This document shows, piece after piece, positions 1-64,000 of a stretch of DNA of 64,000 bases. Location of the stretch: positions 1 through 64,000 of IMG/VR virus record IMGVR_UViG_3300043425_001190; one strand, written 5' to 3'. Numbering within the stretch: the stretch's first letter is position 1; each line of letters opens with the position of its first letter. A program made the translations under genes and the position numbers. Origin of the DNA: a virus. The notes under the pieces are model-generated. The model did no database searches, was not told where the DNA came from, and worked only from the letters and a program-made list of their open reading frames with translations.

Positions 1-92
1 GGGACCCGGCAACAGAGTCGGCCAATGACTTCGTTAGCTGGTACATCGAAAAATATGACCTAGATGATATGGGTCGGGAGGGTGTGTTATGA
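1..92 (+). CDS. C-terminal end of a truncated hypothetical protein
   Basis: An open frame enters from the left edge and stops at a TGA at 90-92. It encodes about 29 residues ending in an acidic, aromatic tail (WYIEKYDLDDMGREGVL). The stop overlaps the next start as ATGA, the coupling seen throughout this plus-strand block, which supports it as a real gene end. Function cannot be judged from this fragment. Confidence 0.6.
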   Translation, partial: DPATESANDFVSWYIEKYDLDDMGREGVL

Positions 93-493
93 ATGAAACA
101 ACTATTCTTGAAACGGTCAAGTCAAATAACGGTTACGGTTGTAGCTGCTGTTCCACTGAATGGTCAGGACATGAATGGATCGGCCCACAGTCACTTCTTG
201 ATTCTAAAGGCCTCATCGCTGAAATGGAACGGGAACTACCACTAAACGACTTCCGTATGATTGAAAAAATCTATGAGAAGTCCGGTAAAACCCTCTATGG
301 ATGGACCTCAACGCTGTATAAAAGTAGTGAAGATCAATTTCTGGTTTTGGGTAGCCGTAAGGTTATGATCAAGGCGCATGGCAGCGGGAAAGCGGCCACC
401 AACGAAGAAATCGAGTCCATCAAGGCCGGTATCGACTCCTTGCATGCCGAGTTAACCACCAACTCGTTTAACCCAGGAGAAATACCACAATGA
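89..493 (+). CDS. Hypothetical protein, 134 aa
   Basis: Not recognised. The start overlaps the previous stop (ATGA) and has a strong purine-rich ribosome site (GGGAGGG) just upstream. The protein has a Cys cluster CSCC near residues 18-21 and a Trp-rich patch at residues 25-31, so metal binding is possible but not shown. Its stop overlaps the next gene's start (ATGA), so it belongs to a coupled small-gene operon. Confidence 0.75.
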   Translation: MNETTILETVKSNNGYGCSCCSTEWSGHEWIGPQSLLDSKGLIAEMERELPLNDFRMIEKIYEKSGKTLYGWTSTLYKSSEDQFLVLGSRKVMIKAHGSGKAATNEEIESIKAGIDSLHAELTTNSFNPGEIPQ

Positions 494-798
494 GATACAT
501 GATTATTTGCTCTGAAAAAGTCACCAATCATGGTGCCACCACCAAGTACACCTCATCACCGGTAAATGTCACGGTGACAGCCGACACATTCTTGTCCGCC
601 CTGGAGGAGATCAAGTTGGTGTTATCGTATAGCGGCGATGAAGATGACAAGTATTATTTCCTCCGTGAAAACGGATCTTTTACCTTCAACTCCGAAGAAG
701 ATGACGGATCGGTGTCTGATTATGAATGCCGTGCATACACGGTGTCAGATTATACCCCGGAAGACATCCTTTACATCAACCAGCCGAAGAGAGGTTAA
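490..798 (+). CDS. Hypothetical acidic protein, 102 aa
   Basis: Not recognised. It starts in an ATGA overlap with the preceding gene. Two acidic runs (GDEDDKYYF and SEEDDGSV) make it strongly acidic. No membrane segment or catalytic motif is visible. Acidic small proteins are common among early phage genes, but no role is inferred here. Confidence 0.7.
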   Translation: MRYMIICSEKVTNHGATTKYTSSPVNVTVTADTFLSALEEIKLVLSYSGDEDDKYYFLRENGSFTFNSEEDDGSVSDYECRAYTVSDYTPEDILYINQPKRG

Positions 799-799
799 C

Positions 800-1135
800 A
801 TGCAAGACTTCGACATGTATCTCACCGTTCGTGGTGAGGAATGGTACATCGACCTGACGTATGACAACGTCACAGGATCGTGGGATTCAGATGGTGGCAT
901 CGGCCACTATGAATGGCACGGTGCAACTGGGTACGACGAGGATGGAGAACCATACTTCATACCAGAAGACTGTGACATTCCAGAAATCAGTATCTATGGT
1001 AATTGTTGGTCGGCCGGTGGTGAGTTAGCCTTTGAGATTCTCACCAACCACGGCCTCATCGACAAAGTGAAGGAGGCCATCTTCGAATACCACGATGAGC
1101 CGGTCCCGGAGCCTGACGGTGACCCTGGGTACTAG
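800..1135 (+). CDS. Hypothetical acidic protein, 111 aa
   Basis: Not recognised. The ATG at 800 is preferred because it follows a GAGG ribosome site and lies just after the previous stop; the frame is open further upstream but would overlap the preceding gene. The protein is rich in Asp, Glu and aromatics and ends in a Pro/Asp-rich tail (DEPVPEPDGDPGY). Confidence 0.7.
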   Translation: MQDFDMYLTVRGEEWYIDLTYDNVTGSWDSDGGIGHYEWHGATGYDEDGEPYFIPEDCDIPEISIYGNCWSAGGELAFEILTNHGLIDKVKEAIFEYHDEPVPEPDGDPGY

Positions 1136-1139
1136 TATA

Positions 1140-1493
1140 ATGAAAAAAGATAAACTTATCGAGCTGCTGTCGGCTATACCCGGCAATCCAGAGATCGCTC
1201 TCTGGAATGGCAGCGTTGGTGATTACCACCACATCGGTTGGCTTGACACCCTCACCCTGTATAAAGAAAACGAAAACGTCAAGCGCCTCTTCCTTGACGC
1301 CGATAGAAATTATGACCAAATGCCAGAAGAGGCTAAGAAGGCGAAGGTTAAAGAAATGGTAAAGAACGAGAAGTGGAAAATGCTTGAAGGTGCTGACGAC
1401 ACCTTCATCCGCATCAAAAAGAACATGGTATTGATATGTCCACGTCCTCGCGGTGTAACAACCCGTGATCGTTTAGGCAAAATCAGCTATTAA
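1140..1493 (+). CDS. Hypothetical protein, 117 aa
   Basis: The N-terminus (KLIELLSAIPGNPEIALW) follows a pattern common in short phage proteins: a helix, then Pro-Gly-Asn, then a beta strand. The function of that group is unknown to me. The rest is Lys/Glu rich. The ATG at 1140 sits four bases after the previous stop with only a weak ribosome site, so a slightly different start is possible. Confidence 0.65.
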   Translation: MKKDKLIELLSAIPGNPEIALWNGSVGDYHHIGWLDTLTLYKENENVKRLFLDADRNYDQMPEEAKKAKVKEMVKNEKWKMLEGADDTFIRIKKNMVLICPRPRGVTTRDRLGKISY

Positions 1494-1503
1494 GGAGAAC
1501 AAC

Positions 1504-1923
1504 ATGAGCGAACATAATTTCCGGCAATCGTGCAAATCGGTTGCCGATTCGTTTGAAAACAAATACGACGGCAACCCGCTTGAGTTGGCGGTTGATATCG
1601 CCAGAGTCAAGAAGGGAATCGAACTCCTTGAAAAGATGGTGGTGGCCGATGCCTCAGCCATCTGGTCAACGCTCAGCCCCGATGGAGTTTCCATGATGGT
1701 TGGTGGTGCCCGTGTCAGCCGGTATACACCAGGCGGCAAATACAAGTACACCCCAGAGTTGGAAAAACGAATGAAGGCCGTGGAGGAAGAAATGGCTGCC
1801 ATTCGTGAGTGTCAAGAGAATGAGAAGCGGTTTGAAATCGCCGACTACACACCGGGTGGTGAACCTGGCACAAAGAATTTCACTGTCTTGGTAACTGGTG
1901 GCATTCAGCCATTCGCCCGTTAA
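1504..1923 (+). CDS. Hypothetical protein, 139 aa
   Basis: Not recognised. It has a strong ribosome site (AAGGAG) eight bases before ATG. Two YTPGG motifs occur, near residues 74 and 115, with a Glu/Lys-rich helical stretch between them. Its last 44 bases overlap, tail to tail, the 3' end of the opposite-strand HNH endonuclease gene, suggesting the nuclease gene inserted right at this gene's end. Confidence 0.75.
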   Translation: MSEHNFRQSCKSVADSFENKYDGNPLELAVDIARVKKGIELLEKMVVADASAIWSTLSPDGVSMMVGGARVSRYTPGGKYKYTPELEKRMKAVEEEMAAIRECQENEKRFEIADYTPGGEPGTKNFTVLVTGGIQPFAR

Positions 1924-2671
1924 GGTAGGCTAACGCTTCGCTGGTATCATACCTGTCTAACTTGACTTTGTTATCTTTGAACCAAAGTGGTTGCAGGTTT
2001 GTGTGGTGTGACAAAAGTGATATCATCCTTTGGTATACTACAACATCACCACCACACAAATCGGCAGCGGCTTTCAATGGTATTACGTGGTCGACGTCCC
2101 ACCCACCTACCCCTCTGTTTGACCAGGACATCCCATCAGTGAATTTGTGTTCTATATATGCACACAACTCAGATATGGAACACCCAAGCAAATTTTCTGT
2201 CTTGGAGTCTTTTGTAGATGAAAACGTAGACCTTTTGAAAGCATACCTGGTTAAACTTCTGATTGCTCTACTCAGTCGGTAGAAAGGGTCGGACTCCAAA
2301 CGTTTAACATGGTATTCTCTGCGGCACAAAGTTAATCTAGCCAGGTTTTCTTTTCGGTAATCCTTTTTACTTTTAGCCGATTTTTCAGCGTTTTGTTTAT
2401 GCCAGCGTTTAATCACCGCTTTAACCTTGTCTTGGTTTAGTTCTCTATACTCTTTGGCGGTGTTCAGCCTAATGGCGTGGTTCCTATAGTAATTTTCTTT
2501 TGCCTGTCTCTTTAAGTGGTCTTTATTGAGTTGGTAATGTGATAGATAACAAGCCTGCTCCCAGCTGCCACTCCACTCACGACCTTCGGCCAGTACCTTT
2601 GACTTTTTGAAACGTTTGGGAACCACCAACTTGCCATCAACGTACACATCTTGTGTAGATAAATTAGACAT
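1880..2671 (-). CDS. HNH homing endonuclease, free-standing
   Basis: A 263-residue protein with a C-terminal HNH nuclease motif: DVDHVIPLK, then about 20 residues later HHTNLQP followed by NKVK. The N-terminal half is Lys/Arg rich and helical, typical of the DNA-binding part of phage mobile endonucleases. It is antisense to all neighbours, has its own ribosome site (GAGGTGAG) and a lower-GC composition than the adjacent genes. Family knowledge suggests it cuts phage genomes lacking the insert and so spreads itself. A hairpin lies 32 nt upstream of its start. Confidence 0.85.
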   Translation of the reverse strand: MSNLSTQDVYVDGKLVVPKRFKKSKVLAEGREWSGSWEQACYLSHYQLNKDHLKRQAKENYYRNHAIRLNTAKEYRELNQDKVKAVIKRWHKQNAEKSAKSKKDYRKENLARLTLCRREYHVKRLESDPFYRLSRAIRSLTRYAFKRSTFSSTKDSKTENLLGCSISELCAYIEHKFTDGMSWSNRGVGGWDVDHVIPLKAAADLCGGDVVVYQRMISLLSHHTNLQPLWFKDNKVKLDRYDTSEALAYLNGRMAECHQLPRQ

Positions 2672-2702
2672 CTTCTCACCTCATTCGTGGGATTATTGTT
2701 TA

Positions 2703-2734
2703 GAGCCCAGGTCAGCTGCAAACTGCCTGGGCTC
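2703..2734. other. Perfect hairpin between HNH gene and plus-strand operon
   Basis: A 9-bp stem (GAGCCCAGG with CCTGGGCTC), extended by an inner 3-bp stem. There is no T-run on either side. On the minus strand it lies just upstream of the HNH start. On the plus strand it precedes the gene at 2776. Its loop shares the ten bases TGCAAACTGC with the hairpin at 22181-22209. Confidence 0.7.
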
Positions 2735-2775
2735 GTCTATACTTAACCACAACGCACCAACAGAAAGGACATAAC

Positions 2776-3042
2776 ATGGAAGGATTTTCTGTCATCTATC
2801 GCAACCCAGGGCACTGGGATTTCACCAAACCATCATTGGGCCGGGTATTCCGCATCAGAGGCGGTCCGGGTTCTTATGTTGTCTTTGATGAAAGACGTCA
2901 ACCTGATGAACCACTGAAGGATGGGATGACGTTCAACACTCTCCCAGCCGCTGTCTCTTATATCACCGATCAGCTCATGTACGAGTTGATTGTTGCCGAG
3001 GGACAAACCCCAACCAAAATTGAAGGATGGAACGTAACATGA
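2776..3042 (+). CDS. Hypothetical protein, 88 aa
   Basis: Not recognised. It is the first gene after the HNH insertion, with a good ribosome site (AAAGGAC) upstream. The protein contains a basic, glycine-rich segment (RVFRIRGGPGSY) and no visible membrane segment. Its stop overlaps the next start as ATGA. Confidence 0.75.
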   Translation: MEGFSVIYRNPGHWDFTKPSLGRVFRIRGGPGSYVVFDERRQPDEPLKDGMTFNTLPAAVSYITDQLMYELIVAEGQTPTKIEGWNVT

Positions 3043-3314
3043 GCAGCGCTAAAACCAAAGAGTTGCAAGAACAAAGGGCCGATGCCCAAGCCTACCTTAA
3101 CGTCAACGCCAAAGGTACTGCAGATCATTTGGTCTTAAAATATCCGCATCTTGAATTGTCGATGTCGGACGATGATATGTGGAAATTGCCCATCGATGAG
3201 TTCTATGCACTGAAACTAATCAAGGCCGCATATCGGTTCGAAAGTGTTACCACCGAAATGCTGCGCAGTATGGCAGCTGACCGCGAGACCGAACCCAAGA
3301 ATTTGTTCCCGTAG
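3039..3314 (+). CDS. Hypothetical protein, 91 aa
   Basis: Not recognised. The start at 3039 is set by the ATGA overlap with the preceding stop. The sequence is predicted mostly helical, with a Lys/Gln/Glu-rich N-terminus and an alternating acidic/hydrophobic centre (LELSMSDDDMWKLP). No catalytic motif is seen. Confidence 0.7.
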   Translation: MSSAKTKELQEQRADAQAYLNVNAKGTADHLVLKYPHLELSMSDDDMWKLPIDEFYALKLIKAAYRFESVTTEMLRSMAADRETEPKNLFP

Positions 3315-3326
3315 GAGAAACCAAAA

Positions 3327-3686
3327 ATGATCAAATGTCCACACTGTGGCAGCACCGGCACGTTCGGTATCGCTGCCACCATCACCGCAACAGTAAACAG
3401 CCAACTTGATGTGGTTGATACTGACAACACCGATATTGAATGGGACGATACCTCAGTTATCAGATGCATGGAATGTGATATGCCCGGAAATGTTGGTCAC
3501 TGGGAGGTTGATGATGAAGTCGACCAAGAAGATGCACCACATGTTGTTATGTGTGATTGTGGCAACAAAATGACTCTCACCGAAGAACAAGAACAAGCCG
3601 ATACATTAACATGCCCGGTATGTGGTTACTGTAGTGACCATTGTGATTTCCCGGACGTAGCCCAAGAGGAGTCAGACAATGACTAA
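3327..3686 (+). CDS. Zinc-ribbon protein, 119 aa
   Basis: Four CxxC-type pairs are visible: CPHC at the N-terminus, CMEC in the middle, then CDCG and CPVC with further Cys/His near the end. This is the pattern of two zinc ribbons. Between them is an acidic linker. Such phage proteins often bind nucleic acid or protein partners, but no specific partner can be named. The ribosome site is TAGGAG. Confidence 0.75.
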   Translation: MIKCPHCGSTGTFGIAATITATVNSQLDVVDTDNTDIEWDDTSVIRCMECDMPGNVGHWEVDDEVDQEDAPHVVMCDCGNKMTLTEEQEQADTLTCPVCGYCSDHCDFPDVAQEESDND

Positions 3687-3858
3687 CAGGCAAAAAGCTG
3701 AGCGGTGGGATAGCTGGCTCGGCTATATGTGTGTTGCTACCGTTATTGCGTTGTTCCTGGGTGGAGACCTGTGGGTATACTGCCTGTCTCTCACCGCGTT
3801 ATGGTTAGTAATCTCAACAATGGCCAAAATTTGGCTTGTAATGAAGGAAAAAGAATGA
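3679..3858 (+). CDS. Small two-helix membrane protein, 59 aa
   Basis: It starts eight bases inside the zinc-ribbon gene and ends in an ATGA overlap with the helicase start, so it fills the gap exactly. After a charged N-terminus it has two hydrophobic stretches (about residues 14-29 and 32-55), with a lysine-rich C-terminal end. It looks like an inner-membrane protein. The tight coupling on both sides is the main evidence that it is translated. Confidence 0.65.
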   Translation: MTNRQKAERWDSWLGYMCVATVIALFLGGDLWVYCLSLTALWLVISTMAKIWLVMKEKE

Positions 3859-4943
3859 AACATCTGCAACAACGACCCTATCAGGTCGAAACTATCAACG
3901 ACTGTCTGGAATCTTTCGGGCGGGGTGTTCCCTCAGTGATGATCTTCTCCCCTACCGGTTCTGGTAAGACCGTCATGGGGCTGAGTGTCGTCAAGCGCAT
4001 CATGGCCGAACTCGGTGCCACAACATGCAACTGGGTGGCCAAGCGCCGCAAGTTGCTGAAGCAGGCCGGCGAGGAAAACCTGATGGTTGGGGCCACCGGA
4101 ATCAATTTCATCAGCATGTTCGACAAGGACGTGCCCGAGGCTGATATCCTGGTGGTGGATGAGGCTCACGCCGACGCCACCGCCTCGATGACCGGCATCC
4201 ACTCGATGACCAAGGCCAAATACGTCCTTGGCTTGTCGGCCACGCCGTTCAGAAATGACGGTGCCCGCCTATGCTTTGCCAAGACAATCCGGTATGGCGA
4301 CTTCTACAACCTCATCCACCAGGGTTATCTCAGCAAGTACAACCACTTCAGTGTTGGGAGCTGGAAGCCGACCGATTTGGCCAGGGCGTATGACTCCAGG
4401 GCCGAAGAGTTCGGAAAGTCGGTGGTCTTCTTCCTCACCATGGCAGAATGTCAAGAATTCTGCACCGTCATGAATGCGATGGGGCATGACTCCGAGACCA
4501 TTCATGGTGGGATGAACGAGGAAGAGAAGGAAAACCTGTTTGACCGGTTTGATCGTGGCGAGGTCAAAGTGTTGGTCAACATTATCCTCCTCACCGAGGG
4601 GTTTGACTGCCCCGATCTACAGACAGTGTTTGTCCGCCCGACAGAATCCAAGGGCTTGGGAATTCAGATGGCGGGGCGGGTACTTCGCCTCCACCAAGGT
4701 AAAATTAAGAACATCGTAGAATGTTCCAGTGTCGGCAAGAATAACTTCGTCAGAACAGCTAAACCAGTCGAGCAGTATGTCCTCGACGGAAACGAGTGGC
4801 ATTGCATCAGCAGCAATGATGCCATCGAAACGGTGAGCAGAGAGATGATTAGCGCCATTGTCAACAACACCAACACCACTGGTGATTCAATGGCCGCACT
4901 TCTCAAGAAGAAGATGAAAGGTAAGAAGAAACGTTCGTTCTAA
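3855..4943 (+). CDS. Superfamily 2 DNA/RNA helicase (UvsW-like type)
   Basis: A 362-residue protein with SF2 helicase motifs in order: Walker A SPTGSGKT (near 32-39), DEAH box VVDEAH (near 100-105), SAT motif GLSATPF (near 126-132), and motif VI QMAGRVLR in the second RecA domain. The C-terminus is a run of basic residues. T4 UvsW has the same layout and acts in recombination and origin-RNA unwinding, but this protein is shorter. The start is chosen at 3855 because it has a ribosome site (AAGGAAAA) and overlaps the upstream stop. Confidence 0.85.
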   Translation: MKHLQQRPYQVETINDCLESFGRGVPSVMIFSPTGSGKTVMGLSVVKRIMAELGATTCNWVAKRRKLLKQAGEENLMVGATGINFISMFDKDVPEADILVVDEAHADATASMTGIHSMTKAKYVLGLSATPFRNDGARLCFAKTIRYGDFYNLIHQGYLSKYNHFSVGSWKPTDLARAYDSRAEEFGKSVVFFLTMAECQEFCTVMNAMGHDSETIHGGMNEEEKENLFDRFDRGEVKVLVNIILLTEGFDCPDLQTVFVRPTESKGLGIQMAGRVLRLHQGKIKNIVECSSVGKNNFVRTAKPVEQYVLDGNEWHCISSNDAIETVSREMISAIVNNTNTTGDSMAALLKKKMKGKKKRSF

Positions 4944-4955
4944 CTTGAAACCCAA

Positions 4956-4989
4956 TCCCGGGGATAGTATTTTGAAATACCCCCGGGGA
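4956..4989 (+). terminator. Strong intergenic hairpin, possible terminator
   Basis: TCCCGGGG pairs with CCCCGGGGA (one bulge), capped by an inner GTATT/AATAC stem. There is no downstream T-run, so it may instead stabilise or process the mRNA ahead of the next, probably highly expressed, gene. Confidence 0.5.
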
Positions 4990-5029
4990 CCATTTGCCCC
5001 ACAACAAAACAGAAACAGGAAGATACACC

Positions 5030-6355
5030 ATGAACCCCGTCCAGAACACCGGCATCGCCACCCCCGCCCAACAGCACCTCATCAACGCCCTCGACATCAA
5101 GAACGGATTCGACGTCAAAGATGTCCGGGTCGAGTACATCGACAACATCAACTTGGCCAACGTCCAATTCGACCCCAAGACGAAGCACATCGCCCTCAAC
5201 GACCGGGTCTTTGAATCGTCCAGCCGGTTCGTCCAGTCCGCCATGTCCAAATACGGCATCGGCAAGTCGACCTTCTCCCTCTTCACCCCCACTGAGGTGT
5301 TTGAGCGTGTGGTTGAACGGACCAAGGCTGGCGCCCTCAAGCAACCGACCAGTGGACTCGCTGCCGCTGTCCTCCACACCCCGGACAACAAGAATCACCT
5401 TCTTGGTCTGGTCAATGCCCCCGAGAACATCATCAATCCGGTGCAGTACCAGCAGATCATTCGGTCCACTGGCCACACCCACCGCATGAGCATCGACAGC
5501 AACGGCGTCATCACCAGCCGCCACCAAATGCCCCTCACCCCGGCACGCACTATCGGCAACAGTGACGCCTTCCTCCCCATCTTTGAGATGAACACCCCAA
5601 TCGATGGATACGGCAAACCCGCCGCCAACCTCGGTCTGCTCCGCCTCCTCTGCGCCAACGGTGCGGTTGGTTTGGACCAGATGTTCCGCTCCGTCATCAA
5701 GATCAACGCCAAACACCCGATGGACGAAGCGCTCACCCGCTTCCTCACCTCGTTCAGCTCGGACGATGAGACCCTGAACGCATTCAGTGACAAGATGGAG
5801 CAGTTCCAGCTCTCGCAGGCCAGCCTTGCCGAATACGGTTCCCTCTACGAAATCCTGCGCACAGGATTTGGCCACAGTGTCCGCCTCAACCTCATCAACA
5901 CTGGCGACGCCAACGTGGTCGAGGCCTGGTACAAGCAACCCCAGGCTCGCTGGATGGGCATCATCGCCGGCAACTTCTATCAGAAGTATGGCATCACCCA
6001 GATCAGCAGCGTCACCGACAAGAAGCAGCAAATGCTGCCCGTTGGTTGCACGGTGTATGACCTCGTCAACATCGCCACCGAACGCCTTAGCCATGGTGCT
6101 GACGTCTCTCCCCAAGAGAAATCGGCCCTTGGCCGTTGGGTTAGCGACAAGTTCAAGTACGATCTTGACCTGGCCAACGTCCGCGATGCCGGTGTCAAAT
6201 TCAAACACCGTGACACCTTCTTCGGTGCCAGCGACCTGGTTGAATGCGACGGCATCTGGATGTCCCGTGGCAACCTCTACACTGCCGACCGCGCACAAGA
6301 CGATATTGTGGCCGCCGCGTTTGTCGAAGCAGAATTCGTTGACGTCATCGACTAA
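5030..6355 (+). CDS. DUF932-like protein, 441 aa
   Basis: The central segment LLRLLCANGAVGLDQMF resembles the conserved core of DUF932 proteins, which are frequent in phages and plasmids and have no firmly known activity. It is predicted cytoplasmic. Codons are strongly biased to C in third position, unlike most neighbours, which suggests heavy expression. The start is fixed at 5030 after AACAGGAAG. The gene is bracketed by hairpins on both sides, so it may form its own mRNA segment. The family assignment is moderate; the function is unknown. Confidence 0.6.
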   Translation: MNPVQNTGIATPAQQHLINALDIKNGFDVKDVRVEYIDNINLANVQFDPKTKHIALNDRVFESSSRFVQSAMSKYGIGKSTFSLFTPTEVFERVVERTKAGALKQPTSGLAAAVLHTPDNKNHLLGLVNAPENIINPVQYQQIIRSTGHTHRMSIDSNGVITSRHQMPLTPARTIGNSDAFLPIFEMNTPIDGYGKPAANLGLLRLLCANGAVGLDQMFRSVIKINAKHPMDEALTRFLTSFSSDDETLNAFSDKMEQFQLSQASLAEYGSLYEILRTGFGHSVRLNLINTGDANVVEAWYKQPQARWMGIIAGNFYQKYGITQISSVTDKKQQMLPVGCTVYDLVNIATERLSHGADVSPQEKSALGRWVSDKFKYDLDLANVRDAGVKFKHRDTFFGASDLVECDGIWMSRGNLYTADRAQDDIVAAAFVEAEFVDVID

Positions 6356-6364
6356 CAACCAACC

Positions 6365-6386
6365 GGGCCGGGAGCGATCCCGGCCC
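6365..6386 (+). terminator. GNRA-loop hairpin (GCGA)
   Basis: A perfect 9-bp stem GGGCCGGGA/TCCCGGCCC closed by a GCGA tetraloop. It lies directly after the DUF932-like gene with no T-run. A near-identical copy with a GCAA loop is at 6970-6991. Confidence 0.6.
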
Positions 6387-6402
6387 AACTAAGGACACAA
6401 AT

Positions 6403-6960
6403 ATGAAAACCAAACACGAATTCGCCGCTGGCGACATGGTCATTGTCAAAGAAACCCCGGGTGATAACCGCCCGATTGGCTGGGTATCAGAAATGGACGG
6501 GTTGCAAGGACGGGTTGAGGTCTGTCTCTCCTCCTGTGGATGCCACGTTTCCATCTCCGATACCAGAGACGAAAATGACCTTGGCTCGTTTGAAGTCCCA
6601 ACATCGGCTATCTCCAAAATCAGTACAGACTACTGTATTTGGCTCAAACACCTGCCAGACCAAACCGCTGAGAAAATTGCACGGTCAGTGAACTACGGCA
6701 AGATCTTCACTGAGGCTGAGGCTGTGAAGTTAATCGACGAAGTCACAGAATCAATCGAAAATCTGGCCAAACAATACCCTGGCATCCACTTGGTTCTGTC
6801 GGTGGGTGCCGCTACTGCTGATGGGCTACAGGCCAAGAGCATGCTGCGAACCACCGAAACAATCGGCATGAAAATCGTCCACGAATCTCTTGTCCCGGCA
6901 ACAATGCCATCTGGGCTGAGAGAGATCATTGGGCGTCTCAGACAGCATCGCCAGGACTAA
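6403..6960 (+). CDS. Hypothetical protein with small beta-barrel-like N-terminus, 185 aa
   Basis: Residues 1-35 (ending in IGWVSEMDGLQGRVEV) fit a small SH3/KOW-like strand pattern seen in proteins that bind nucleic acids or complexes. The remainder is mixed alpha/beta. No catalytic residues are visible. It sits alone between two nearly identical GNRA hairpins, which suggests it is handled as a separate mRNA unit. The role is unknown. Confidence 0.7.
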   Translation: MKTKHEFAAGDMVIVKETPGDNRPIGWVSEMDGLQGRVEVCLSSCGCHVSISDTRDENDLGSFEVPTSAISKISTDYCIWLKHLPDQTAEKIARSVNYGKIFTEAEAVKLIDEVTESIENLAKQYPGIHLVLSVGAATADGLQAKSMLRTTETIGMKIVHESLVPATMPSGLREIIGRLRQHRQD

Positions 6961-6969
6961 ACCACAACC

Positions 6970-6991
6970 GGGCCGGGAGCAATCCCGGCCC
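6970..6991 (+). terminator. GNRA-loop hairpin (GCAA)
   Basis: The same 9-bp stem as at 6365-6386, with loop GCAA. It is followed by CTTTCC, a very weak T tract. It is either a weak terminator or an mRNA-stabilising element. Confidence 0.6.
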
Positions 6992-7014
6992 TTTCCATAT
7001 ACAGGAGTCTCAGC

Positions 7015-7257
7015 ATGAGCACCGAAAAATACAAAATGTCTGAAGATGATGTGCGGTATTTCATCACCCTTCATAGAAAAGAAGTGAAACATAAAGTCAA
7101 GCTGTTGAGAGAACACCTAGCCGAAATTGAGCGGTGTATCTTAACAGAACATTATGTTCATGCATCCACTGTATCAGCGGGCCAGGCCACCACACAAATG
7201 GCATCCCTGGCCGTAAGCTGTGGTATCCTCAACACTCTGTCGGAGGACAAATCATGA
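7015..7257 (+). CDS. Hypothetical protein, 80 aa
   Basis: Not recognised. It has a good ribosome site (ACAGGAG). The first 50 residues are charged and helical (Lys, His, Glu), possibly a coiled coil; the C-terminal third is small and hydrophobic. Its stop overlaps the next start as ATGA. Confidence 0.7.
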   Translation: MSTEKYKMSEDDVRYFITLHRKEVKHKVKLLREHLAEIERCILTEHYVHASTVSAGQATTQMASLAVSCGILNTLSEDKS

Positions 7258-7436
7258 AACTCCCAAAAGAAATGACGGACCATGACCTTGGTATGGCCAT
7301 ATGGAGCATTAACAGCGCTCTATCCGACAAAAACATCAGCCAAAACAAACGCGATTCTCTCAGCAGCCATTGGTGTATGCTGAGTCGAGAGCAAGACCGG
7401 CGTGCCAGTAGAAACTGCAAAACATGTAACCCTTAA
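7254..7436 (+). CDS. Small hypothetical protein, 60 aa
   Basis: The start at 7254 is set by the ATGA overlap with the upstream stop and the GGAGG ribosome site just before it. The tail contains a CKTC motif, a possible half zinc site. Nothing else is recognised. Confidence 0.6.
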   Translation: MKLPKEMTDHDLGMAIWSINSALSDKNISQNKRDSLSSHWCMLSREQDRRASRNCKTCNP

Positions 7437-7446
7437 GGAACATAAC

Positions 7447-7935
7447 ATGAGCAAGCAATATTTTGTTCTACCAGAAGGCCAAGCCGTTTACGAAGGTAAA
7501 AACTTCATCCACGGCGGCCAACCATGGTTTAAACGAGAGGTTATTGACCAGATTCTTACCGACCAGGTCATTGACCCCAAAACCTGGCGAGCCGGTGAAG
7601 GTGATACCTACCTGGTTGAATGTCCTGGAGATGAATTCCCAGTCGTCATCAAGAGAGGAAGCAACGGGTTGTACATGTTCAACACCTGGTCGTTCAAAGA
7701 GCTGACCGAGGATGATTTGGCTGAACAGTTGGCCGAATCAAGCTTGGCCACGCATGAAAAATCATTCCTTGAAGATTGTCTACCAAACGACACATCAATC
7801 TACACCGGTCACCCGTGGTACCAGGCCGCTTGTATTTGGTTGATTCGTGGTAACCAGTTAACTCTTGACGGCATCGCCATAAAAAGCATGTCCGATCTAA
7901 ACAAAATCACTGAAAAAATCAAACTTGGAGAATAA
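7447..7935 (+). CDS. Hypothetical protein, 162 aa
   Basis: Not recognised. The ATG at 7447 follows AAGGAAC. The protein is soluble, alternating acidic and aromatic, without repeats or cysteine clusters. It ends three bases before the next start, consistent with one operon. Confidence 0.7.
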   Translation: MSKQYFVLPEGQAVYEGKNFIHGGQPWFKREVIDQILTDQVIDPKTWRAGEGDTYLVECPGDEFPVVIKRGSNGLYMFNTWSFKELTEDDLAEQLAESSLATHEKSFLEDCLPNDTSIYTGHPWYQAACIWLIRGNQLTLDGIAIKSMSDLNKITEKIKLGE

Positions 7936-7937
7936 CC

Positions 7938-8339
7938 GTGAAACGCCGCATCTTCAACAACGCAGGCACCATGGTGGCATACTTGGTATCTGGCACCCAC
8001 TTTACTGACAATATTGGAAATCAAATCACCTTCGATGAACTAAACGGTTTGCTTGGTGATGACGAGCCGGCAAACGCCCTCAGACACGATCAAATTGACG
8101 ACATTGTTAGCGGGCTTACCAACGATGACGATAACCCAAATCACTCACTGAACCGTGACGGGGTATGGTCTGTGGCCAACGATATCAACAAGGTATACGA
8201 CGCAGAATGTGCTAAAGACATCTTTGTTGATAGCCTGTTTCGACACTTTGCCGACGAAGCCGAAATTATGAGTGCATTTGGAAGTGAAGACGAAACTGAA
8301 GAAGACGAAGAAGACGAAACCGAAGAAGAGGAGAATTAA
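7938..8339 (+). CDS. Hypothetical protein with poly-acidic tail, 133 aa
   Basis: It starts with GTG at 7938, after a GGAG ribosome site. The last 16 residues are almost all Asp, Glu or Thr (DETEEDEEDETEEEEN), a disordered, DNA-mimic-like tail. Such tails can block nucleic-acid-binding proteins, but no target is implied. The body is not recognised. Confidence 0.7.
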   Translation: MKRRIFNNAGTMVAYLVSGTHFTDNIGNQITFDELNGLLGDDEPANALRHDQIDDIVSGLTNDDDNPNHSLNRDGVWSVANDINKVYDAECAKDIFVDSLFRHFADEAEIMSAFGSEDETEEDEEDETEEEEN

Positions 8340-8341
8340 CA

Positions 8342-8752
8342 ATGAATCCAATCATCGAACAAAAAGACAACGACCTTTATTTCAGCTTACCGTTTTTGAA
8401 CGGAAAGGCGTGGATATGCACCACCAGACCACAGCGCAACGGCTCAGTACGAGTACATGTGAACACCTATGGTAGAATCATGTTTGGTGGATCATACTGC
8501 CATTTCAGACCAGAAACCTTCGGGTATAAAGTGGTGCATGAACGTGGGTATGATGAAACTTCATATATTGTGTGCTCAACAGCCGGCGAGGCTAAGACGG
8601 TTGTAACTGATTTGTTGAGCAGGGCAACACCGATAGTACAGAGTGTAGAAAACGAGTTTAACGAAAGATCTAGGAAAAGAAAAGAGCAAGAATCCTCAAT
8701 GAAAAACGCGGCCGATGAACTTCTATCCGCCTTCAGCAACCAACAGGGGTAA
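8342..8752 (+). CDS. Hypothetical protein, 136 aa
   Basis: Not recognised. A beta-rich N-terminal part (about residues 1-80) is followed by a charged helical tail (FNERSRKRKEQESS). The ribosome site is GAGGAG, inside the acidic tail codons of the preceding gene. Confidence 0.7.
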   Translation: MNPIIEQKDNDLYFSLPFLNGKAWICTTRPQRNGSVRVHVNTYGRIMFGGSYCHFRPETFGYKVVHERGYDETSYIVCSTAGEAKTVVTDLLSRATPIVQSVENEFNERSRKRKEQESSMKNAADELLSAFSNQQG

Positions 8753-8756
8753 CAAA

Positions 8757-9221
8757 ATGAGCGACTCTAAAAAACTCGATAAAATGTCCGAATACGTTCT
8801 AACTTGGCACAACAGCTTACCAAACGTAAATTCAGACAATCAACGCTTTATCGTTCACATGTCGGCCGGATGTTTCAGCCAGCTTTGTGAGATGTTTAAA
8901 AAGAACGGTGTCGAAGACAACATTATGGTTGCCACCGAAGAGATGATCAAAATCTGCAACACCATCGCTCACATCACCAACACCCTAAGCCAAAACCAAA
9001 TTGAGCCGTTTGGCAACATCTTTTACGATGTTGCAGATACAGCAGAGACATACCTGTCCTACTGTCTCAACGACGGGCTTAACAGCAGCCGACACTTTGT
9101 TTACAGCCCACAAGAAATGATTGCCTATTGCATTGCCGTCGCTTACGATGGTGGTGTCGATGATAGCTCGGTCCACAGTTGGTTGACCGAGCTACTAGGA
9201 GATAAACCAGTAGGAGGATAA
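8757..9221 (+). CDS. Hypothetical protein, 154 aa
   Basis: Not recognised. The ATG at 8757 lies four bases after the previous stop, with AGGGG as ribosome site. It is predicted all-helical, with several Cys residues spread out rather than paired. Confidence 0.7.
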   Translation: MSDSKKLDKMSEYVLTWHNSLPNVNSDNQRFIVHMSAGCFSQLCEMFKKNGVEDNIMVATEEMIKICNTIAHITNTLSQNQIEPFGNIFYDVADTAETYLSYCLNDGLNSSRHFVYSPQEMIAYCIAVAYDGGVDDSSVHSWLTELLGDKPVGG

Positions 9222-9222
9222 C

Positions 9223-9561
9223 ATGAACCGGTATTATGTTTACAACTTTGCCACCCTTGGTGAGTTTGACGAGTCAGCAGAGAGCAGACAGTATCTTGAG
9301 GTTTGTGCCGATGTCCAGGTCAAGGGGCTGGTTATCACCCCAAAGCTAACACAGGCACGAATTGACGGAATCATTAAACGAGCCCAAATTTGTACTCCTG
9401 GGTACAACAGCGCCACTATGAAATGGCATACTGACGGGTGGCAAAGCATGCCGGCCGAGGATGGCGGTGAACACCAAATCCTGTGGTTGGAAGAAACCGA
9501 AACCAAAACCCTGGTAACCCAGGTAACGATAGTCGAAGTTGAACTCGACAAGGAGCATTAA
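9223..9561 (+). CDS. Hypothetical protein, 112 aa
   Basis: Not recognised. A TAGGAGG ribosome site precedes the ATG. The sequence alternates strands and short helices. Its TAA stop shares bases with the next ATG (TAATG). Confidence 0.7.
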   Translation: MNRYYVYNFATLGEFDESAESRQYLEVCADVQVKGLVITPKLTQARIDGIIKRAQICTPGYNSATMKWHTDGWQSMPAEDGGEHQILWLEETETKTLVTQVTIVEVELDKEH

Positions 9562-9812
9562 TGATCACCAAAGAACAAATTGATGCTTCTTTTGCTGGCA
9601 CCAACTTCGGCAATGATGACCGGGTTTTCCTCATCTGTGACGCCATTGCTAAGAGTGCAGAAGGGTACGGCAACGGGTGGACAATCACCCAAATTTGCCG
9701 TGAGCTTGGTGTCCTCACCCAAAAAAGCACCGTCACTCTAAAAGGGTTGCAGTTCATCGCCGATAACCACGAAACATTCAACCGCATAGAAAGGGTATCA
9801 TTAAAACAATGA
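9561..9812 (+). CDS. Small protein with possible winged-helix fold, 83 aa
   Basis: Residues 40-60 (WTITQICRELGVLTQKSTV) read like a helix-turn-helix with a downstream wing, so DNA binding is possible. The family is not identified. It is coupled by TAATG to the gene before and by ATGA to the DenV fusion after. Confidence 0.6.
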   Translation: MITKEQIDASFAGTNFGNDDRVFLICDAIAKSAEGYGNGWTITQICRELGVLTQKSTVTLKGLQFIADNHETFNRIERVSLKQ

Positions 9813-10723
9813 CCCGCGTTAATGTTGGTATCTTTCCGTCTGAGCTATGCGACAAGCATCTGACAGCAGAATATAGAGAGATTATGAGGATACCAGGAAA
9901 TCTAGCCAAAAGGGTTGGCAAACCACCAGCCTTTTTTACTCTTGGAAAAGGGCACGTTTTATGGTGCACAGACCACATGGACCACATGGCCAGCAGGTTC
10001 AGCGCCATAAAGGAAGAGATGGTATACAGAGGTTTCAAGCCAAGTATGGACTGGCCATATAGTTGTGGTGATGCGTCAGGTGAAATCGCCTACGCAGAAT
10101 TTCAGCACGCCCGCCAGTTGCTTAAGGAACGAATTTTATTGATGCTACCAAAAAACGCAAAGTGGACAAACCGTGTTAAACCAGCATGGGTTCCACAAAC
10201 CATAGGAGATGATATGAAAATCACATACACAGCCGATGACGGAACAGAGTTTGATAACGAAAAAGACTGTTTGGAGCACGAAAGAAATCTGCCCATTACA
10301 GTAATATGGGCCGAAATCGTGGACTCTTTTTTCTCAAACGTTAATACGGGCAACCGACAATCTGTTGATATGGGAGACGCTTTGAAAGATTTGCTGAAAA
10401 CGCTGGTATCAAAAGCCGCCCTTACACATGAAGCCCACATTGATGCGGCCGAGCACGGCATGCCAACCGGGACATACACCGCCGATATCGGCGGTCTTTA
10501 CAATATTGAAGTTGATACCAAATTTATTACTATTACCGAAGCTGACAAAGAGTATATGGGGCCTGAGCATGATATGGATCAGCCACCTAGCGTTACCATC
10601 ACACAAAACGAAGATAGGAGTATGTCACTGCTGCTGATGAATCTTGGACATAAAACGTCCACCACCCTAGTGTTAAAGAACGGAATCTGGACTTTCGGGT
10701 CCAAATCAAACATCAACCACTGA
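9809..10723 (+). CDS. denV: DenV-type pyrimidine-dimer DNA glycosylase fused to an unknown domain
   Basis: Residues 1-135 match the T4 DenV family: MTR start with Thr2 (the N-terminal nucleophile), the helix E-L-x-D-x-H-L-x-A-E-Y-R-E carrying the catalytic Glu (here Glu24, Glu23 in T4), and FTLGKGHV for the T4 FILGAGHV. DenV excises UV dimers and nicks the abasic site. T4 DenV is 138 residues; this frame continues for about 169 more residues. The extension begins at Met136, which has its own ribosome site (AGGAG) and ATG at 10214, so a second protein may also be made. The added domain is not recognised. Confidence 0.8.
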   Translation: MTRVNVGIFPSELCDKHLTAEYREIMRIPGNLAKRVGKPPAFFTLGKGHVLWCTDHMDHMASRFSAIKEEMVYRGFKPSMDWPYSCGDASGEIAYAEFQHARQLLKERILLMLPKNAKWTNRVKPAWVPQTIGDDMKITYTADDGTEFDNEKDCLEHERNLPITVIWAEIVDSFFSNVNTGNRQSVDMGDALKDLLKTLVSKAALTHEAHIDAAEHGMPTGTYTADIGGLYNIEVDTKFITITEADKEYMGPEHDMDQPPSVTITQNEDRSMSLLLMNLGHKTSTTLVLKNGIWTFGSKSNINH

Positions 10724-10739
10724 GAAAAGGAAAAATACC

Positions 10740-12038
10740 ATGTCTGAATTCAAACCCTTCGCTGTCGCCATCCACAACCACATCACCGCGCTTGGTTCCA
10801 AGTCCAAGCTCTACACCGTCGATATTGAGAAAGACGATATCTGGGCATCCTACCTGGCCGCATTCCCTGCCGGTTCTGACCCGATCTTCAAAGAGCGCAC
10901 TGAGCATGATTGCTCTTGCTGCCGTGGCTTTGTCAAGAATGCCGGCCTGGTGGTTGGTATCGTCAACGGAAAGAAAGTGTCGGTATGGGATGTGCCTGGT
11001 CTGGAAGAGCCGTACGCCACCGTGGCCAAAACCCTCGGTGACAAGGTACGTGCAGCCAAGATCAAAAACGTCTATCTCAACGACTCGGCTAAAGTCGGCA
11101 CTGCCGTCACCCCGGCACTGATCGGCGACAAAGCCTACAACTTCAATCATTTCCACGCCACCCTGCCGGCCAGTGCCGTCCACAACGACCGGGCCAACTC
11201 AATCGAATCGGTACAGGGTGTTTCCCGCACCAGCATGGAGGTGTTCCGCCGATCAATGGCTGAGCTGACCAGTGAATCGGCCAACATCGTTCTTGACCTA
11301 ATCAACCAAAACTCGCTATATCGTGGTCAGGAAAGCAAGGCTGCCGTCGAGCAGTTCCTGAAGACCAAACGCGAATTGTCCGCCGTCCCGGCTGACCAGT
11401 TTGACGAATGGTACTGGCTCAATTCCGACAGCTTCGCTGCCCGCATCCGCAACACGGCTATTGGTACCCTCCTCATCGATCTGTCCGGTGATGTCGACCT
11501 TGACACCGCCGTCCGGAAATTTGAGGCTGTCATGGCTCCCGCCAATTACAAGCGCCCCACCGCCATCGTCACCAAGGGCATGATCGCCCAGGCCGAAAAG
11601 ACCATCGTCGAACTCGGGTTTGAAAACTCCCTTGGTCGCCGCCATGCCGTCACCGACGATATCACCGTCAACAACGTCCTCTTTGTCAATCGTGATGTCA
11701 AGAAGAAGTTGGGTGGTGTCCTGTCCGTCCTTAAAGAAGACGTGCCTGAAAACCCCAAGAACTTCTCAAAGGTGGCAGAAATCAGCATCAACGATTTCAT
11801 TTCCAACGTTCTCCCCACCGCCTCTGAAATCGAAGTGATGCTTGAAGGCCGGCATGTCCCGAACATGGTCAGTCTGATTGCCCCCCTCCGACAAAGACAC
11901 CAAATGCATGCTCAAATGGAACAACAACTTCTCTTGGGCATACAACGGCGATATTGCCGACTCCGATATCAAAGCCAACGTCAAAGATGCCGGTGGCTCG
12001 GTTACCGGCGTTCTGCGTGCAAGTATGATGTGGAATGA
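10740..12038 (+). CDS. N-terminal part of a large frameshifted phage protein, 432 aa
   Basis: It starts after AAAAGGAAA. The first 380 residues look like a normal soluble protein with C-ending codons, including a CSCC motif near residue 58. The last 50 residues, after VSLIAP, become Arg/Gln-rich and unnatural, indicating reading out of frame. In the +1 frame the sequence continues as a coherent domain (11878-12786). The full product would be about 681 residues. The codon bias suggests high expression. The function is unknown. Confidence 0.75.
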   Translation: MSEFKPFAVAIHNHITALGSKSKLYTVDIEKDDIWASYLAAFPAGSDPIFKERTEHDCSCCRGFVKNAGLVVGIVNGKKVSVWDVPGLEEPYATVAKTLGDKVRAAKIKNVYLNDSAKVGTAVTPALIGDKAYNFNHFHATLPASAVHNDRANSIESVQGVSRTSMEVFRRSMAELTSESANIVLDLINQNSLYRGQESKAAVEQFLKTKRELSAVPADQFDEWYWLNSDSFAARIRNTAIGTLLIDLSGDVDLDTAVRKFEAVMAPANYKRPTAIVTKGMIAQAEKTIVELGFENSLGRRHAVTDDITVNNVLFVNRDVKKKLGGVLSVLKEDVPENPKNFSKVAEISINDFISNVLPTASEIEVMLEGRHVPNMVSLIAPLRQRHQMHAQMEQQLLLGIQRRYCRLRYQSQRQRCRWLGYRRSACKYDVE

Positions 12039-12786
12039 ATCCGGCAAGAACAACAACGATTATGACCTGCACTGCGTAGAACCGCGTGGCAAGCATATCC
12101 ATTTTGCTGACAAAATCAACCCCCGCACTGGCGGTAACCTTGACATCGATATCCGTGTCCCAAACCGTGAACGTCCTGGTAAACCGGCTGTTGAAAACAT
12201 CACATGGCCGGCAGTTGAGCGGATGGAAGAAGGGATGTATGAATTCTACGTCCACAACTTCAACCATTCAGGTGGTACCGATGGTTTCCGTGCCGAAATC
12301 GAGTTCAACGGTGAAGTCTTCAGTTTTGCCTGCAATCGTGACATCCGGCAGGGTGAAAAGGTTCCGTTAGCGAGAGTGGAATACACCAGGTCAAACGGGT
12401 TCAGAGTCGTCAGTGCGATGGACGGTGCTAACAGTGCTATCAAGTCCAAGGATGTCTGGGGTGTCAAAACCAACCAGTTCTCCAAGGTCGAGATGATGAT
12501 GTACTCCCCCAACTACTGGGACGGCCAAGACGGCATTGGCAACAAACACGTCATGTTCATGCTGCATGGCTGCAAGACCGAAAGCTCACCTCGCGGCTTC
12601 TTCAACGAATTCTTATCCAACGATCTCACCCCGCATCGCAAGGTGTTTGAGGTACTCGGCAGCAAGATGCGAGTTGACAGCTCGGACCAACAGCTTTCTG
12701 GTGTTGGATTCTCATCGACCCAACGAAACAGTGTCATCGTCCGGGTGAAAGGTCATACTGACCGAGTCATCCGCGTGACATTCTAA
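11878..12786 (+). CDS. C-terminal part of the frameshifted protein, beta-sandwich domain
   Basis: This frame has no convincing own start (only a TTG inside the C-run) and no ribosome site, so it is best read as the continuation of 10740. After residue 30 it contains NDYDLHCVEP, GGNLDIDI, ENITWP, and MYEFYVHNFNHSGGTDGF, a pattern like the YfaP/DUF2135 beta-sandwich proteins, in which acidic residues often bind metal. The role in the phage is unknown. A hairpin follows its stop. Confidence 0.7.
   Translation: MPPSDKDTKCMLKWNNNFSWAYNGDIADSDIKANVKDAGGSVTGVLRASMMWNESGKNNNDYDLHCVEPRGKHIHFADKINPRTGGNLDIDIRVPNRERPGKPAVENITWPAVERMEEGMYEFYVHNFNHSGGTDGFRAEIEFNGEVFSFACNRDIRQGEKVPLARVEYTRSNGFRVVSAMDGANSAIKSKDVWGVKTNQFSKVEMMMYSPNYWDGQDGIGNKHVMFMLHGCKTESSPRGFFNEFLSNDLTPHRKVFEVLGSKMRVDSSDQQLSGVGFSSTQRNSVIVRVKGHTDRVIRVTF
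11880..11888 (+). other. Probable +1 frameshift site (C6 run)
   Basis: The zero frame reads GCC CCC CTC CGA. A tRNA-Pro on CCC can slip one base forward onto CCC again and then read TCC GAC AAA, the downstream frame. The alternative is a one-base insertion error or mutation in the homopolymer. Confidence 0.55.
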
Positions 12787-12796
12787 CAACGACCGC

Positions 12797-12820
12797 GTGC
12801 CCAGGGTCAACACTGGGCAC
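12797..12820 (+). terminator. Intergenic hairpin
   Basis: An 8-bp perfect stem GTGCCCAG/CTGGGCAC with an 8-nt loop, between the frameshifted gene and the next. No T-run follows, so termination is uncertain. Confidence 0.5.
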
Positions 12821-12855
12821 AAACCACAAGAAAGAACAAATACGGAGATACCACC

Positions 12856-13242
12856 ATGTCTGCAATCCTCATCGAAACCGCCATCCGCAAAAAATTCCGC
12901 TTCGCCACTGGCCGTGGAATGATCACCACTGAGGACCTTTGGGACCTCGGCCTCGAATCCCTCAACACCCTGGCTAAAGAAGCCAATCGCAAGGTCAAAG
13001 AAAGTGGTGAGGAAGACTTCCTCAAAGTCAACACCACCAACACTGAAGACAAACAACGATTCGAGGTCCTCAAATACATCCTCGATACCAAGCTCAAAGA
13101 ACAAGAAGTCCGCGCCTCCGCCGCCACCAAGAAAGCCGAACTCGACCGCCTCATCGCCCTCAAGGCCAACAAGGAAGAGGAAGCCCTTGGCAAACTCAGT
13201 GTCGAAGACATCGACGCCCGCATCGCAGCCCTGAAACAGTGA
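12856..13242 (+). CDS. Helical/coiled-coil protein, 128 aa
   Basis: The N-terminal part (residues 1-55) contains FATGRGMITTEDLWDL, a pattern seen in other phage hypothetical proteins. Residues 65-128 are Lys/Glu/Ala rich and probably coiled coil. Codons are strongly C-ending, as in the two other presumably abundant proteins nearby. The ribosome site is ACGGAG. The function is unknown. Confidence 0.75.
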   Translation: MSAILIETAIRKKFRFATGRGMITTEDLWDLGLESLNTLAKEANRKVKESGEEDFLKVNTTNTEDKQRFEVLKYILDTKLKEQEVRASAATKKAELDRLIALKANKEEEALGKLSVEDIDARIAALKQ

Positions 13243-13249
13243 GTCAATA

Positions 13250-13426
13250 ATGAAAATCAAAAATGGTGATCCCATTGTTGTCAATGGCCAAAAGATGATT
13301 TATGCCGGCGAGCATAAAACTGCTGGTTTCTTTTGGGCCGCTGTCATGAACAACGAGGGTAAACCGGTGTTGTCGGTACACGATGTTACACACATCAACC
13401 AACCAGCCACCACCGCCAAACACTAA
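13250..13426 (+). CDS. Small hypothetical protein, 58 aa
   Basis: It begins seven bases after the preceding stop and is followed by a hairpin. The sequence (MKIKNGDPIVVNGQKMIYAG) looks like a small beta-barrel protein. The ribosome site is weak (GTGAG), so translation may depend on the upstream gene. Confidence 0.55.
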   Translation: MKIKNGDPIVVNGQKMIYAGEHKTAGFFWAAVMNNEGKPVLSVHDVTHINQPATTAKH

Positions 13427-13432
13427 CCAGCC

Positions 13433-13462
13433 AGAACCCCGGCCATAAAAAGCCGGGGTTCT
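13433..13462 (+). terminator. Intergenic hairpin
   Basis: An 11-bp perfect stem AGAACCCCGGC/GCCGGGGTTCT with an A-rich 8-nt loop. It lies between the genes at 13250 and 13478. No T-run follows. Confidence 0.55.
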
Positions 13463-13477
13463 CCATAGGAGAATACC

Positions 13478-13666
13478 ATGTCTATCGAAGCAAAAGATCT
13501 CAAAGTCGGAATGACCGTTATCAATCCTAACGGCCGACGCTACACCATCTCGCAGCTTGACTCAACCTCTAGCGGCATTGGTGTGTATAATCTAGAATCC
13601 GGGAAACACTTCCTTGAAAACCGGTCAGGTAAGAAAGTCAAGTATGTCTTAGTCAATGGGGGTTAA
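13478..13666 (+). CDS. Small hypothetical protein, 62 aa
   Basis: It starts after AGGAG. The pattern DLKVGMTVINPNGRRYTI is like small beta-barrel (KOW/SH3-like) proteins and resembles the N-terminus of 6403-6960 in style. No active site is seen. Confidence 0.65.
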   Translation: MSIEAKDLKVGMTVINPNGRRYTISQLDSTSSGIGVYNLESGKHFLENRSGKKVKYVLVNGG

Positions 13667-13667
13667 C

Positions 13668-13955
13668 ATGAGCACCGTAGAAGCGGGAGAGTTCCCAACA
13701 CTGGCCGACTTTATCTCATATCTCATCAAGTATAAGAACCCACCAGAAAAATGGGTTACGATGAACGCCACTATTGAAGGTCGCAAGGTCGCTTTAAAGT
13801 TATGGCGGTATAGCTGTCAGTCTTGGAGTATTAGCAGGATTAATCTACCAGATGTGATGGTCAGATGCAACGATGCCGGCCCCAGTGATGCCAAGCGCCA
13901 GCAGTTGACAGACTGGTTTACAGCATCGTTCACTCACTACAAATCAACGTACTGA
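13668..13955 (+). CDS. Hypothetical protein, 95 aa
   Basis: Not recognised. The ATG at 13668 is preferred, since GGGGG just upstream can serve as ribosome site; an in-frame ATG at 13656 would overlap the previous gene. It is Trp/Tyr rich and of mixed alpha/beta character. Confidence 0.65.
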   Translation: MSTVEAGEFPTLADFISYLIKYKNPPEKWVTMNATIEGRKVALKLWRYSCQSWSISRINLPDVMVRCNDAGPSDAKRQQLTDWFTASFTHYKSTY

Positions 13956-13967
13956 CAGGAGTAAGGC

Positions 13968-14207
13968 ATGAATACGAAAACAAAAGAAGTTGAACTTGTT
14001 ACCGTTACAATGCATTTCAGACGCAACGGCGTTAAGATTGGGTCAAGGACATTCGACATCAATAACGTGTCTGGTAAACTTGGGATCAGTGGTTATACCC
14101 ACAACGATTTCACGTTGACCGCCGTTGGCGTGGATGGTAAGAAGTACCGACCGCGTGGTATCCGAGTTGTTAACGGCAAACTAGTCATTGATAACGAAGG
14201 AAAATGA
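13968..14207 (+). CDS. Hypothetical protein, 79 aa
   Basis: Not recognised. It is basic and beta-rich, with a repeated turn pattern (two V-x-G-K turns). The ribosome site is CAGGAG. Its TGA is followed after one base by the next ATG. Confidence 0.65.
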   Translation: MNTKTKEVELVTVTMHFRRNGVKIGSRTFDINNVSGKLGISGYTHNDFTLTAVGVDGKKYRPRGIRVVNGKLVIDNEGK

Positions 14208-14208
14208 C

Positions 14209-14622
14209 ATGAGTCACCCAACCCCATACGCATTATTTGGGTTCCGTGTTGATGATAGAATGATTAGCCAAGACCATATTGGGATGACCGAAGGAAGGGA
14301 AGTCAAGCAGTATGACCGAAACACTGGCGAACCTACTGACCCGTTAGTTTATGCCCCAGCCAAATGTTACACGGTTGGTGGAAGACCGCATTATACCCTA
14401 GAAGACTTTATCAGCTACTTCCTCAGACACCATGGTATTAAGGCAGAATCCTTCAAACAGTATCAGGGTAGTGTGATAATAGGGTATAGTTGCGACCATC
14501 GTGGCTTCATCAAACTCAACGCGATGAATGTCAGGTTGTTGAGACTAAAGGACGACCTCAAACGTCTTGGGGTTAAGCTTGAAGGCTCGGCCACCATTAT
14601 CCCAGGAATTGAGTACCTCTGA
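14209..14622 (+). CDS. Hypothetical protein, 137 aa
   Basis: Not recognised. The start at 14209 follows a GAAGGA ribosome site. It is a soluble protein of mixed fold with a C-terminal basic helix (LLRLKDDLKRLG). It is the last gene before the rII operon; a sigma-70-like promoter begins right at its stop. Confidence 0.7.
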   Translation: MSHPTPYALFGFRVDDRMISQDHIGMTEGREVKQYDRNTGEPTDPLVYAPAKCYTVGGRPHYTLEDFISYFLRHHGIKAESFKQYQGSVIIGYSCDHRGFIKLNAMNVRLLRLKDDLKRLGVKLEGSATIIPGIEYL

Positions 14623-14651
14623 TTGACACGTACCCAGGAAAGCGTTAACTT
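14623..14651 (+). promoter_or_regulatory. Sigma-70-type promoter for rIIA-rIIB
   Basis: A perfect -35 (TTGACA at 14623-14628), a 17-nt spacer, then TAACTT at 14646-14651 as -10 (4 of 6 matches). It starts one base after the previous stop, in a 57-nt gap, which is large for this block. It predicts host-polymerase transcription of the rII genes. Confidence 0.5.
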
Positions 14652-14679
14652 GAACAAATAAAACAATAAAGGCACGATC

Positions 14680-16920
14680 ATGGAAATCTTACAAGAAAAA
14701 AGCTCGATGGTCATTGACGGCGATGTCGAGCAGAGAAAATTTTATATCGGCGATGAGCAAATGATCCTCACCCACCTGCGTTCTGGCATTTATCAGAACC
14801 GCATTGCATCACCGGTCCGCGAGGTCATTTCAAACGCTGTTGACGCCAACGTAGAAAACGGAAAGCTGGCCGGCGATGTCATCATCCAACGTCCAACCAT
14901 GCTGTGCGGCGATTATACCGTAACCGACCAAGGTAAGGGGATGAGCCCCGAAATCATCGACAAGGTGTTGATGGGATATGGTAATAGCACCAAACGCCAG
15001 GACAACAACCAAATTGGTGGTTTCGGAGTTGGAGCCAAGAGTCCTCTCGCCTACACCGACTCGTTCACGACCTTTACCACGTGGCTCCAGGATGGGGAAC
15101 TGTGGTCCGCCCAGTACATGATTGCTGTTGATGGCGGTGTTCAGGATATGATCACCCTCACTCCCCCGCACCGTGATCATGAGGCCACGCACACCGGAAC
15201 AAAAGTTACCATTCCTGTTAAGAAGCAAGACACCACCTCGTTCCTTCAGTACTCTGACGTATACGAGCAGTGCTTAATGGGTCGCCATTCCGCAATGAAC
15301 TCGTATACGATACAATCAATTGATGAAGATTGCATTAAACTCAGAAGTTACAACAACACCAACTGTTTCATGTACCAAGAATACGGACAGTGTATGGTTA
15401 TTGTTGGTGGTGTTCCATACAAGTACGATATTGATCGCATTGAACGTGCTAAAGGGTGGAAGTTCCCCGGAGCCAAGTACCAGCTGGTCATCGAAGTGCC
15501 CATCGGTGCCGTTACTGTGAACTTGTCTCGTGAGGGCATTGTAGACAACACCAAAAACCGGGCTGTTATCAACGGGTTGTTCAACGACGTGTTTAACAAG
15601 AAAGCTGAAGAAGCCAAGGCAGTACCAGACCTTGATACCGAGTTGGCCGTCAGACTGCTGTCGTTGGGGTTGAGCCAAGAGTTGGTAAACCACATCTCGG
15701 CATACCTGTCCCCGGCCGAGGAGAGGATTGATACCTACCTCACCAGAAGGTTGCTTGGTGTTGAGTACAAAGAGATTAAAAAGAAACTGCGGATGAAGAT
15801 TGCCAAGGTTGATGTTATTGGTGTTGAAGATTGCGACAGCATAGATAGCCCAAAAGAGTTGGTTGATGCGTTGAATAGCAATGGCAATAACGTTTTTTGC
15901 TGCACCACCATAAAAGATGACACCATCCTGTATCAACACAGTGAATGGATTCCGTACATCGCCAACAACTTAAAGCTCAAAGCCGGGGTGGTGATAATCG
16001 CCGTTGAGAAAGCCATCATGGGAGACCAAGCCTACAGTCTGGCATACAACAAAAATCCAGATGACCTGATGAAACACCTGGCCCCGCATGGAATGTACCC
16101 TAAACTGGTCCCCGCTTTCAAGAAAATGAAAAGTTTCGAAAAACGTGAACCGAGCCCGGTTGACAACGAACTGGTTAGGGTGTTAAAGTTTGAAAACGCC
16201 AGAGTGATTTCTGAAACAGTGGCGGTAAAAGATCTATCTAACGAGTACGAGTACATTTATGATAACAGCAGTGTCTTTGACAGCGGCAGCTATTCAAGCT
16301 CAAATAGCGCAATCAACAACACACTCATCGACCTTATTGGGGCCGAAAACACCGATGGTATCGCCTGCATCAGACTGCCAGAAAATAAGACCACCAGCAA
16401 GAGAATTTTAAAGTACCTTTCGTTGTGGGGGTTCGATGTGTCTCCGTACACCAGGGATGACAAGATCGAATTTGGCAGCTACTTCAACGATGCCCGTGCC
16501 GAGGTATGGTCATCATCCACTCAATCATCAATTGACTCGTACCTTGGCGATCTGGTAAAAGCTGGTTTGACTGCCTGTCAAATCAGACAGCCAATCAGCA
16601 CAACAAAGGTGTTCTTCTCTAAGCCGGTGAATAAAGTTAACCTAGCTAAAACTATGTTGATTTACATGGCCGAATACAACAACGATCTTGGCCGGTTGAT
16701 TGGCAGAGAACGCTCAACCGGCCGGTATGTTGCGGTACACGAAATGGTGGCCATATCCGACGGTAAAGATCCAGTCATCATTGACAAAAAGATTAAAACC
16801 GGCAGCTATTCGTGCCCTACCATGGATGGGATCAATATCAGAGAAGAGTTTCATAAACTCAGGTCATCAAAATATGATTATACCACAGCCAACATCACAT
16901 TTGAAGAAGGAGCCATCTAA
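14680..16920 (+). CDS. rIIA: rIIA-like GHKL ATPase, lysis-inhibition / membrane-integrity protein
   Basis: A 746-residue protein homologous in layout to T4 RIIA (725 aa). The N-terminal GHKL ATP-binding fold is clear: N-box REVISNAVDAN (near 47-57), G1 DQGKGMSPE (near 86-94), G2 GGFGVGAKSPLAY (near 112-124). T4 RIIA with RIIB affects lysis timing and protects against exclusion by RexAB-type prophage systems. The C-terminal half is poorly conserved, as usual for the family. The stop overlaps rIIB (TAATG), as in T4. Confidence 0.85.
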   Translation: MEILQEKSSMVIDGDVEQRKFYIGDEQMILTHLRSGIYQNRIASPVREVISNAVDANVENGKLAGDVIIQRPTMLCGDYTVTDQGKGMSPEIIDKVLMGYGNSTKRQDNNQIGGFGVGAKSPLAYTDSFTTFTTWLQDGELWSAQYMIAVDGGVQDMITLTPPHRDHEATHTGTKVTIPVKKQDTTSFLQYSDVYEQCLMGRHSAMNSYTIQSIDEDCIKLRSYNNTNCFMYQEYGQCMVIVGGVPYKYDIDRIERAKGWKFPGAKYQLVIEVPIGAVTVNLSREGIVDNTKNRAVINGLFNDVFNKKAEEAKAVPDLDTELAVRLLSLGLSQELVNHISAYLSPAEERIDTYLTRRLLGVEYKEIKKKLRMKIAKVDVIGVEDCDSIDSPKELVDALNSNGNNVFCCTTIKDDTILYQHSEWIPYIANNLKLKAGVVIIAVEKAIMGDQAYSLAYNKNPDDLMKHLAPHGMYPKLVPAFKKMKSFEKREPSPVDNELVRVLKFENARVISETVAVKDLSNEYEYIYDNSSVFDSGSYSSSNSAINNTLIDLIGAENTDGIACIRLPENKTTSKRILKYLSLWGFDVSPYTRDDKIEFGSYFNDARAEVWSSSTQSSIDSYLGDLVKAGLTACQIRQPISTTKVFFSKPVNKVNLAKTMLIYMAEYNNDLGRLIGRERSTGRYVAVHEMVAISDGKDPVIIDKKIKTGSYSCPTMDGINIREEFHKLRSSKYDYTTANITFEEGAI

Positions 16921-17837
16921 TGAGCATCTCAATCGTCATCACCGCCACAATGGCGGTAGCCACCAACAACGGGTACACCGTCAACATCATCCAAAGCCAA
17001 AACCCAGAAGCTTACGAGCAGATCGTAAAGATCATCAAGGCCCGGAAAGCCGGGGCTCGTGAAGCGGCATGGGAGGTGGCCGAGGCTAACGACCCTATTG
17101 CCATTTTGAAAAAGAAGGTTAAAAGTGACCGCATCGCTATCAAGGATGGGCACGTATTTATTGACGGCCGTGATTTGGCCGATAGTGCCTTGGATGCACG
17201 AATTTACGATTTGATACAATCTGGCCATAGCATCAGCCGGATGATCAAATTCTTCGACCGGGTTAAGGCCAACCCAAGTCCCGAATCGGTGAAGGACATT
17301 TTCACCTTCCTTGAGAAAAACCGCATTGAAATCAGCGAACGCGGTGAGTTGCTGACATATAAGAAGGTTAGACGCAAAGCTGACGGTACCATGTGGGACT
17401 GCCATAACGGTACGGTTGAATACAAAATCGGTGTTGCTACCACAATGAAGCGAAGTGACTGTGATCACGACAGAAATTCGCATTGTAGCCGTGGATTGCA
17501 TATCTCTGGGTGGGGGTACTCGTTCAACGGTGATGTCAAGCTGCTGTGTGCCATCGACCCGGCTGATGTGGTTGCTGTCCCTACCGACCATAATGGCCAG
17601 AAGATGCGGGCATGCAAGGTTACACCGCTGTGTGAGTATAACCACTCAGAACCGCTCAACATCGAACTGGTGTCTGGTAAAGCCCGTCTGGGTAAGGTGT
17701 TCCATAAGGTTTCGGTAACCAAAGCCAAGGAAATCGCCGAGGCAATCGAAACCAAAGGCCGAAGTGCGATGAAGAAGGATAACCAAACCAAGATCAAGAA
17801 GATCAAAGCCGGCAAGAAACGCGGTAATAAGAAATAA
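16920..17837 (+). CDS. rIIB: rIIB-like protein
   Basis: 305 residues (T4 RIIB is 312). The C-terminal half carries the family signature: FTFLEKNRIEISERGELLTYKKV, then WDCHNGTV, CSRGLH, DPADVV and KMRAC, all with T4 counterparts. The N-terminal domain differs from T4's helix-turn-helix segment. It is coupled to rIIA by TAATG and followed by a terminator-like hairpin, so rIIA-rIIB is one transcript. The lysine-rich tail (about 30 residues) is unusual. Confidence 0.85.
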   Translation: MSISIVITATMAVATNNGYTVNIIQSQNPEAYEQIVKIIKARKAGAREAAWEVAEANDPIAILKKKVKSDRIAIKDGHVFIDGRDLADSALDARIYDLIQSGHSISRMIKFFDRVKANPSPESVKDIFTFLEKNRIEISERGELLTYKKVRRKADGTMWDCHNGTVEYKIGVATTMKRSDCDHDRNSHCSRGLHISGWGYSFNGDVKLLCAIDPADVVAVPTDHNGQKMRACKVTPLCEYNHSEPLNIELVSGKARLGKVFHKVSVTKAKEIAEAIETKGRSAMKKDNQTKIKKIKAGKKRGNKK

Positions 17838-17844
17838 GAAACAC

Positions 17845-17867
17845 GGGGCGGCCACCAAGGCCGCCCC
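17845..17867 (+). terminator. Hairpin after rIIB
   Basis: A 9-bp all-GC stem GGGGCGGCC/GGCCGCCCC with loop ACCAA, immediately after the rIIB stop. It is followed by TAAAC, with no T-run. Confidence 0.55.
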
Positions 17868-17887
17868 TAAACATACGGAGACGTGAC

Positions 17888-18124
17888 ATGTACAACATCC
17901 AAGAACCCGGCCATCAGGGTTGCACCAACACATATTTTTGGTTTACATCATCGGTCGACGAGAACGGTGAGGTTGCCGAGTGTGTGAAGTTAGATCACAA
18001 CCTATACACAGTGTACCACCGGTCAGAAGGTGGAGAGGTAACGTTTATTGACCACAAAACAAACAAATCTGACGCCATGCTGGTTGTGGCTGTCATGAAC
18101 ACAGAGGAGAAAGAAGATGAATGA
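17888..18124 (+). CDS. Small hypothetical protein, 78 aa
   Basis: Not recognised. It follows a CGGAG ribosome site after the rIIB hairpin. It is acidic at the C-terminus and beta-rich in the centre. It overlaps the next gene by eight bases. Confidence 0.65.
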   Translation: MYNIQEPGHQGCTNTYFWFTSSVDENGEVAECVKLDHNLYTVYHRSEGGEVTFIDHKTNKSDAMLVVAVMNTEEKEDE

Positions 18125-18467
18125 TGTCCCATGCCCAAAAGGATCTGAGTTTTACATCCTTCGCAGAACTCCGGCGTGTGCCTATACATCAACAAACCTG
18201 CCGGGGTTAAAAATGATAGTAAACTATATGGATGAGATTTTGTCTACCATTGGTATTTGTGGTATAGGCCATCATGCTTTAACTGTTAGATATCTGGAGA
18301 CTAATACCATCCCAGACTCAATGGATCAGTCATCGCTGATGTATTACAGTTATTATATGGTAGACGACAACGGTATGCCAACAAACATACCAATACCAAA
18401 TATCAAAGAGTTCATGCAATCGAGATACAAATACGAAAACGTCATAAGAAACGAGGCATTATCATGA
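18117..18467 (+). CDS. Hypothetical protein, 116 aa
   Basis: Not recognised. It starts in an overlap with the preceding gene and ends in ATGA overlap with the lysozyme-like gene. It is Tyr/Met rich and contains one run of PIPNIK near the C-terminus. Its position beside a lysis gene suggests, but does not prove, a lysis-related role. Confidence 0.65.
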   Translation: MNDVPCPKGSEFYILRRTPACAYTSTNLPGLKMIVNYMDEILSTIGICGIGHHALTVRYLETNTIPDSMDQSSLMYYSYYMVDDNGMPTNIPIPNIKEFMQSRYKYENVIRNEALS

Positions 18468-18865
18468 CCACACTACTATCATTAATGTTAATGCTTGAAC
18501 CAACAGAGGCCGAGTACAAGAAGGCTTGGTCGGTTATCACGGTGGTTGAGTCTGAGCGAAACCCGAATGCGTACAGGAAGGAGGAAGGTGCAGTTGGCAT
18601 CGCTCAGATACGACAGGCTTATCTAACGGATTCTGGTGTCAAAGCCACATTAAAAGATATGTACGACCCAGCTATATCGTATAAGGTGTATCGTGGGTAT
18701 ATGAAGCGCTATAAACCACAGAGTTATGAAGAAATCTTCAGACTACACAACGGTGGACCAGGGTGGAAAATAAAACGACATCTGACCGAGAAATACATGA
18801 CCAAAATACGCATTGCCAGCCTTCGTCTCAGCTCAGCTGTTGAACAACGGCTGGCATCGCGTTAA
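18464..18865 (+). CDS. Lytic-transglycosylase/lysozyme-type peptidoglycan hydrolase
   Basis: 133 residues with the SLT-lysozyme pattern: catalytic Glu in TVVESERNPNAY (Glu29), then GAVGIAQIR (42-50) equivalent to the GLMQI motif, then DPAISYKVYRGY and FRLHNGGPGW for the last helix and active-site floor. It is about the length of the bare catalytic domain. The N-terminus (MTTLLSLMLML) is hydrophobic but too short for a clear signal. It probably cleaves the cell-wall glycan at lysis. It is next to rIIA/rIIB, in a lysis-control context. Confidence 0.7.
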   Translation: MTTLLSLMLMLEPTEAEYKKAWSVITVVESERNPNAYRKEEGAVGIAQIRQAYLTDSGVKATLKDMYDPAISYKVYRGYMKRYKPQSYEEIFRLHNGGPGWKIKRHLTEKYMTKIRIASLRLSSAVEQRLASR

Positions 18866-18886
18866 ATTTTTACAGGAGAAAAGAAA

Positions 18887-19342
18887 ATGAGCCAATACGA
18901 ACAGTACCTTGACCAATCACTCGACGGTCTTGTTGATTTCATAATGAAGGGCGGCGTTTCCGATTCCGGTGGGGCTGACTACCAGCTCAAACATATTGCC
19001 AACGAATGGATGGTTGGTGAAACTGTACGGGCTAATAAAGAAGTTGTTATTTCGCATAACCAGGCCAAAAGCGGCGAGATGATGAGAGAGTCTTATAAGC
19101 GGTATGAATCAATCGCCGATCGTTATTTGCCTGGGATTTTCTTTTCTCACCTTGCCTCAACAACAGAGCCTGGTAGGGTGATATTATACTTCAGGCTAAG
19201 CAGTTCCAAATCTCATACTGGAAAGACAATTTTCTTTGCTGGCATCAACGAGAACTGGAGAATTTCAGACCTAGTGGCAGACTGCATCCTCAATAGACAT
19301 AATCTTGTCGATCTAATACGTAAAAAAGGAGAATTGTTATGA
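18887..19342 (+). CDS. Hypothetical protein, 151 aa
   Basis: Not recognised. It has a strong ribosome site (CAGGAG). It is helical, with no cysteine cluster or membrane segment. It is coupled to the next gene by ATGA. Confidence 0.7.
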   Translation: MSQYEQYLDQSLDGLVDFIMKGGVSDSGGADYQLKHIANEWMVGETVRANKEVVISHNQAKSGEMMRESYKRYESIADRYLPGIFFSHLASTTEPGRVILYFRLSSSKSHTGKTIFFAGINENWRISDLVADCILNRHNLVDLIRKKGELL

Positions 19343-19677
19343 AAAAGCGTGACAAATCAATCTACGACCAAAACACTATTGACACCATCCATCTGATCGC
19401 CGTGGCCGGCACCGATGTAGACTTTGTCAAAAAGTGCACCAGTATGCCACCAGATCATCCGGTCATGAAATATATAATGTCATTCGTTAAAACTGTTGAA
19501 GGCGTTCACGTACTAGAGATTGCCAGACGGTACAACATGTCTGCCTCCAACTTTGGCAAGATCGGCCCGGTTTTAATCAACAGCCAAGAGTTGTTTGTCA
19601 TTGACACCCTTATGGGTGGACTCTGTGAGGTGGCCACTGAAATGGCGGTTGAAGGTTTCTCCGAGGTTTTAAAATAA
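19339..19677 (+). CDS. Possible helix-turn-helix protein, 112 aa
   Basis: Residues 55-75 (HVLEIARRYNMSASNFGKIG) fit a helix-turn-helix. The rest is helical. It is the last gene before the 245-nt RNA region, and its 3' end contains a possible promoter for that RNA. A regulatory role is plausible only from the motif. Confidence 0.65.
   Translation: MKKRDKSIYDQNTIDTIHLIAVAGTDVDFVKKCTSMPPDHPVMKYIMSFVKTVEGVHVLEIARRYNMSASNFGKIGPVLINSQELFVIDTLMGGLCEVATEMAVEGFSEVLK
19649..19675 (+). promoter_or_regulatory. Possible promoter for the structured RNA
   Basis: TTGAAG (19649-19654), a 15-nt spacer and TAAAAT (19670-19675) lie at the end of the preceding gene; the -10 overlaps its stop. Transcription would start near 19682, at the first base-paired part of the RNA. 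The short spacer lowers confidence. Confidence 0.35.
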
Positions 19678-19905
19678 TTCTAGGTGGGCGGGTAGTTCAG
19701 ACATGTTGCCCAGGAGTGTAGGCGGTGGGCGCCCCAACGAGAGTTCATCCCCACAGCCTGATCGCAGTCGTTTGGTCCTTGCCAGTCGAAAGATTGGTCC
19801 CGAAACGATTCGGTATTGGTCGGTCATATTGAACCCCATCCTGGGCAGACCGGCATTTGAACCCGCAGCTTTCCTTGACAGGGGCTGCGGGTTAACTTTT
19901 TTTTC
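19678..19905 (+). ncRNA. Candidate structured non-coding RNA, about 220 nt
   Basis: The gap has no good coding frame and is ten times longer than usual here. Foldable elements in order: TGGGC/GCCCA (19685-19689 with 19708-19712); a 10-position stem AGGCGGTGGG with CCCCACAGCCT, nine paired (19720-19729 with 19750-19759); CCGAA/TTCGG with an ACGA loop near 19800; GTCGGTC/GACCGGC (near 19820-19854); then a terminator with T8. No canonical tRNA cloverleaf fits. The role is unknown; a regulatory or protein-binding RNA is possible. Confidence 0.55.
19860..19904 (+). terminator. Rho-independent terminator with T8
   Basis: A 10-bp stem AACCCGCAGC/GCTGCGGGTT with a 14-nt loop, followed by AAC and eight T. 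It is the most canonical terminator in the window and ends the structured RNA just before the ribosome site of the next gene. Confidence 0.85.
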
Positions 19906-19922
19906 TTTAAAGGAGACATAGC

Positions 19923-20327
19923 ATGCGAACACACATATTTGGTGGAGATCTTTTGACTGTTGAAATACGCGAACACTCGATGTTCCACATGATATCACAA
20001 TATACTGGCAGAGAAACGTGGGACATTGTTTTAGATGTTGACATCGGACGTCAGCATAAAGTGGTCAATAAATGGGGAAGGCATAACGATGTTCCGTTGT
20101 GTTTCCATTGCGAGGAGTCAAACATATCGATCACATCAGCCCTGATTCCACAAATAAAGTTGGCTAAAGACGGTACAGCCGATCAGTTTTACGTTATTGG
20201 TCATGATTCAAAACATACTAGATGTAAAATCGCGTTTATTAACCCATCAATTAACCAGGTGGATAAGTTTATTGCCCGTCTCAAGATTGCAGTCAATAAC
20301 TTCAACAATAAAGGTGGGTTTAAATGA
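19923..20327 (+). CDS. Hypothetical protein, 134 aa
   Basis: Not recognised. AAAGGAGA precedes the ATG. It is beta-rich and His-rich in its N-terminal half. Being directly after a strong terminator, it needs readthrough or its own promoter; I see no clear one. It overlaps the next gene (ATGA). Confidence 0.65.
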   Translation: MRTHIFGGDLLTVEIREHSMFHMISQYTGRETWDIVLDVDIGRQHKVVNKWGRHNDVPLCFHCEESNISITSALIPQIKLAKDGTADQFYVIGHDSKHTRCKIAFINPSINQVDKFIARLKIAVNNFNNKGGFK

Positions 20328-20611
20328 ACCACGGGTTTGGGCATATGATATTTTTCATTTTCATGTATATGGCATCAGCATTGGTAATTGGTGCAGCAAT
20401 GACATTTTTGCTTAAACTCAAAGACCGTCGCCGCACCAAGGCAGTTAATAACGCCTGGGTGTATGGTTACGTTAAAGGGACACGGGCTAGACTAAACACA
20501 ATCACCAACCAATGCCAGTTTGTGCTATGGAAAGCCGGAGAGCAAGGGCACACCGAGGATTTCTGGCACAATATGGGTGATGGGTGGGTTAAACACTTCG
20601 TTGCCGACTAA
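20324..20611 (+). CDS. Small membrane-anchored protein, 95 aa
   Basis: One hydrophobic segment at about residues 8-31 (IFFIFMYMASALVIGAAMTF) is followed by a basic stretch (KLKDRRRTK), so the C-terminal domain should face the cytoplasm. The soluble part is Trp rich and not recognised. It is coupled by ATGA to the previous gene. Confidence 0.65.
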   Translation: MNHGFGHMIFFIFMYMASALVIGAAMTFLLKLKDRRRTKAVNNAWVYGYVKGTRARLNTITNQCQFVLWKAGEQGHTEDFWHNMGDGWVKHFVAD

Positions 20612-20621
20612 GGAGTTACCA

Positions 20622-20834
20622 GTGAGCACAGACCAAAAAACCAAATACGCCTTCAAGGTTAGCAGCTTTGGTGGCAACTTCATCACCAAAAAAGGAGACA
20701 CATTCTTTGAGGTGACAAATTCAGATGATGCTCTACAGAGATCGCCAGCCACACTTAAACGCATCGGCCGCGAGTACTATCACAGTGGGCTATACCGGTG
20801 GGCCGGTATGCTTGATATTGTACCAGTTCAATAA
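20622..20834 (+). CDS. Small hypothetical protein, GTG start, 70 aa
   Basis: The GTG at 20622 follows a good ribosome site (AAGGAG); the upstream part of the open frame lies inside the preceding gene. It is basic and beta-rich and not recognised. Confidence 0.6.
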   Translation: MSTDQKTKYAFKVSSFGGNFITKKGDTFFEVTNSDDALQRSPATLKRIGREYYHSGLYRWAGMLDIVPVQ

Positions 20835-20847
20835 CCAAGGAGACAGT

Positions 20848-21234
20848 ATGATTATCGTAAAAGAGCGCGGAGATTGCCCAGATACCACCATCTGGGCAGA
20901 AGGATATTTTGCCAACAAGGAGCACCCAGAATACCAGACAGTGACTGAAGGGGTTGATTACCCGGAAAAGAAGGTTATCCTAGAAATGCTGGATGTAGCC
21001 GAGGGAAAGGCCAAGAATATCGGGTATCTTGGCTGGTCAACCTGCCGGGTGTGTCGGTGTCACAACGGATCACGAGAGTTTGTGTTCAGTCCATCAAGTA
21101 CCGATTGGTCAGCCGGCGAGTACCGATGGCCGGAGGGGTTGAAGCATTACATCGAAAAGCACAGTTATAAACCGTCAGACGTATTCATTAAACTACTGAG
21201 GTATATGGTTACCATACCTAAAAATCAATTTTAG
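20848..21234 (+). CDS. Hypothetical protein with CRVCRC motif, 128 aa
   Basis: The ATG at 20848 follows AAGGAG. The centre contains TCRVCRCHNGSREF, a cysteine/histidine cluster that could hold one metal. The fold is otherwise not recognised. It converges on the minus-strand endonuclease gene 11 bases beyond its stop. Confidence 0.7.
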   Translation: MIIVKERGDCPDTTIWAEGYFANKEHPEYQTVTEGVDYPEKKVILEMLDVAEGKAKNIGYLGWSTCRVCRCHNGSREFVFSPSSTDWSAGEYRWPEGLKHYIEKHSYKPSDVFIKLLRYMVTIPKNQF

Positions 21235-21245
21235 AAATAATGTCG

Positions 21246-22148
21246 TCAATAACATCGTAATTGTTCTAAGCATAGGTTAACGGACTCCGTTAACTTATGT
21301 TTGTTACTAGCATCGATTCTGATAAACCCCAACCCAGTCCATGAATGAATAATTCGTTGTCTTTCAGCGTCTTCAATAACGGTATACCGATGGTGTTTTT
21401 CGTCGACCTCAAGATGTAATAGAATGTCAGTCAGTAAAAAATCCACCCGATATCTTTTTCCGTTTATAATGTATACTTTTTCACAAATGTACTTGATACC
21501 ATTATCGTCTAATGCCTGCCTAACAAACTCCTGCATCCTCATCTTTTTTTCAATGTTGCCACACACTGGACATCCGTTACCAGACAGGTGTCTGTTTGGT
21601 GATTGCATAAACCCACCGTGATTTCTACATAATATTTTAACTTTTGTTCTAGCGTTAATATATACAACATCTTTGTATTCATACCTGTTTTCGTGTATGG
21701 CGTTAGACTTCTCAGCAAAAACCGCACCACATGACTGTGCAAATAACGAAGTACTGTTTTCATAACACTTCGGGCAACCATGCCCTCTTAGATGTAAGGC
21801 TACCGATTGCGTAAACACACCATGGACGTGGCATGTTATATTGATTTTATCTTTAATTCTAGTATACAACACCTCTTCATATGTATATCTGCCACCATGT
21901 ACTGATTTCAACCTTTCTACCACAGTTGATGAAGCACGCTCCCTTGCTCCGGCTGGGCCTTTACAAAGGTTGCACCCTTTCCCTATTGAGTGCGCATATG
22001 GCAACTGCCAAAAACTACCATGTAAACGACAGATTATTTCTATCTTAGTTCTGGCATTGATGTATTTTGACTTTGAATAGCAGTACACCCCGTTATGGAT
22101 GTCAGCTGACTTTCGAACAAAAGTATCCTGGGTAAGTACTTCAGCCAT
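21246..22148 (-). CDS. DUF723-repeat endonuclease, probable homing endonuclease
   Basis: 300 residues. Three DUF723-like repeats, each with a YxNARTKxxIxCxxHG-type core and a distal GxGCPxC pair, make zinc-like DNA-binding modules. The C-terminal domain (VDFLLTDILLHLEVDEKHH, then QRIIHSWTGLGFIRI) resembles a Vsr/PD-(D/E)xK nuclease. The combination is typical of mobile phage nucleases. The start at 22148 is chosen for its AGGAG site; an upstream in-frame ATG would run through the hairpin at 22181. Like the HNH gene it is antisense to its plus-strand neighbour. Confidence 0.75.
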   Translation of the reverse strand: MAEVLTQDTFVRKSADIHNGVYCYSKSKYINARTKIEIICRLHGSFWQLPYAHSIGKGCNLCKGPAGARERASSTVVERLKSVHGGRYTYEEVLYTRIKDKINITCHVHGVFTQSVALHLRGHGCPKCYENSTSLFAQSCGAVFAEKSNAIHENRYEYKDVVYINARTKVKILCRNHGGFMQSPNRHLSGNGCPVCGNIEKKMRMQEFVRQALDDNGIKYICEKVYIINGKRYRVDFLLTDILLHLEVDEKHHRYTVIEDAERQRIIHSWTGLGFIRIDASNKHKLTESVNLCLEQLRCY

Positions 22149-22180
22149 GACACGTCTCCTAAGCAGTTTCGTGTTGTGTA

Positions 22181-22209
22181 GATGGCAGCAGGTGCAAACT
22201 GCTGCCATC
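22181..22209 (-). other. Perfect 11-bp hairpin upstream of the endonuclease gene
   Basis: GATGGCAGCAG pairs with CTGCTGCCATC around a 7-nt loop, five bases after the stop of 22214-23488 on the minus strand and 32 nt before the endonuclease start. No T-run follows. It shares TGCAAACTGC with the hairpin upstream of the HNH gene. Confidence 0.65.
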
Positions 22210-22213
22210 ACCA

Positions 22214-23488
22214 TTATTTATCGGCGGTACTGTCTATCTCTGATACTATCTTATCAACCACACTGAAGTTATACCTCCAAACCAAAACCCTATGCAGCTG
22301 TTCCTTACAGAACAGCTGCATCTGTATACATGCCCTAGACAGATGAACTTTTGGTGCTCTAATCGGAAGATCGCCGCTTATGTCCACCACGTAGCCGAAG
22401 CTTTCGGTACGCTTCTCCCAGTTGATATACTTGGCTTTTCGGTGTTTAGTATTAATTGTCTGTTCCGAATACACCCTACCAATATTGGCCTCGTTGCGCC
22501 AGTAGACCTCATGGGTTGGTGGTATCTGCTGGCCATCAAGTGAGATGTAGTTTTCTACGGGGCAATCCCATTCTGACGACATATGCCCATGCAACGGATC
22601 GGCCGGGTCGATCAACTCGCACATGTGATGTCGATACACCGCCCCAGTACCAAACCGCAGTTTCTCGCCACTCAGTATATTGGCCACAAACCGTCTGGTT
22701 TCATGGTCTATCCACCATTTCCCGACGTTGATCCACGGCATACCGTCTACGCCGCTAGCCCTGATGGTGATCCTACCATTTCGCCAGAACCTAACCCCAC
22801 CAAAGGTCAGCCAGTGGAAGTTATGCGGGGTTATCATCATCGCCCAGTTTTCCCGCATGAAATCCGACACCCAGGATTTGTGGTTATTGGCCAACCCAGG
22901 CATCTTCACCTTGTGTGGCATGAAATACCCAAGATCTCCATCGGCCAACATCCCAGAGAAAGTGAACACGCTGTCACCAGCGTAGTCAGACGATATCACC
23001 CTCAACGAGTCGAGGTCAAAGAGGTGTTCGGCGTCATTCTCCCAGATGGTGAAAGAACCGAAACCGACGTCATTCTTCATTTGCTTCTTCAAGGCCAAGA
23101 GAGACGCTTTGACGGCCATTCGCCTGTTCTGATCTTGTGGAAGTTTGTTAAGCATCGGGACGGCTATCCGAACGATTTCTCCGGGCTCTTGTCTGGCATA
23201 TTGCTGAACCCGGTTTGTGCCTTCGTATTTCCAGTACAAGAAGTCAATAGCACCGTATAAACTGGCTCTGAATAACCACGGTTCAAACAACTTATTAAGC
23301 TTAACAGCAGCTTTATCTGAAACGGTTATTGGCTTAGGATCGGATTCATATTGTGAAACCGCCAACTCGGCATCTCCGTCATGGATTTCCATCCCGTCTG
23401 ATCTAACCCGGCAGCAAAACAGCCTGCGCAGTATTAGGTCAATAGCAGCTTTACCATGCCCAAGTTCAAAGATTTGTCTTATTGTCAT
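22214..23488 (-). CDS. Hypothetical protein, 424 aa
   Basis: Not recognised. The ATG at 23488 is taken as start because AGGAC lies upstream and the earlier frame overlaps the divergent gene. The protein is rich in Trp, His and Arg (WRNGRITIRASG, WIDHETRRF) and contains no obvious nuclease, ATPase or membrane motif. It is unusual as a long single minus-strand gene inside the early plus-strand block, paired with a mobile endonuclease. It may have arrived with it. Confidence 0.7.
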   Translation of the reverse strand: MTIRQIFELGHGKAAIDLILRRLFCCRVRSDGMEIHDGDAELAVSQYESDPKPITVSDKAAVKLNKLFEPWLFRASLYGAIDFLYWKYEGTNRVQQYARQEPGEIVRIAVPMLNKLPQDQNRRMAVKASLLALKKQMKNDVGFGSFTIWENDAEHLFDLDSLRVISSDYAGDSVFTFSGMLADGDLGYFMPHKVKMPGLANNHKSWVSDFMRENWAMMITPHNFHWLTFGGVRFWRNGRITIRASGVDGMPWINVGKWWIDHETRRFVANILSGEKLRFGTGAVYRHHMCELIDPADPLHGHMSSEWDCPVENYISLDGQQIPPTHEVYWRNEANIGRVYSEQTINTKHRKAKYINWEKRTESFGYVVDISGDLPIRAPKVHLSRACIQMQLFCKEQLHRVLVWRYNFSVVDKIVSEIDSTADK

Positions 23489-23492
23489 TTGG

Positions 23493-23521
23493 TTGACGTC
23501 CTGTGTACCAGCACTTACCTT
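23493..23521 (+). promoter_or_regulatory. Possible sigma-70 promoter
   Basis: TTGACG (23493-23498), a 17-nt spacer and TACCTT (23516-23521) lie in the divergent gap, pointing to the gene at 23550. The -35 is good and the -10 weak. A plus-strand promoter is needed here because the genes just upstream are antisense. Confidence 0.35.
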
Positions 23522-23549
23522 AACGGCACACCACAACACAGGAACACAC

Positions 23550-23885
23550 ATGAGCAAACTTTGTTACGTGGCCCACCCTGCCACCACCCATGGTGATTTG
23601 GCCGAAAATATGGCTAAACAACCGGCAATCTGCGCTACCTACGACCTTTCCAACGAGATTCCAATTAGCCCGTTGCTTTGCTTCGGTGGCTGGGTAGACC
23701 CGGCAATCGAAAACCATCATAAGGCCATGGCCGCGTGCTTTGCCCTTCTCAAACAATGTGATGAAATCCATATGTGGGGACAGTGGTGGTTGAGCAAAGG
23801 GTGCAAGCAGGAAGTAGAATTTGCCAAACGACACAACATTGCCATCGTCTACAAAACTCAACCGTATGGTGATGTTGTCGTGTAA
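23550..23885 (+). CDS. DUF7768/DUF4406-like (nucleoside deoxyribosyltransferase fold) protein
   Basis: 111 residues. The N-terminal YVAHPATTHGDLAENM, middle CFGGWVDPAIENHH and EIHMWGQWWLSKGCKQEVEFA match the compact Rossmann-like domain found in many phages and related to nucleoside 2-deoxyribosyltransferases and SLOG proteins. It may bind or cleave a nucleotide; the substrate is unknown. The start at 23550 follows CAGGAAC. It is the first gene of a plus-strand group after the minus-strand island. Confidence 0.65.
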   Translation: MSKLCYVAHPATTHGDLAENMAKQPAICATYDLSNEIPISPLLCFGGWVDPAIENHHKAMAACFALLKQCDEIHMWGQWWLSKGCKQEVEFAKRHNIAIVYKTQPYGDVVV

Positions 23886-23939
23886 CCACGTATTTTTAGT
23901 AGATAACCCAGCTGATACCAACAACAAGGAAATGAACAC

Positions 23940-24392
23940 ATGAGCCGTCCCCGTGCCACCCTAGCCAAACAAGGCATCAACTCGTTCCAACTCACTATCT
24001 CAGACAATGATGATGGTGAAACCGTCGCCATCAAGACTGTCATTCTCAAGGGTGACAAAGGAAACGGTAAGGTTGATATGTCTCCCGCTGCCGATTTCTT
24101 CTTCGGCATCCTCAATAAGATCAACCAGGCCCTGTCCGGCAGCGATGTCGTAAACGAAGCGTTCAAAGACGTTGAGGCCACCCGCAAGAGTGTCGAGGAA
24201 GCCCTCAAAGACCCGGAAAAGAAACAGGCCATCATGGCCGCAATCAAGGCTATGGACACCAACAAGACGTTTGAAAACGTCACCGGTGGAGATGCGGTGG
24301 CTGACGCCAACGAAGACGACACCGAAATCAAGGGTGGCATCATCCTTGACGACACCAAGAAAGGCACCGGCAACATCATCTTCCCAGGATAA
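23940..24392 (+). CDS. Hypothetical protein, 150 aa
   Basis: Not recognised. It has strong C-ending codon bias like the abundant-looking proteins at 5030 and 10740. The C-terminal half is a Lys/Glu/Asp-rich helix followed by an acidic, glycine-rich tail (DANEDDTEIKGGIILDD). The ribosome site is AAGGAAATG. Confidence 0.7.
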   Translation: MSRPRATLAKQGINSFQLTISDNDDGETVAIKTVILKGDKGNGKVDMSPAADFFFGILNKINQALSGSDVVNEAFKDVEATRKSVEEALKDPEKKQAIMAAIKAMDTNKTFENVTGGDAVADANEDDTEIKGGIILDDTKKGTGNIIFPG

Positions 24393-24397
24393 CCATC

Positions 24398-24808
24398 ATG
24401 CCCACGGTCAAAAAAGACTCACACAAAGAACCACCCATTAGCCTAAACGCTATCCTGGTTTTGGGCCTGGCTGCCCGTGGGCAGTTTCACCCAAGTTACC
24501 TCCCGGATGAAGAGGATAACAAATGCTGGTTTGAACGTAACCGGAAATACCAAAGTTTCCACGAAGCGGTGTTTTGGTTGAAAGAAAACGGATATCTAAC
24601 TCCAGATATCACTGCCATTACCGAAAAGGGAACCCTGTTCCTACAGCTGTTCCTTGATCGGGCCACCCATATCCACCGTGATGTGTTGACCGAAACTCTG
24701 AACGCCAAGCTGATTAACGGTGCTGACAACTTAGCCGAGGGTTTCACCCGGTCGTCTCGAAACAGCTCAATGGTCCCAAACCCACCAGGCCCAGACGAGG
24801 AAGATTGA
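24398..24808 (+). CDS. Hypothetical protein, 136 aa
   Basis: Not recognised. It is helical, with possible winged-helix character around residues 45-75 (FHEAVFWLKENGYLTPDI). The tail is Ser/Pro/acidic and probably disordered. The ribosome site is CAGGATAA. Confidence 0.65.
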   Translation: MPTVKKDSHKEPPISLNAILVLGLAARGQFHPSYLPDEEDNKCWFERNRKYQSFHEAVFWLKENGYLTPDITAITEKGTLFLQLFLDRATHIHRDVLTETLNAKLINGADNLAEGFTRSSRNSSMVPNPPGPDEED

Positions 24809-24809
24809 A

Positions 24810-25199
24810 ATGAAGGTTAAAGACAACTTACTGTCCGTTGCTGAACTTTTCTCTGCTGAACAGGACTCGGTAGTTTTTACCCAGCAATTTAAAACCGAGT
24901 TAACTTCTGAAATGGGTGATGACAACTTCAGCTGGATATTCGACCACAACCACATTGTGACTGATGGTGGGTGGTTAATGCTGAACCGCCCTGATGTCTA
25001 TGATGAACTTTATAAGCGGAGTGGCGCAAACACTGACAACAGTCTTGAGACGATCCTTGAACAAGCCAACTTAACACCACCAAACCAAAGTGCAGTGAAG
25101 TTTATCAGGGCGTTAAAGGAACGGGTTCAAATTACTAATCTTGATATTGCCTTTCGCATCAAGCAATGGCTACGAGATAACAAAGATTTCGTTAAATAA
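24810..25199 (+). CDS. Hypothetical protein, 129 aa
   Basis: Not recognised. It starts directly after the preceding stop with GAGGAAG as ribosome site. It is predicted helical. It ends the plus-strand group before a terminator and the convergent signalling cassette. Confidence 0.65.
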   Translation: MKVKDNLLSVAELFSAEQDSVVFTQQFKTELTSEMGDDNFSWIFDHNHIVTDGGWLMLNRPDVYDELYKRSGANTDNSLETILEQANLTPPNQSAVKFIRALKERVQITNLDIAFRIKQWLRDNKDFVK

Positions 25200-25221
25200 C
25201 CGCTTTCGCCGGCAAATCAAC

Positions 25222-25250
25222 GAGGCCCAGGGACAGATTCCTTGGGCCTC
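25222..25250 (+). terminator. Terminator at convergent junction
   Basis: An 11-bp stem (GAGGCCCAGGG with CCTTGGGCCTC, one G-T pair) and a 7-nt loop, followed by AACTTT. It separates the plus-strand group from the minus-strand cassette and may work in both directions. Confidence 0.6.
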
Positions 25251-25254
25251 AACT

Positions 25255-25365
25255 TTATGCGGGTGTTTCACCATCTTTAGAAGACCAGTTGTTACCTTTA
25301 TCAACGGCTTCCATCATGGCCTCAGCCTGTTGCAACCCTGGGTCAACCGAAGTAGTAGTCATCAT
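25255..25365 (-). CDS. Small hypothetical protein, 36 aa
   Basis: MMTTTSVDPGLQQAEAMM is followed by a polar tail. Its ribosome site (TAGGAGAA) lies inside the last codons of the receiver-domain gene, and the stop lies just before the terminator, so it is placed as the third gene of the signalling cassette. Tiny size limits confidence. Confidence 0.45.
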   Translation of the reverse strand: MMTTTSVDPGLQQAEAMMEAVDKGNNWSSKDGETPA

Positions 25366-25367
25366 GG

Positions 25368-25805
25368 TTACTTTCTCCTACGAGCTTTTTCTTCAGATTT
25401 GTTTATATCCGATTTGGTCATCTCATTAGCGTTTAGTAACTCGATTAGTTTAGTCATCAAACTCATACCGAGTGATGTTGATTTATCCCAGATTTCTACG
25501 TCCATCGACAACAACGTTTTTCTTGAAGGATCGGCGGTACATATAGCCACTGCTGATGACATGCGTTTAAAATGGTCTTTTAGGCTATACCCATTTCCGT
25601 CTGGTAGTTCAACATCTAAAATCACGATATCAAAATACACATTTGAGGCTATAACCATTCTAGCTTCTGCTAACGATCTGGCCACTTCTATTTTGACTCC
25701 AGACCGTGCCAACGATCGTTGATAAAATAATATGGTCGCCTCTGAATCCTCGACCACCAGCATTGTCTTGCCAGATAGTAAAGGGCCTACATCGTGAGCG
25801 TTCAT
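25368..25805 (-). CDS. Stand-alone response-regulator receiver (REC) protein
   Basis: 145 residues. The receiver fold is complete: acidic pair Glu19-Asp20 (LVVEDS), phospho-acceptor Asp64 in VILDVELPDGNG, Thr90 (ICTAD) and Lys108 (WDKS). Thus it should be able to accept a phosphate. No output domain follows, only a Lys/Glu/Arg-rich tail of about 20 residues. It lies two bases downstream of the membrane protein gene on the same strand. A receiver in a lytic phage is unusual; it may tap a host kinase or act as a binding switch. Confidence 0.8.
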   Translation of the reverse strand: MNAHDVGPLLSGKTMLVVEDSEATILFYQRSLARSGVKIEVARSLAEARMVIASNVYFDIVILDVELPDGNGYSLKDHFKRMSSAVAICTADPSRKTLLSMDVEIWDKSTSLGMSLMTKLIELLNANEMTKSDINKSEEKARRRK

Positions 25806-25807
25806 TT

Positions 25808-26632
25808 TTATTTCTCGTTTGGTTCATCAACCTTACTGAACAAAGCCCCGATAAAACGCCTAGACCAGGAAACCTGGAGGGCTGATGCGTTTATCCGCTT
25901 TTCAATTTGGTTGCACTGGTTTCTGGAAGATTCGTCCCACTCTTCGCACATGGTGTTGTTTAGCTCTACAAATTCTTTTGGTGGGAATTCGGCGCAAGGA
26001 GAATCTGGGCAGACGTCCTCGCATGAAACATTGTCTGTGCTTGAAAACTGTAAGGAAACAAAACCAATTGGCTCTGGTGATTTGATGTTGCTGTCGTACA
26101 GAATTCTGTGCATAGCCACCACAACACCGGATTCATCAAACGAGGCTGCCAGTTGACCAACCTCAAGGCTGTCTCTAGTGATGGCGTGCCACCTTGTGTC
26201 TTTAATAACCTCGGCGGTATTTGGGTGTGCAGTGTAGATGAATGACACAGCCTCAGGAGTGGTACTGATTAGAACGCCTTTGCAGGAATTGCTGATACTG
26301 GTGCTACCCGGAGCGCATGATTCACTGTAGCACGACATCTTGGCAAGGGATTTCCCGTTAAAAAACGACTCACCGTTATGAAACATGAATACTAAAGCTC
26401 TTGATGCCTTGTGTCTTATCCGTAGCTCAATTAAAAGATCTCGTACAGCTGCGGATGCCGTATAATGGCGGTGGAAGTTTGGTTTTTTAGATGCCGCTTT
26501 TAAAGACGTGTGCATCTTCTTCGCAGCCAACTTCAAAACAAACGCTACGATTGTTATGATTATTCCGCCAATAATTTCACCAGCATGGGTAGCCAGGAAT
26601 GACATTGTTGACTCTGCTACTTGGCTTCCCAT
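25808..26632 (-). CDS. Membrane-anchored sensor-like protein (GAF-like)
   Basis: 274 residues. One transmembrane segment at about 17-36 (GEIIGGIIITIVAFVLKLAA) is followed by basic residues, placing the rest in the cytoplasm. The soluble part starts with AVRDLLIELRIRHKASRALV and FMFHNGESFFNG, a layout like GAF-type sensor domains; CEDVCPDSPC adds a cysteine-rich loop. No kinase motif (H-box or N/G boxes) is visible. It probably senses a small molecule or redox state. It is directly upstream of the receiver gene, suggesting a functional pair. Confidence 0.6.
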   Translation of the reverse strand: MGSQVAESTMSFLATHAGEIIGGIIITIVAFVLKLAAKKMHTSLKAASKKPNFHRHYTASAAVRDLLIELRIRHKASRALVFMFHNGESFFNGKSLAKMSCYSESCAPGSTSISNSCKGVLISTTPEAVSFIYTAHPNTAEVIKDTRWHAITRDSLEVGQLAASFDESGVVVAMHRILYDSNIKSPEPIGFVSLQFSSTDNVSCEDVCPDSPCAEFPPKEFVELNNTMCEEWDESSRNQCNQIEKRINASALQVSWSRRFIGALFSKVDEPNEK

Positions 26633-26716
26633 GATCTTTCCCTTTTAATGAACTTATTTAACTGAATGCTTGCGCGGTTATGTGTTGAAGCATATTTTAC
26701 TAAAAGTGGAGACAAC

Positions 26717-27115
26717 ATGGACATAAACGAAGATGTAACCCAGCCACCGCCACCATCAGAAACAGACGATGATGGTGGCGGCGATGGCGGTGGTGACGGA
26801 AATAATAACCCAATAACTCCTGAGTTATTTTGCCGGTATGTGTGGTGGTCAAACCTTGAAAAAACGGCAATAACCACCGGCACATGTGTTGGTTTGTCGC
26901 CAAACAAAAAGGTGGTGGTGATGGATCTGCCTGGCTCAACAGCTGTAGTTGGTGTAGACCATTTAATATCCAAAATACATTCACCACCACTGGAGGAAAA
27001 ACCAAAACCAACAGTTGTCATTGAAAAAACCGATACATCTGGGTGGTTCTTGATAGGTGGTATGTTTGCCATGTTGGCATACATGATCTACCTAGTAACT
27101 TCAAAAGTAGTCTAA
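26717..27115 (+). CDS. Tail-anchored membrane protein with acidic disordered N-terminus, 132 aa
   Basis: The N-terminus is Pro- then Asp/Gly-rich (PPPPSETDDDGGGDGGGDG). A single hydrophobic segment at the very C-terminus (WFLIGGMFAMLAYMIYLVTS) anchors it. It is divergent from the membrane sensor gene, with 84 nt between starts. Both being membrane proteins, a link is possible but unproven. The ribosome site is GTGGAGAC. Confidence 0.65.
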   Translation: MDINEDVTQPPPPSETDDDGGGDGGGDGNNNPITPELFCRYVWWSNLEKTAITTGTCVGLSPNKKVVVMDLPGSTAVVGVDHLISKIHSPPLEEKPKPTVVIEKTDTSGWFLIGGMFAMLAYMIYLVTSKVV

Positions 27116-27124
27116 GGAGATTAT

Positions 27125-28072
27125 ATGAGCGAAATCAACGAACCGTTAATTTTAGTAGATGCTTCTAACGTAGTATGGCAGGCTCTTCACTCTGTACGCG
27201 GCGAGTTAAAGAAAAACAAAACTCTTTGGGCTCAGCTGCCAAAGCCAGTCAAGATGTCTCAGCTATCAATAACCAGAAACAGTGTCATCGCCTTCTTCTT
27301 GGATGAGTTGTTTACCACCATTAACAGTTATAGTGATGGTCACAAGGTTCTGATCGCCCTGGATAGTAAACCAAGTTGGAGGTACAAGGTTGCCCCAGAT
27401 TATAAGGGCCACCGCAAAGAAATCAAGGACCGATTTGCCGAGGATATTGATATCGAAGACGTAATGGGCGTCTTCTCCGATATGTATGAACTATTGAAGC
27501 AATGTCCGTATTTCATCGTGGTGGCAGCCCCAACAGCCGAGGCCGACGATGTTATTGGTACAGTCGTATTGAACAACGACAGTAAGAACAACTTCATAAT
27601 GTCTTCTGACCGGGATTTCATGCAACTTGGCCATAAAGCCAGATTGGTGTCTAGGTACAAAGAGGATGGGTGTTCAAAGTTAGTATCAGAACTTGAGGCC
27701 GCTGTTATGCGTGAAAGAAAAATACTATCTGGCGACAGTGGCGACCACATCAAAGCGGTGGTACCAAAGGTCACCGGACCAAAGTTTGCCGAAAACGCAG
27801 TTACAGTGGAAAATGTCACCACATACGCTAACGGTCTTTTGACTGAACTGTGTAAGGTTCACCCGTTTGCTAGGGATTCTTTCATCAGAAACAAGATTTT
27901 AATCGATCTGTCAAAATCACCTCCAGCTATCAAGGCCACTATTCTACTAGAATATAACCTTCAACGGTCGAAATGGCGTCGTGATCTGTCGCCATTAGTG
28001 AAGTTCTTAAGAGAACAGAATCTTATAGGCCTTGGTCCAAAAGTGCAAAGGGTGATTAACAACCACCTCTAA
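27125..28072 (+). CDS. rnh: T4-type RNase H (5'-3' FEN-family exonuclease)
   Basis: 315 residues (T4 RNase H is 305). Family acidic motifs appear in order: LVDASNVVWQ, LDSKPSWRYKVAPDYKGHR, EADDVIGTV, SSDRDFMQL and GDSGDHIKAVVP. It removes RNA primers from the lagging strand. It has a strong ribosome site (AAGGAG). It leads the replication group with the primase-like gene. Confidence 0.85.
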   Translation: MSEINEPLILVDASNVVWQALHSVRGELKKNKTLWAQLPKPVKMSQLSITRNSVIAFFLDELFTTINSYSDGHKVLIALDSKPSWRYKVAPDYKGHRKEIKDRFAEDIDIEDVMGVFSDMYELLKQCPYFIVVAAPTAEADDVIGTVVLNNDSKNNFIMSSDRDFMQLGHKARLVSRYKEDGCSKLVSELEAAVMRERKILSGDSGDHIKAVVPKVTGPKFAENAVTVENVTTYANGLLTELCKVHPFARDSFIRNKILIDLSKSPPAIKATILLEYNLQRSKWRRDLSPLVKFLREQNLIGLGPKVQRVINNHL

Positions 28073-28122
28073 GTTTTTGTAAATGCGTTTATCACAACAC
28101 AACCACAAGAAGGAGACACATT

Positions 28123-28299
28123 ATGTCTGAAAATAAATCTGGTGACCTAATCCAGTGCACCAAATGCGGAACATACCGTTCAAAGAAAATCTCGGCATGC
28201 TTCACCTGCGCGGCCAGCGGTAAAAACAAAGAACCTCTCAAGGTCGCCCCTCGCAACGAATCAGTGACCAATGGTAAGACCCTCTTCAGAGAAGGTTGA
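28123..28299 (+). CDS. Small zinc-ribbon protein, 58 aa
   Basis: Two knuckles, CTKC near residue 12 and CFTC near residue 27, make a minimal zinc ribbon; the remainder is basic. AAGGAG precedes the ATG, and a strong terminator follows. Nucleic-acid or protein binding is likely. It is too short for standard gene callers with a 60-residue limit. Confidence 0.65.
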   Translation: MSENKSGDLIQCTKCGTYRSKKISACFTCAASGKNKEPLKVAPRNESVTNGKTLFREG

Positions 28300-28304
28300 T
28301 CCAA

Positions 28305-28333
28305 CGCCCCGGCTTGATGACTCAGCCGGGGTG
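28305..28333 (+). terminator. Rho-independent terminator
   Basis: A stem CGCCCCGGCT/AGCCGGGGTG (8 strict pairs plus GT/CG extension) with a 9-nt loop, followed by CTTTATATT. It separates the RNase H/zinc-ribbon transcript from the primase gene. Confidence 0.75.
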
Positions 28334-28361
28334 CTTTATATTATAGTAAAAAACGGGTTTT

Positions 28362-29594
28362 ATGGCAAGGTACGAATTAGCAATAATGAAGTTGGTAGCC
28401 GAGCGTTTCCACTCGAAATACCCTAATCTTCCCATGCGATATTCGTCATACCACGAGGCTTGGAATATGAGCTGCCCGGTATGCGGGGAGGGCAAATCTA
28501 TTGGTCAGAAGACACGTTTAAACGTGAAAGCTCGTGGTGAAGAAAACGATTCAATAGTGATATGTTATAACTCAGGATGTGAGTTATCACAACCAACAGA
28601 CCCGTTTGTGGCACTTGGTATTATGGAAGGACAGCCGGCCATTAAGATGAAAATGGAGCTAACCGGTAGGATTGTGGTAGATGAAGTCACCGGTGATAAG
28701 ATTTATAAAAGGAAAAGAATTTCGGTGGACCTACCACCAGGTACCATTATGATTACGCCGGCAGAAATTCATAAAGCGATTAGTGAAGATCCGTCGCAGG
28801 TTGAATACCTAAAGCCAATCTGTGCTGAGCTAACCAGGCGTAAAATCAACGAAGCTCCGTTCAGGCCCCCTCTGTATGTGGTGGTAAAAAAGGAGTGGGA
28901 CGAAAGGTCTGAGTATTGGAAAAACCGGTTCATCATACCATTCTACGGGATCATGCACAACCTAACCTGGTACCAGGGACGAACCATCGTAAAAGGTGAA
29001 GACCCGAAATACCGTGGTTGCACACAGAAGGCTGATGGTATCATCCTATATGGGCTTGAGAAACTACGGAACCCTAAGGCTATCACTCTGCTGGAAGGAC
29101 CAATAAACTCTTTCTTTGTGGCCAACGGGATAGCGTGTGGTAACTCATTCATTTCGGTTGAAGAGTTGGATTACCTCAGCAAGGAGTTTAATGTCAAACG
29201 CAACCAGATTATCTGGATCGGCGATAACTTCTTAATAGATACCACCGCACGGTCTAACCTGTTTAGGGCTTTGGACCTTGGTATGAGAATTTTCACGTGG
29301 AAAGGCATTGATGTAAAAGATGTCAATGACTACGTGATTAAAACCAACGACCTAACCACCTTTGCAAACATAGATTACCTACTGGAGAACAGTTTATGCG
29401 GGATGTCAGCGGAATGCGCCCTCAAGATAATGGGCATAACCAGAGAGTCGGTGAAAGCCGAGAAGATCGAGAGGAAGAAAATCTCCTCAGGAGCGTCCCA
29501 ACCATCCAACAGTATGTCGACGATATCACAGGCGGACAAAGCAAAAAATATCTTCGAAGCTTTAACTTCGAAAAATCGTTCAACACCTATATGA
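28362..29594 (+). CDS. DNA primase-like protein
   Basis: 410 residues. The N-terminal zinc-binding region has CPVCGEG (38-44) and, about 30 residues on, CYNSGC. The central TOPRIM-like segment contains ITLLEGPINSFFVA and later IWIGDN. This is the order in T4 gp61-type primases, which make RNA primers at the fork. The last 66 codons overlap the next gene in another frame. The ribosome site is weak (ACGGG). Confidence 0.65.
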   Translation: MARYELAIMKLVAERFHSKYPNLPMRYSSYHEAWNMSCPVCGEGKSIGQKTRLNVKARGEENDSIVICYNSGCELSQPTDPFVALGIMEGQPAIKMKMELTGRIVVDEVTGDKIYKRKRISVDLPPGTIMITPAEIHKAISEDPSQVEYLKPICAELTRRKINEAPFRPPLYVVVKKEWDERSEYWKNRFIIPFYGIMHNLTWYQGRTIVKGEDPKYRGCTQKADGIILYGLEKLRNPKAITLLEGPINSFFVANGIACGNSFISVEELDYLSKEFNVKRNQIIWIGDNFLIDTTARSNLFRALDLGMRIFTWKGIDVKDVNDYVIKTNDLTTFANIDYLLENSLCGMSAECALKIMGITRESVKAEKIERKKISSGASQPSNSMSTISQADKAKNIFEALTSKNRSTPI

Positions 29595-29713
29595 TTTTGA
29601 ATCGTCTGAGTGAGGTCAGGCCGGACAAATCGCTAGAGTTGATGCAAATATCATACCTCAAAGAAGCATCAAAAGAACAAATTTATAACCTGTTATGTGA
29701 GGCTTTCAAATGA
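29396..29713 (+). CDS. Possible clamp-loader small subunit (gp62-like), 105 aa
   Basis: It starts 199 bases inside the primase-like gene, in another frame, after a good ribosome site (GGAGAAC). The conserved-looking part is residues 36-105, with SFNTYMILNRLSEVRPDKSLELM resembling the short clamp-loader A subunits of T4-like marine phages, where a helix with N-R-x-L-S is followed by a Pro-Asp turn. The assignment is tentative. It sits next to replication genes and is coupled (ATGA) to the next gene. Confidence 0.45.
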   Translation: MRDVSGMRPQDNGHNQRVGESREDREEENLLRSVPTIQQYVDDITGGQSKKYLRSFNFEKSFNTYMILNRLSEVRPDKSLELMQISYLKEASKEQIYNLLCEAFK

Positions 29714-30273
29714 ACCTAGACGTTTTAGCAAAACTGCTACAGGCAACCGAAAACGATGATGGTTTCCTGGTCTGTAAAAAAGGTAAATTCTCTTTCCATA
29801 AAGGATCGTTGTTTAGCGGAACAGCGTTATGTGGTAAAAGGATACCGTTGGTGAGAGAACACAGGGTACAGGAACTCAGCAATAACCACATAGATGTGTA
29901 CATCGTTGAATCTCCAGTAGAATTTGTTGAAACAGAATTCATCACTTTATCCGGCCGATATGCTACCGTAGACAAGAGACAAGGTAGCCCATACACCGAA
30001 ATGGCTGTTTGGATATCATGCGACAAAGAATTTGTTGATACATTAACTGGTAGCATTGATGATTCTTGTTCGATGATTGAACAGACAAAATGGGCCGTCA
30101 AAAACTCCATGGCCGATGAATGCGTTGTGTGCGACGTTTCATCATCAATAGCTGTTGGCGGGTATAACAAAACCGTAAAGTTAACCGGTGGCCAACTTTA
30201 CGTTGTTGTTTATAGTACCGGTACCCCAAACCTTACTTTGGGGTTTGATGCGGCGTTTACCGAAGAATCTTAA
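29710..30273 (+). CDS. Hypothetical protein, paralogue of 30787-31293
   Basis: 187 residues. It shares with 30787-31293: SPVEFVETEFITLSGRY, a central WAVKNSMADECVVCDV segment, IAVGGYNKTVKLTGG, VVVYS and FDAAFTEE at the end. The family and function are unknown. The last codons contain a hairpin and overlap the opposite stop of the DUF1353 gene by four bases (TTAA). Confidence 0.7.
   Translation: MNLDVLAKLLQATENDDGFLVCKKGKFSFHKGSLFSGTALCGKRIPLVREHRVQELSNNHIDVYIVESPVEFVETEFITLSGRYATVDKRQGSPYTEMAVWISCDKEFVDTLTGSIDDSCSMIEQTKWAVKNSMADECVVCDVSSSIAVGGYNKTVKLTGGQLYVVVYSTGTPNLTLGFDAAFTEES
30223..30244. terminator. Coding-embedded hairpin at convergent junction
   Basis: An 8-bp stem ACCCCAAA/TTTGGGGT with a 6-nt loop, near the 3' end of the plus-strand gene. 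It lies 26 nt beyond the minus-strand DUF1353 stop. It may serve as bidirectional terminator. Confidence 0.45.
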
Positions 30274-30743
30274 TAACCAGCCTTTGCTAGCTCAGATGCC
30301 TCTAACGGTGTTAGAGGTGATTTTGCGTATACACCACCAAACATCCGTACGCTTCTATACACAGACAGCGATGTAAACAGACCAATTTTGTTTTTGCGCA
30401 TAGCCTGGTATAGCAGCTCATCGGCCTGTTCTCTAGTGCACAGACCTTTTTTACACAAAAGATAGCAAAAGTCATGTATGGCGTATGCTGACCATGCCGA
30501 CGGGTCCGTTGGGGTTATTACCCTCCAGAAAAAACGTGGTACACTACCTTCAAACCTGAATCCGTCTTCTATGGTTATCTCTGTTAGTATAACGTCTTTA
30601 CCGGTTCTTGATGTGACAACAAAAGAGTATTGACCGATAAGTTTCAATCTGTCATCTTCCTCGTTGAAAAGCACCGTGCATACCGGTTCTTTTTCCCAAT
30701 TAACGTTGACAATTTCGTCGTTAAACAGTAGTTTATTTGGCAT
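30270..30743 (-). CDS. DUF1353 family phage protein
   Basis: 157 residues with the DUF1353 core: GFRFEGSVPRFFWRVI, then SAYAIHDFCYLL, then EQADELLYQAMRK. This family occurs in many phages and prophages, often near tail or lysis genes; its activity is not established. It is a single minus-strand gene set between two paralogous plus-strand genes, diverging from one and converging on the other. Confidence 0.75.
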   Translation of the reverse strand: MPNKLLFNDEIVNVNWEKEPVCTVLFNEEDDRLKLIGQYSFVVTSRTGKDVILTEITIEDGFRFEGSVPRFFWRVITPTDPSAWSAYAIHDFCYLLCKKGLCTREQADELLYQAMRKNKIGLFTSLSVYRSVRMFGGVYAKSPLTPLEASELAKAGY

Positions 30744-30786
30744 GGTCTAACCTCTTTTCTTTTACCTAATACATTGGAGACAAAAC

Positions 30787-31293
30787 GTGAGTACCAGAAA
30801 GTTTGACGGGATGAAGCTTAACATAAACCAAATGTTGTTGACCAAAAACAACAACGCTCTAAAAAATTTACCGGTTGGCGGGTATGTTATACCTTCCCCG
30901 GTGGAGTTTATTAAAACCGAGTTCTTAATGATTTCTGGCCGTTATATGGCATCGTCTCCGTCCGATAGCGAGGATTTAGATTCTAAAAAATGTAGTACCG
31001 CGATGTGGTGTTTTAGTAGCATGCATGAGGCATACAGGCTGATTCACAGCGCCCCAGATGATAAACACGAAGCCACTAAGTGGATGGCTCAACATTCATT
31101 AGACGAAAACTGTGTATTCGCTGATATCACCGGCTCAAACATTGCTATAGGTGGATACAACAAAATGGTTGCGTTGAGCTTTCAAGCTTTCGTTCTTGTT
31201 GTTTACAGTAATAACCGTTGGTATAACAGTGACGGCACCGGTGAAGGTGCCGTCACTGTCAACTTTGATGCAGCGTTTAGTGAAGAGGATTAA
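30787..31293 (+). CDS. Hypothetical protein, paralogue of 29710-30273
   Basis: 168 residues, GTG start after TTGGAG. The same motifs as its paralogue: SPVEFIKTEFLMISGRY, WMAQHSLDENCVFADI, IAIGGYNKMVAL and FDAAFSEED. It carries a 14-bp perfect inverted repeat within its last codons and overlaps the stop of the convergent fibre gene by four bases. Function unknown; a virion or host-surface role would fit its place at the end of the structural block. Confidence 0.7.
   Translation: MSTRKFDGMKLNINQMLLTKNNNALKNLPVGGYVIPSPVEFIKTEFLMISGRYMASSPSDSEDLDSKKCSTAMWCFSSMHEAYRLIHSAPDDKHEATKWMAQHSLDENCVFADITGSNIAIGGYNKMVALSFQAFVLVVYSNNRWYNSDGTGEGAVTVNFDAAFSEED
31226..31259. terminator. 14-bp coding-embedded terminator hairpin
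   Basis: A perfect stem ACAGTGACGGCACC/GGTGCCGTCACTGT with a GGTGAA loop, encoding DGTGEGAVTV in the plus frame. On the minus strand it lies 31 nt after the last structural gene, so it probably ends the whole late operon. Confidence 0.6.
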
Positions 31294-32048
31294 ACGCGGT
31301 CGTAGTCAAAGTAGGTTTTGTCGCCGGTGGCCATGTTGATCGCCCAAGTGATGGTGGAACCGGAAAGGGTGAATCCGTTGCCTTCAGTGTAACGGATGCC
31401 ACCAAAGTAGCCAGCGATGGTGCCGGCGATCGGGGTGTATGCCAGGGTCTGGGTGGGGCTGCCGTTGGTGACGGTTGGGAATTCTCCGATCACACGAGCT
31501 GGGGGAACATAGACCTCGTAGCCCTTGCCAATGATCAGGTCATCAGTACCAACGATGCCGGTTCCGGTATCGTTCTTGACAACCCAGACCTGGTCAGCGT
31601 AGGTACCGGCTTCAACGGTGAACGATTTGCCACCAAGATCAACGCCGACAAGGGCGTCAGCCGAGCGGGTCCAAGAGCCACCATCAACGGCAGTGTAAAT
31701 GCCGTCGGCGGTGGATGTGGTTTGGCCAGCAACGAAAACTCGGTCTCCGGCGACGATCACTCGGCCATTGATGGTTTGACCAATGTTGGCCAGGGTGATG
31801 TTAACGGTGGAGACAGTGTCAACAGCGTTGAGGCCCGGTTTGGCCAGGGCGGCGAGCAGGCTGTTAACCTGACCTAGAGTGGCTGGCGAGGTGCTGTCGA
31901 CGGCGGCTTTCAGACCGATGAAGGTGGCGTTGTTGGCACCGGCGGTGAGGTCTAGGTCGACACCACCAAAGAAGTTCGCTTTGAAGAGTGAAGAACTGAG
32001 AGTGCCGTCAACTGAGGTACGGTCGAGGTCTACAGATTTGAGTGACAT
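31290..32048 (-). CDS. Fibre-like virion protein, 252 aa
   Basis: Beta-rich sequence, low in Cys and rich in Gly, Thr and Val, typical of phage fibre shafts. Residues 85-180 repeat a pattern seen in fibre/decoration modules (GDRVFVAGQTTSTADGIYT, GSWTRSADA). It has strong C/G-ending codon bias, so it is probably abundant. A late promoter (AATAAATA) lies 28 nt upstream. It is the last gene of the late block. Confidence 0.65.
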   Translation of the reverse strand: MSLKSVDLDRTSVDGTLSSSLFKANFFGGVDLDLTAGANNATFIGLKAAVDSTSPATLGQVNSLLAALAKPGLNAVDTVSTVNITLANIGQTINGRVIVAGDRVFVAGQTTSTADGIYTAVDGGSWTRSADALVGVDLGGKSFTVEAGTYADQVWVVKNDTGTGIVGTDDLIIGKGYEVYVPPARVIGEFPTVTNGSPTQTLAYTPIAGTIAGYFGGIRYTEGNGFTLSGSTITWAINMATGDKTYFDYDRV

Positions 32049-32075
32049 GGTTATGCTCCGTGTTGGGTGACAATC

Positions 32076-32083
32076 TATTTATT
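32076..32083 (-). promoter_or_regulatory. T4-like late promoter AATAAATA
   Basis: Seven of eight bases match the T4 late box TATAAATA. It overlaps the stop codon of 32082-32441 and lies 28 nt before the fibre-like gene. Confidence 0.55.
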
Positions 32084-32441
32084 ATACTGGGTTATGCCAA
32101 TAATTCAAATCGATTTTATCACCGTTGATGAAATTGTCTCTCCACGGTGACAAAAGCAACAGGTTTTGCCCAACAACAGACCACTTACCCGGCCCAACCT
32201 GTGGGATACTACTGAAGTATACCTCCATAGTATCAGCGATAGGGACGAAATCAAGCGGAATTTGGGTTTGTCCGGTGAGGAATGTGTGTTGTTGTTGATG
32301 ACCTTTATGGTCGCCAAGCCCGGTAAGAGCGTCTTGTACGTTGTTTTCTGGTACGTTGGCATCGGGCACAAACGACACAAGGTTTGCCTGCGTAGGTTGG
32401 TTGATCGTGACGACTGGTGGTTTTCCTGGGTGGAACGTCAT
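32082..32441 (-). CDS. Hypothetical virion-associated protein, 119 aa
   Basis: Beta-rich and Pro/Asn-rich, with no recognised domain. The start overlaps the upstream stop (TAATG), so it is co-translated with 32441-32875. Its position among fibre genes suggests a fibre-tip or attachment role. Confidence 0.6.
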   Translation of the reverse strand: MTFHPGKPPVVTINQPTQANLVSFVPDANVPENNVQDALTGLGDHKGHQQQHTFLTGQTQIPLDFVPIADTMEVYFSSIPQVGPGKWSVVGQNLLLLSPWRDNFINGDKIDLNYWHNPV

Positions 32442-32875
32442 TAGTCAGCCCTTGCCACGTAAATGGCCGAAAAGGTTATACCGACATGACCGCCACCGAC
32501 GACCTTAATCACCGGCATGACTTTGTTTACGTCCTCCGGGTCGATAATCATGCCAACCGAGGTGCCTTGGTAAACGCGAATGAAATCCTGTCCAACACCA
32601 CCAGCCATGGACACGTTTAGTGCATCATCAAACGAAAGAGTGAACTCGTTGACGATATACCCAGGTGGGACGGCCAATGTATCCATGATAGTGCCATCGT
32701 TGGCAACTAGCAGGTTTTTAGTGAAAATCCTGGTGCATGCCGGACTTGTTGCCACCATTTTGGCTTTTGGCCTTTCACGTCCGTTTTGCACAGCACCAAG
32801 AACAAGCCAGGACTCCTTATCGGCTAGATAGGTGTCGCCAAAGTCGTCCGATACTCGTGTGGTTGGATCGCCCAT
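32441..32875 (-). CDS. Virion protein, paralogue of 55586-55993
   Basis: 144 residues. It shares with 55586-55993 the segments FTKNLLV/FTKNATL, GQDF, IDPEDV/IDPSDV, PVIKV/PVFKV and a final FSAIYVA/FSTIQAG. This is probably a small beta-sandwich module in the fibre system. A late box (AATAAGTA) lies 22 nt upstream. Confidence 0.65.
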   Translation of the reverse strand: MGDPTTRVSDDFGDTYLADKESWLVLGAVQNGRERPKAKMVATSPACTRIFTKNLLVANDGTIMDTLAVPPGYIVNEFTLSFDDALNVSMAGGVGQDFIRVYQGTSVGMIIDPEDVNKVMPVIKVVGGGHVGITFSAIYVARAD

Positions 32876-32896
32876 ACTTTTTATCCTTATACCTGA

Positions 32897-32904
32897 TACT
32901 TATT
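32897..32904 (-). promoter_or_regulatory. T4-like late promoter AATAAGTA
   Basis: Six of eight matches to the T4 box. It overlaps the TAA stop of the 759-aa adhesin gene and is 22 nt before 32875. Arrangement identical to the one at 32076. Confidence 0.5.
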
Positions 32905-35182
32905 ACAGGTAATTGTGGGGTGGGAATTTAGCAGTTATTGTTGGGCCTTGTACTGTGTTAGATGTGGTATATCCTTCGGTGGCCGGATCCAAATAGGCGG
33001 CTACCGCGTTTACGGCCAGGGCCTGAGCTGCAGTCCAATCAGTGTCTTTATGATACAGGTAACTGGTTGGAATCGATTCTGTTCCACGAGTAGGGTGAAT
33101 CCATTGTAGGTTGAACGACCCGGTTACCGAGTCATAATCCCAGCCGTCTAACATGTAGGCGTAGAGGCCAGCTTTCAGTCGGATTTTTCTTTTTGTAGTT
33201 GGGTCAACAGCATCCACCGAAGCTTTGAAGTCGACGTTGTGCGAACCAGACCCGTGGTATAGGGTGTCGAACCCGGTAAACGTCTGTGAAGGCGTTGAGT
33301 TGATGTATTTTGTGCCGGCACTGCTTGTGCTGGCGTTATCGGCGTGAATAAGTGGATACATGTCAGTTGCCGGGTCACCTGGTTCATAACGCCACTGGTC
33401 TCCACCACCGGCCCAACCAGCTGTTTTCTTTAGGCAAAGGAACAGGCTGGCACCCTCTTCACCACCGGCAATAAACCCATAATCACCATCGTTCTTGATG
33501 TTGATGTACCCAAAGTACCTACCCTGGATGTTATTGCTGGAAGGGTTAGCCTGGTATTTGTAGTCAGTCCCAACAGCCGGGTAGGTTGGCGATCCAGATA
33601 ACTTCGGGTTTCCTGGGAACACACAATTTGGGTAGCTGTTATACGAAAGTTTGCCGCTCTTCTTAATAACCCTTACGTTTTGTGGGGTAGCAAGCCAGTC
33701 TATTTTCAACGGCATCAGGTTTGGCAGCGATTTACCAGTACCAGACGGGAAGTTAGTGGTGCGTGATTTGTGGTAGAACATACCAATGTAACCAGGCGAG
33801 TAACCAGCATGAGCATCCTCTAGATCGTTGTCTACCTGCAGGGCATCTTCAGCGATTTTAGTAATGGTTATCTGGCCAAACCTGGTGTCGTTGTTGTCGT
33901 ATTTGGCTGGGTCAGCTGTTCCAGCAGTTCCATATGACGGCCCATATGCCTCAAAGTCACCAACTCCGGTTGTCACAGTAAACGATGCGTTATGCATGAC
34001 TTTAGAATGGATAGCGAAGGAAGCTGTCTCTTCAGACACTGACAAACACATCTCAACCGGAACTACAGTTTGCATCGCGTAGGCTGTCTTTGCGGCCAGA
34101 CCAGGGTTGAATACCGCCACTCTGCTTAGGTCAAAACCGCCAGTGTCTTGGTTAAACTTCGACAAAACTACAGCGGTATCATACGCGTCGTGGTTGTACC
34201 TTGGCAGCTGTACTTGACCAGTTATGGTGTACGTTCCGGTTGGCAGTGTTATAACTGTGTACCCAGATTCGACGTTGTTTCCAACACCAACCCCAGAATC
34301 GCCGGCAAATGTTGGGAACCCGGCTGAACCAGGGGTCCAGCCAGGAATTGATGTAGCGCCTCCGATACCCATGCCATCATTGTAAGAAGAGGTATACGAT
34401 ATATCAACGTTGGCGTTGATGGCACCAGGTTTCGTGATTGTCAGTGTCTGACCAGACAAGGAGCCATCTAGCACAAGAAGCTTTTTACCGTCAAGTGTGG
34501 TCCATCCACCTGGGGTATAAACGGTTGCCGGAGTAGCTGGACCGTTTACGATATATATCGTTTCGTAGGTGTTTGTTGATTTCGCATCGCATAGAACCAC
34601 ATCACCGGTCTGTAATGTGACTCCCTCGACAACGGTTCCAGATAACAGACGAGGAGCCGGGTTGCTGTTTACTAAATCCATGGCCCTTACTACGAGGTCA
34701 ACCCCGTCTGGAGGGGTGATGGTGGATGTCGGGTCAGTAACAGACAAAACCTCGTCACCCTGAATGTAACAGTATGTTGGCGAGTCCACATCTCGACTGA
34801 CCGCCGCTGTTGGGGTGAACAGCTGAGAGTTAGTATTTTTCTTTGTAACAACGTGAGTTATTTTGGCACCAGGTATAGCGGCCACCATCAGGTCACTAAA
34901 CCTCATCGGCATCCCCAAATCAGCCAGCCAACTGTTGTTAAGGACGTTATCCGGTAGGTAAGCCCATGTGTTTTTTGGGGTCATTATGTATGGTTTAGCG
35001 CCGTTATCCGGCTTTCTGTTTGCCAGCACCATAACAGGTGACGCACCTGAATCACCAGCCACCAACTCGAACCCGGTACCGGCTTGGTTTAGTACTAGAG
35101 AGTACCTGGTGTTTGGTGTTACAACGGACCCGTTTAGGTTTAGGTCACCCAAAACTTGCGATAGATTAAAACCGTTGGACAT
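32903..35182 (-). CDS. Large tail fibre / adhesin with PA14-like domain, 759 aa
   Basis: Beta-rich with an N-terminal attachment-type segment. Residues about 520-690 (GRYFGYINIKNDGDYGFIAGG, then LKAGLYAYMLDGWDY) follow the PA14 pattern: a framework strand followed by the GxYxF core, known in carbohydrate-binding adhesins. It probably contacts host surface sugars. It is coupled by TAATG to the small gene upstream. Confidence 0.65.
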   Translation of the reverse strand: MSNGFNLSQVLGDLNLNGSVVTPNTRYSLVLNQAGTGFELVAGDSGASPVMVLANRKPDNGAKPYIMTPKNTWAYLPDNVLNNSWLADLGMPMRFSDLMVAAIPGAKITHVVTKKNTNSQLFTPTAAVSRDVDSPTYCYIQGDEVLSVTDPTSTITPPDGVDLVVRAMDLVNSNPAPRLLSGTVVEGVTLQTGDVVLCDAKSTNTYETIYIVNGPATPATVYTPGGWTTLDGKKLLVLDGSLSGQTLTITKPGAINANVDISYTSSYNDGMGIGGATSIPGWTPGSAGFPTFAGDSGVGVGNNVESGYTVITLPTGTYTITGQVQLPRYNHDAYDTAVVLSKFNQDTGGFDLSRVAVFNPGLAAKTAYAMQTVVPVEMCLSVSEETASFAIHSKVMHNASFTVTTGVGDFEAYGPSYGTAGTADPAKYDNNDTRFGQITITKIAEDALQVDNDLEDAHAGYSPGYIGMFYHKSRTTNFPSGTGKSLPNLMPLKIDWLATPQNVRVIKKSGKLSYNSYPNCVFPGNPKLSGSPTYPAVGTDYKYQANPSSNNIQGRYFGYINIKNDGDYGFIAGGEEGASLFLCLKKTAGWAGGGDQWRYEPGDPATDMYPLIHADNASTSSAGTKYINSTPSQTFTGFDTLYHGSGSHNVDFKASVDAVDPTTKRKIRLKAGLYAYMLDGWDYDSVTGSFNLQWIHPTRGTESIPTSYLYHKDTDWTAAQALAVNAVAAYLDPATEGYTTSNTVQGPTITAKFPPHNYL

Positions 35183-35538
35183 TAGTTGATTCCCGAGTTG
35201 ATTTCAGATTGTTCCATGGATTCAAAGGCTAACTGGGCTTGGTCAATAGCCATGTCTAAAAGTGTACACACGTCATCTTTCGATATAGTAACCCAGCTGT
35301 TGGTGTGGGTCCTCCATCTGAATGACTGTCTGGTTCTTGACATACTTGCCACGGCGAAAGCCACAAAGTCTACCGAAAATAAATTTCCGTTGTATGAAAT
35401 TGGGGTGTTTACTGCCGACAACCTTGAGTCCTTCATAGACTGGGTAATAATGAAAGACATAATCGTTTCGCGTGACGAATCTAGTTTAACGGTTGTTAAA
35501 CTGTCGTTGCTCTGTAGAACTAAGTTTGGTTGGCTCAT
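35182..35538 (-). CDS. Small protein, DUF4376-like, 118 aa
   Basis: The segment WRTHTNSWVTISKDDVCTLL resembles DUF4376-type small proteins found next to fibre genes (a Trp-containing strand, then an acidic helix). It might be a fibre chaperone or tip protein. The gene lies between two long fibre genes and ends in TAATG overlap. Confidence 0.5.
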   Translation of the reverse strand: MSQPNLVLQSNDSLTTVKLDSSRETIMSFIITQSMKDSRLSAVNTPISYNGNLFSVDFVAFAVASMSRTRQSFRWRTHTNSWVTISKDDVCTLLDMAIDQAQLAFESMEQSEINSGIN

Positions 35539-35539
35539 A

Positions 35540-37381
35540 TTACCACTTTGTGATTTCTATGTTGCCACCGGTAAAGGTGGTTGCTGGGTTTAGGAAGAAG
35601 ATTCTAACACCGTATATGGCGGACGTTGTTTTTACATAACGTGAGTACTGGGAAGAATACCCGTTCATTCTTGTATCACCGCCGTTTACGTTATCGTGTG
35701 TGCCAACCGAGTCACGGTATGAGAACGAAGTCATTACCGGCTGAAAGTCGTTTCCGTCGGTTGGTAGTGGTATCTTCATCTCACCATATATGCCATATCC
35801 TAGTTTTGCAGTATCCTGCAGAACAAACCCGGTGATGAACGACCCGTTTGTTGGGTAAACAGACCCGGTGATTGGGTTTCCGTTACTGTCGATTGCCTGT
35901 ATAACCAGGTTATCGTCGGCATTACCGGACACACCGTTAAACTTAACCTTTAAACCGCTTATCAACTCGCTGTACTGAGTTGTTGAAAGGTAAATGTCGA
36001 CAATGGCCGAGCCTGGTACAATGTCCTTTTTAATCAAAGGGGTGAACGGGTCTTCGTAAAATCCGTAGTATTTGGTTTTAACGATTGTGGCGGTGTTGTC
36101 TCTAATATGCCAAACACCGTCACCAGATGAGAATGCAACAACACTGTTTGAACCCGCAGTGACAGCCGTAAACGTTAATTCTGCCGTATCCGAGTCATCG
36201 TCAGACAAGAATTCACCGTCTAAGCCACCGTACTCGGCGTACCAACCTGAGGCGGGTTTAACCAAAACCGTTGTACCATCACCGGAACGCCTAACAGTAA
36301 CATTTTCACCATCGTTCATAGAGTGAAGCTGGACGGTAACCCCAGTGGCGGTTACTAATATCAGCTTGCCTGCATAACTTGGGTCAGTAGTTATGGTGGC
36401 CCCAGGGGTGGAGGCCAAAACAACCCCCTTATACCCGGTAAAGTCGGTGGTTCCTGTGTTTTTAAAACCAACAACGTTAACAATGTCGATATAATCGTCA
36501 ACGGACCGGTTTAGTGTGGCTGCCAAGGTGATGCTGTTAGGACCGGATTCTGAGTATTGGTCAGGTCCAAGTTTCTTACCGTTTTGGAATACAAACAGCG
36601 TACCGTCTCCGGGAACGTATGTTCCGCTAACCAGTGTTATAACCAGCGAACCGGAGTCTTCACCGGTTGCAATGGTGTGGCTGTCTCTCCACGGCTGTGA
36701 GTATCCAGCTATTGTTGAGATTGTAACATTGCCCGCTGAAGGAGACAAGAACGCTCTCTGATCAACAAAGTCGGCATCGGTGAATACATTACCTGAACCT
36801 GGGTCGATAACTTTAACCTTGCAAATGTAAACACCGAGTGTGGTAGACGATGGATCAGCGTACGAAATCTCTGGTGACAACACGTTGTTTTCCATACAGA
36901 TGTAAACAAACGATCCTGGGGTTGCGGATGGTGGAGCGTCTACCAGAATTTCATCCGAAGAAGAATACTGGTTTAATACCGCTTTGGTGTTGTCGCCGAA
37001 TGACTTCCAGTTGCCACGGCCAATACGCAGCTTACCGTTAGCCATTACCACCGGGCGAAGCATATCAACGTTTCTCTCGTTGATAGTACTGGCCATGAAT
37101 TTACCGTCATCACCAACACCACCAGTTTTCTGGCGTAGTATTGTGGTTGGGGTGTAGGCCCCGTTAGTGGTCGGGTCACCGGATAGCTGTGCGGAATGAC
37201 TGCTAGCATCTGGCCCAACGTCAACCAGATCGGCCAGGGTCATAGCGTTGACGTAGTCACGGATATCAAGCGTGTTCTGCAAAAGCTTCTGGTGCGGCCT
37301 GTTCGAGTTGGTTGCCACTACTAATTCGTTAGCACGTACGTTGACTTTATCACGCGAAGGGTTCGTAAGGATAAGTGGCAT
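35540..37381 (-). CDS. Tail fibre / baseplate-attached protein, 613 aa
   Basis: The N-terminus (MPLILTNPSRDKVNVRANEL) looks like a baseplate or fibre attachment domain. The body is beta-rich, Gly/Ser/Thr-rich, without Cys clusters. The C-terminal part contains strand repeats typical of fibre heads. The start at 37381 has AGGAAC upstream and a late box at 22 nt. Confidence 0.6.
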   Translation of the reverse strand: MPLILTNPSRDKVNVRANELVVATNSNRPHQKLLQNTLDIRDYVNAMTLADLVDVGPDASSHSAQLSGDPTTNGAYTPTTILRQKTGGVGDDGKFMASTINERNVDMLRPVVMANGKLRIGRGNWKSFGDNTKAVLNQYSSSDEILVDAPPSATPGSFVYICMENNVLSPEISYADPSSTTLGVYICKVKVIDPGSGNVFTDADFVDQRAFLSPSAGNVTISTIAGYSQPWRDSHTIATGEDSGSLVITLVSGTYVPGDGTLFVFQNGKKLGPDQYSESGPNSITLAATLNRSVDDYIDIVNVVGFKNTGTTDFTGYKGVVLASTPGATITTDPSYAGKLILVTATGVTVQLHSMNDGENVTVRRSGDGTTVLVKPASGWYAEYGGLDGEFLSDDDSDTAELTFTAVTAGSNSVVAFSSGDGVWHIRDNTATIVKTKYYGFYEDPFTPLIKKDIVPGSAIVDIYLSTTQYSELISGLKVKFNGVSGNADDNLVIQAIDSNGNPITGSVYPTNGSFITGFVLQDTAKLGYGIYGEMKIPLPTDGNDFQPVMTSFSYRDSVGTHDNVNGGDTRMNGYSSQYSRYVKTTSAIYGVRIFFLNPATTFTGGNIEITKW

Positions 37382-37402
37382 GGTATTTGTTCCTATATGC
37401 GG

Positions 37403-37410
37403 TATTTATT
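37403..37410 (-). promoter_or_regulatory. T4-like late promoter AATAAATA
   Basis: Seven of eight matches. It lies in the 34-nt gap between the gp7-like stop and the start at 37381. Confidence 0.55.
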
Positions 37411-37415
37411 TCAGG

Positions 37416-40400
37416 TTATAGTAGGCAAGCACCAGACGATGTTGGCGGGATCGATTCTGTCGGGTTGACCCAAACGATATTTCTCAGAACAGATGTTGCC
37501 GGTTTGACGTATTCCACCATCTCTTTGATAGTAGCCTCAATATGCCTTTTCATTTCGTATTTTTCAGTTCCTGGTAATGGGTCTACTGAGTCGCCGGACA
37601 ACTCGGAGCTGAAACCAAAATTCTTAATTTTGATATCGAACAGCCCAGATTTTCTGGCTTTTTCGTTGTAGAAGTACCATTTGGCCACTCTTTCAACAAG
37701 AGGGTGCTTGAACGAAGCGTTGGTGTCGTACAGGATGAAATAAAGCGAATCATACAACTTGGCGCGGTAATACCGTCTAGTGTTGACCAGACCACCGCTA
37801 ACCATTGATTCAGGCAGATAATAACTGGTGTCGTTTGTGAAGGTAAACATGTTTTTCAGCGAGGTGGCGTTGTACTTGATCTCGTTGGTTAGGTAGTCAA
37901 CGTCTGATCCAAGGTTGATAAAACAGGCCAGGTTGAAATAATGGTTTGTTGTACCGTTGTCAAGGTCTGTAAACGTGTATCCGCCTGAAGTGGTACCAGA
38001 CATACCCATGTTGTTGGCGTCATCCCAGTAGGCAAATGTGTCAATCGGCATCGGGGTAACACCATCTCCAGAGAAGGTATCAACTAACTTTGGTACCGGG
38101 GCCATAATAAGGGCTAACAACTCGTCATTGATGGTGAAGTCAATAACCTTTAGACGTTGCGATTTAAACGACTGCTCTTTTTCTACCGACCCAGCACCGT
38201 TGATGCCGACACCGTTGTACTGATAGTACTTGTATGTGAAATCATACTCAGACTCATTAGCATAATCCATGGTTGGTGCGGTCACCAGTTTTTTAAGGAG
38301 AATTGCTGTAGTGTAGTCGTCTAGCCCGGAGTACAAGGTATCGTTGTCCGCAACATTAAACATCAAAATACCATCTCCGTTGACCTGGTTTACCACCAGA
38401 CCAACAAACCCAACCACAGCTGGGGTGATCCACGCCGGCAGATCCTCAACCGCGTTGCCATATTTTTGTGAACAACGTGACACATAGTAGTTTGGTGATG
38501 GACCAGTTACTAGGGCAAACCCTGGGTAGGTTGACGGGAATACATCACATGCCACCACTGATCCGGTCACTGTGTTCGAGCACAGGGTGGCCCATACGTG
38601 GTTTTCCGGTCGGTACAACTGATACTGATACTGGTTGCCAAGTTTCGTAACAAACGTGTAACCATTTGACTCGTTGTCAACACGACCACAAACAAACTCT
38701 CTGGCTCCTGTAGACTGGGCACCACCAGAAATAGGTCCGTTCGACCCAAGTTTGTAAAAGTATACCTGTTTATTGAACGTGGTGATCATTAGCGAGTCTG
38801 AGACTACGGCCACATCAGAAATCATACCTTGGAGGTTGTTTCCTCCGTATGTGATTGCCGGCAGAACCCAAATGCCGATGTTACTACCGGCCTCTTCGTT
38901 CTTCATTAAAAGAACACCGCTTGACGGAGTGTTAAAGTATCCTGACTCAGTACCACTGGCTACAATACCATCACCAGTGACGTTGAATAAGTTACAGGTT
39001 AAGATGTACTTGTTGCCGAAAGCATCGGAATCAAACTGTTTTATTGGGTGGTGCTGGTATGCCGAGGCTGCGGTAGAACCCCACTCACCATTTCTTGGGG
39101 TGGGGCAAATATGATTTTCGCCTGTGGCCTCTTCGTTGGTCAGGTACGGGATTCTTTCCTGGAAGTCGTTATAAATGTCATCTGATCCAGATACCTCTTC
39201 ATCAAACAGGTATTTCAACACCCCCTGGTTATTAAAGGTGAAGTAGTGATAGGTATCATCAACCTCAAACTGGTCTAGGGCGTTCTGCAAAGTGGCGGCT
39301 GTGCCACGAGTATTTGAAACAAAATCGCTGTAGTTGGCGTATATTCCTTCAATCCCCAGCTTGATAGCCTCCTCGTACGATGGCTCTGGCATGGCATCCC
39401 AACTGACTTTATCAACACCAACAGAACGGTACCGGTGATAGCCTTTAGTAGTAGAAATGGTGTCGTTTCCGATAGTGGCGATTTCAACACCGTGTCTTCC
39501 GTCTAAGCTTGGAGTACCGCTAACGCCAATATCGGCATCAGCGTAGGCTGAGGTCCACATATGTGATGCCGTTCCATAACCGTTTTGGTATCTGTCAACC
39601 GGGTACGGATACGACGGGTGGCCGGTATACTGGCCATCGACTACCGCTTCATCAAACGGAGAACCAGTAACAACGAAGCCGGTATCTGATCCGGCGTACG
39701 GGTCTACGAACGGAATGATGAGATCTTTTATAGTTTTCTGCCACGCCAAATCGGAGTCGGCATACTCTGGCATTTCGTGTTTTGATCTGTACCGGTTATA
39801 GACATCGTTTAACCCAGGTTCCTCAACGATTGGGTTCAGGAACGCAGCTTCATCACCAGAGAAATAATTCCACGGGTCGGCAAGATCAACCACCTCGACG
39901 TCGAAGCCGTTATTCACCACATCTTGGGTCTGGCCCCTACCGTAGAAGTTATATGCGCCTTGGACAGCGGAAATACCAACGTTGTTGTTTCCATAATCCG
40001 TCATCTCACGCAGGATGTAGTCCCTAAACAAAAGTTCAATGGCCCGCTTTGAACCCTTATTCTGCATGCGAATCACGGTTAGCATTAGGAACTTTCTATG
40101 CCATTTGGTTTTGTTGATAATGTAAACCAGACGGTCTTCGAAGATGGCGTACTTCTCGCCGCCAGTGGACGCCACCGGGAATTCAAGACCAAGGATTTGT
40201 GCCGCAATGACGCCGTCATCTGTTAAGTCGTCACCACCATCAACAATATATGAAGTGATCAGCTCGTAGATGGTTTTAACGCCGTCGGACACAACATCGG
40301 TTTCGCATCCGATGGTATAGGCGGCTGAAGTTGGAACAATCGCCTCAGCTTCTAATACCAGATCGCCGTTATTAATCATGTCGGCAACGATAGACGACGA

Positions 40401-40781
40401 GTAGTCATAGCCTGATGAACCAGAAACAGTGACGTTGGTTGCGGTAGTAACCGACTGTTCTGAAACAGCAGTGGTGTAGTAGTTGAACATTTTTAATAGG
40501 TCAGACTGTACGGTGCCGGTGATATCCAACGATTCAAACCCACAGGTGTCAAAGTTGGTAACGCCAATCGATCTGGCAATAATCGGCAAAAATCTGACGT
40601 CACACTGTTCGGTGTCGGAGACATTTTTAACATGTCCGGACGTCACGGCGTAGATGTCATTGAACTGACCTTCGATGGCTTCGATCAGTTTGAAAATGTC
40701 AGAGTTGGCCGGCACATGCTTCGGTATGATTTCCCGGAAGAAGTTGGCGAATCCGGTGAAAGTTCTGTTAGTGCTTTCCAT
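37416..40781 (-). CDS. 7: Baseplate wedge protein, gp7-like (Phage_tail_I type N-terminus)
   Basis: 1121 residues from Met at 40781, which has GGAG seven bases upstream; an ATG at 40793 (overlapping the gp6 stop) is possible but lacks a site. The N-terminal 260 residues follow the wedge pattern: a helical start, YAVTSGHVKNVSDTEQCDVRFLP, then KGSKRAIELLF as in tail protein I/gp7. The remainder is beta-rich. In T4, gp7 (1032 aa) holds the baseplate wedges and lies after gp6, as here. Confidence 0.65.
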   Translation of the reverse strand: MESTNRTFTGFANFFREIIPKHVPANSDIFKLIEAIEGQFNDIYAVTSGHVKNVSDTEQCDVRFLPIIARSIGVTNFDTCGFESLDITGTVQSDLLKMFNYYTTAVSEQSVTTATNVTVSGSSGYDYSSSIVADMINNGDLVLEAEAIVPTSAAYTIGCETDVVSDGVKTIYELITSYIVDGGDDLTDDGVIAAQILGLEFPVASTGGEKYAIFEDRLVYIINKTKWHRKFLMLTVIRMQNKGSKRAIELLFRDYILREMTDYGNNNVGISAVQGAYNFYGRGQTQDVVNNGFDVEVVDLADPWNYFSGDEAAFLNPIVEEPGLNDVYNRYRSKHEMPEYADSDLAWQKTIKDLIIPFVDPYAGSDTGFVVTGSPFDEAVVDGQYTGHPSYPYPVDRYQNGYGTASHMWTSAYADADIGVSGTPSLDGRHGVEIATIGNDTISTTKGYHRYRSVGVDKVSWDAMPEPSYEEAIKLGIEGIYANYSDFVSNTRGTAATLQNALDQFEVDDTYHYFTFNNQGVLKYLFDEEVSGSDDIYNDFQERIPYLTNEEATGENHICPTPRNGEWGSTAASAYQHHPIKQFDSDAFGNKYILTCNLFNVTGDGIVASGTESGYFNTPSSGVLLMKNEEAGSNIGIWVLPAITYGGNNLQGMISDVAVVSDSLMITTFNKQVYFYKLGSNGPISGGAQSTGAREFVCGRVDNESNGYTFVTKLGNQYQYQLYRPENHVWATLCSNTVTGSVVACDVFPSTYPGFALVTGPSPNYYVSRCSQKYGNAVEDLPAWITPAVVGFVGLVVNQVNGDGILMFNVADNDTLYSGLDDYTTAILLKKLVTAPTMDYANESEYDFTYKYYQYNGVGINGAGSVEKEQSFKSQRLKVIDFTINDELLALIMAPVPKLVDTFSGDGVTPMPIDTFAYWDDANNMGMSGTTSGGYTFTDLDNGTTNHYFNLACFINLGSDVDYLTNEIKYNATSLKNMFTFTNDTSYYLPESMVSGGLVNTRRYYRAKLYDSLYFILYDTNASFKHPLVERVAKWYFYNEKARKSGLFDIKIKNFGFSSELSGDSVDPLPGTEKYEMKRHIEATIKEMVEYVKPATSVLRNIVWVNPTESIPPTSSGACLL

Positions 40782-40792
40782 GACTGACTCCA

Positions 40793-42694
40793 TTAGTATT
40801 CTACGAACCCGATACTATCTACTGTGTTGGTAGCAACGTTGATGTTGTTAATGGAGTATGCCCCAGGAACCACTTCGGCAGTTGATAGACGGTAGAACTC
40901 AAATTTAGCAAGACGTTTGTCAAAGTTGATGATTTCGCTGTTTGGTGGTGGCACCAGATTGTAATCACCTGAGGTAAACAAAGCGTTGTTGCCAGTGACG
41001 TCACCGGCAGTGAAGTTTCTTCCCTTCTTGACCACAATACTCATATACTCAATCCGTTCAACCCCAGGGATTCCAAGGATTTTGGTCTTCATGTCAGAGA
41101 AGTTGATGGTACCACCAAGTTTGGCGTTGGCGAAAGATAGCGAGTCACGAATGATGGCATCGATGCTGCTGTTGATCTGGGTGATTGAAACAAGCGAGGC
41201 CGGGTTTTTCTTCACCGAAACGTATGGAATGCAGTTCACGTACACCGGGTCTGTAATAATAACTTCGGCGGTGGCGGCCTTAATATCTTTAATTTTGCGA
41301 ACGATGCGTTCAACCACCGGGTGTGTTACATACTGGCCAACAGACGGAACCGAGACAACGTAGATGTTGTTGGTATCGCACGAATCCATTTGTAGAACGT
41401 TGGATTCAGAGAACCGTAGTTTACCGATAGTGAACACCGATTTTGGGTCTTCGATGCCGTAACCACCGGTATCGTAATACTGGGCCATGTAGGTGGTCAT
41501 GTATTCCCAGTTGTTCATCGGGTATGAGTCGTGGAGAACAGAAGAGAAGTTGGCGTCGAAGTATGCGGCGTAGTCACCGATAGAGTTTAGCGATCCCTGG
41601 GTGCTGAAGGTCTTTGGAGCGTTTGATCTGATCTCTGAAACGGTTTCTGGCAGACCACCAAGAGATGATTGTTCAGGCTGCGATACCATCAGCTTGATTG
41701 GGTCCAGGGTTGTTTCAATTTCAGTTTTTATGAAATCAGATGACGCAACCGGGTATGTGATTCCGTTAATATCAACGTAGTGTGGCAACGACGGACCGGT
41801 GGCAACTTCATGGTACCTGGAGTCAAGCTCGTTGATAGTATTGGTTCCAGTTAAGAATCCTGGTCCGATCTTACCAAACAAATGGTCGGATACTAACCGG
41901 TAAACCTTAATGGCCTGGTCGCCGATCTTTGGAATAGCCCCGTTTACCCCGTCGCCGAAGGTTACTTCGTATTGTCTATACTCGTTGAGCCGGACTTCAA
42001 ACACCTGGTCCTCGGGGCCGGCAAGGTAAAGCGAATCGGTTCTCGCCCATTGTTCGTATTTGGCTGTAAGACCGTTGTAAACGTAAACATCAACAAAGCC
42101 ATCGCCGATCTTTTTACCGGTTGATGGTTGTACAAGTTTGATTTTTTGTAAAGCAGATCCGTTGGACGCCGAATTGATTCTTTCATAATACCCGTTAACC
42201 AATGATAAACGTTTGGTGAAGGTGAATTTTACCCCATCTGGGAGGTCCACGCCATCATCACCGAAGCTGAAATATATGTCTTCAAAAGTTGAATAGTATA
42301 AATCATCACCAGTGGAGACGTTCTTGGCTGTGGATTTGAAACTGGTGTAGCGTGGGATAACCAGGGTTGGGCTGATATTACTATCTGATAGATAGACGGT
42401 AAGATCACAATCTACTAGCGGGGCGATGTGACCCTTTGGGATGTATGATAGTGTCTTGGCTAGGGCCACGGCGTTTTCATACATCTTAGTTTTGTCTAGG
42501 TGGCTTTCCGATGCGGCGGCATTGCTCATGTAGCCAAGTAATTCTACACCATACGAAATCTGTCTCAGTAGCGATGACAGATAACTGCCTTCGCTGTTGT
42601 TGTCTCTGAAGGTGTCGCTATCAGCGACATCCGACCGCATTTTAGCCAGGATTTGATCGAAGTCCTGGTTAAGCATTTTAATGTCGTTGGCCAT
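40793..42694 (-). CDS. 6: Baseplate wedge protein gp6 (J-like)
   Basis: 633 residues (T4 gp6 is 660). IRSNAPKTFSTQGSLNSIGDY is the characteristic gp6/gpJ segment, followed by a conserved region VYVNCIPYVSVKKNPAS. gp6 forms the inner ring of the baseplate and clamps wedge dimers. A late box lies 23 nt upstream. It is followed by gp7-like in TAATG overlap. Confidence 0.8.
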   Translation of the reverse strand: MANDIKMLNQDFDQILAKMRSDVADSDTFRDNNSEGSYLSSLLRQISYGVELLGYMSNAAASESHLDKTKMYENAVALAKTLSYIPKGHIAPLVDCDLTVYLSDSNISPTLVIPRYTSFKSTAKNVSTGDDLYYSTFEDIYFSFGDDGVDLPDGVKFTFTKRLSLVNGYYERINSASNGSALQKIKLVQPSTGKKIGDGFVDVYVYNGLTAKYEQWARTDSLYLAGPEDQVFEVRLNEYRQYEVTFGDGVNGAIPKIGDQAIKVYRLVSDHLFGKIGPGFLTGTNTINELDSRYHEVATGPSLPHYVDINGITYPVASSDFIKTEIETTLDPIKLMVSQPEQSSLGGLPETVSEIRSNAPKTFSTQGSLNSIGDYAAYFDANFSSVLHDSYPMNNWEYMTTYMAQYYDTGGYGIEDPKSVFTIGKLRFSESNVLQMDSCDTNNIYVVSVPSVGQYVTHPVVERIVRKIKDIKAATAEVIITDPVYVNCIPYVSVKKNPASLVSITQINSSIDAIIRDSLSFANAKLGGTINFSDMKTKILGIPGVERIEYMSIVVKKGRNFTAGDVTGNNALFTSGDYNLVPPPNSEIINFDKRLAKFEFYRLSTAEVVPGAYSINNINVATNTVDSIGFVEY

Positions 42695-42716
42695 CTGTAT
42701 ACCTCGGTTATGGGTA

Positions 42717-42724
42717 TACTTATG
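42717..42724 (-). promoter_or_regulatory. T4-like late promoter CATAAGTA
   Basis: Core ATAAGTA, 23 nt before the gp6 start in the gap after gp25. Confidence 0.45.
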
Positions 42725-42733
42725 GAGAAGAAC

Positions 42734-43204
42734 TTACGCTTTGCTGATCGAAATGCCGCTTATTGAAACGTCCCTGTTCAACGCTCTGACAGTAACTTTG
42801 ATGTCAATCAACCACCGGTTTCCATTAATGTCGGGGAACACGGATATGTTTGGTGCCGATACCCTTTTCTCCCATCTGGTGATGGCGTCTTTGATGGTTG
42901 CCCCTAAAATAGAAGCGTTGGCATCACTTACGACCATTTTGAAAATATACTGGTCTAGGTCGCACCCAAACTCTGGAAGGTGCACCATCTCACCAGGTTT
43001 AGTATATAGGATGTTCATGATAGAACGAATCACCGCACGTTCATCTTTAAGTGTCTCTATATCACCAGTTGGGTTGAACTTGCCCATGTTAATCATGTCA
43101 AGGTCCGACCAGGTAACGTCGACCGACTGCGGGTCTTTGGCCGATGAGGCGGTTGGGTCGGTTACTACATATCTAATGTTTACCGAGCTTAAATCGTATC
43201 TCAT
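42734..43204 (-). CDS. 25: Baseplate wedge protein gp25
   Basis: 156 residues (T4 gp25 is 132). The lysozyme-like wedge signature KPGEMVHLPEFGCDLDQYIF is present, with Pro-Glu-Phe-Gly-Cys conserved. gp25 starts sheath polymerisation. The start is at 43204, overlapping the end of the spike gene by four bases. Confidence 0.85.
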   Translation of the reverse strand: MRYDLSSVNIRYVVTDPTASSAKDPQSVDVTWSDLDMINMGKFNPTGDIETLKDERAVIRSIMNILYTKPGEMVHLPEFGCDLDQYIFKMVVSDANASILGATIKDAITRWEKRVSAPNISVFPDINGNRWLIDIKVTVRALNRDVSISGISISKA

Positions 43205-44064
43205 GATGGTACTTCTGGGGTTGGTGGTGGTGGAACCGGTACAATCGGAGCTCCGGTGGGAACTGGTGGGCCACCAACCCCAGGTCCACCAGAGTTAAGG
43301 TGGGTGTGGGAGTTTACAGATCCGTGTACTGACGTGATGATATCTAGAGCACTTACCGTTGCTGGGGTGATTATAGGCCCTAGCACGGTTAGGCTACCTA
43401 CGACCCAAACGTTGCCAGTAATCACCTGTATGGGTGCGGTAATATGTTTACTGGCGGCGTTCTCGACCACATCACCGACAACAGTAGATTCGCTTGACCC
43501 GCCAACGTACTCATGTAGGTTTCCAGCAGTGGTATCTTTTCTTTTACCGGTAGATTTAAGATGAACACCAGACTTGCTCATTTTGATGTACGATTTGTTC
43601 TTGTGCGTAAACTGTATTCTTTCCTCTCCCGGCGTGCCATCGTACTCTACCGAGCATCCGCCAAACCCAACAACCGAGTTATCTGGATATTTGGCGGCAT
43701 ACTCTGAGTCGGATTCTTTACCAAGCTTAACCAGGTCTTCTGAGATTTCGCGAGCCAGAGAGTGCCAGTCAGGTACATCGTTTTCTATACACGATCTAGA
43801 CCCGTCGTATATTGGGTGGCTAAGACTGCCGTTATCAAAGTATAGTGTGACTATTGTTCCAACTCGCGGAACCGAGAACATACCAGAGTTGGCACCACCA
43901 CCTAGGAAGGTCGGGGTCTTCTGGTAAGCCCATGGCAACCCGTCAGGGTTTAACTCTGTTGACTGATCAGACAACCCTGGAACATAAATGCGGACACGGC
44001 CGGTCTTTAACGGGTCTTTGTTGTCGACAACCTTTCCAGTATAATAACCGTGATGGCGCATCAT
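43201..44064 (-). CDS. 5: Baseplate central spike, gp5-like OB-fold without lysozyme
   Basis: 287 residues. The N-terminus GYYTGKVVDNKDPLKTGRVRIYV is the gp5/gpV OB-fold pattern. Unlike T4 gp5 there is no lysozyme insert; the C-terminal part has short strand repeats, then HTH (SVNSHTHLNSGG) as in metal-binding spike tips, then a Pro-rich tail. It punctures the outer membrane on contraction. Confidence 0.75.
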   Translation of the reverse strand: MMRHHGYYTGKVVDNKDPLKTGRVRIYVPGLSDQSTELNPDGLPWAYQKTPTFLGGGANSGMFSVPRVGTIVTLYFDNGSLSHPIYDGSRSCIENDVPDWHSLAREISEDLVKLGKESDSEYAAKYPDNSVVGFGGCSVEYDGTPGEERIQFTHKNKSYIKMSKSGVHLKSTGKRKDTTAGNLHEYVGGSSESTVVGDVVENAASKHITAPIQVITGNVWVVGSLTVLGPIITPATVSALDIITSVHGSVNSHTHLNSGGPGVGGPPVPTGAPIVPVPPPPTPEVPS

Positions 44065-45428
44065 ACAATATAACCTTTTACCGGGGTGCTGATGAAGTGT
44101 GAGTTCTTAACTAGTTTCATCCTAGTGTTAAATCCAGAGTCAGACCAAGACCATGAGATTGTGTGGCACATGTAGTTACCGGCCAGCTGGTTGTTCATGT
44201 CGTATTTTTTAAACGCTGAGTCACAAGTCACGGTGTATACTCTGCCATGTGAAGCGTTGTATACGCCTTCTTCGGTGGTGACGTCAAGGGACCAAAGGTC
44301 TTCATTCATGCTTCTGGTAAGCTTGTTGCGTACTTCGCGGCTTGTACCCTCGGACATGAAGCTGGCCAGGTTTATCTTTATATTAGAGTCTAGAACCTTC
44401 TCTTTGTGTAACAAAGAACTGGCAGTAGAGGTTTTGTTCTTAGCCTGGTTGAACTGGTCTTTTACTTTCACATCAAAATTTTTAAAAGCCTTCACCGATG
44501 GGTCGAATGATACCAACCTGTGGTTTGACATTGTGTCCATCATTGTCTGGTGGCTTGGTAGTGAGATGGTTGCGTCTTTGATGTGAATACCAGCAAGGTG
44601 GCCAATGGTATTTGTAACACCGTCGTTTAACATATTCTTGAACACCAAAGGTCTAACGTAGGTATCGTGGTGGTTGTTGATCAACGAGTACATCGTGTCT
44701 AGACAGTATTTCCCGTCTCTGTTTCTCCACAGATAAGTGCCGAATCCGTTATTTTGTGAGGTAATCAGATCCTGGGCCTCGCGCATGATAGACTCGGCAC
44801 CGTCACTGAACTGGTATGGAAACAAAAATTTGGTATCCTGGTCAACCCATCTACCGATAGGGTTGTTATCGGACACAGCGGATGCCCACTCATCGTAGTT
44901 GTGGAATTTTTGCGATATAAACTTTTTAAGCCACAGCCCAACGTTATCATCCGTTGGTATAAACGCGTTAACTGTTCCCTGTTGCATCATTCTGGCTGTG
45001 TGTATGTCAACAAGCGAAATTGAGATTGGCTGATCGGTTTTTGCTCCAACAACAGACAGCGACGGATACACTATTTGGTCTGTTGCAAAAATGTAGTCGA
45101 AACTAGCGTCCTCGTACTTCATGTTTTTACCAGACTCTGACTGTGAACGGACGAAATCTTCAATTTTCGGTCTCACCGAAATATACCACTCTTCAACACC
45201 GGTAAGAGACGCAAACTCAAACGTTGCGTTATTGTGGTTCTTTATGGTAATAGTTCCAGTAATATAATGGTTATCAATTGACGCTGTGATATCAATTGAC
45301 GAAACCAAAGATGAAGGCATCGGGAAAATAAAAGACTGGCCTGGTATTTTAAATCCAACAGATAAATCCCAGTCGTTTGTGTTAAACCGTTTATCTGAAT
45401 ACTCTGGAATTTTTGATAGCTTATACAC
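44061..45428 (-). CDS. Baseplate hub protein, gp27-like
   Basis: 455 residues from a GTG at 45428 with AAGG upstream and a minimal overlap with the preceding gene; a GTG at 45458 is an alternative. The position directly before the OB-fold spike and after the gp53-like gene, its length, and several hub-type strands (ASIDNHYITGTITIKN) support a gp27 role, the ring on which the spike sits. Sequence recognition alone is weak. Confidence 0.55.
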   Translation of the reverse strand: MYKLSKIPEYSDKRFNTNDWDLSVGFKIPGQSFIFPMPSSLVSSIDITASIDNHYITGTITIKNHNNATFEFASLTGVEEWYISVRPKIEDFVRSQSESGKNMKYEDASFDYIFATDQIVYPSLSVVGAKTDQPISISLVDIHTARMMQQGTVNAFIPTDDNVGLWLKKFISQKFHNYDEWASAVSDNNPIGRWVDQDTKFLFPYQFSDGAESIMREAQDLITSQNNGFGTYLWRNRDGKYCLDTMYSLINNHHDTYVRPLVFKNMLNDGVTNTIGHLAGIHIKDATISLPSHQTMMDTMSNHRLVSFDPSVKAFKNFDVKVKDQFNQAKNKTSTASSLLHKEKVLDSNIKINLASFMSEGTSREVRNKLTRSMNEDLWSLDVTTEEGVYNASHGRVYTVTCDSAFKKYDMNNQLAGNYMCHTISWSWSDSGFNTRMKLVKNSHFISTPVKGYIV

Positions 45429-45813
45429 CTGATGAGGCCTTAGTTGGTAGGTTTTCACGAACTTCTTTAAGAATCAGAAACATCAGGCTTTTTGGTAGTA
45501 CTTTTATAGTATCACCAACCAGTGGAAGTTCGGTAAACGGGTTTATTACCGAGTTGAACTGGGCTAGCAACCACCAAAACTTGGTGTCTCCATAGAGTTT
45601 ATACGAAATAAATGGCCAGTTGTCGTTATTGGTTACTGTATATAGACCAACTTCGGTAGATTCGTTAACCCCAACAAAGTCAATATTACCAATCGGGTTG
45701 TGTAAAAAAACCTCATCTATTAGGTGTACCGGCAGCAGGTTCAACCTTGAGTGAACCGGCACGAAAGTACCAGTACCCATTTCGTCGGCAGAGTATCCTA
45801 GTTCATCGCTCAT
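45421..45813 (-). CDS. Baseplate wedge protein, gp53/LysM-like
   Basis: 130 residues. WPFISYKLYGDTKFWWLLAQFN and the strand GDTIKVLP form the LysM-like core of gp53 and tail protein X families. T4 gp53 is 196 residues, so this is shorter. It connects wedge to hub. It overlaps both neighbours slightly. Confidence 0.65.
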   Translation of the reverse strand: MSDELGYSADEMGTGTFVPVHSRLNLLPVHLIDEVFLHNPIGNIDFVGVNESTEVGLYTVTNNDNWPFISYKLYGDTKFWWLLAQFNSVINPFTELPLVGDTIKVLPKSLMFLILKEVRENLPTKASSGV

Positions 45814-46988
45814 TTGTTGCCCTTGTAGTTTTTAGATAGTTCCTCAAACGTAGCAGTAGAACTCTTTGATTCAGATGCTGAGCCCAGGTTTATGCCGCCT
45901 TTATCGGCGAAAGCCCCTTTACCGATATACTTGTTTACCACGGTAACCCCGTTTATACTACCACCATGCCCGGCAGCGTACAGCTCTTGTGAAACCATTA
46001 CTAACTCTTTGAACGAGACGTTCAGTTTATATGCTTGCGGAGCCTTAAACTGGCTATCACCACCAAACGAACCCATTTGCTGAGCCAACCCATAAAAGCT
46101 GGTCGTGCCATAGTGACCGGTCGGCCAGTTGGCTATCGCTTTTGCTGGTACCTTCCTATCAACAAAATACCCAACGCTGGCTACCGTAAGGTTATTCACG
46201 GCAACAAACGGGCACCAATAAAACCCAGGTATTTTAAGTTCGAAAACGTTTGGTGAATAGCGGTATAAATTTTGGTGGCTGTGTCTAATAGCCATATTCA
46301 GACCATGAATCAGTCTCAAGTTCTGTATAAAGTTTTCATCGGTATCGTTGATCAGGTTTATCTCAACATTGTCGATGGTGTTTGACGACCCAGTCCAGCT
46401 TTGGCCCATTTCTCTGTTGATCGGCATGAGATTCATGAAACTCTTTAACGTGGAAATACCACTGAACATACCAGTAATTGACGACATCATATCAGCGTCT
46501 GACCACTCGGATTGCACACCATATCCAACCTTCTCGGTTATTGGGATACGGTATACATTTGTATATCTACCAGGGTACAGTGATTTAAACGCCTCAATGT
46601 ATGAAGATAACTCCATATTAACATCACCGATACCGTTAACCACCCTGTCTGATGAAAGTTTATGTATCGAGTCAAGTAGGTTTCCGTCGGCGGCTGTCAT
46701 CCCGTTAGCAAACGCCTTACCAATGGCTGAACCAGAGGCAAACGCGGTGTTAAACGTTTGTTCAATTTGGGTCAACACAGTGTTCATTGACCGGTCTAAG
46801 GCAATTTCGGTTAGCTCAATATATGGATGGCGGCTGTGATCGCCAAGGTGTGGCACATCAAACGTGGTAGATGAGGTTTGGACGGTTTGTGTTTTGGCCG
46901 TTTCACTAATCTCGTTGGCGATCTTTACAGCACCAGATGTGGTTTGTGGGACCTTAATCGGCGATACCGGTGTTTTTTCGTCTGCCAT
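45810..46988 (-). CDS. Baseplate tube-cap protein, gp48-like
   Basis: 392 residues (T4 gp48 is 364). The C-terminal half has the tube-fold pattern: INLINDTDENFIQNLRLIH, ELKIPGFYWCPFVAVNNLTV, then AYKLNVSFKEL with VSQEL, as in proteins that start the tail tube at the baseplate. The N-terminal 100 residues are low complexity. It lies after the tape-measure gene. The gp48 versus gp54 identity is uncertain. Confidence 0.6.
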   Translation of the reverse strand: MADEKTPVSPIKVPQTTSGAVKIANEISETAKTQTVQTSSTTFDVPHLGDHSRHPYIELTEIALDRSMNTVLTQIEQTFNTAFASGSAIGKAFANGMTAADGNLLDSIHKLSSDRVVNGIGDVNMELSSYIEAFKSLYPGRYTNVYRIPITEKVGYGVQSEWSDADMMSSITGMFSGISTLKSFMNLMPINREMGQSWTGSSNTIDNVEINLINDTDENFIQNLRLIHGLNMAIRHSHQNLYRYSPNVFELKIPGFYWCPFVAVNNLTVASVGYFVDRKVPAKAIANWPTGHYGTTSFYGLAQQMGSFGGDSQFKAPQAYKLNVSFKELVMVSQELYAAGHGGSINGVTVVNKYIGKGAFADKGGINLGSASESKSSTATFEELSKNYKGNK

Positions 46989-46990
46989 TG

Positions 46991-49015
46991 TTATCTACCT
47001 CTGATTTCGTTTCGGCTATTCTTGGCTACCGGTGGGTTTGTTACAGTGATAACCGGTGCCGAAGCCGCCTGGACCATTGGTTTCGGGTCTGGCTTAGCTA
47101 CCATTGCCTCAGCGGCTGCGGCCGATTTATTTGTTGCTTCTGTCATTTTATCCATTTTTTCAGCAAGTTTATTGAGAGCGGCTTGGCTGGCTACTGTGTC
47201 GGTCTGCACTCGCGGTATAATTTTTAGGCCGGCTATTCTACTTGCCTCGGCAGCAGACAGGCTAGACTGTTTAAGGGCTGTCTCGTTGGTGCCGCCCTTC
47301 AACTTGCTGATATCAGCCGCCGACAACCCCTTTTCGGTTCCATATTTGTCTAACTGCTTAATATACTCGCTGTCTATATCAGAAGCACCGGACCTCTTTG
47401 CCTTGTCATAAGCATATTTTCTTATTTCCTCAGCATCGGCCCCAGTGCTTTTGTTAAAGGCAATGTTTAGTTTTGCAGCTCTTTCTTCGTTAGCTTTGTC
47501 GGTGGCTGCTTGCTGCCTTTCGGCTGCTGAAGGGCCAATATGCAAAAGGTCTTTAATACCTTGTACAATATCACCAAAACCACCACTAAACAGCTCTTTT
47601 AGGTATTTCCACCCGTTTTCAACCGATGCGGCAAACTCTGGAAATAGTGATTTTACACCATCCCATAATAGTTCGAACGCCTTTGTTAACGGGTAGAACG
47701 TTAGCTTAATAAAACCAATCAACATATCCGGTATGCGCTTTAAGAAAGCCGGAACAGCCTCCATCAAAAACCCAGCAGCGAAAAGGAACATTACCGGGAT
47801 TGATACAAACACTTTTTCGATGGTTGACGCAATACCGGTGATGACACCACTGATAATTTCAGGAATCGCTGATACTACCATACCGGCAATATTGGCAAAT
47901 CTCATTAGGCCACCGGCAGCGGCGGTAAGGCTAGACCCTGCCTTACCAAGTACGGCAGCTCCTGGGCCACCCTTCATGCCAAGAGATTCTCTCTTTTTCA
48001 TGTTGTCGAGCATGGCCTCGGCTTGCTCTCTTCGTTTATCTGACAGACCCTCTTTTACTGAGTATGATTCATTACCATCTTCGTCTACGTTTTTCTCTAG
48101 ATCCCGCGAGGCAATGGCCATCCGCAGGGCGTCAGCAGCATTGGCCATAACACCAGCAGCGATTTCGGTTTCTTTATACTCTTCTTTGTCAGTTTTGGAT
48201 TTTTCACCGTTTTGGTCAGCTTTAGCCGAGTCGCCAACAAGACCAACCCTGGACAGAAACCCAGCTACACCAGTTAGGTTAGCGGTGTTTGGTTCCTTTG
48301 ATGAGGCGGTAGCACCACGTAAAGTTTCGGCGTTTGATTTTACCATTTTATCAACTGCATCAACCAGCGTGCCAACTTTTTCAGATAGAACATCAACCGA
48401 CACACTTTGTGTTGGTTGGATAACATTACCTGGCGAGGCCGCTGGTGTGGCAGCTTTAGCTGTATTACTTGGGATTTTGTTGATAGCCATAATCAGTTTA
48501 TCTTTAGCGTCGTCAGCGTTTTCATAGTACGCCGTCATACCATCGGTAACAGCTCCGGCCATGCCGGATTTTGTAACCATGGTTTCTTTTAGAAAGGTGG
48601 ATATAACCACAAGCTCTGAGGCAGAATCTGCCGACCGGTTTTTAATTGCTGTCAACTCATCCGCTTGTGGCTTATCAATGGCCACCATTTGCAGCTGTTT
48701 ATCTGGTGTGGACAGCTTAATATTACCAACTGCCTGCGAAACAGCTCTTTCTATACTTTTAATGCCGTCTGATGAAACTTTTGACTCAACCGAGTTGAGG
48801 TTCTTCATCACCTGGGTGAGCAACTTTTCCGTACCAGAAACCATATTATTAGTTGCTGTAAACATCTCGTTAGCCTTGGCAATCGACTCGGCCGAGGCCT
48901 TGGTGGCCGCGTTGACGTTCGATACAGTAGCCTCCGAAGAGGTAGTAATCTCTTTGGTATACTGGTTGATGGTTTCAACCAGAGTGTCTAGGCTTACTGG
49001 GGTTGGGTCGGGCAT
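46991..49015 (-). CDS. Tail tape-measure protein
   Basis: 674 residues. The ends are helical, Ala/Ser/Lys-rich. The centre (about 390-500) is a block of hydrophobic segments (ISGVITGIASTIEKVF, VMFLFAAGFLMEAVPAFL), the usual membrane-interacting part of tape-measure proteins. It sets tail length and is released into the host membrane during injection. The gene directly follows the frameshifting chaperone pair, the standard order. The start at 49015 has AGGATG upstream. Confidence 0.75.
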   Translation of the reverse strand: MPDPTPVSLDTLVETINQYTKEITTSSEATVSNVNAATKASAESIAKANEMFTATNNMVSGTEKLLTQVMKNLNSVESKVSSDGIKSIERAVSQAVGNIKLSTPDKQLQMVAIDKPQADELTAIKNRSADSASELVVISTFLKETMVTKSGMAGAVTDGMTAYYENADDAKDKLIMAINKIPSNTAKAATPAASPGNVIQPTQSVSVDVLSEKVGTLVDAVDKMVKSNAETLRGATASSKEPNTANLTGVAGFLSRVGLVGDSAKADQNGEKSKTDKEEYKETEIAAGVMANAADALRMAIASRDLEKNVDEDGNESYSVKEGLSDKRREQAEAMLDNMKKRESLGMKGGPGAAVLGKAGSSLTAAAGGLMRFANIAGMVVSAIPEIISGVITGIASTIEKVFVSIPVMFLFAAGFLMEAVPAFLKRIPDMLIGFIKLTFYPLTKAFELLWDGVKSLFPEFAASVENGWKYLKELFSGGFGDIVQGIKDLLHIGPSAAERQQAATDKANEERAAKLNIAFNKSTGADAEEIRKYAYDKAKRSGASDIDSEYIKQLDKYGTEKGLSAADISKLKGGTNETALKQSSLSAAEASRIAGLKIIPRVQTDTVASQAALNKLAEKMDKMTEATNKSAAAAEAMVAKPDPKPMVQAASAPVITVTNPPVAKNSRNEIRGR

Positions 49016-49272
49016 TTTATCATCCTGTTAATCTCTGATGTGTCGTATGACTGCGCTGGCTCGTCATCTCCCTGGCCGGTATTTACCCCATCCTCTTTCG
49101 CCTTCTTTATCTCGTCAATGTGTTTATCCACATAATAGTTGATGTCGTTTAGCGAGGTTCGGTAAAACCCAGCTAACGGTTGGTTGAACTCTTTCATAAA
49201 AAGATAAGATACATCAAGCAGATATGCTATCTCTTGGTATATGGCGTCGAGGTCTCCTAACCTTAACGCCAC
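48994..49272 (-). CDS. Tail-assembly chaperone, second frame (92 aa or frameshift extension)
   Basis: It could start at GTG 49272 (AAGGA upstream) or be reached by -1 frameshifting from 49263-50096. It is helical (YQEIAYLLDVSYLFMKEF), ending in an acidic, polar tail. It lies directly before the tape-measure gene, the usual place for the T part of a G/GT-type chaperone pair; in T4 the analogous genes are 26 and 51. Confidence 0.65.
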   Translation of the reverse strand: MALRLGDLDAIYQEIAYLLDVSYLFMKEFNQPLAGFYRTSLNDINYYVDKHIDEIKKAKEDGVNTGQGDDEPAQSYDTSEINRMIKCPTQPQ

Positions 49273-49284
49273 ACCACAAAAAAA
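49243..49284 (-). promoter_or_regulatory. Programmed -1 frameshift signal
   Basis: On the minus strand the slippery run T-TTT-TTT (49284-49278) is in the correct phase (GAT TTT TTT G). After a 7-nt spacer comes a two-tier hairpin: GGCGT/ACGCC and AGGT/ACCT (49270-49243). Slipping back one base enters the frame of 48994-49272 exactly. Confidence 0.65.
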
Positions 49285-50096
49285 TCCTTATCCAACAAAT
49301 TAGAGATCACCTTGTACTTGTTAGTGCACGATTCACATGTGACGTCGTTTACCTTCACCAGCTTTGAAATCTCCTTTGATATGTTGGCAATATTCATCTC
49401 GGAGATCCGGTTTACCACGATGTTTGGCAACGACAGCATAACCTTAATTTTATCAGCGAGAGGTCTACCATCAAAACTCATACTAACCTCACCGATTTTA
49501 ATTGCCGAAATGGTGGATGCCATAATCAACACGTTTTTGACCTGGTCGATATCCTCCTTACTCATGTCACCGAACGCCTTTTTGTCGGCAAAATAACTGG
49601 CAATGTAAGACTCTAGGTTTTTATTGATTTCTTTTACGTCACCGTATAGAGGGTGGTTTACGTCAACTGAAATCCTACCACACTCAGCATGCATCGGGTA
49701 TTCAACTTCGGCAATGGCCGAGTAGTATGCCTGCATTACCCCGTCAACAATCATGTCGATTTTAAGCTGATTTGGGTTCTTGCAAACGGGACACTCGCTA
49801 GTCATGTTGATCTCTGGACCATAAGCCGTTACTCTGGTGTGGGCCAAAAGGAAACTTACGTCCCAATCCGGTAGCGCATTAATATCAATTGACTGGTCGA
49901 CTAATGTTCTCTTGACCAAATCAACACTTCGTTCAACTTTTTTTGATGAGTCGGCTGATACCGACTTTAAGGTATCAAGTCTGTGTTTAGCTGTAATATC
50001 TCTAGTTTTGATTTCAAGTTTCGATACCGGAAGCTTAACTTCATGTGCAAAGTCGTCTGACTCCATAGCGGCCAAAAGGTCTTTAATATCCGACAT
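49263..50096 (-). CDS. Tail-assembly chaperone / baseplate hub protein, gp26-like
   Basis: 277 residues (T4 gp26 is 208). It contains a zinc-finger-like set: CPVC near residue 102, a His/Cys pair near 135 (HAECG), and CESC near the end. The family (T4 baseplate protein type) assists hub and tape-measure assembly. The C-terminus reads DKDFFVVWR, where the slippery T7 lies. A -1 product would be about 371 residues, fused to the next frame. Confidence 0.65.
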   Translation of the reverse strand: MSDIKDLLAAMESDDFAHEVKLPVSKLEIKTRDITAKHRLDTLKSVSADSSKKVERSVDLVKRTLVDQSIDINALPDWDVSFLLAHTRVTAYGPEINMTSECPVCKNPNQLKIDMIVDGVMQAYYSAIAEVEYPMHAECGRISVDVNHPLYGDVKEINKNLESYIASYFADKKAFGDMSKEDIDQVKNVLIMASTISAIKIGEVSMSFDGRPLADKIKVMLSLPNIVVNRISEMNIANISKEISKLVKVNDVTCESCTNKYKVISNLLDKDFFVVWR

Positions 50097-50124
50097 ACTC
50101 TACTCCTAGGTTGATCCGAAGGAT

Positions 50125-51720
50125 TTACCGCAGAGATAGAATTTCGTCAACCTCTTTTTCTACCTCTTTGAGCTCCGCCAATGAGAAAGGCGCTGTATAC
50201 GCTCCACCAACCCTTTTCTGTTGCGCAGAGGTGAAGTGCCCTATTAGCTCTCCTACGTCGAGACCGGTTTCCTTCCATCCAACAAGGTAGTTGAACAGTT
50301 TGTCTCTAACAGGGTTAGGGAATGTGTGGTTGCCAACACGTTTAAACCTGTGAACCCATCTTATCCATGGTAGGCACATTACTTTATGTCCAGCGTTACG
50401 GTATTTCTGGTGGATATATCCTTCCTCACCACCCCACGATCTAAAATGCTTGCTGAAGCCAGGCCATGATCTTTTGGCCGCCATAAACAGACCCATTCCA
50501 TGCATCGGAATCTCAAACGGGATGTTGTCACGCCTTGTTTTCTCCGTCCATTTTCCAAAGAACAGTTCGTTCCATACAGGATCCATATGGCTAGCCCAGT
50601 CGTTTCCCATATGATCAACCAGTATGCCATGATATAGGTCATCGGTTATTGGTTCTAGCAGAAATTGTTGTAATTTGTCAGCCCCGTCTGGGTTCAGTAA
50701 AACATGGCAATCAATCACCAGAACATAATCGCTTGTCGCCAGGTTAAACAGCTCGCTACGAATTGATGTGGACTTCTTTTCGGTGTGGGTAATATATCTG
50801 ACAACGCCGCCACCTAGGGTTGCCGTCAATTTACCATCTTCACTATCTGGGTTATTATCTAAAATAATAACTTCGTTTATCAACTTTTTGAACGGTCCGT
50901 TCATCAATGATGCCAACGAAAAGAAGACACCCTGATAATCATCATAGCACGCCATACCAACAGTAAGAGTGGCCTGCCGTATTGTCTTTGGCTCTTTAAA
51001 TTTTCTGACTTTATTATACTGGTCAGAGTTATTGGTATTGTTAACCAGGTCGTTTAGGCATACACGGCCAGATTTTATGGACCCGTTGTCCATAGCCGAT
51101 TTGACAGTACTCTTTATTCTTTGCTCCCGGCCTTCGATATCGCCAAACACTGAGGCGCTGTATATGTTGCTACCAACCCGGTAAACAAGAAGACCTTCGG
51201 TCAGCGGTTTAAAACGTTTAACTCTAGAACCACTTTCCATCTTCGTTCTGGTGGTTTGGTCAAAGTCGTACTGGTGGGTGTTGAACGAGTATCCTCCCCT
51301 TTCAACAAGAGTCTTCTTATTATACATCACCCAGTTTGGGGCGGTAGACTCGGTGATACTATGGATGTTGCCAGCGTTTTGCAAGCAATACCCATGCGGA
51401 GATACCACATCATATTCGGCTGTCTTAATAATTGCCTCATAGGACCCCAGTACCCACGGCATCCAAACATCGTCATCATCAAGAACCGTTACATATTCGC
51501 CAGTTGTATACCCGACAGCTATATTATGGGCGTCTGGAAGATTTGGTCTAAAATCTAGGTTATACACTTTAATGTTATCGTACCCATCTAAAACTAGATG
51601 CTGATCAACATTGGTGTTTAGTATTACTAACTCGGAGTTTATTACATTCTGGTCTAGGAAAGATCGTATAGTTTCCGGAAGTGAAACCCTGCCGTACACC
51701 ACACATATGACGGATATCAT
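50125..51720 (-). CDS. Two-domain GT-A glycosyltransferase
   Basis: 531 residues. The first GT2-type domain (1-230) has the start MISVICVVYGRVSLPETI and the metal-binding DDDD at 81-84. The second (about 243-500) starts VGMACYDDYQGVFFSLASL, has a DCH motif in VLVIDCHVLLNPDG and ends with GGEEGYIHQKYRNAG, the acceptor/catalytic region of polypeptide-type GT2 enzymes. It probably transfers sugars to a protein or glycan. It is joined by ATGA to the PPPVTTE-repeat virion gene, in the middle of the baseplate operon. Confidence 0.8.
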   Translation of the reverse strand: MISVICVVYGRVSLPETIRSFLDQNVINSELVILNTNVDQHLVLDGYDNIKVYNLDFRPNLPDAHNIAVGYTTGEYVTVLDDDDVWMPWVLGSYEAIIKTAEYDVVSPHGYCLQNAGNIHSITESTAPNWVMYNKKTLVERGGYSFNTHQYDFDQTTRTKMESGSRVKRFKPLTEGLLVYRVGSNIYSASVFGDIEGREQRIKSTVKSAMDNGSIKSGRVCLNDLVNNTNNSDQYNKVRKFKEPKTIRQATLTVGMACYDDYQGVFFSLASLMNGPFKKLINEVIILDNNPDSEDGKLTATLGGGVVRYITHTEKKSTSIRSELFNLATSDYVLVIDCHVLLNPDGADKLQQFLLEPITDDLYHGILVDHMGNDWASHMDPVWNELFFGKWTEKTRRDNIPFEIPMHGMGLFMAAKRSWPGFSKHFRSWGGEEGYIHQKYRNAGHKVMCLPWIRWVHRFKRVGNHTFPNPVRDKLFNYLVGWKETGLDVGELIGHFTSAQQKRVGGAYTAPFSLAELKEVEKEVDEILSLR

Positions 51721-52547
51721 AAGGTCACAGTCAGGGTTACTGAGTTATCATAATCGCCGTTAAACAGCATGTTTGATGAACCAATCGGTACCACAAAACT
51801 TGACATTTGGCCACCTTGAGCACCAGGTAACGCCGGGTATGCTGGGTACATATAGAACTCACCAATATGTACAGTTACCGTGTACGTGTCCCAGTTAATG
51901 GTAAACCCAAAGGTTCCGGCCTCTAGGTTACCAGTGTCATACTGGTATGTTCCGTTACTGACGGTTGATACCGCCACCGATCCCGATGTTGAGAAGGCCG
52001 ACGCTGGCGCGTACCCTGGACTATATGAAAACGAGAACATAATCGGCGAGGATCTTGGCTGTAAAGGTGGCTCCGTTGTCACAGGTGGCGGCTCGGTAGT
52101 GACAGGTGGCGGCTCCGTTGTCACAGGTGGCGGCTCGGTAGTGACAGGTGGCGGTTCAGTAGTGACAGGTGGCGGCTCCGTTGTCACAGGTGGCGGCTCG
52201 GTAGTGACAGGTGGCGGCTCGGTAGTGACAGGTGGCGGCTCGGTAGTGACAGGTGGCGGCTCGGTAGTGACAGGTGGCGGCTCAGTAGTGACAGGTGGCG
52301 GCTCGGTAGTGACAGGTGGCGGCTCGGTAGTGACAGGTGGCGGCGGAGGTTTTGGCCTACTAGATACAGCTCCACCCTGACTTGGTATATCGTTATTGTC
52401 GGATTTGACGGCCGATAGAAGCCACCTTCTGTCAGAGATTGCCTTCTGCATTACACCCTGTAAAGAAGACGAAACGGTAGTTTCGCTGGCCAAACGGCTG
52501 AGCGGGGTTGATCTCTGTGTTGGTCCGTTGCCGTACGCTCTTAGCAT
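51717..52547 (-). CDS. Virion protein with 13 PPPVTTE repeats
   Basis: 276 residues from ATG 52547 (AGGAC upstream). After a short N-terminal region comes a stalk of PPPVTTE repeated about 13 times, proline/threonine-rich like mucin and other O-glycosylated stalks, then a C-terminal beta-rich domain of about 110 residues (FSFSYSPGYAP, GTFGFTINWD). The stop overlaps the glycosyltransferase start (ATGA). It is probably part of the baseplate or a fibre attached to it. No similar stalk occurs elsewhere in the window. Confidence 0.7.
   Translation of the reverse strand: MLRAYGNGPTQRSTPLSRLASETTVSSSLQGVMQKAISDRRWLLSAVKSDNNDIPSQGGAVSSRPKPPPPPVTTEPPPVTTEPPPVTTEPPPVTTEPPPVTTEPPPVTTEPPPVTTEPPPVTTEPPPVTTEPPPVTTEPPPVTTEPPPVTTEPPPVTTEPPLQPRSSPIMFSFSYSPGYAPASAFSTSGSVAVSTVSNGTYQYDTGNLEAGTFGFTINWDTYTVTVHIGEFYMYPAYPALPGAQGGQMSSFVVPIGSSNMLFNGDYDNSVTLTVTL
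52066..52335. repeat. 21-bp tandem repeat array
   Basis: Twelve 21-bp units (GGTGGCGGCTCGGTAGTGACA on the plus strand) preceded by one 18-bp unit. Most units are identical; three (the 1st, 3rd and 6th) carry the synonymous variant CCGTTGTCACA, suggesting expansion by unequal exchange. The array codes for PPPVTTE on the minus strand. Confidence 0.9.
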
Positions 52548-52557
52548 ATTATGTCCT

Positions 52558-54069
52558 TTAGAATTGGTACCATGATGGCTGTGGTGGGGCTTCTGATATG
52601 GTACTGGTGGTTTTGGTTTGATCAAATGACGTGCCGCCAGCATCATACGCAGCGCTAGTATACTCACCAGAAGGTGTTGGCGGTGCAGTAAATGGCGACT
52701 TAACCGATTCCCATGCTGACGAGGCACCATCAGATACCTTGTCGCCAACGTAACCAGCACCGTCTGAAACAGCGCCTCCGGCTGACCGTACAGCACCGCC
52801 AACTGACTTACCAAACACCCCGGTGTTATTTTCTAAACCGGTGAACACTTTAGCCCCATATTCACCAAGACCGGCACCTTGGTTATATATTCCCTCAGCT
52901 GAGTTCATTACTGCGCCCATGTTATCAAGGGTTAGACCACCATTTTTGATGCCGTCTACAGTGCTTTTGACTGTTTTAATAAGATCTTTGGCTTTATTGA
53001 CCTCGTTCTTGACGTCGCTATACACTTTTATGCCACGACGAACGTCTGTAATAGCGTCCCTAAACCCATAAGGTTTTGATCCAACCGGGTTTTCTGGTGT
53101 AATGCCAGGAAGAGGGGTTGTCTTTGGGATAAACTTAAATTTGTCTTGCGCCAACTTACCAAGGCCAGGTTTCTTTTTAGTAGATGACACAGATGTGGTT
53201 GATGTAGTCTTAGCCTCACGTTGAACGGCCACCCTGCGGTATGAAATACCAACACTGAAGGTTGATAACTCTTCGGTAGTGTAGTCTAAATCTTCACCGG
53301 AAATTGATTCAACCTGCGATCCGTAGTATTTGTATGTCACAACGTTCTCGCCGTTAAAAGAATAACGGTTAATAGTGATGATAGCCTGGTTGTTGAATGA
53401 GTTACCAATTTGTTCGATATTTGCCGTATTATTGGCAATGTTGTCAACCACATTGTAATCGGTATTTCTTCTTGATGCCATGGTATATAACGCTTGACGC
53501 AAGATGCCGGCTGAATCATCTAGAAAGTCTATTTTTAGGTTTTCTACCGTAACACCGGTAGGGACTTTAACCGGTAGACTGTTTATAGACGGTTTTATCT
53601 CCATAAACTGAGTTGTCGTGCCAGGTATGTTGACGGACCTGACAAAAATCTCGGCTGCTTCACCAGAAATTTCTATAGTAGACTCAGTTTTTACGCCACC
53701 TGTGCTGGCATAGACATCATCAATAATACCAGCAAACTGTCCACCAAATTTGACTGTCCACAGGTACTTTGGTGTTGGAGCTACAGCCGAGGTTTCTGAC
53801 CCACGAACAACAAGAGAGTAATACTTTGACATCAAATCTTTTAGCTGGGCTTTACCACCAGCAGATGTTGAGAACCTGTTGATTTCCTCGTCTGGTGTAG
53901 GCTCCATGTACGCAGGTTCACTGAACTCAGCCGGTAACTTAACCTCTTCTCCCCAGCCAATTTTACCAGGCGGCAGGAACTCCTCTGGTGTGATCCGTTT
54001 ATGCTTATTGCTCAGACCCTTTGCTGGGACTGATCCAAAAATGTCTTCTGCCGAGTCAAGTATTCCCAT
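52558..54069 (-). CDS. Baseplate tube-initiator protein, gp54/gp48-like
   Basis: 503 residues. Residues 95-280 follow the tail-tube fold: YLWTVKFGG, SVNIPGTTTQFMEIKPSIN, then a long helix (DDSAGILRQALYTM) and final strands (TYKYYGSQVESISGE). The second half is Ala/Gly/Ser-rich, low-complexity and probably disordered. It would cap the baseplate where the tube starts. A late box lies 21 nt upstream. Confidence 0.6.
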   Translation of the reverse strand: MGILDSAEDIFGSVPAKGLSNKHKRITPEEFLPPGKIGWGEEVKLPAEFSEPAYMEPTPDEEINRFSTSAGGKAQLKDLMSKYYSLVVRGSETSAVAPTPKYLWTVKFGGQFAGIIDDVYASTGGVKTESTIEISGEAAEIFVRSVNIPGTTTQFMEIKPSINSLPVKVPTGVTVENLKIDFLDDSAGILRQALYTMASRRNTDYNVVDNIANNTANIEQIGNSFNNQAIITINRYSFNGENVVTYKYYGSQVESISGEDLDYTTEELSTFSVGISYRRVAVQREAKTTSTTSVSSTKKKPGLGKLAQDKFKFIPKTTPLPGITPENPVGSKPYGFRDAITDVRRGIKVYSDVKNEVNKAKDLIKTVKSTVDGIKNGGLTLDNMGAVMNSAEGIYNQGAGLGEYGAKVFTGLENNTGVFGKSVGGAVRSAGGAVSDGAGYVGDKVSDGASSAWESVKSPFTAPPTPSGEYTSAAYDAGGTSFDQTKTTSTISEAPPQPSWYQF

Positions 54070-54089
54070 TGTGTACCGCCATTATGGCA

Positions 54090-54097
54090 TACTTATC
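54090..54097 (-). promoter_or_regulatory. T4-like late promoter GATAAGTA
   Basis: Core ATAAGTA, 21 nt before the gp54-like start. It heads the long baseplate operon (54069 down to about 42734). Confidence 0.45.
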
Positions 54098-54110
54098 AAC
54101 ACGTAACCTG

Positions 54111-54464
54111 TTACGGGTTGACTCCGGCAACTAGGTTAACAATTGTTTGGATACCACCAAGAACTTCGATACCGGCTGGTGAGGAAGCCCATGTAGAGGT
54201 AGTCACTGTTGGGTCAACCACCTCACTGCCGTCGGCAAAGGAAATATGCAACCCGTCGGGTAGAATATCAACTTTGGCATGCGGTGTAGTTTTAATCGAT
54301 GTTTCATCCGCGTCATCGACCACCCATTCGTGATCGACGGTGTATGAGATTCTTTCGTCAGGCCATTTTCTGAATGCAGAAAACTCCCACACGGCCAAGA
54401 AAGCCTTGGTTCCGGCAGCTGGTGATGGTAGGTTAAGGCGGGCTAGAGGTTGTATAGCAGACAT
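54111..54464 (-). CDS. Small virion-associated protein, 117 aa
   Basis: The start at 54464 overlaps the fibre gene's stop (TGATG) and follows GGGAGAAAA. Beta-rich, with no recognised domain. It is co-translated with the fibre gene and probably serves it. Confidence 0.6.
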   Translation of the reverse strand: MSAIQPLARLNLPSPAAGTKAFLAVWEFSAFRKWPDERISYTVDHEWVVDDADETSIKTTPHAKVDILPDGLHISFADGSEVVDPTVTTSTWASSPAGIEVLGGIQTIVNLVAGVNP

Positions 54465-55582
54465 CAGATTTTCTCCCAACGGGTAAGTGTTGCGTTATAA
54501 CGAACAGTGAAGTTATCTCCGCTTTTCCAAACCCCAGAGAAGCTGGCGAATACAGTTTGGGCAGCAGAGATGGTGAGTGAGGTTACTACATCTGCACCAA
54601 AGGCGACGGTGCCTCCGAAAACTACATAACGTTCAGTGCCATCGGGCGGAGCGCTCGGTAGTGTTAAGGTAACAGCCGCCTGGATAGAAGCCGGGTTATA
54701 GTATGTTTTACTTTTGGTGATCGTTCGGTTTCCACCACCGGTGTAGTTTTCGAAGGTGAGGTTTGAGAAGCTCTCGCCGCTATAGGTGTGACGGTCAAGA
54801 CCAGCGTCATATACGTACGCATCGCCAGAAGTCAGTTTTTTGATCTTGAAATCAACATCGTTGGCCCCGACGTTGAAAGTATTCTCGCCGAAGTTCATTC
54901 GGTAATTTACACGTTCTGTCCCAGAGTCCATCCGAATGAAGTCAAAAGAGTCAGCCGAGGCGTTATGCCTAAGTTTGAACCCCCAGTTGACGTCGCTTTC
55001 CGTCATGACTATTTCGCCGGCGTTTGTCGTAGTATTGGAGCTCGATGTTATGGTTATTTTTGGCGATATTGCGTTCTTGAAAGCCAACGTGGCAGATGAT
55101 GGTGTCATTCTAACGGTTTCAACACCTATAGAATACCAATACATAACCCCAGATAAACCAAGTATTCTAACTGACGTGGTGTCCGATTTTCCTTCTCTAA
55201 AAACAATGTCTGGACCCCATATAGCCAACTCATCGTCTATTATTTCTCCTATGCCAGCATACGGTGTGGTATCACCTCCGTCGCCAAAACCAATGTACCC
55301 ACCAGATCTAAAACTACCAGTGCTGTTGATATGTATATGCCCGTCAGCATATACAGTAAAGGGTCTACTCGCAGTTCCGTTGTATAAGCCAAAAATACGT
55401 TCGGTGGCTGTCGCGTTAGGATATGTAAGATCTAAACTTTTGCCAGTAGAAAGGTTAATATTACCATCAGAATCAGAAGCGTAGGCTTGCTGTATCGTTA
55501 CTGCGTGAGGGTTACTGACGTTAGCTTCGTGAGCGTTAATATACGCCACCATAGCTGCAGGGGTTGTGATTTCTACACCCAT
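54464..55582 (-). CDS. Tail fibre-like protein, 372 aa
   Basis: The N-terminus (MVAYINAHEANVSNPHAV) contains the Asn-Pro-His motif frequent at the start of phage fibre and virion attachment domains. The rest is Ser/Gly/Thr-rich strand repeats typical of a trimeric fibre shaft. It is between two small accessory proteins. No chaperone or collagen domain is seen. Confidence 0.65.
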   Translation of the reverse strand: MGVEITTPAAMVAYINAHEANVSNPHAVTIQQAYASDSDGNINLSTGKSLDLTYPNATATERIFGLYNGTASRPFTVYADGHIHINSTGSFRSGGYIGFGDGGDTTPYAGIGEIIDDELAIWGPDIVFREGKSDTTSVRILGLSGVMYWYSIGVETVRMTPSSATLAFKNAISPKITITSSSNTTTNAGEIVMTESDVNWGFKLRHNASADSFDFIRMDSGTERVNYRMNFGENTFNVGANDVDFKIKKLTSGDAYVYDAGLDRHTYSGESFSNLTFENYTGGGNRTITKSKTYYNPASIQAAVTLTLPSAPPDGTERYVVFGGTVAFGADVVTSLTISAAQTVFASFSGVWKSGDNFTVRYNATLTRWEKI

Positions 55583-55585
55583 TGG

Positions 55586-55993
55586 TTACACTCCGGCCTG
55601 GATGGTGGAGAAGATAAACGAAACGCTTGAAGATCCGGAAGCTACTTTGAACACCGGTGAGGTTTCGTCAACGTCTGAAGGGTCGATCAGAATTTTAATC
55701 ACCGGGTTTGTTCCAAGACTAACGAAATCCTGGCCAGAAGCCCCTGCCATTAACACCGGTACGGACGAAACAATCACCATTTCGGTGATTAGAAATCCGT
55801 CTGGAACCAGTCCGCTGAACGGGGATTTGGACTCAGCGGTAGTAAGGGTGGCATTTTTGGTGAAAAACTTGGTTGTAGGAGCCAGACTAACCGTAAGCCT
55901 AGCGGTTGGTTCAACCTCGCCAAACTTACCAAGTCTCATCCATGATAACCAATCAGCCTGGTTGTTGCCACCTGAAATTTTTGGGCCTGGCAT
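55586..55993 (-). CDS. Virion protein, paralogue of 32441-32875
   Basis: 135 residues sharing FTKNATL, ASGQDF, IDPSDV and PVFKV with the 32441-32875 protein. It is the first gene of the fibre cluster, under the best late promoter (TATAAATA, 33 nt upstream). It probably forms a decoration or fibre-joining module. Confidence 0.65.
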   Translation of the reverse strand: MPGPKISGGNNQADWLSWMRLGKFGEVEPTARLTVSLAPTTKFFTKNATLTTAESKSPFSGLVPDGFLITEMVIVSSVPVLMAGASGQDFVSLGTNPVIKILIDPSDVDETSPVFKVASGSSSVSFIFSTIQAGV

Positions 55994-56025
55994 ATTTTCA
56001 CCTAGAGTTTACGGTTTACACAATA

Positions 56026-56033
56026 TATTTATA
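56026..56033 (-). promoter_or_regulatory. T4 late promoter TATAAATA
   Basis: An exact match to the T4 late consensus, 33 nt before 55993. It lies just beyond the terminator of the tube gene, so a new transcript starts here. Confidence 0.7.
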
Positions 56034-56038
56034 GGGAG

Positions 56039-56063
56039 AAACCCGGCCTGAACGGCCGGGTTT
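56039..56063 (-). terminator. Terminator after tail tube gene
   Basis: A 10-bp stem AAACCCGGCC/GGCCGGGTTT with a 5-nt loop. On the minus strand TTTCTCCC follows the stem. Confidence 0.7.
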
Positions 56064-56094
56064 CTTGGCTCAACATCACAACTTGGCGTGGTAC

Positions 56095-56607
56095 TTAAAC
56101 GACGAAGTCCCAGTACTGGTATTCGAATGTAACGTCCATAGTAGCGACGTTTTCACCAGATTCCTGTGACAGAGTAACCTCACCTAGGCCAGTAGGGTAC
56201 ATACCCTCGAACTTAATCTTTTTAGTTGGGTTCAACTTATTGTCGAGGAGAGTTAGGGTGACTGTTTCGAGACGGGAGAAGGTCTCGCTGGCACCCGTGT
56301 TGATGTCGTAGATTTCGCTCATCCAGTCGGATACGAATTTGCGCAAATCATAACGCATGTCGCAACGAAGTTGAACACCCCAGCTCTCGAACGAGGCGGT
56401 ACCTGGCATCTTGAACTTGAAACCAAGGAACGGAGTCGCGATGGTGCCAATGGCTTTGGTGGGCCATTTGGTGGAGAAGACATAAAGTTCGGCTTCATCA
56501 CCAAGACGCGATGGGAATGTCACTCTGAACAGGTGACCGCGAGCCAAGTCAGTCTTTTTGATCTGCTGATAAAAGCCGGAAACCTTGTAGCTATCGGATA
56601 TGGCCAT
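56095..56607 (-). CDS. 19: Tail tube protein gp19
   Basis: 170 residues (T4 gp19 is 163). It contains the tube motif LARGHLFRVTFPS, FLGFKFKMPG, a long central helix (YDLRKFVSDWMSEIYD) and the final strands VATMDVTFEYQYWDF. It forms the inner tube through which DNA passes. Codons are strongly biased, which fits an abundant virion protein. It has its own terminator. Confidence 0.9.
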   Translation of the reverse strand: MAISDSYKVSGFYQQIKKTDLARGHLFRVTFPSRLGDEAELYVFSTKWPTKAIGTIATPFLGFKFKMPGTASFESWGVQLRCDMRYDLRKFVSDWMSEIYDINTGASETFSRLETVTLTLLDNKLNPTKKIKFEGMYPTGLGEVTLSQESGENVATMDVTFEYQYWDFVV

Positions 56608-56661
56608 GATACTTCTCCATTAAACTGGGTGGTTTTATTATATCGTATTTAGGGTATGAGA

Positions 56662-56687
56662 AGGCCCGGTCATTTCTGACCGGGCCT
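56662..56687 (-). terminator. Terminator after tail sheath gene
   Basis: An 11-bp perfect stem AGGCCCGGTCA/TGACCGGGCCT with a TTTC loop, six bases beyond the sheath stop. Only a weak T tract follows. Confidence 0.65.
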
Positions 56688-56692
56688 GGATT

Positions 56693-59062
56693 TTAGCCTT
56701 TCTGGCGGATAACCTCGGTGAGGTTGGCCCCGACTCTTGAGGCGATCATGTTGATGATGATGAATTCACCGGTTCTGGCGGCGTCGAGGGCGAGGTCAAC
56801 CACCAGTTCGTTCTTTTCCAGAACTTCCGGGGTGTTGTTCGTCTCATCGCAGACGAGAAGGAAGTCGTTGAGACCCTCCTTCGACTTGGCGTAATCAAGC
56901 AGAGGCTTGATAGCGTCGACCACTCTGGTGCGTGTTGGATAAGTGTTGTTCTTGAAGACGAAGCGGTACATGATACGCGAAATGCGCTTTTCCAGTACCA
57001 GGAACAGCAGGCGGACGTTGATCCGGCTGAAGGCCGAGGTAGTGGTAAGCAGAGTCTTCTGACCCCAAACGATGGTGCCATAGGCGGGCAGGTTGATGAT
57101 GTTGTTGATGCCACGCTTGTACAGGACACCTTGCGAGTCCGGGGTGGGGTTGATTGCGAGCTGAAGGGCACCGGGGATGGTAGCTCTGTCGATACCAGCG
57201 GGGGCGAACCAGGGCTCTTCTTGCTTCGACATCTTACCAATGACAGCGGCCACTTTGGACGAGACTGGGTGCCAGTATTGACCTTTATTGTAACGGTCGC
57301 GCATCTTCACCCAGTTTCCGTAAACGGCGAGGTAGCTGGAAGCTAGGACACCCTGGCTGTAGCTGCCGCAATCGCGGTTGAACCGGTCGTTCAAGACCTT
57401 GTCAAGGCAATCGTTGTAGCTGACACCATCAGAACCGCTCTCGTCGCCAACAATGTATTTTTCAACGCGACCGGGCATTGCTTCGCCCATACCGACCTGT
57501 CCGGAGACAACGTATTGACGGGGAATGTCGATGAGGACAAGCACGTCTTTACGGGTCAGGTTGGCGAAGTTGTGGTATTGGTCGATGATGTTGTCGTAGT
57601 TGGTGGTGTTGAACGTACTGCCAAGGACGATGTGGTTGGTGAATTCATACATACGGTCCATGGCGTAGGTTGGGCCGTAGTACGAACCGCTGGGGCTGAG
57701 GCTGGTGGCGTTGGTAGCACCGGCAATGGTTGATAGGCCAGCGTCGACAAGCAAGTCAAGGGGAACTTGCTGCGGGTTGGCGATCTTTGGCATGGCCAGA
57801 ACGAGTTTGGCGTTGACGTCACCGATGATCATGTTTTCACGTGACATTTTGGAGTGGGACAAGCTGTAGGTGCGGTTACCATCACCGAGTGGAGAAACCT
57901 TCACGGAGGTGGGGCTGATGACCTCGGTGACCAGGTGGGTGGCCAGAGTGACACCGTAAGCTCTCTTGTAGGTGCCACCATCGTTGTACACTTTGTCTTG
58001 TACAACTAGGTTGTTGCCGGTGACGGTGGTGGAGTTGGCGATGGTTGGTTTCTTCTGAATGACGATACCATCCGAGAAGTGAGCCCAGTCGGTGAGGTCG
58101 TCGGCGGTGGAGCTGCGGCCAGTGTAAGCGCGGATTCTGGTTGAGTTGTTGTTGATGACGTCTTCGATGAAGAGGGTGTTGCCGTAGCTGTCAGTCTTGG
58201 CGGGGTCGAGAGAAACATCATAGCGTTCAACGATGGTCATGGTACCACGGTCGGCCTGGAATTGCGAAGAGGCGTTGTAACGGAACAGGATGACACTGAT
58301 GCTGTCTTTCGACATGACGTTCTGGATGCCGGCCCAGGCGGCAGACGAAACCGACTTGATGTCAACGTCAACGATTTTGGAGTTGTCGTATTCACCGTAG
58401 ATGGCGGCGCTGTTGACGTATGGAACGGTGTCGGCTAACCAGGTGGGGCGGGTAGCCGGGGTTGCAGCGGTGAACGAGTCGATGATGGCCAAGTAGAGGT
58501 CGCCGTCGCCGTTTGGGGCGTTGTCGACGCTGCGGTTGACGAACAGGATATCTCCAATGCCGATTTGGCCGAGGGTGCCACCAAGAGAGGTGGTTCTGTC
58601 ACCAGCGGCTAGGGCGGTGAGCTCGGTATCGGTGATGGTAGCCTGGGTACCGTCCATGGCGTTGGTGCCGGTAATGACTGAGCTGAGAACGGTGTAGTTG
58701 CCGGCAGCAAGACCATAGTCTGCACTGACACCACTTGAGGGGGCTGCGAAGGTCATTTTGAAGGCTGAGTGCTTGATCTCATCAGCATCACCGTAGGGGA
58801 GACGGACGCCGATCACAGCACCAGTTTCGTTGACAACATCAATGAGTGAGTGTACGAAGTAACGTTCGGCTTCGTTGGTGGGCTGACCCCAGTTACTAAC
58901 GACTTCCTCCTGGGTGGTAGCAACCATCGGCTCAAGAGAACGGCCTTTCTGTGAGAAACCAAAGGCCACGCCAACCGTGCTTTCTTGAACGGTGGCCGGA
59001 ACTTCCGACATATCAATCTCGTTAATGATAACGCCCGGGGCGTTCTTTGCGTTGTTGGCCAT
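56693..59062 (-). CDS. 18: Tail sheath protein gp18
   Basis: 789 residues (T4 gp18 is 659). The N-terminus (APGVIINEIDMSEVPATVQES, GVAFGFSQKG) and C-terminus (YGTIVWGQKTLL, INVRLLFLVLEKRISR, FVFKNNTYPTRTRV) carry the contractile-sheath signatures. The middle has extra domains typical of myovirus sheath. Codons are highly biased. It has its own terminator and a weak late box 36 nt upstream, so it is expressed as a separate transcript. Confidence 0.9.
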   Translation of the reverse strand: MANNAKNAPGVIINEIDMSEVPATVQESTVGVAFGFSQKGRSLEPMVATTQEEVVSNWGQPTNEAERYFVHSLIDVVNETGAVIGVRLPYGDADEIKHSAFKMTFAAPSSGVSADYGLAAGNYTVLSSVITGTNAMDGTQATITDTELTALAAGDRTTSLGGTLGQIGIGDILFVNRSVDNAPNGDGDLYLAIIDSFTAATPATRPTWLADTVPYVNSAAIYGEYDNSKIVDVDIKSVSSAAWAGIQNVMSKDSISVILFRYNASSQFQADRGTMTIVERYDVSLDPAKTDSYGNTLFIEDVINNNSTRIRAYTGRSSTADDLTDWAHFSDGIVIQKKPTIANSTTVTGNNLVVQDKVYNDGGTYKRAYGVTLATHLVTEVISPTSVKVSPLGDGNRTYSLSHSKMSRENMIIGDVNAKLVLAMPKIANPQQVPLDLLVDAGLSTIAGATNATSLSPSGSYYGPTYAMDRMYEFTNHIVLGSTFNTTNYDNIIDQYHNFANLTRKDVLVLIDIPRQYVVSGQVGMGEAMPGRVEKYIVGDESGSDGVSYNDCLDKVLNDRFNRDCGSYSQGVLASSYLAVYGNWVKMRDRYNKGQYWHPVSSKVAAVIGKMSKQEEPWFAPAGIDRATIPGALQLAINPTPDSQGVLYKRGINNIINLPAYGTIVWGQKTLLTTTSAFSRINVRLLFLVLEKRISRIMYRFVFKNNTYPTRTRVVDAIKPLLDYAKSKEGLNDFLLVCDETNNTPEVLEKNELVVDLALDAARTGEFIIINMIASRVGANLTEVIRQKG

Positions 59063-59097
59063 GTTATTCTACTCCGTATTTGTGGGATGTGCTAAAG

Positions 59098-59105
59098 TAT
59101 TTACC
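59098..59105 (-). promoter_or_regulatory. Probable late promoter GGTAAATA
   Basis: Core TAAATA, 36 nt before the sheath start in a 77-nt gap. Six of eight matches to the T4 box. Confidence 0.4.
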
Positions 59106-59139
59106 TCAGCTACCGGCATACGGACACAGTATTTTTAAC

Positions 59140-59760
59140 TCAAAGCGAGGCTGGTGGCCTGGTGAGTTTATTCCACCTGTAAACAGGGAAATCGTATGAT
59201 AACTTAGCGGTAGATTTAACGTATTCCTCACCTGACTCGTCATAAGCCATTACTGTTGGTGACAGCATGGTAATAAAGGCTCCATTTAGTGTGCAGGTCA
59301 TCACCGGTTCGTCGAAGTTGTCCAACGCGGTAATGGTTACGTTGATATACGGAGAAATTTCCTCACCTTTCAACCCGCTTGGTTTGTCTTTGTTACTGAT
59401 CTGACCATTCATACCCAGGAATTGGAAGCCAGTACCGTTCTCATGATTCTTAATGGCCTGGTTCCATATGTTTAAAATACCCCAGTTTACATACCAGTCA
59501 TCAACGGCGAACGAGAACTCGAAATCATCAAACGTGGTCTCGTTGCCATTCTGTTTGATTTGCATACCATACTGTTTAACAACAACAGGTGGTGTGTTCA
59601 TCCCCGGAATGGAACAACCAAATACGTTCATAGTCAAGGATTCTTCTTTGTACTCGGTAAACACCTCCCTAATAACTGGGATGATTGGGATGGTAATCAG
59701 GAATTTAGATTTTACTGCCTGGTTCTGGCCAATCGTTTTGGCGTTTAGGTTGTTTTCCAT
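59140..59760 (-). CDS. Additional tail-tube-fold protein, 206 aa
   Basis: It follows the tube pattern FLITIPIIP, CSIPGMNTPPV, then FDDFEFSFAVDDWYVNWGILNIW and final strands, but is distinct from gp19. It is coupled by TAATG to the large terminase gene. T4 has the sheath gene at this place, so this is an extra tube-like gene, possibly a tube terminator or neck component. Confidence 0.65.
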   Translation of the reverse strand: MENNLNAKTIGQNQAVKSKFLITIPIIPVIREVFTEYKEESLTMNVFGCSIPGMNTPPVVVKQYGMQIKQNGNETTFDDFEFSFAVDDWYVNWGILNIWNQAIKNHENGTGFQFLGMNGQISNKDKPSGLKGEEISPYINVTITALDNFDEPVMTCTLNGAFITMLSPTVMAYDESGEEYVKSTAKLSYDFPVYRWNKLTRPPASL

Positions 59761-61484
59761 TAGTATCTTCCTTGTTTTATAACCGGGAATCCGTCTTTTT
59801 CCTCGTCGTAGTCAGATTTACCCTTCATGGTTGAGAAAGTAGACTTCTTGTACTTGTCAAACGAGTCTTCGTCGTCTTCCTCAGCAAAGTATCTTTTTGG
59901 TTTTTCCATCGGACTCATAGATTTAGCCGGTGTTTCAATATCATTTGTCTCAATCAGTTCTTCGAGTTCCTTATGGTTGGCCAGGTTGGCAATCATTGAA
60001 CTCATAACGTGGTCGTCTTTTTCCCCTTGACCGGCGTATGTGCCAAATGAAAGACGAACGAAACTGGCCAGCTGTTTGATAGTTTTAGCATCTCGTAGTT
60101 TTAGTCTTCCAGTCTCTACCATTCGTTTATAGTTGGTACACATCAGATTTTTGGTTACCTGGTTGGTGGTAATACCCTTTTTGCGTTTGTTACCTTGGCC
60201 GGCTCCATACGATATTAACCTGTCGTACTCGTAGTCTTTGAAAATTTCACTAGCAAGGTTACCCATATTGTTTTCCACCAAGAGGTTTGCCTCACCATAG
60301 AACCGGCAGATCTGAACCACTATTTCAGCCATATCGTACGACGGGGTCTTGTTAGAACTCCACACCGCAGCCTGCTCTATATTCATAGGATCAGTAATGT
60401 CGTATACGTCAACAACAGAGTCATCGCCACCACCACCTTCACCAAGGTCAACCCCGGCTGCATATGTTCTACCAGGTTGTGGTTCGGCATATATCCTAAA
60501 TTCAGACTCAACACCAATATCATATGTGGTCCTGACTGGGTCTGAGTGCATCATGTTTTCTAGGACGCCGGCAGATACTAGCGTCTGCTGTGACCCAAGG
60601 AATCTACACTCAAATTCCTGGAACCATTTAAGTTCGCCGATATCAGCAATAGTCTTGCGTTTAAACTCCTCATCCCTGCCTGGCGGTTCATCCCATTCGA
60701 TCTTCACCAGTTTGAACCGGTTTTCGCCTCTCTCCGCTCTCTTAACGATGGTGTGGAACTGATTGGCTATACCTTTAGGCGTTGAGATAACAATAATCTT
60801 GGTGGTTTCACCGGAAGAAACGGTAGCATAAACGGACGCCCAGAAAGGGCCGGCAACGTGTTCGGCAACGTGGGCAAATTCTTCTAGAACCAGCATATTA
60901 ATGGAGCCAGAACGACCAGAGTTGTCTGACGTGGCAGCAGCCGAGATGGTTGAACCATTGTCGAATTTAACACGCTCTTTACCCCATTCAACAACACCAG
61001 GCTTTAGCCAGTACGGCAGCTCTTCGTATGCCATCTTGATACGAGCCAGTATGTCTTTTGCAGCGTCAGCTTTATGGGCCAGGATGAGGATGTTATAGTC
61101 CTCGTTGAACATGGCATAATGTAAAATTGGAGCGGCTGTAGCTGTAGTCTTACCGCACTGACGTGGAGCCATGATACATGAGAATCTATCGTTGGCGATC
61201 GTATCGATTATACGTTGCTGGTATGGTCTAGGCTTGAACTTTACGCGGCCATGGTCAAGGGAGATAATGGTGATATACTTGATGAAGTGATCCATATCGA
61301 CAGCACATTTTGCCGTCTCAGTGATCTCTTCTGGTTTCCATACCCACTCAACGTCAGGAGCACGTAGGTTCTTGTTACCGTCACAATAAACCCTGTCTCT
61401 TGTTGGGGTGCCACGTTTATATGACAGTAATGGTCTAAACGGCCCCATTTCGGTATCAACAGGGTTGACTAACGTGGCAGCCAT
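59760..61484 (-). CDS. 17: Large terminase subunit gp17
   Basis: 574 residues (T4 gp17 is 610). ATPase: Walker A MAPRQCGKTT (105-114), Walker B MLVLEEF (197-203), motif III IVISTPKG (231-238). RNase H-like nuclease: Asp346 in GVDLGEG, Glu404 in LLVENN, and Asp490/Asp491 in GEKDDHV. It cuts concatemeric DNA and drives packaging into the head. Confidence 0.95.
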   Translation of the reverse strand: MAATLVNPVDTEMGPFRPLLSYKRGTPTRDRVYCDGNKNLRAPDVEWVWKPEEITETAKCAVDMDHFIKYITIISLDHGRVKFKPRPYQQRIIDTIANDRFSCIMAPRQCGKTTATAAPILHYAMFNEDYNILILAHKADAAKDILARIKMAYEELPYWLKPGVVEWGKERVKFDNGSTISAAATSDNSGRSGSINMLVLEEFAHVAEHVAGPFWASVYATVSSGETTKIIVISTPKGIANQFHTIVKRAERGENRFKLVKIEWDEPPGRDEEFKRKTIADIGELKWFQEFECRFLGSQQTLVSAGVLENMMHSDPVRTTYDIGVESEFRIYAEPQPGRTYAAGVDLGEGGGGDDSVVDVYDITDPMNIEQAAVWSSNKTPSYDMAEIVVQICRFYGEANLLVENNMGNLASEIFKDYEYDRLISYGAGQGNKRKKGITTNQVTKNLMCTNYKRMVETGRLKLRDAKTIKQLASFVRLSFGTYAGQGEKDDHVMSSMIANLANHKELEELIETNDIETPAKSMSPMEKPKRYFAEEDDEDSFDKYKKSTFSTMKGKSDYDEEKDGFPVIKQGRY

Positions 61485-62014
61485 TATTTGTCACCGTTGC
61501 CTTTTTTAGCCAGGGCGATAATTTCACCACGGGTAAGAGCAACCGTGTTGTTCACCGTGTTACCATGGTTGATAGTTACGCTCGACGGGCCTTTAACCGT
61601 ATGTTTGATTTTCTTATTCGCCTGAAAGTCCCTGAATTCTCGGTCTCTCTTCTTGTTTTCAATAGATGCTAACTCTTTAGCTAACTTGGCCTGTGTCTCG
61701 AAGATTTTGGCTACAGAGTTTAACTCCTGAGCGTTTGGTAGCATACCAGAGCTGCTAATCACATTAGCGAATACCGTGCCAAGTTCGGCAACAATGGTTT
61801 GGCCAACTTTCATGGTATCTACTAAGGCCTGTTCGGCGTCAGTTTGGTTTTTTGAGTCAGTCTCGGTGTACTCTTCGATTTCACCTGGAGCTTTTTCTAA
61901 CAATTCGGTGTCAAACTCCGGTTCATCTGGTTCAACATCAATGACTACGGCGTCTGCCGGAGTTCTTGGTTTTTGTTCTATACCAAGCAGCTCTGAAATT
62001 TTATCTGTACCCAT
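61484..62014 (-). CDS. 16: Small terminase subunit gp16
   Basis: 176 residues (T4 gp16 is 164). A disordered acidic N-terminus (DEPEFDTELLEKAP), then a central coiled coil (AKIFETQAKLAKELASIENKK) that oligomerises into a ring, then a basic tail. It overlaps the gp17 start by one base. It recognises DNA and stimulates the gp17 ATPase. Confidence 0.8.
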   Translation of the reverse strand: MGTDKISELLGIEQKPRTPADAVVIDVEPDEPEFDTELLEKAPGEIEEYTETDSKNQTDAEQALVDTMKVGQTIVAELGTVFANVISSSGMLPNAQELNSVAKIFETQAKLAKELASIENKKRDREFRDFQANKKIKHTVKGPSSVTINHGNTVNNTVALTRGEIIALAKKGNGDK

Positions 62015-62052
62015 TTATTCACCTGCTGTTCACCTGTAGTTACGCCAACCAG

Positions 62053-62967
62053 TTATCTGTAGTTGTTCAACAGGTCCTCGATGGTGGCCTCGCCTGATAC
62101 CATCAACTTACCAGCGTTAATGACATAATATCCGGGTGATGGTTCGTAAGTTGGCTCACCAGACCCGGCAATAGAGGTGTCTACCACGTTGCCTGAGACC
62201 AAGACGTCAGCCAACGATGATTGCATGCCGGAAACGGTGTCCCCAGATATTCCCCACGAGATGAGGGTATTGGCTGGTTCTTGCTTGGTTTGGTCTTTGA
62301 GGTAGGCACTGAACTCTGTGTAGATTCTGATGATCGGGCCATAATCGAAATCTTTGAACATAAAGTTCCAGGTATGAACTTTGACCGTGGCGGTAGAGGC
62401 GAAGTATTGAATCTTGTCGGTACCAAAAACGTGTTCTGGCTGGGTGCTACCATCCCATACCATCTTTAAGTTAACAAACCGTTCTTGTTCAGAGGCCGAT
62501 TCATCAACCCCGGGAACCGGCATTCGAACAAAGGCGTACGGCCTCATCCAGTAGAATTTGTTTTGGATAATCTGCTCCATATCTTCGGCCAACCTGGTAA
62601 AGATAGTGAGTTTGAAGGTCATCGTTACAGGTTGTGGTCTGTATTGTTCAACCGAACCGCCGCCAGGCATATTAAAAATGATGTTCTCGTGCATCCCGCG
62701 TTCGCGTTGTTTGTCATATTCAAGGCCACCGGTTGACGGCTCGATAACAATGAACGGCATTTTGTTTGGGAAGGTAGGCGGGTTTCCATGTCTGAGATCG
62801 CTGTAAACAGCAGTTTTTTCACCAACCACAGCCCTAACGGTGTACGTGCCTATAGGGTTGCGGTCTTTGTCCATCCGGTTGATGACAATATTATTGAAAA
62901 AGTCAGCAACCTGTACCACCGAGTAGTACAGGCTCATGTGATTACCGAATATCTGGTTAGTACTCAT
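62053..62967 (-). CDS. 15: Tail terminator / sheath stabiliser gp15
   Basis: 304 residues (T4 gp15 is 272). YYSVVQVADFFNNIVINRMD at the N-terminus and YRPQPVTMTFKLTIFTRLAEDMEQI in the middle match gp15. It caps the tail and joins it to the head-neck. It overlaps the neck gene by ATGA. Confidence 0.8.
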   Translation of the reverse strand: MSTNQIFGNHMSLYYSVVQVADFFNNIVINRMDKDRNPIGTYTVRAVVGEKTAVYSDLRHGNPPTFPNKMPFIVIEPSTGGLEYDKQRERGMHENIIFNMPGGGSVEQYRPQPVTMTFKLTIFTRLAEDMEQIIQNKFYWMRPYAFVRMPVPGVDESASEQERFVNLKMVWDGSTQPEHVFGTDKIQYFASTATVKVHTWNFMFKDFDYGPIIRIYTEFSAYLKDQTKQEPANTLISWGISGDTVSGMQSSLADVLVSGNVVDTSIAGSGEPTYEPSPGYYVINAGKLMVSGEATIEDLLNNYR

Positions 62968-63674
62968 AGCTGGTCAAGCCCCGGAAGTTTATACCCACCG
63001 TAAGCTTTGTCTTCGCCTTTCGGGTAGTTGTAAATTGTGTCAGATTCAGATTCGATATCGTTATTATCGTCAAGAACATCACCAGGAACACCGTCATAAC
63101 CAACGTCGTTAGCCCGTGTGTTGATATACTTGGCACAGACAAGTTTCCACGTGTAGTATGCTGCCAACTGGGCGTTTGGAGCCTGGGTTTCATCTCTAAA
63201 TGTCACCTGGAAAGTGTCAGCTATGACGCAATGGAAGTTGAATATATCACCGGATTTTGGCATCGAGTTAGCACCAAACACCTGCTCGAACGAGTCTTTG
63301 CTGATGTTGATTTCAATCGTGGTTGTGTCGAAATATCCACCTGACATCATGGTAATGTTTATGGTGGGGTCAGCCGGCAGGACTCTGATTGTTCTTGGTT
63401 CTTCATACGGGGTAACGTGGTCCTCACCACGGATGTTGAACCTAGCTACCGAAGTATCTGGCATTTGTCTACGATAATGAACATCGATACCGAACAGGTT
63501 GATTTGGTCGGTATACCAGCTGGCGAATGTGTCCCTTGGGGTACCAAGGGTTGAGCATTGAAGCATACCAAAGCCGGTATTGGCGTCTTCACCAGTACCA
63601 TCTCCGTTGGTGGCAACAGGCATTGGGCACCCGTGACTACCACCACTCAACATGCTTCGCCAATCGTTCGCCAT
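62964..63674 (-). CDS. 14: Neck / head-completion protein, gp14-like
   Basis: 236 residues (T4 gp14 is 256). The segments INLFGIDVHYRRQM, TTTIEINISKDSFEQVFG, KSGDIFNF and YYTWKLVCAKYINTRAN resemble gp14 of the T4 superfamily. It lies immediately before gp15 as in T4. It connects head and tail. The identity is inferred mainly from order and these strands. Confidence 0.6.
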   Translation of the reverse strand: MANDWRSMLSGGSHGCPMPVATNGDGTGEDANTGFGMLQCSTLGTPRDTFASWYTDQINLFGIDVHYRRQMPDTSVARFNIRGEDHVTPYEEPRTIRVLPADPTINITMMSGGYFDTTTIEINISKDSFEQVFGANSMPKSGDIFNFHCVIADTFQVTFRDETQAPNAQLAAYYTWKLVCAKYINTRANDVGYDGVPGDVLDDNNDIESESDTIYNYPKGEDKAYGGYKLPGLDQL

Positions 63675-63675
63675 G

Positions 63676-63987
63676 TTACTTCAGAAGCCTTTTACAACGA
63701 GGACATTTTGGGCAGTCACCACTTGACAGGATACCAGAGTTAAGTGGACCACACTTTGGGCAGTTCATACCATTGGTGTTGGTTTTGTCGTACATCTCTT
63801 CTTCACCACGAGCCCAGGCCTCGGTGTACTTGTGGCGGGCGTTGGTGCTTTCGGCAAACGGGTTGGCCTTTTTACCGCCCTTCTTGCCGCCTTTAAGGAA
63901 GGCCGGTTTGCTGTCTTTATCGAAGGCATCAGGGGTGCCATCATCATCTTCGTCTTTTGAAAAATCCGGTTTACCTTTCTTTTTCAT
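63676..63987 (-). CDS. Zinc-finger-containing protein, possibly longer
   Basis: 103 residues from Met at 63987. The N-terminus is Lys/Asp-rich; the C-terminus has MNCPKCGP and CPKCPRCK, a zinc ribbon. The frame stays open to the window edge and no ribosome site is visible before 63987, so the gene may start further right. Function unknown. Confidence 0.55.
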   Translation of the reverse strand: MKKKGKPDFSKDEDDDGTPDAFDKDSKPAFLKGGKKGGKKANPFAESTNARHKYTEAWARGEEEMYDKTNTNGMNCPKCGPLNSGILSSGDCPKCPRCKRLLK

Positions 63988-64000
63988 AAACTTTTTGAGG

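Follow-up and report, generated by a model that had tools for sequence, protein, structure and literature searches.

A GT27-like glycosyltransferase encoded beside a mucin-like repeat protein in a phage tail gene cluster: a candidate system for O-glycosylation of a phage protein

Mucin-type O-glycosylation in animals is initiated by the polypeptide GalNAc-transferases of family GT27. In the serine-rich-repeat glycoprotein systems of Gram-positive bacteria, dedicated glycosyltransferases, GtfA and GtfB, are encoded beside the gene for a low-complexity, Ser/Thr-rich acceptor, and the known glycosyltransferases of these systems have the GT-B fold. Mucin-type glycosylation and the placement of a dedicated glycosyltransferase gene beside that of its acceptor are both already known outside phages. 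Glycosyltransferases are usually hard to pair with their acceptors, and, to our knowledge, there are hardly any examples of phage particles with glycosylated proteins, although glycosylated virions of mycobacteriophages Che8 and Rita were reportedly described by Freeman et al. in 2023. A passage in a further source states that particle proteins of these two phages are glycosylated and suggests phage glycosyltransferases as the cause; the targets it names are capsid proteins and, unlike the protein discussed here, that passage reports no mucin-like tract for them (PMC11256854). Ser/Thr polypeptide acceptors are also used by the GT60 polypeptide α-GlcNAc-transferases of protists and prokaryotes, which share a GT-A clade with GT27 and GT7/chondroitin synthase (PMC7185993). 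In the open-access literature, we found no description of phage GT27-like enzymes or of mucin-like tracts in phages; an unseen one may exist.

The window, i.e. the whole stretch of DNA analyzed here, comprises 64,000 nucleotides of an 87.3-kb IMG/VR record, and blastn against INPHARED found no close relatives of this phage. On the minus strand, which carries all the window features described below, the gene for a mucin-like repeat protein of 276 aa (P0001, 51717..52547), the proposed acceptor, starts behind a good ribosome-binding site (AAAGGACATAATATG) and is followed by the gene for a two-domain glycosyltransferase of 531 aa (P0002, 50125..51720). The ATGA overlap proposed for these two genes in the original prediction is present as TTATGA, where the TGA stop of the repeat gene and the ATG start of the enzyme gene overlap by 4 nt. 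The pair had also been placed between a gp54-like and a chaperone gene, of which the former fits and the latter was not confirmed: the upstream neighbour (52558..54069) encodes a tail-tube-like ('gp54-like') protein that matches phrog_4542 and, weakly, PF06841, with no relative found in IMG/VR, and the downstream neighbour (49263..50096) encodes a T4-type baseplate hub protein (PF12322, T4_baseplate; phrog_150, 'baseplate hub'). With the same-strand order of wedge, hub/lysozyme-like, T4_baseplate, glycosyltransferase, repeat protein, tail-tube-like, tube, sheath, tube-like and terminase genes, the pair sits inside a T4-type tail gene cluster.

P0001 is laid out as an N-terminal portion of 66 aa, a Pro/Thr tract and a C-terminal part of ~115 aa. 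The 13 PPPVTTE repeats that had been counted in the tract are borne out by TRF and by the translation: they are consecutive and perfect at the protein level, occupy residues 69–159 (52071..52343) and contain 26 Thr, so that P0001 qualifies as mucin-like by its tandem Pro/Thr(Ser)-rich repeats. This is the sole tandem array that TRF detects in the window and the sole genuine mucin-like tract of the 87.3-kb record, the other tract matches in which look like wrong-frame composition artefacts. At the DNA level, 4 of the 21 columns of the unit vary, every one of them a third codon position, and all 12 departures from the consensus proved to be synonymous vs. 30% expected for random changes, with the reservation that the 12 are partly linked and do not represent 12 independent events. 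Because the differences between units are all synonymous, the repeat appears to be under protein-level conservation rather than being a mere DNA repeat. P0001 has no family in Pfam or PHROG and no relative in IMG/VR, and its C-terminal part has no match by tblastn in INPHARED; matches in a scan for the PPPVTTE DNA pattern were mostly single and scattered, with two only in one locus (L146).

The motifs pointed out earlier in P0002 were all confirmed, namely, DDDD at residues 81–84, DCH at 337–339 and GGEEGY at 430–435. The description of the enzyme as GT2-type fits domain 1 (aa 1–245; 50986..51720), which contains the DDDD motif and matches PF00535 (E = 2 × 10−21) and phrog_14775, with weak matches to TuaG, WcaA and other polysaccharide glycosyltransferases, but undersells domain 2 (aa 246–531; 50128..50985), for which the nearest solved enzymes are polypeptide GalNAc-transferases. 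When P0002 was modelled over its full length, a lack of relatives left domain 1 at low confidence; a second (elongating) activity of this domain is possible. The AlphaFold2 model of domain 2, with 58 non-redundant relatives as input, has a pLDDT of 92.6 and a pTM of 0.92, and its best 50 PDB matches in Foldseek are all polypeptide GalNAc-transferases (GT27), with E-values down to 3 × 10−16 and a TM-score of ~0.7 by query. Within the predicted DxH metal-binding motif (D337-C-H339; 50704..50712), D and H are found in 92 of 92 phage and 75 of 75 cellular relatives; the C-terminal His (H457; 50350..50352), which pairs with the metal-binding His of GALNT2, is present in 90 of 90 phage and 75 of 75 cellular relatives where aligned; and the GGEE motif (aa 430–433; 50422..50433) aligns with the WGGE(N) segment of GALNTs. 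D337, H339 and H457 correspond to D209, H211 and H344, which are important residues of GALNT1 (PMC4202792). At the sequence level, domain 2 also matches GT2 in Pfam, and phmmer against the PDB places human GalNAc-T2 first and T10 next, with weak E-values of 0.013–0.04 and an alignment that covers the catalytic domain, matching DCH to DSH and WGGEE to WGGEN and bringing the downstream His residues of the two proteins into register. A profile of the enzyme family (A1) recovers GalNAc-T10 at 7 × 10−5 and a broader profile (A2) does not; these sequence profiles are weak and reach chondroitin synthase and a β-1,3-GlcNAc-transferase as well.

Compared to GT27, domain 2 is alike in the modelled GT-A fold, the DxH + His site and the GGE segment, and P0001 resembles GT27 acceptors in its Pro/Thr-rich tandem repeats. 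The differences are that no ricin-type lectin domain is found in Pfam, the protein ending soon after the catalytic core, that the xED position is Glu (GGEE vs. GGEN in GALNTs), and that domain 2 is joined to a GT2 domain in this phage and would work in the phage/bacterial cytoplasm. Because the sequence profiles are weak, the lectin domain is absent and the xED position is Glu, the modelled domain is GT27-like rather than a proven GT27 member. The Glu at this position makes an inverting mechanism possible, so that inverting and retaining mechanisms could both fit; GT27 is grouped with GT60, GT7 and chondroitin synthase, and this group has inverting as well as retaining members (PMC7185993). 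The enzyme, of a family with at least 477 relatives confirmed in one scan, is covered by no PHROG family and matches nothing in INPHARED: domain 2 had no match in PHROG at 0.001, tblastn searches of INPHARED with P0002, its domain 2 and two family members gave no match, and BFVD contains only one close protein for the enzyme. By its Pfam matches, the family differs from GT60: the GT60 model (PF11397) is absent from the matches of 59 members up to E = 1. Like the enzymes of the serine-rich-repeat systems, P0002 is encoded beside its low-complexity, Thr-rich candidate acceptor; unlike them, it is GT-A/GT27-like. DNA glycosylation by P0002 was considered and rejected, as neither fold nor context supports it.

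Relatives of the enzyme were drawn from IMG/VR by enzyme homology alone and reduced to 58 non-redundant loci at 90% identity, and all ORFs were scanned for strict tracts, defined as stretches of 30 aa in which P/S/T make up at least 80% and S/T at least 45%. Within 500 bp of the glycosyltransferase gene, a total of 58 kb contained 19 strict tracts (32.8 per 100 kb), compared to 5.2 per 100 kb at 0.5–1 kb and 0 at 4–6 kb, the density dropping about tenfold between the first 500 bp and 1–4 kb. Unrelated viral DNA contained 2 strict tracts in 988 kb (0.2 per 100 kb), a background that is, if anything, inflated by the choice of its loci by a PPPVTTE-like DNA pattern. Farther out on the same contigs, there were 8 tracts in 756 kb (about 0.5–1 per 100 kb at 1–20 kb), and 4 of these 8 are near tracts recounted because the outer stretches begin 1–2 kb from the gene. 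As a control, 29 regions around other GT2 genes that these phages carry yielded 1 tract in 203 kb (0.5 per 100 kb). A second, non-overlapping set of 34 further non-redundant loci, obtained with another lead sequence, gave 12 strict tracts over the 33 kb that lie no more than 500 bp from the glycosyltransferase gene (36.7 per 100 kb). Under a relaxed cut-off of 65% P/S/T, the linkage holds and the background rises (43 vs. 4.7 per 100 kb); the window's own tract, which is milder (5 of 7 residues are P/T), fails the strict cut-off and is included at 65%.

In the usual layout, the tract gene lies directly upstream of the glycosyltransferase gene on the same strand, with a gap of 8–45 nt; gaps of 8–13 nt recur among divergent pairs, and some tracts lie 1–4 kb away instead of adjoining the gene. 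For about half of the relatives, no tract lies near the gene. The tract sequences differ (T-runs, PTTST, TSTSTS, TTETPS, PPPVTTE), so that composition, and not acceptor ancestry, travels with the enzyme; judged by sequence comparison, the pairing of enzyme and tract is conserved as a kind and not as a sequence, and numerous unrelated phages from the environment carry a gene pair of this kind. In a tree of the enzymes, no fewer than 8 changes of the near-tract label are required, and the window forms a long separate branch and thus counts as a further instance of the pairing. A lack of conservation of the pairing, which would have spoken against the original prediction, is not what we observe at the level of protein kind, because tracts are far above background in two non-overlapping sets (32.8 and 36.7 vs. 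0.2 per 100 kb). The proposed decoration of the Thr-rich stalk by the enzyme gains strong comparative support from the GT27-like fold and from the enrichment of tracts in both sets, but not at other GT2 genes. No support was found in this analysis for the alternative target, the lysed host surface.

Other arrangements were observed among the viral loci. Thirteen glycosyltransferase genes (L009, L039, L040, L042, L046, L057, L062, L064, L068, L073, L080, L081, L083) follow an unrelated gene of ~340 aa (MLVTYIRSSSYNNY...) and have no tract nearby. On the contigs of L058 and L056 (regions L451/L452), a PTTTGGPTTTSV repeat protein is encoded near another GT2 gene, and the GT27-like gene there is without a nearby tract. 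One GT27-like enzyme (L010:5983-7383) carries a C-terminal methyltransferase-like part, recognized by weak NCBIfam matches, and sugar methylation is conceivable in this case.

The sequence C[NK]xLx[FY]-stop ends 26 of the 90 genes upstream of the enzyme (e.g. CNKLGF; L050, L023, L036, L038, L043, L047, L052, L067, L078, L027, L028, L079 and others), and the 5 other ORFs in the enzyme loci with this ending are all tract proteins, compared to 0 of 1,113 background ORFs; P0001 is without this tag. Starting conversely from DNA that encodes CNKLGF-stop, a scan identified 12 in-frame ORF ends: those with strong tracts are followed by a glycosyltransferase gene in 8 of 8 cases, two related T/E-rich ones have no such gene after them, and two look like chance. 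A large T/E-rich phage protein (L457:11171-14476, L472:1-1470) ends in EDCNKLGF with no adjoining GT27-like gene. The interpretation of the tag as a ribosome-binding site for the glycosyltransferase gene was rejected because tract proteins away from that gene carry it too. From its distribution in sequences, C[NK]xLx[FY] is possibly a recruitment or anchoring tag.

Relatives of domain 2 are also encoded in 123 stretches of GTDB genomes. Most of the 80 retrieved cellular relatives have a long N-terminal part before the GT27-like domain (e.g. L245:5026-6840, L260:4969-6867; loci L239–L318), which matches HprK-related kinase A (TIGR04352) below cut-off in 2 of 3 tested, and PqqD-like neighbours occur at two cellular loci. 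The cellular enzymes thus recall HprK-related kinase A/PqqD neighbourhoods, unlike the phage enzymes, which stand alone or, in the window, are fused to a GT2 domain. Across 75 non-redundant cellular loci, tracts reach a density of 12.7 per 100 kb in the first 500 bp and drop to 0 at 4–6 kb; that bacterial relatives show the same trend suggests that the putative GT27-like/tract chemistry is not confined to phages. Small S/T/P-rich proteins were seen near the GT27-like gene in cellular loci. Genes that appear sulfotransferase-like by eye ('IFLHIGKTAG', 'VFVHVPKAGG') occur near the glycosyltransferase gene (L245:8100-8756, L257:8896-9522, L014:5322-5945) and could add sulfate to glycans; the one in L245 has no match in NCBIfam.

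Surface polysaccharides are the targets of many phage glycosyltransferases, and P0002 might likewise modify the host surface (LPS, O-antigen or teichoic acid), so as to exclude superinfecting phages or convert the serotype, with an incidental adjacency to the repeat gene. The polysaccharide glycosyltransferases weakly matched by domain 1 and the weak match of 3 of the 59 family members to the PHROG 'GtrB-like O-antigen conversion' are consistent with such a role, which we nevertheless consider unlikely: tracts are found near the GT27-like family and are lacking near the other GT2 genes that these phages carry, the predicted fold is nearest to polypeptide transferases, and P0002 overlaps a gene of the tail cluster by 4 nt. 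Alternatively, given that the window pair lies within the tail cluster and that some tracts are 1–4 kb off, the two genes could have come together by module hitch-hiking, tail/fibre regions of large phages gathering low-complexity stalks and glycosyltransferase genes such that adjacency does not signify enzyme and substrate. The roughly tenfold fall in density from 500 bp to 1–4 kb, the low density at 1–20 kb on the same contigs, the recurrence of 8–13 nt gaps in divergent pairs, and the presence of the C-terminal tag on tract proteins of these loci but on none of the background ORFs make this explanation similarly improbable.

P0002 could also glycosylate other phage proteins (capsid or tail, as in mycobacteriophage Che8), with the repeat serving as a flexible proline-rich spacer. 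Virion protein glycosylation is reported for Che8 and Rita in work cited in a passage of PMC11256854, and the relatives without a nearby tract, about half of the total, would fit such targets; however, Thr/Ser, and not Pro alone, are enriched beside the gene, in very different sequences among phages, and we regard this as a very improbable account.

The combination of sequence comparison and structural modelling instead makes it likely that P0001 and P0002 form a dedicated two-gene phage cassette for protein O-glycosylation. ATGA-coupled translation would yield enzyme and acceptor together. In the cytoplasm of the host, while late genes are being expressed, P0002 would use its GT27-like domain, with a divalent metal held by DxH/His in catalysis, to transfer a sugar from a nucleotide sugar, probably UDP-HexNAc, to Thr residues of the PPPVTTE stalk, and a second sugar may be attached by the N-terminal GT2 domain. 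The stalk would thereby become a glycosylated bristle that is stiff, extended and resistant to proteases. Given that both genes are in the tail cluster, its most likely site is the tail or baseplate, and the benefit could be shielding or stiffening. These observations point to a phage system, not described before, that would coat a phage-encoded protein with sugar.

A broader proposal, for and against which we see the case as evenly balanced, is that these genes belong to an undescribed, widespread prokaryotic 'mucin-type' O-glycosylation, in which GT27-like enzymes are each encoded beside their own fast-changing Pro/Ser/Thr-tract acceptor, many with the C[NK]xLx[FY] recognition/anchoring tag. 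Under this proposal, phages would sugar-coat a phage-encoded, probably virion, protein, the bacterial enzyme would be fused to a kinase-like domain, and such enzymes may be the ancestors of the eukaryotic GALNTs. If the pairing of enzyme and acceptor holds, each phage would name its own pair by adjacency, so that the acceptors of a large unannotated glycosyltransferase family become directly testable, and bacterially expressible enzymes would be at hand for glycoengineering. It would also explain the Thr-run proteins of environmental phages and would extend mucin-type chemistry, best known in eukaryotes, to phages and bacteria.
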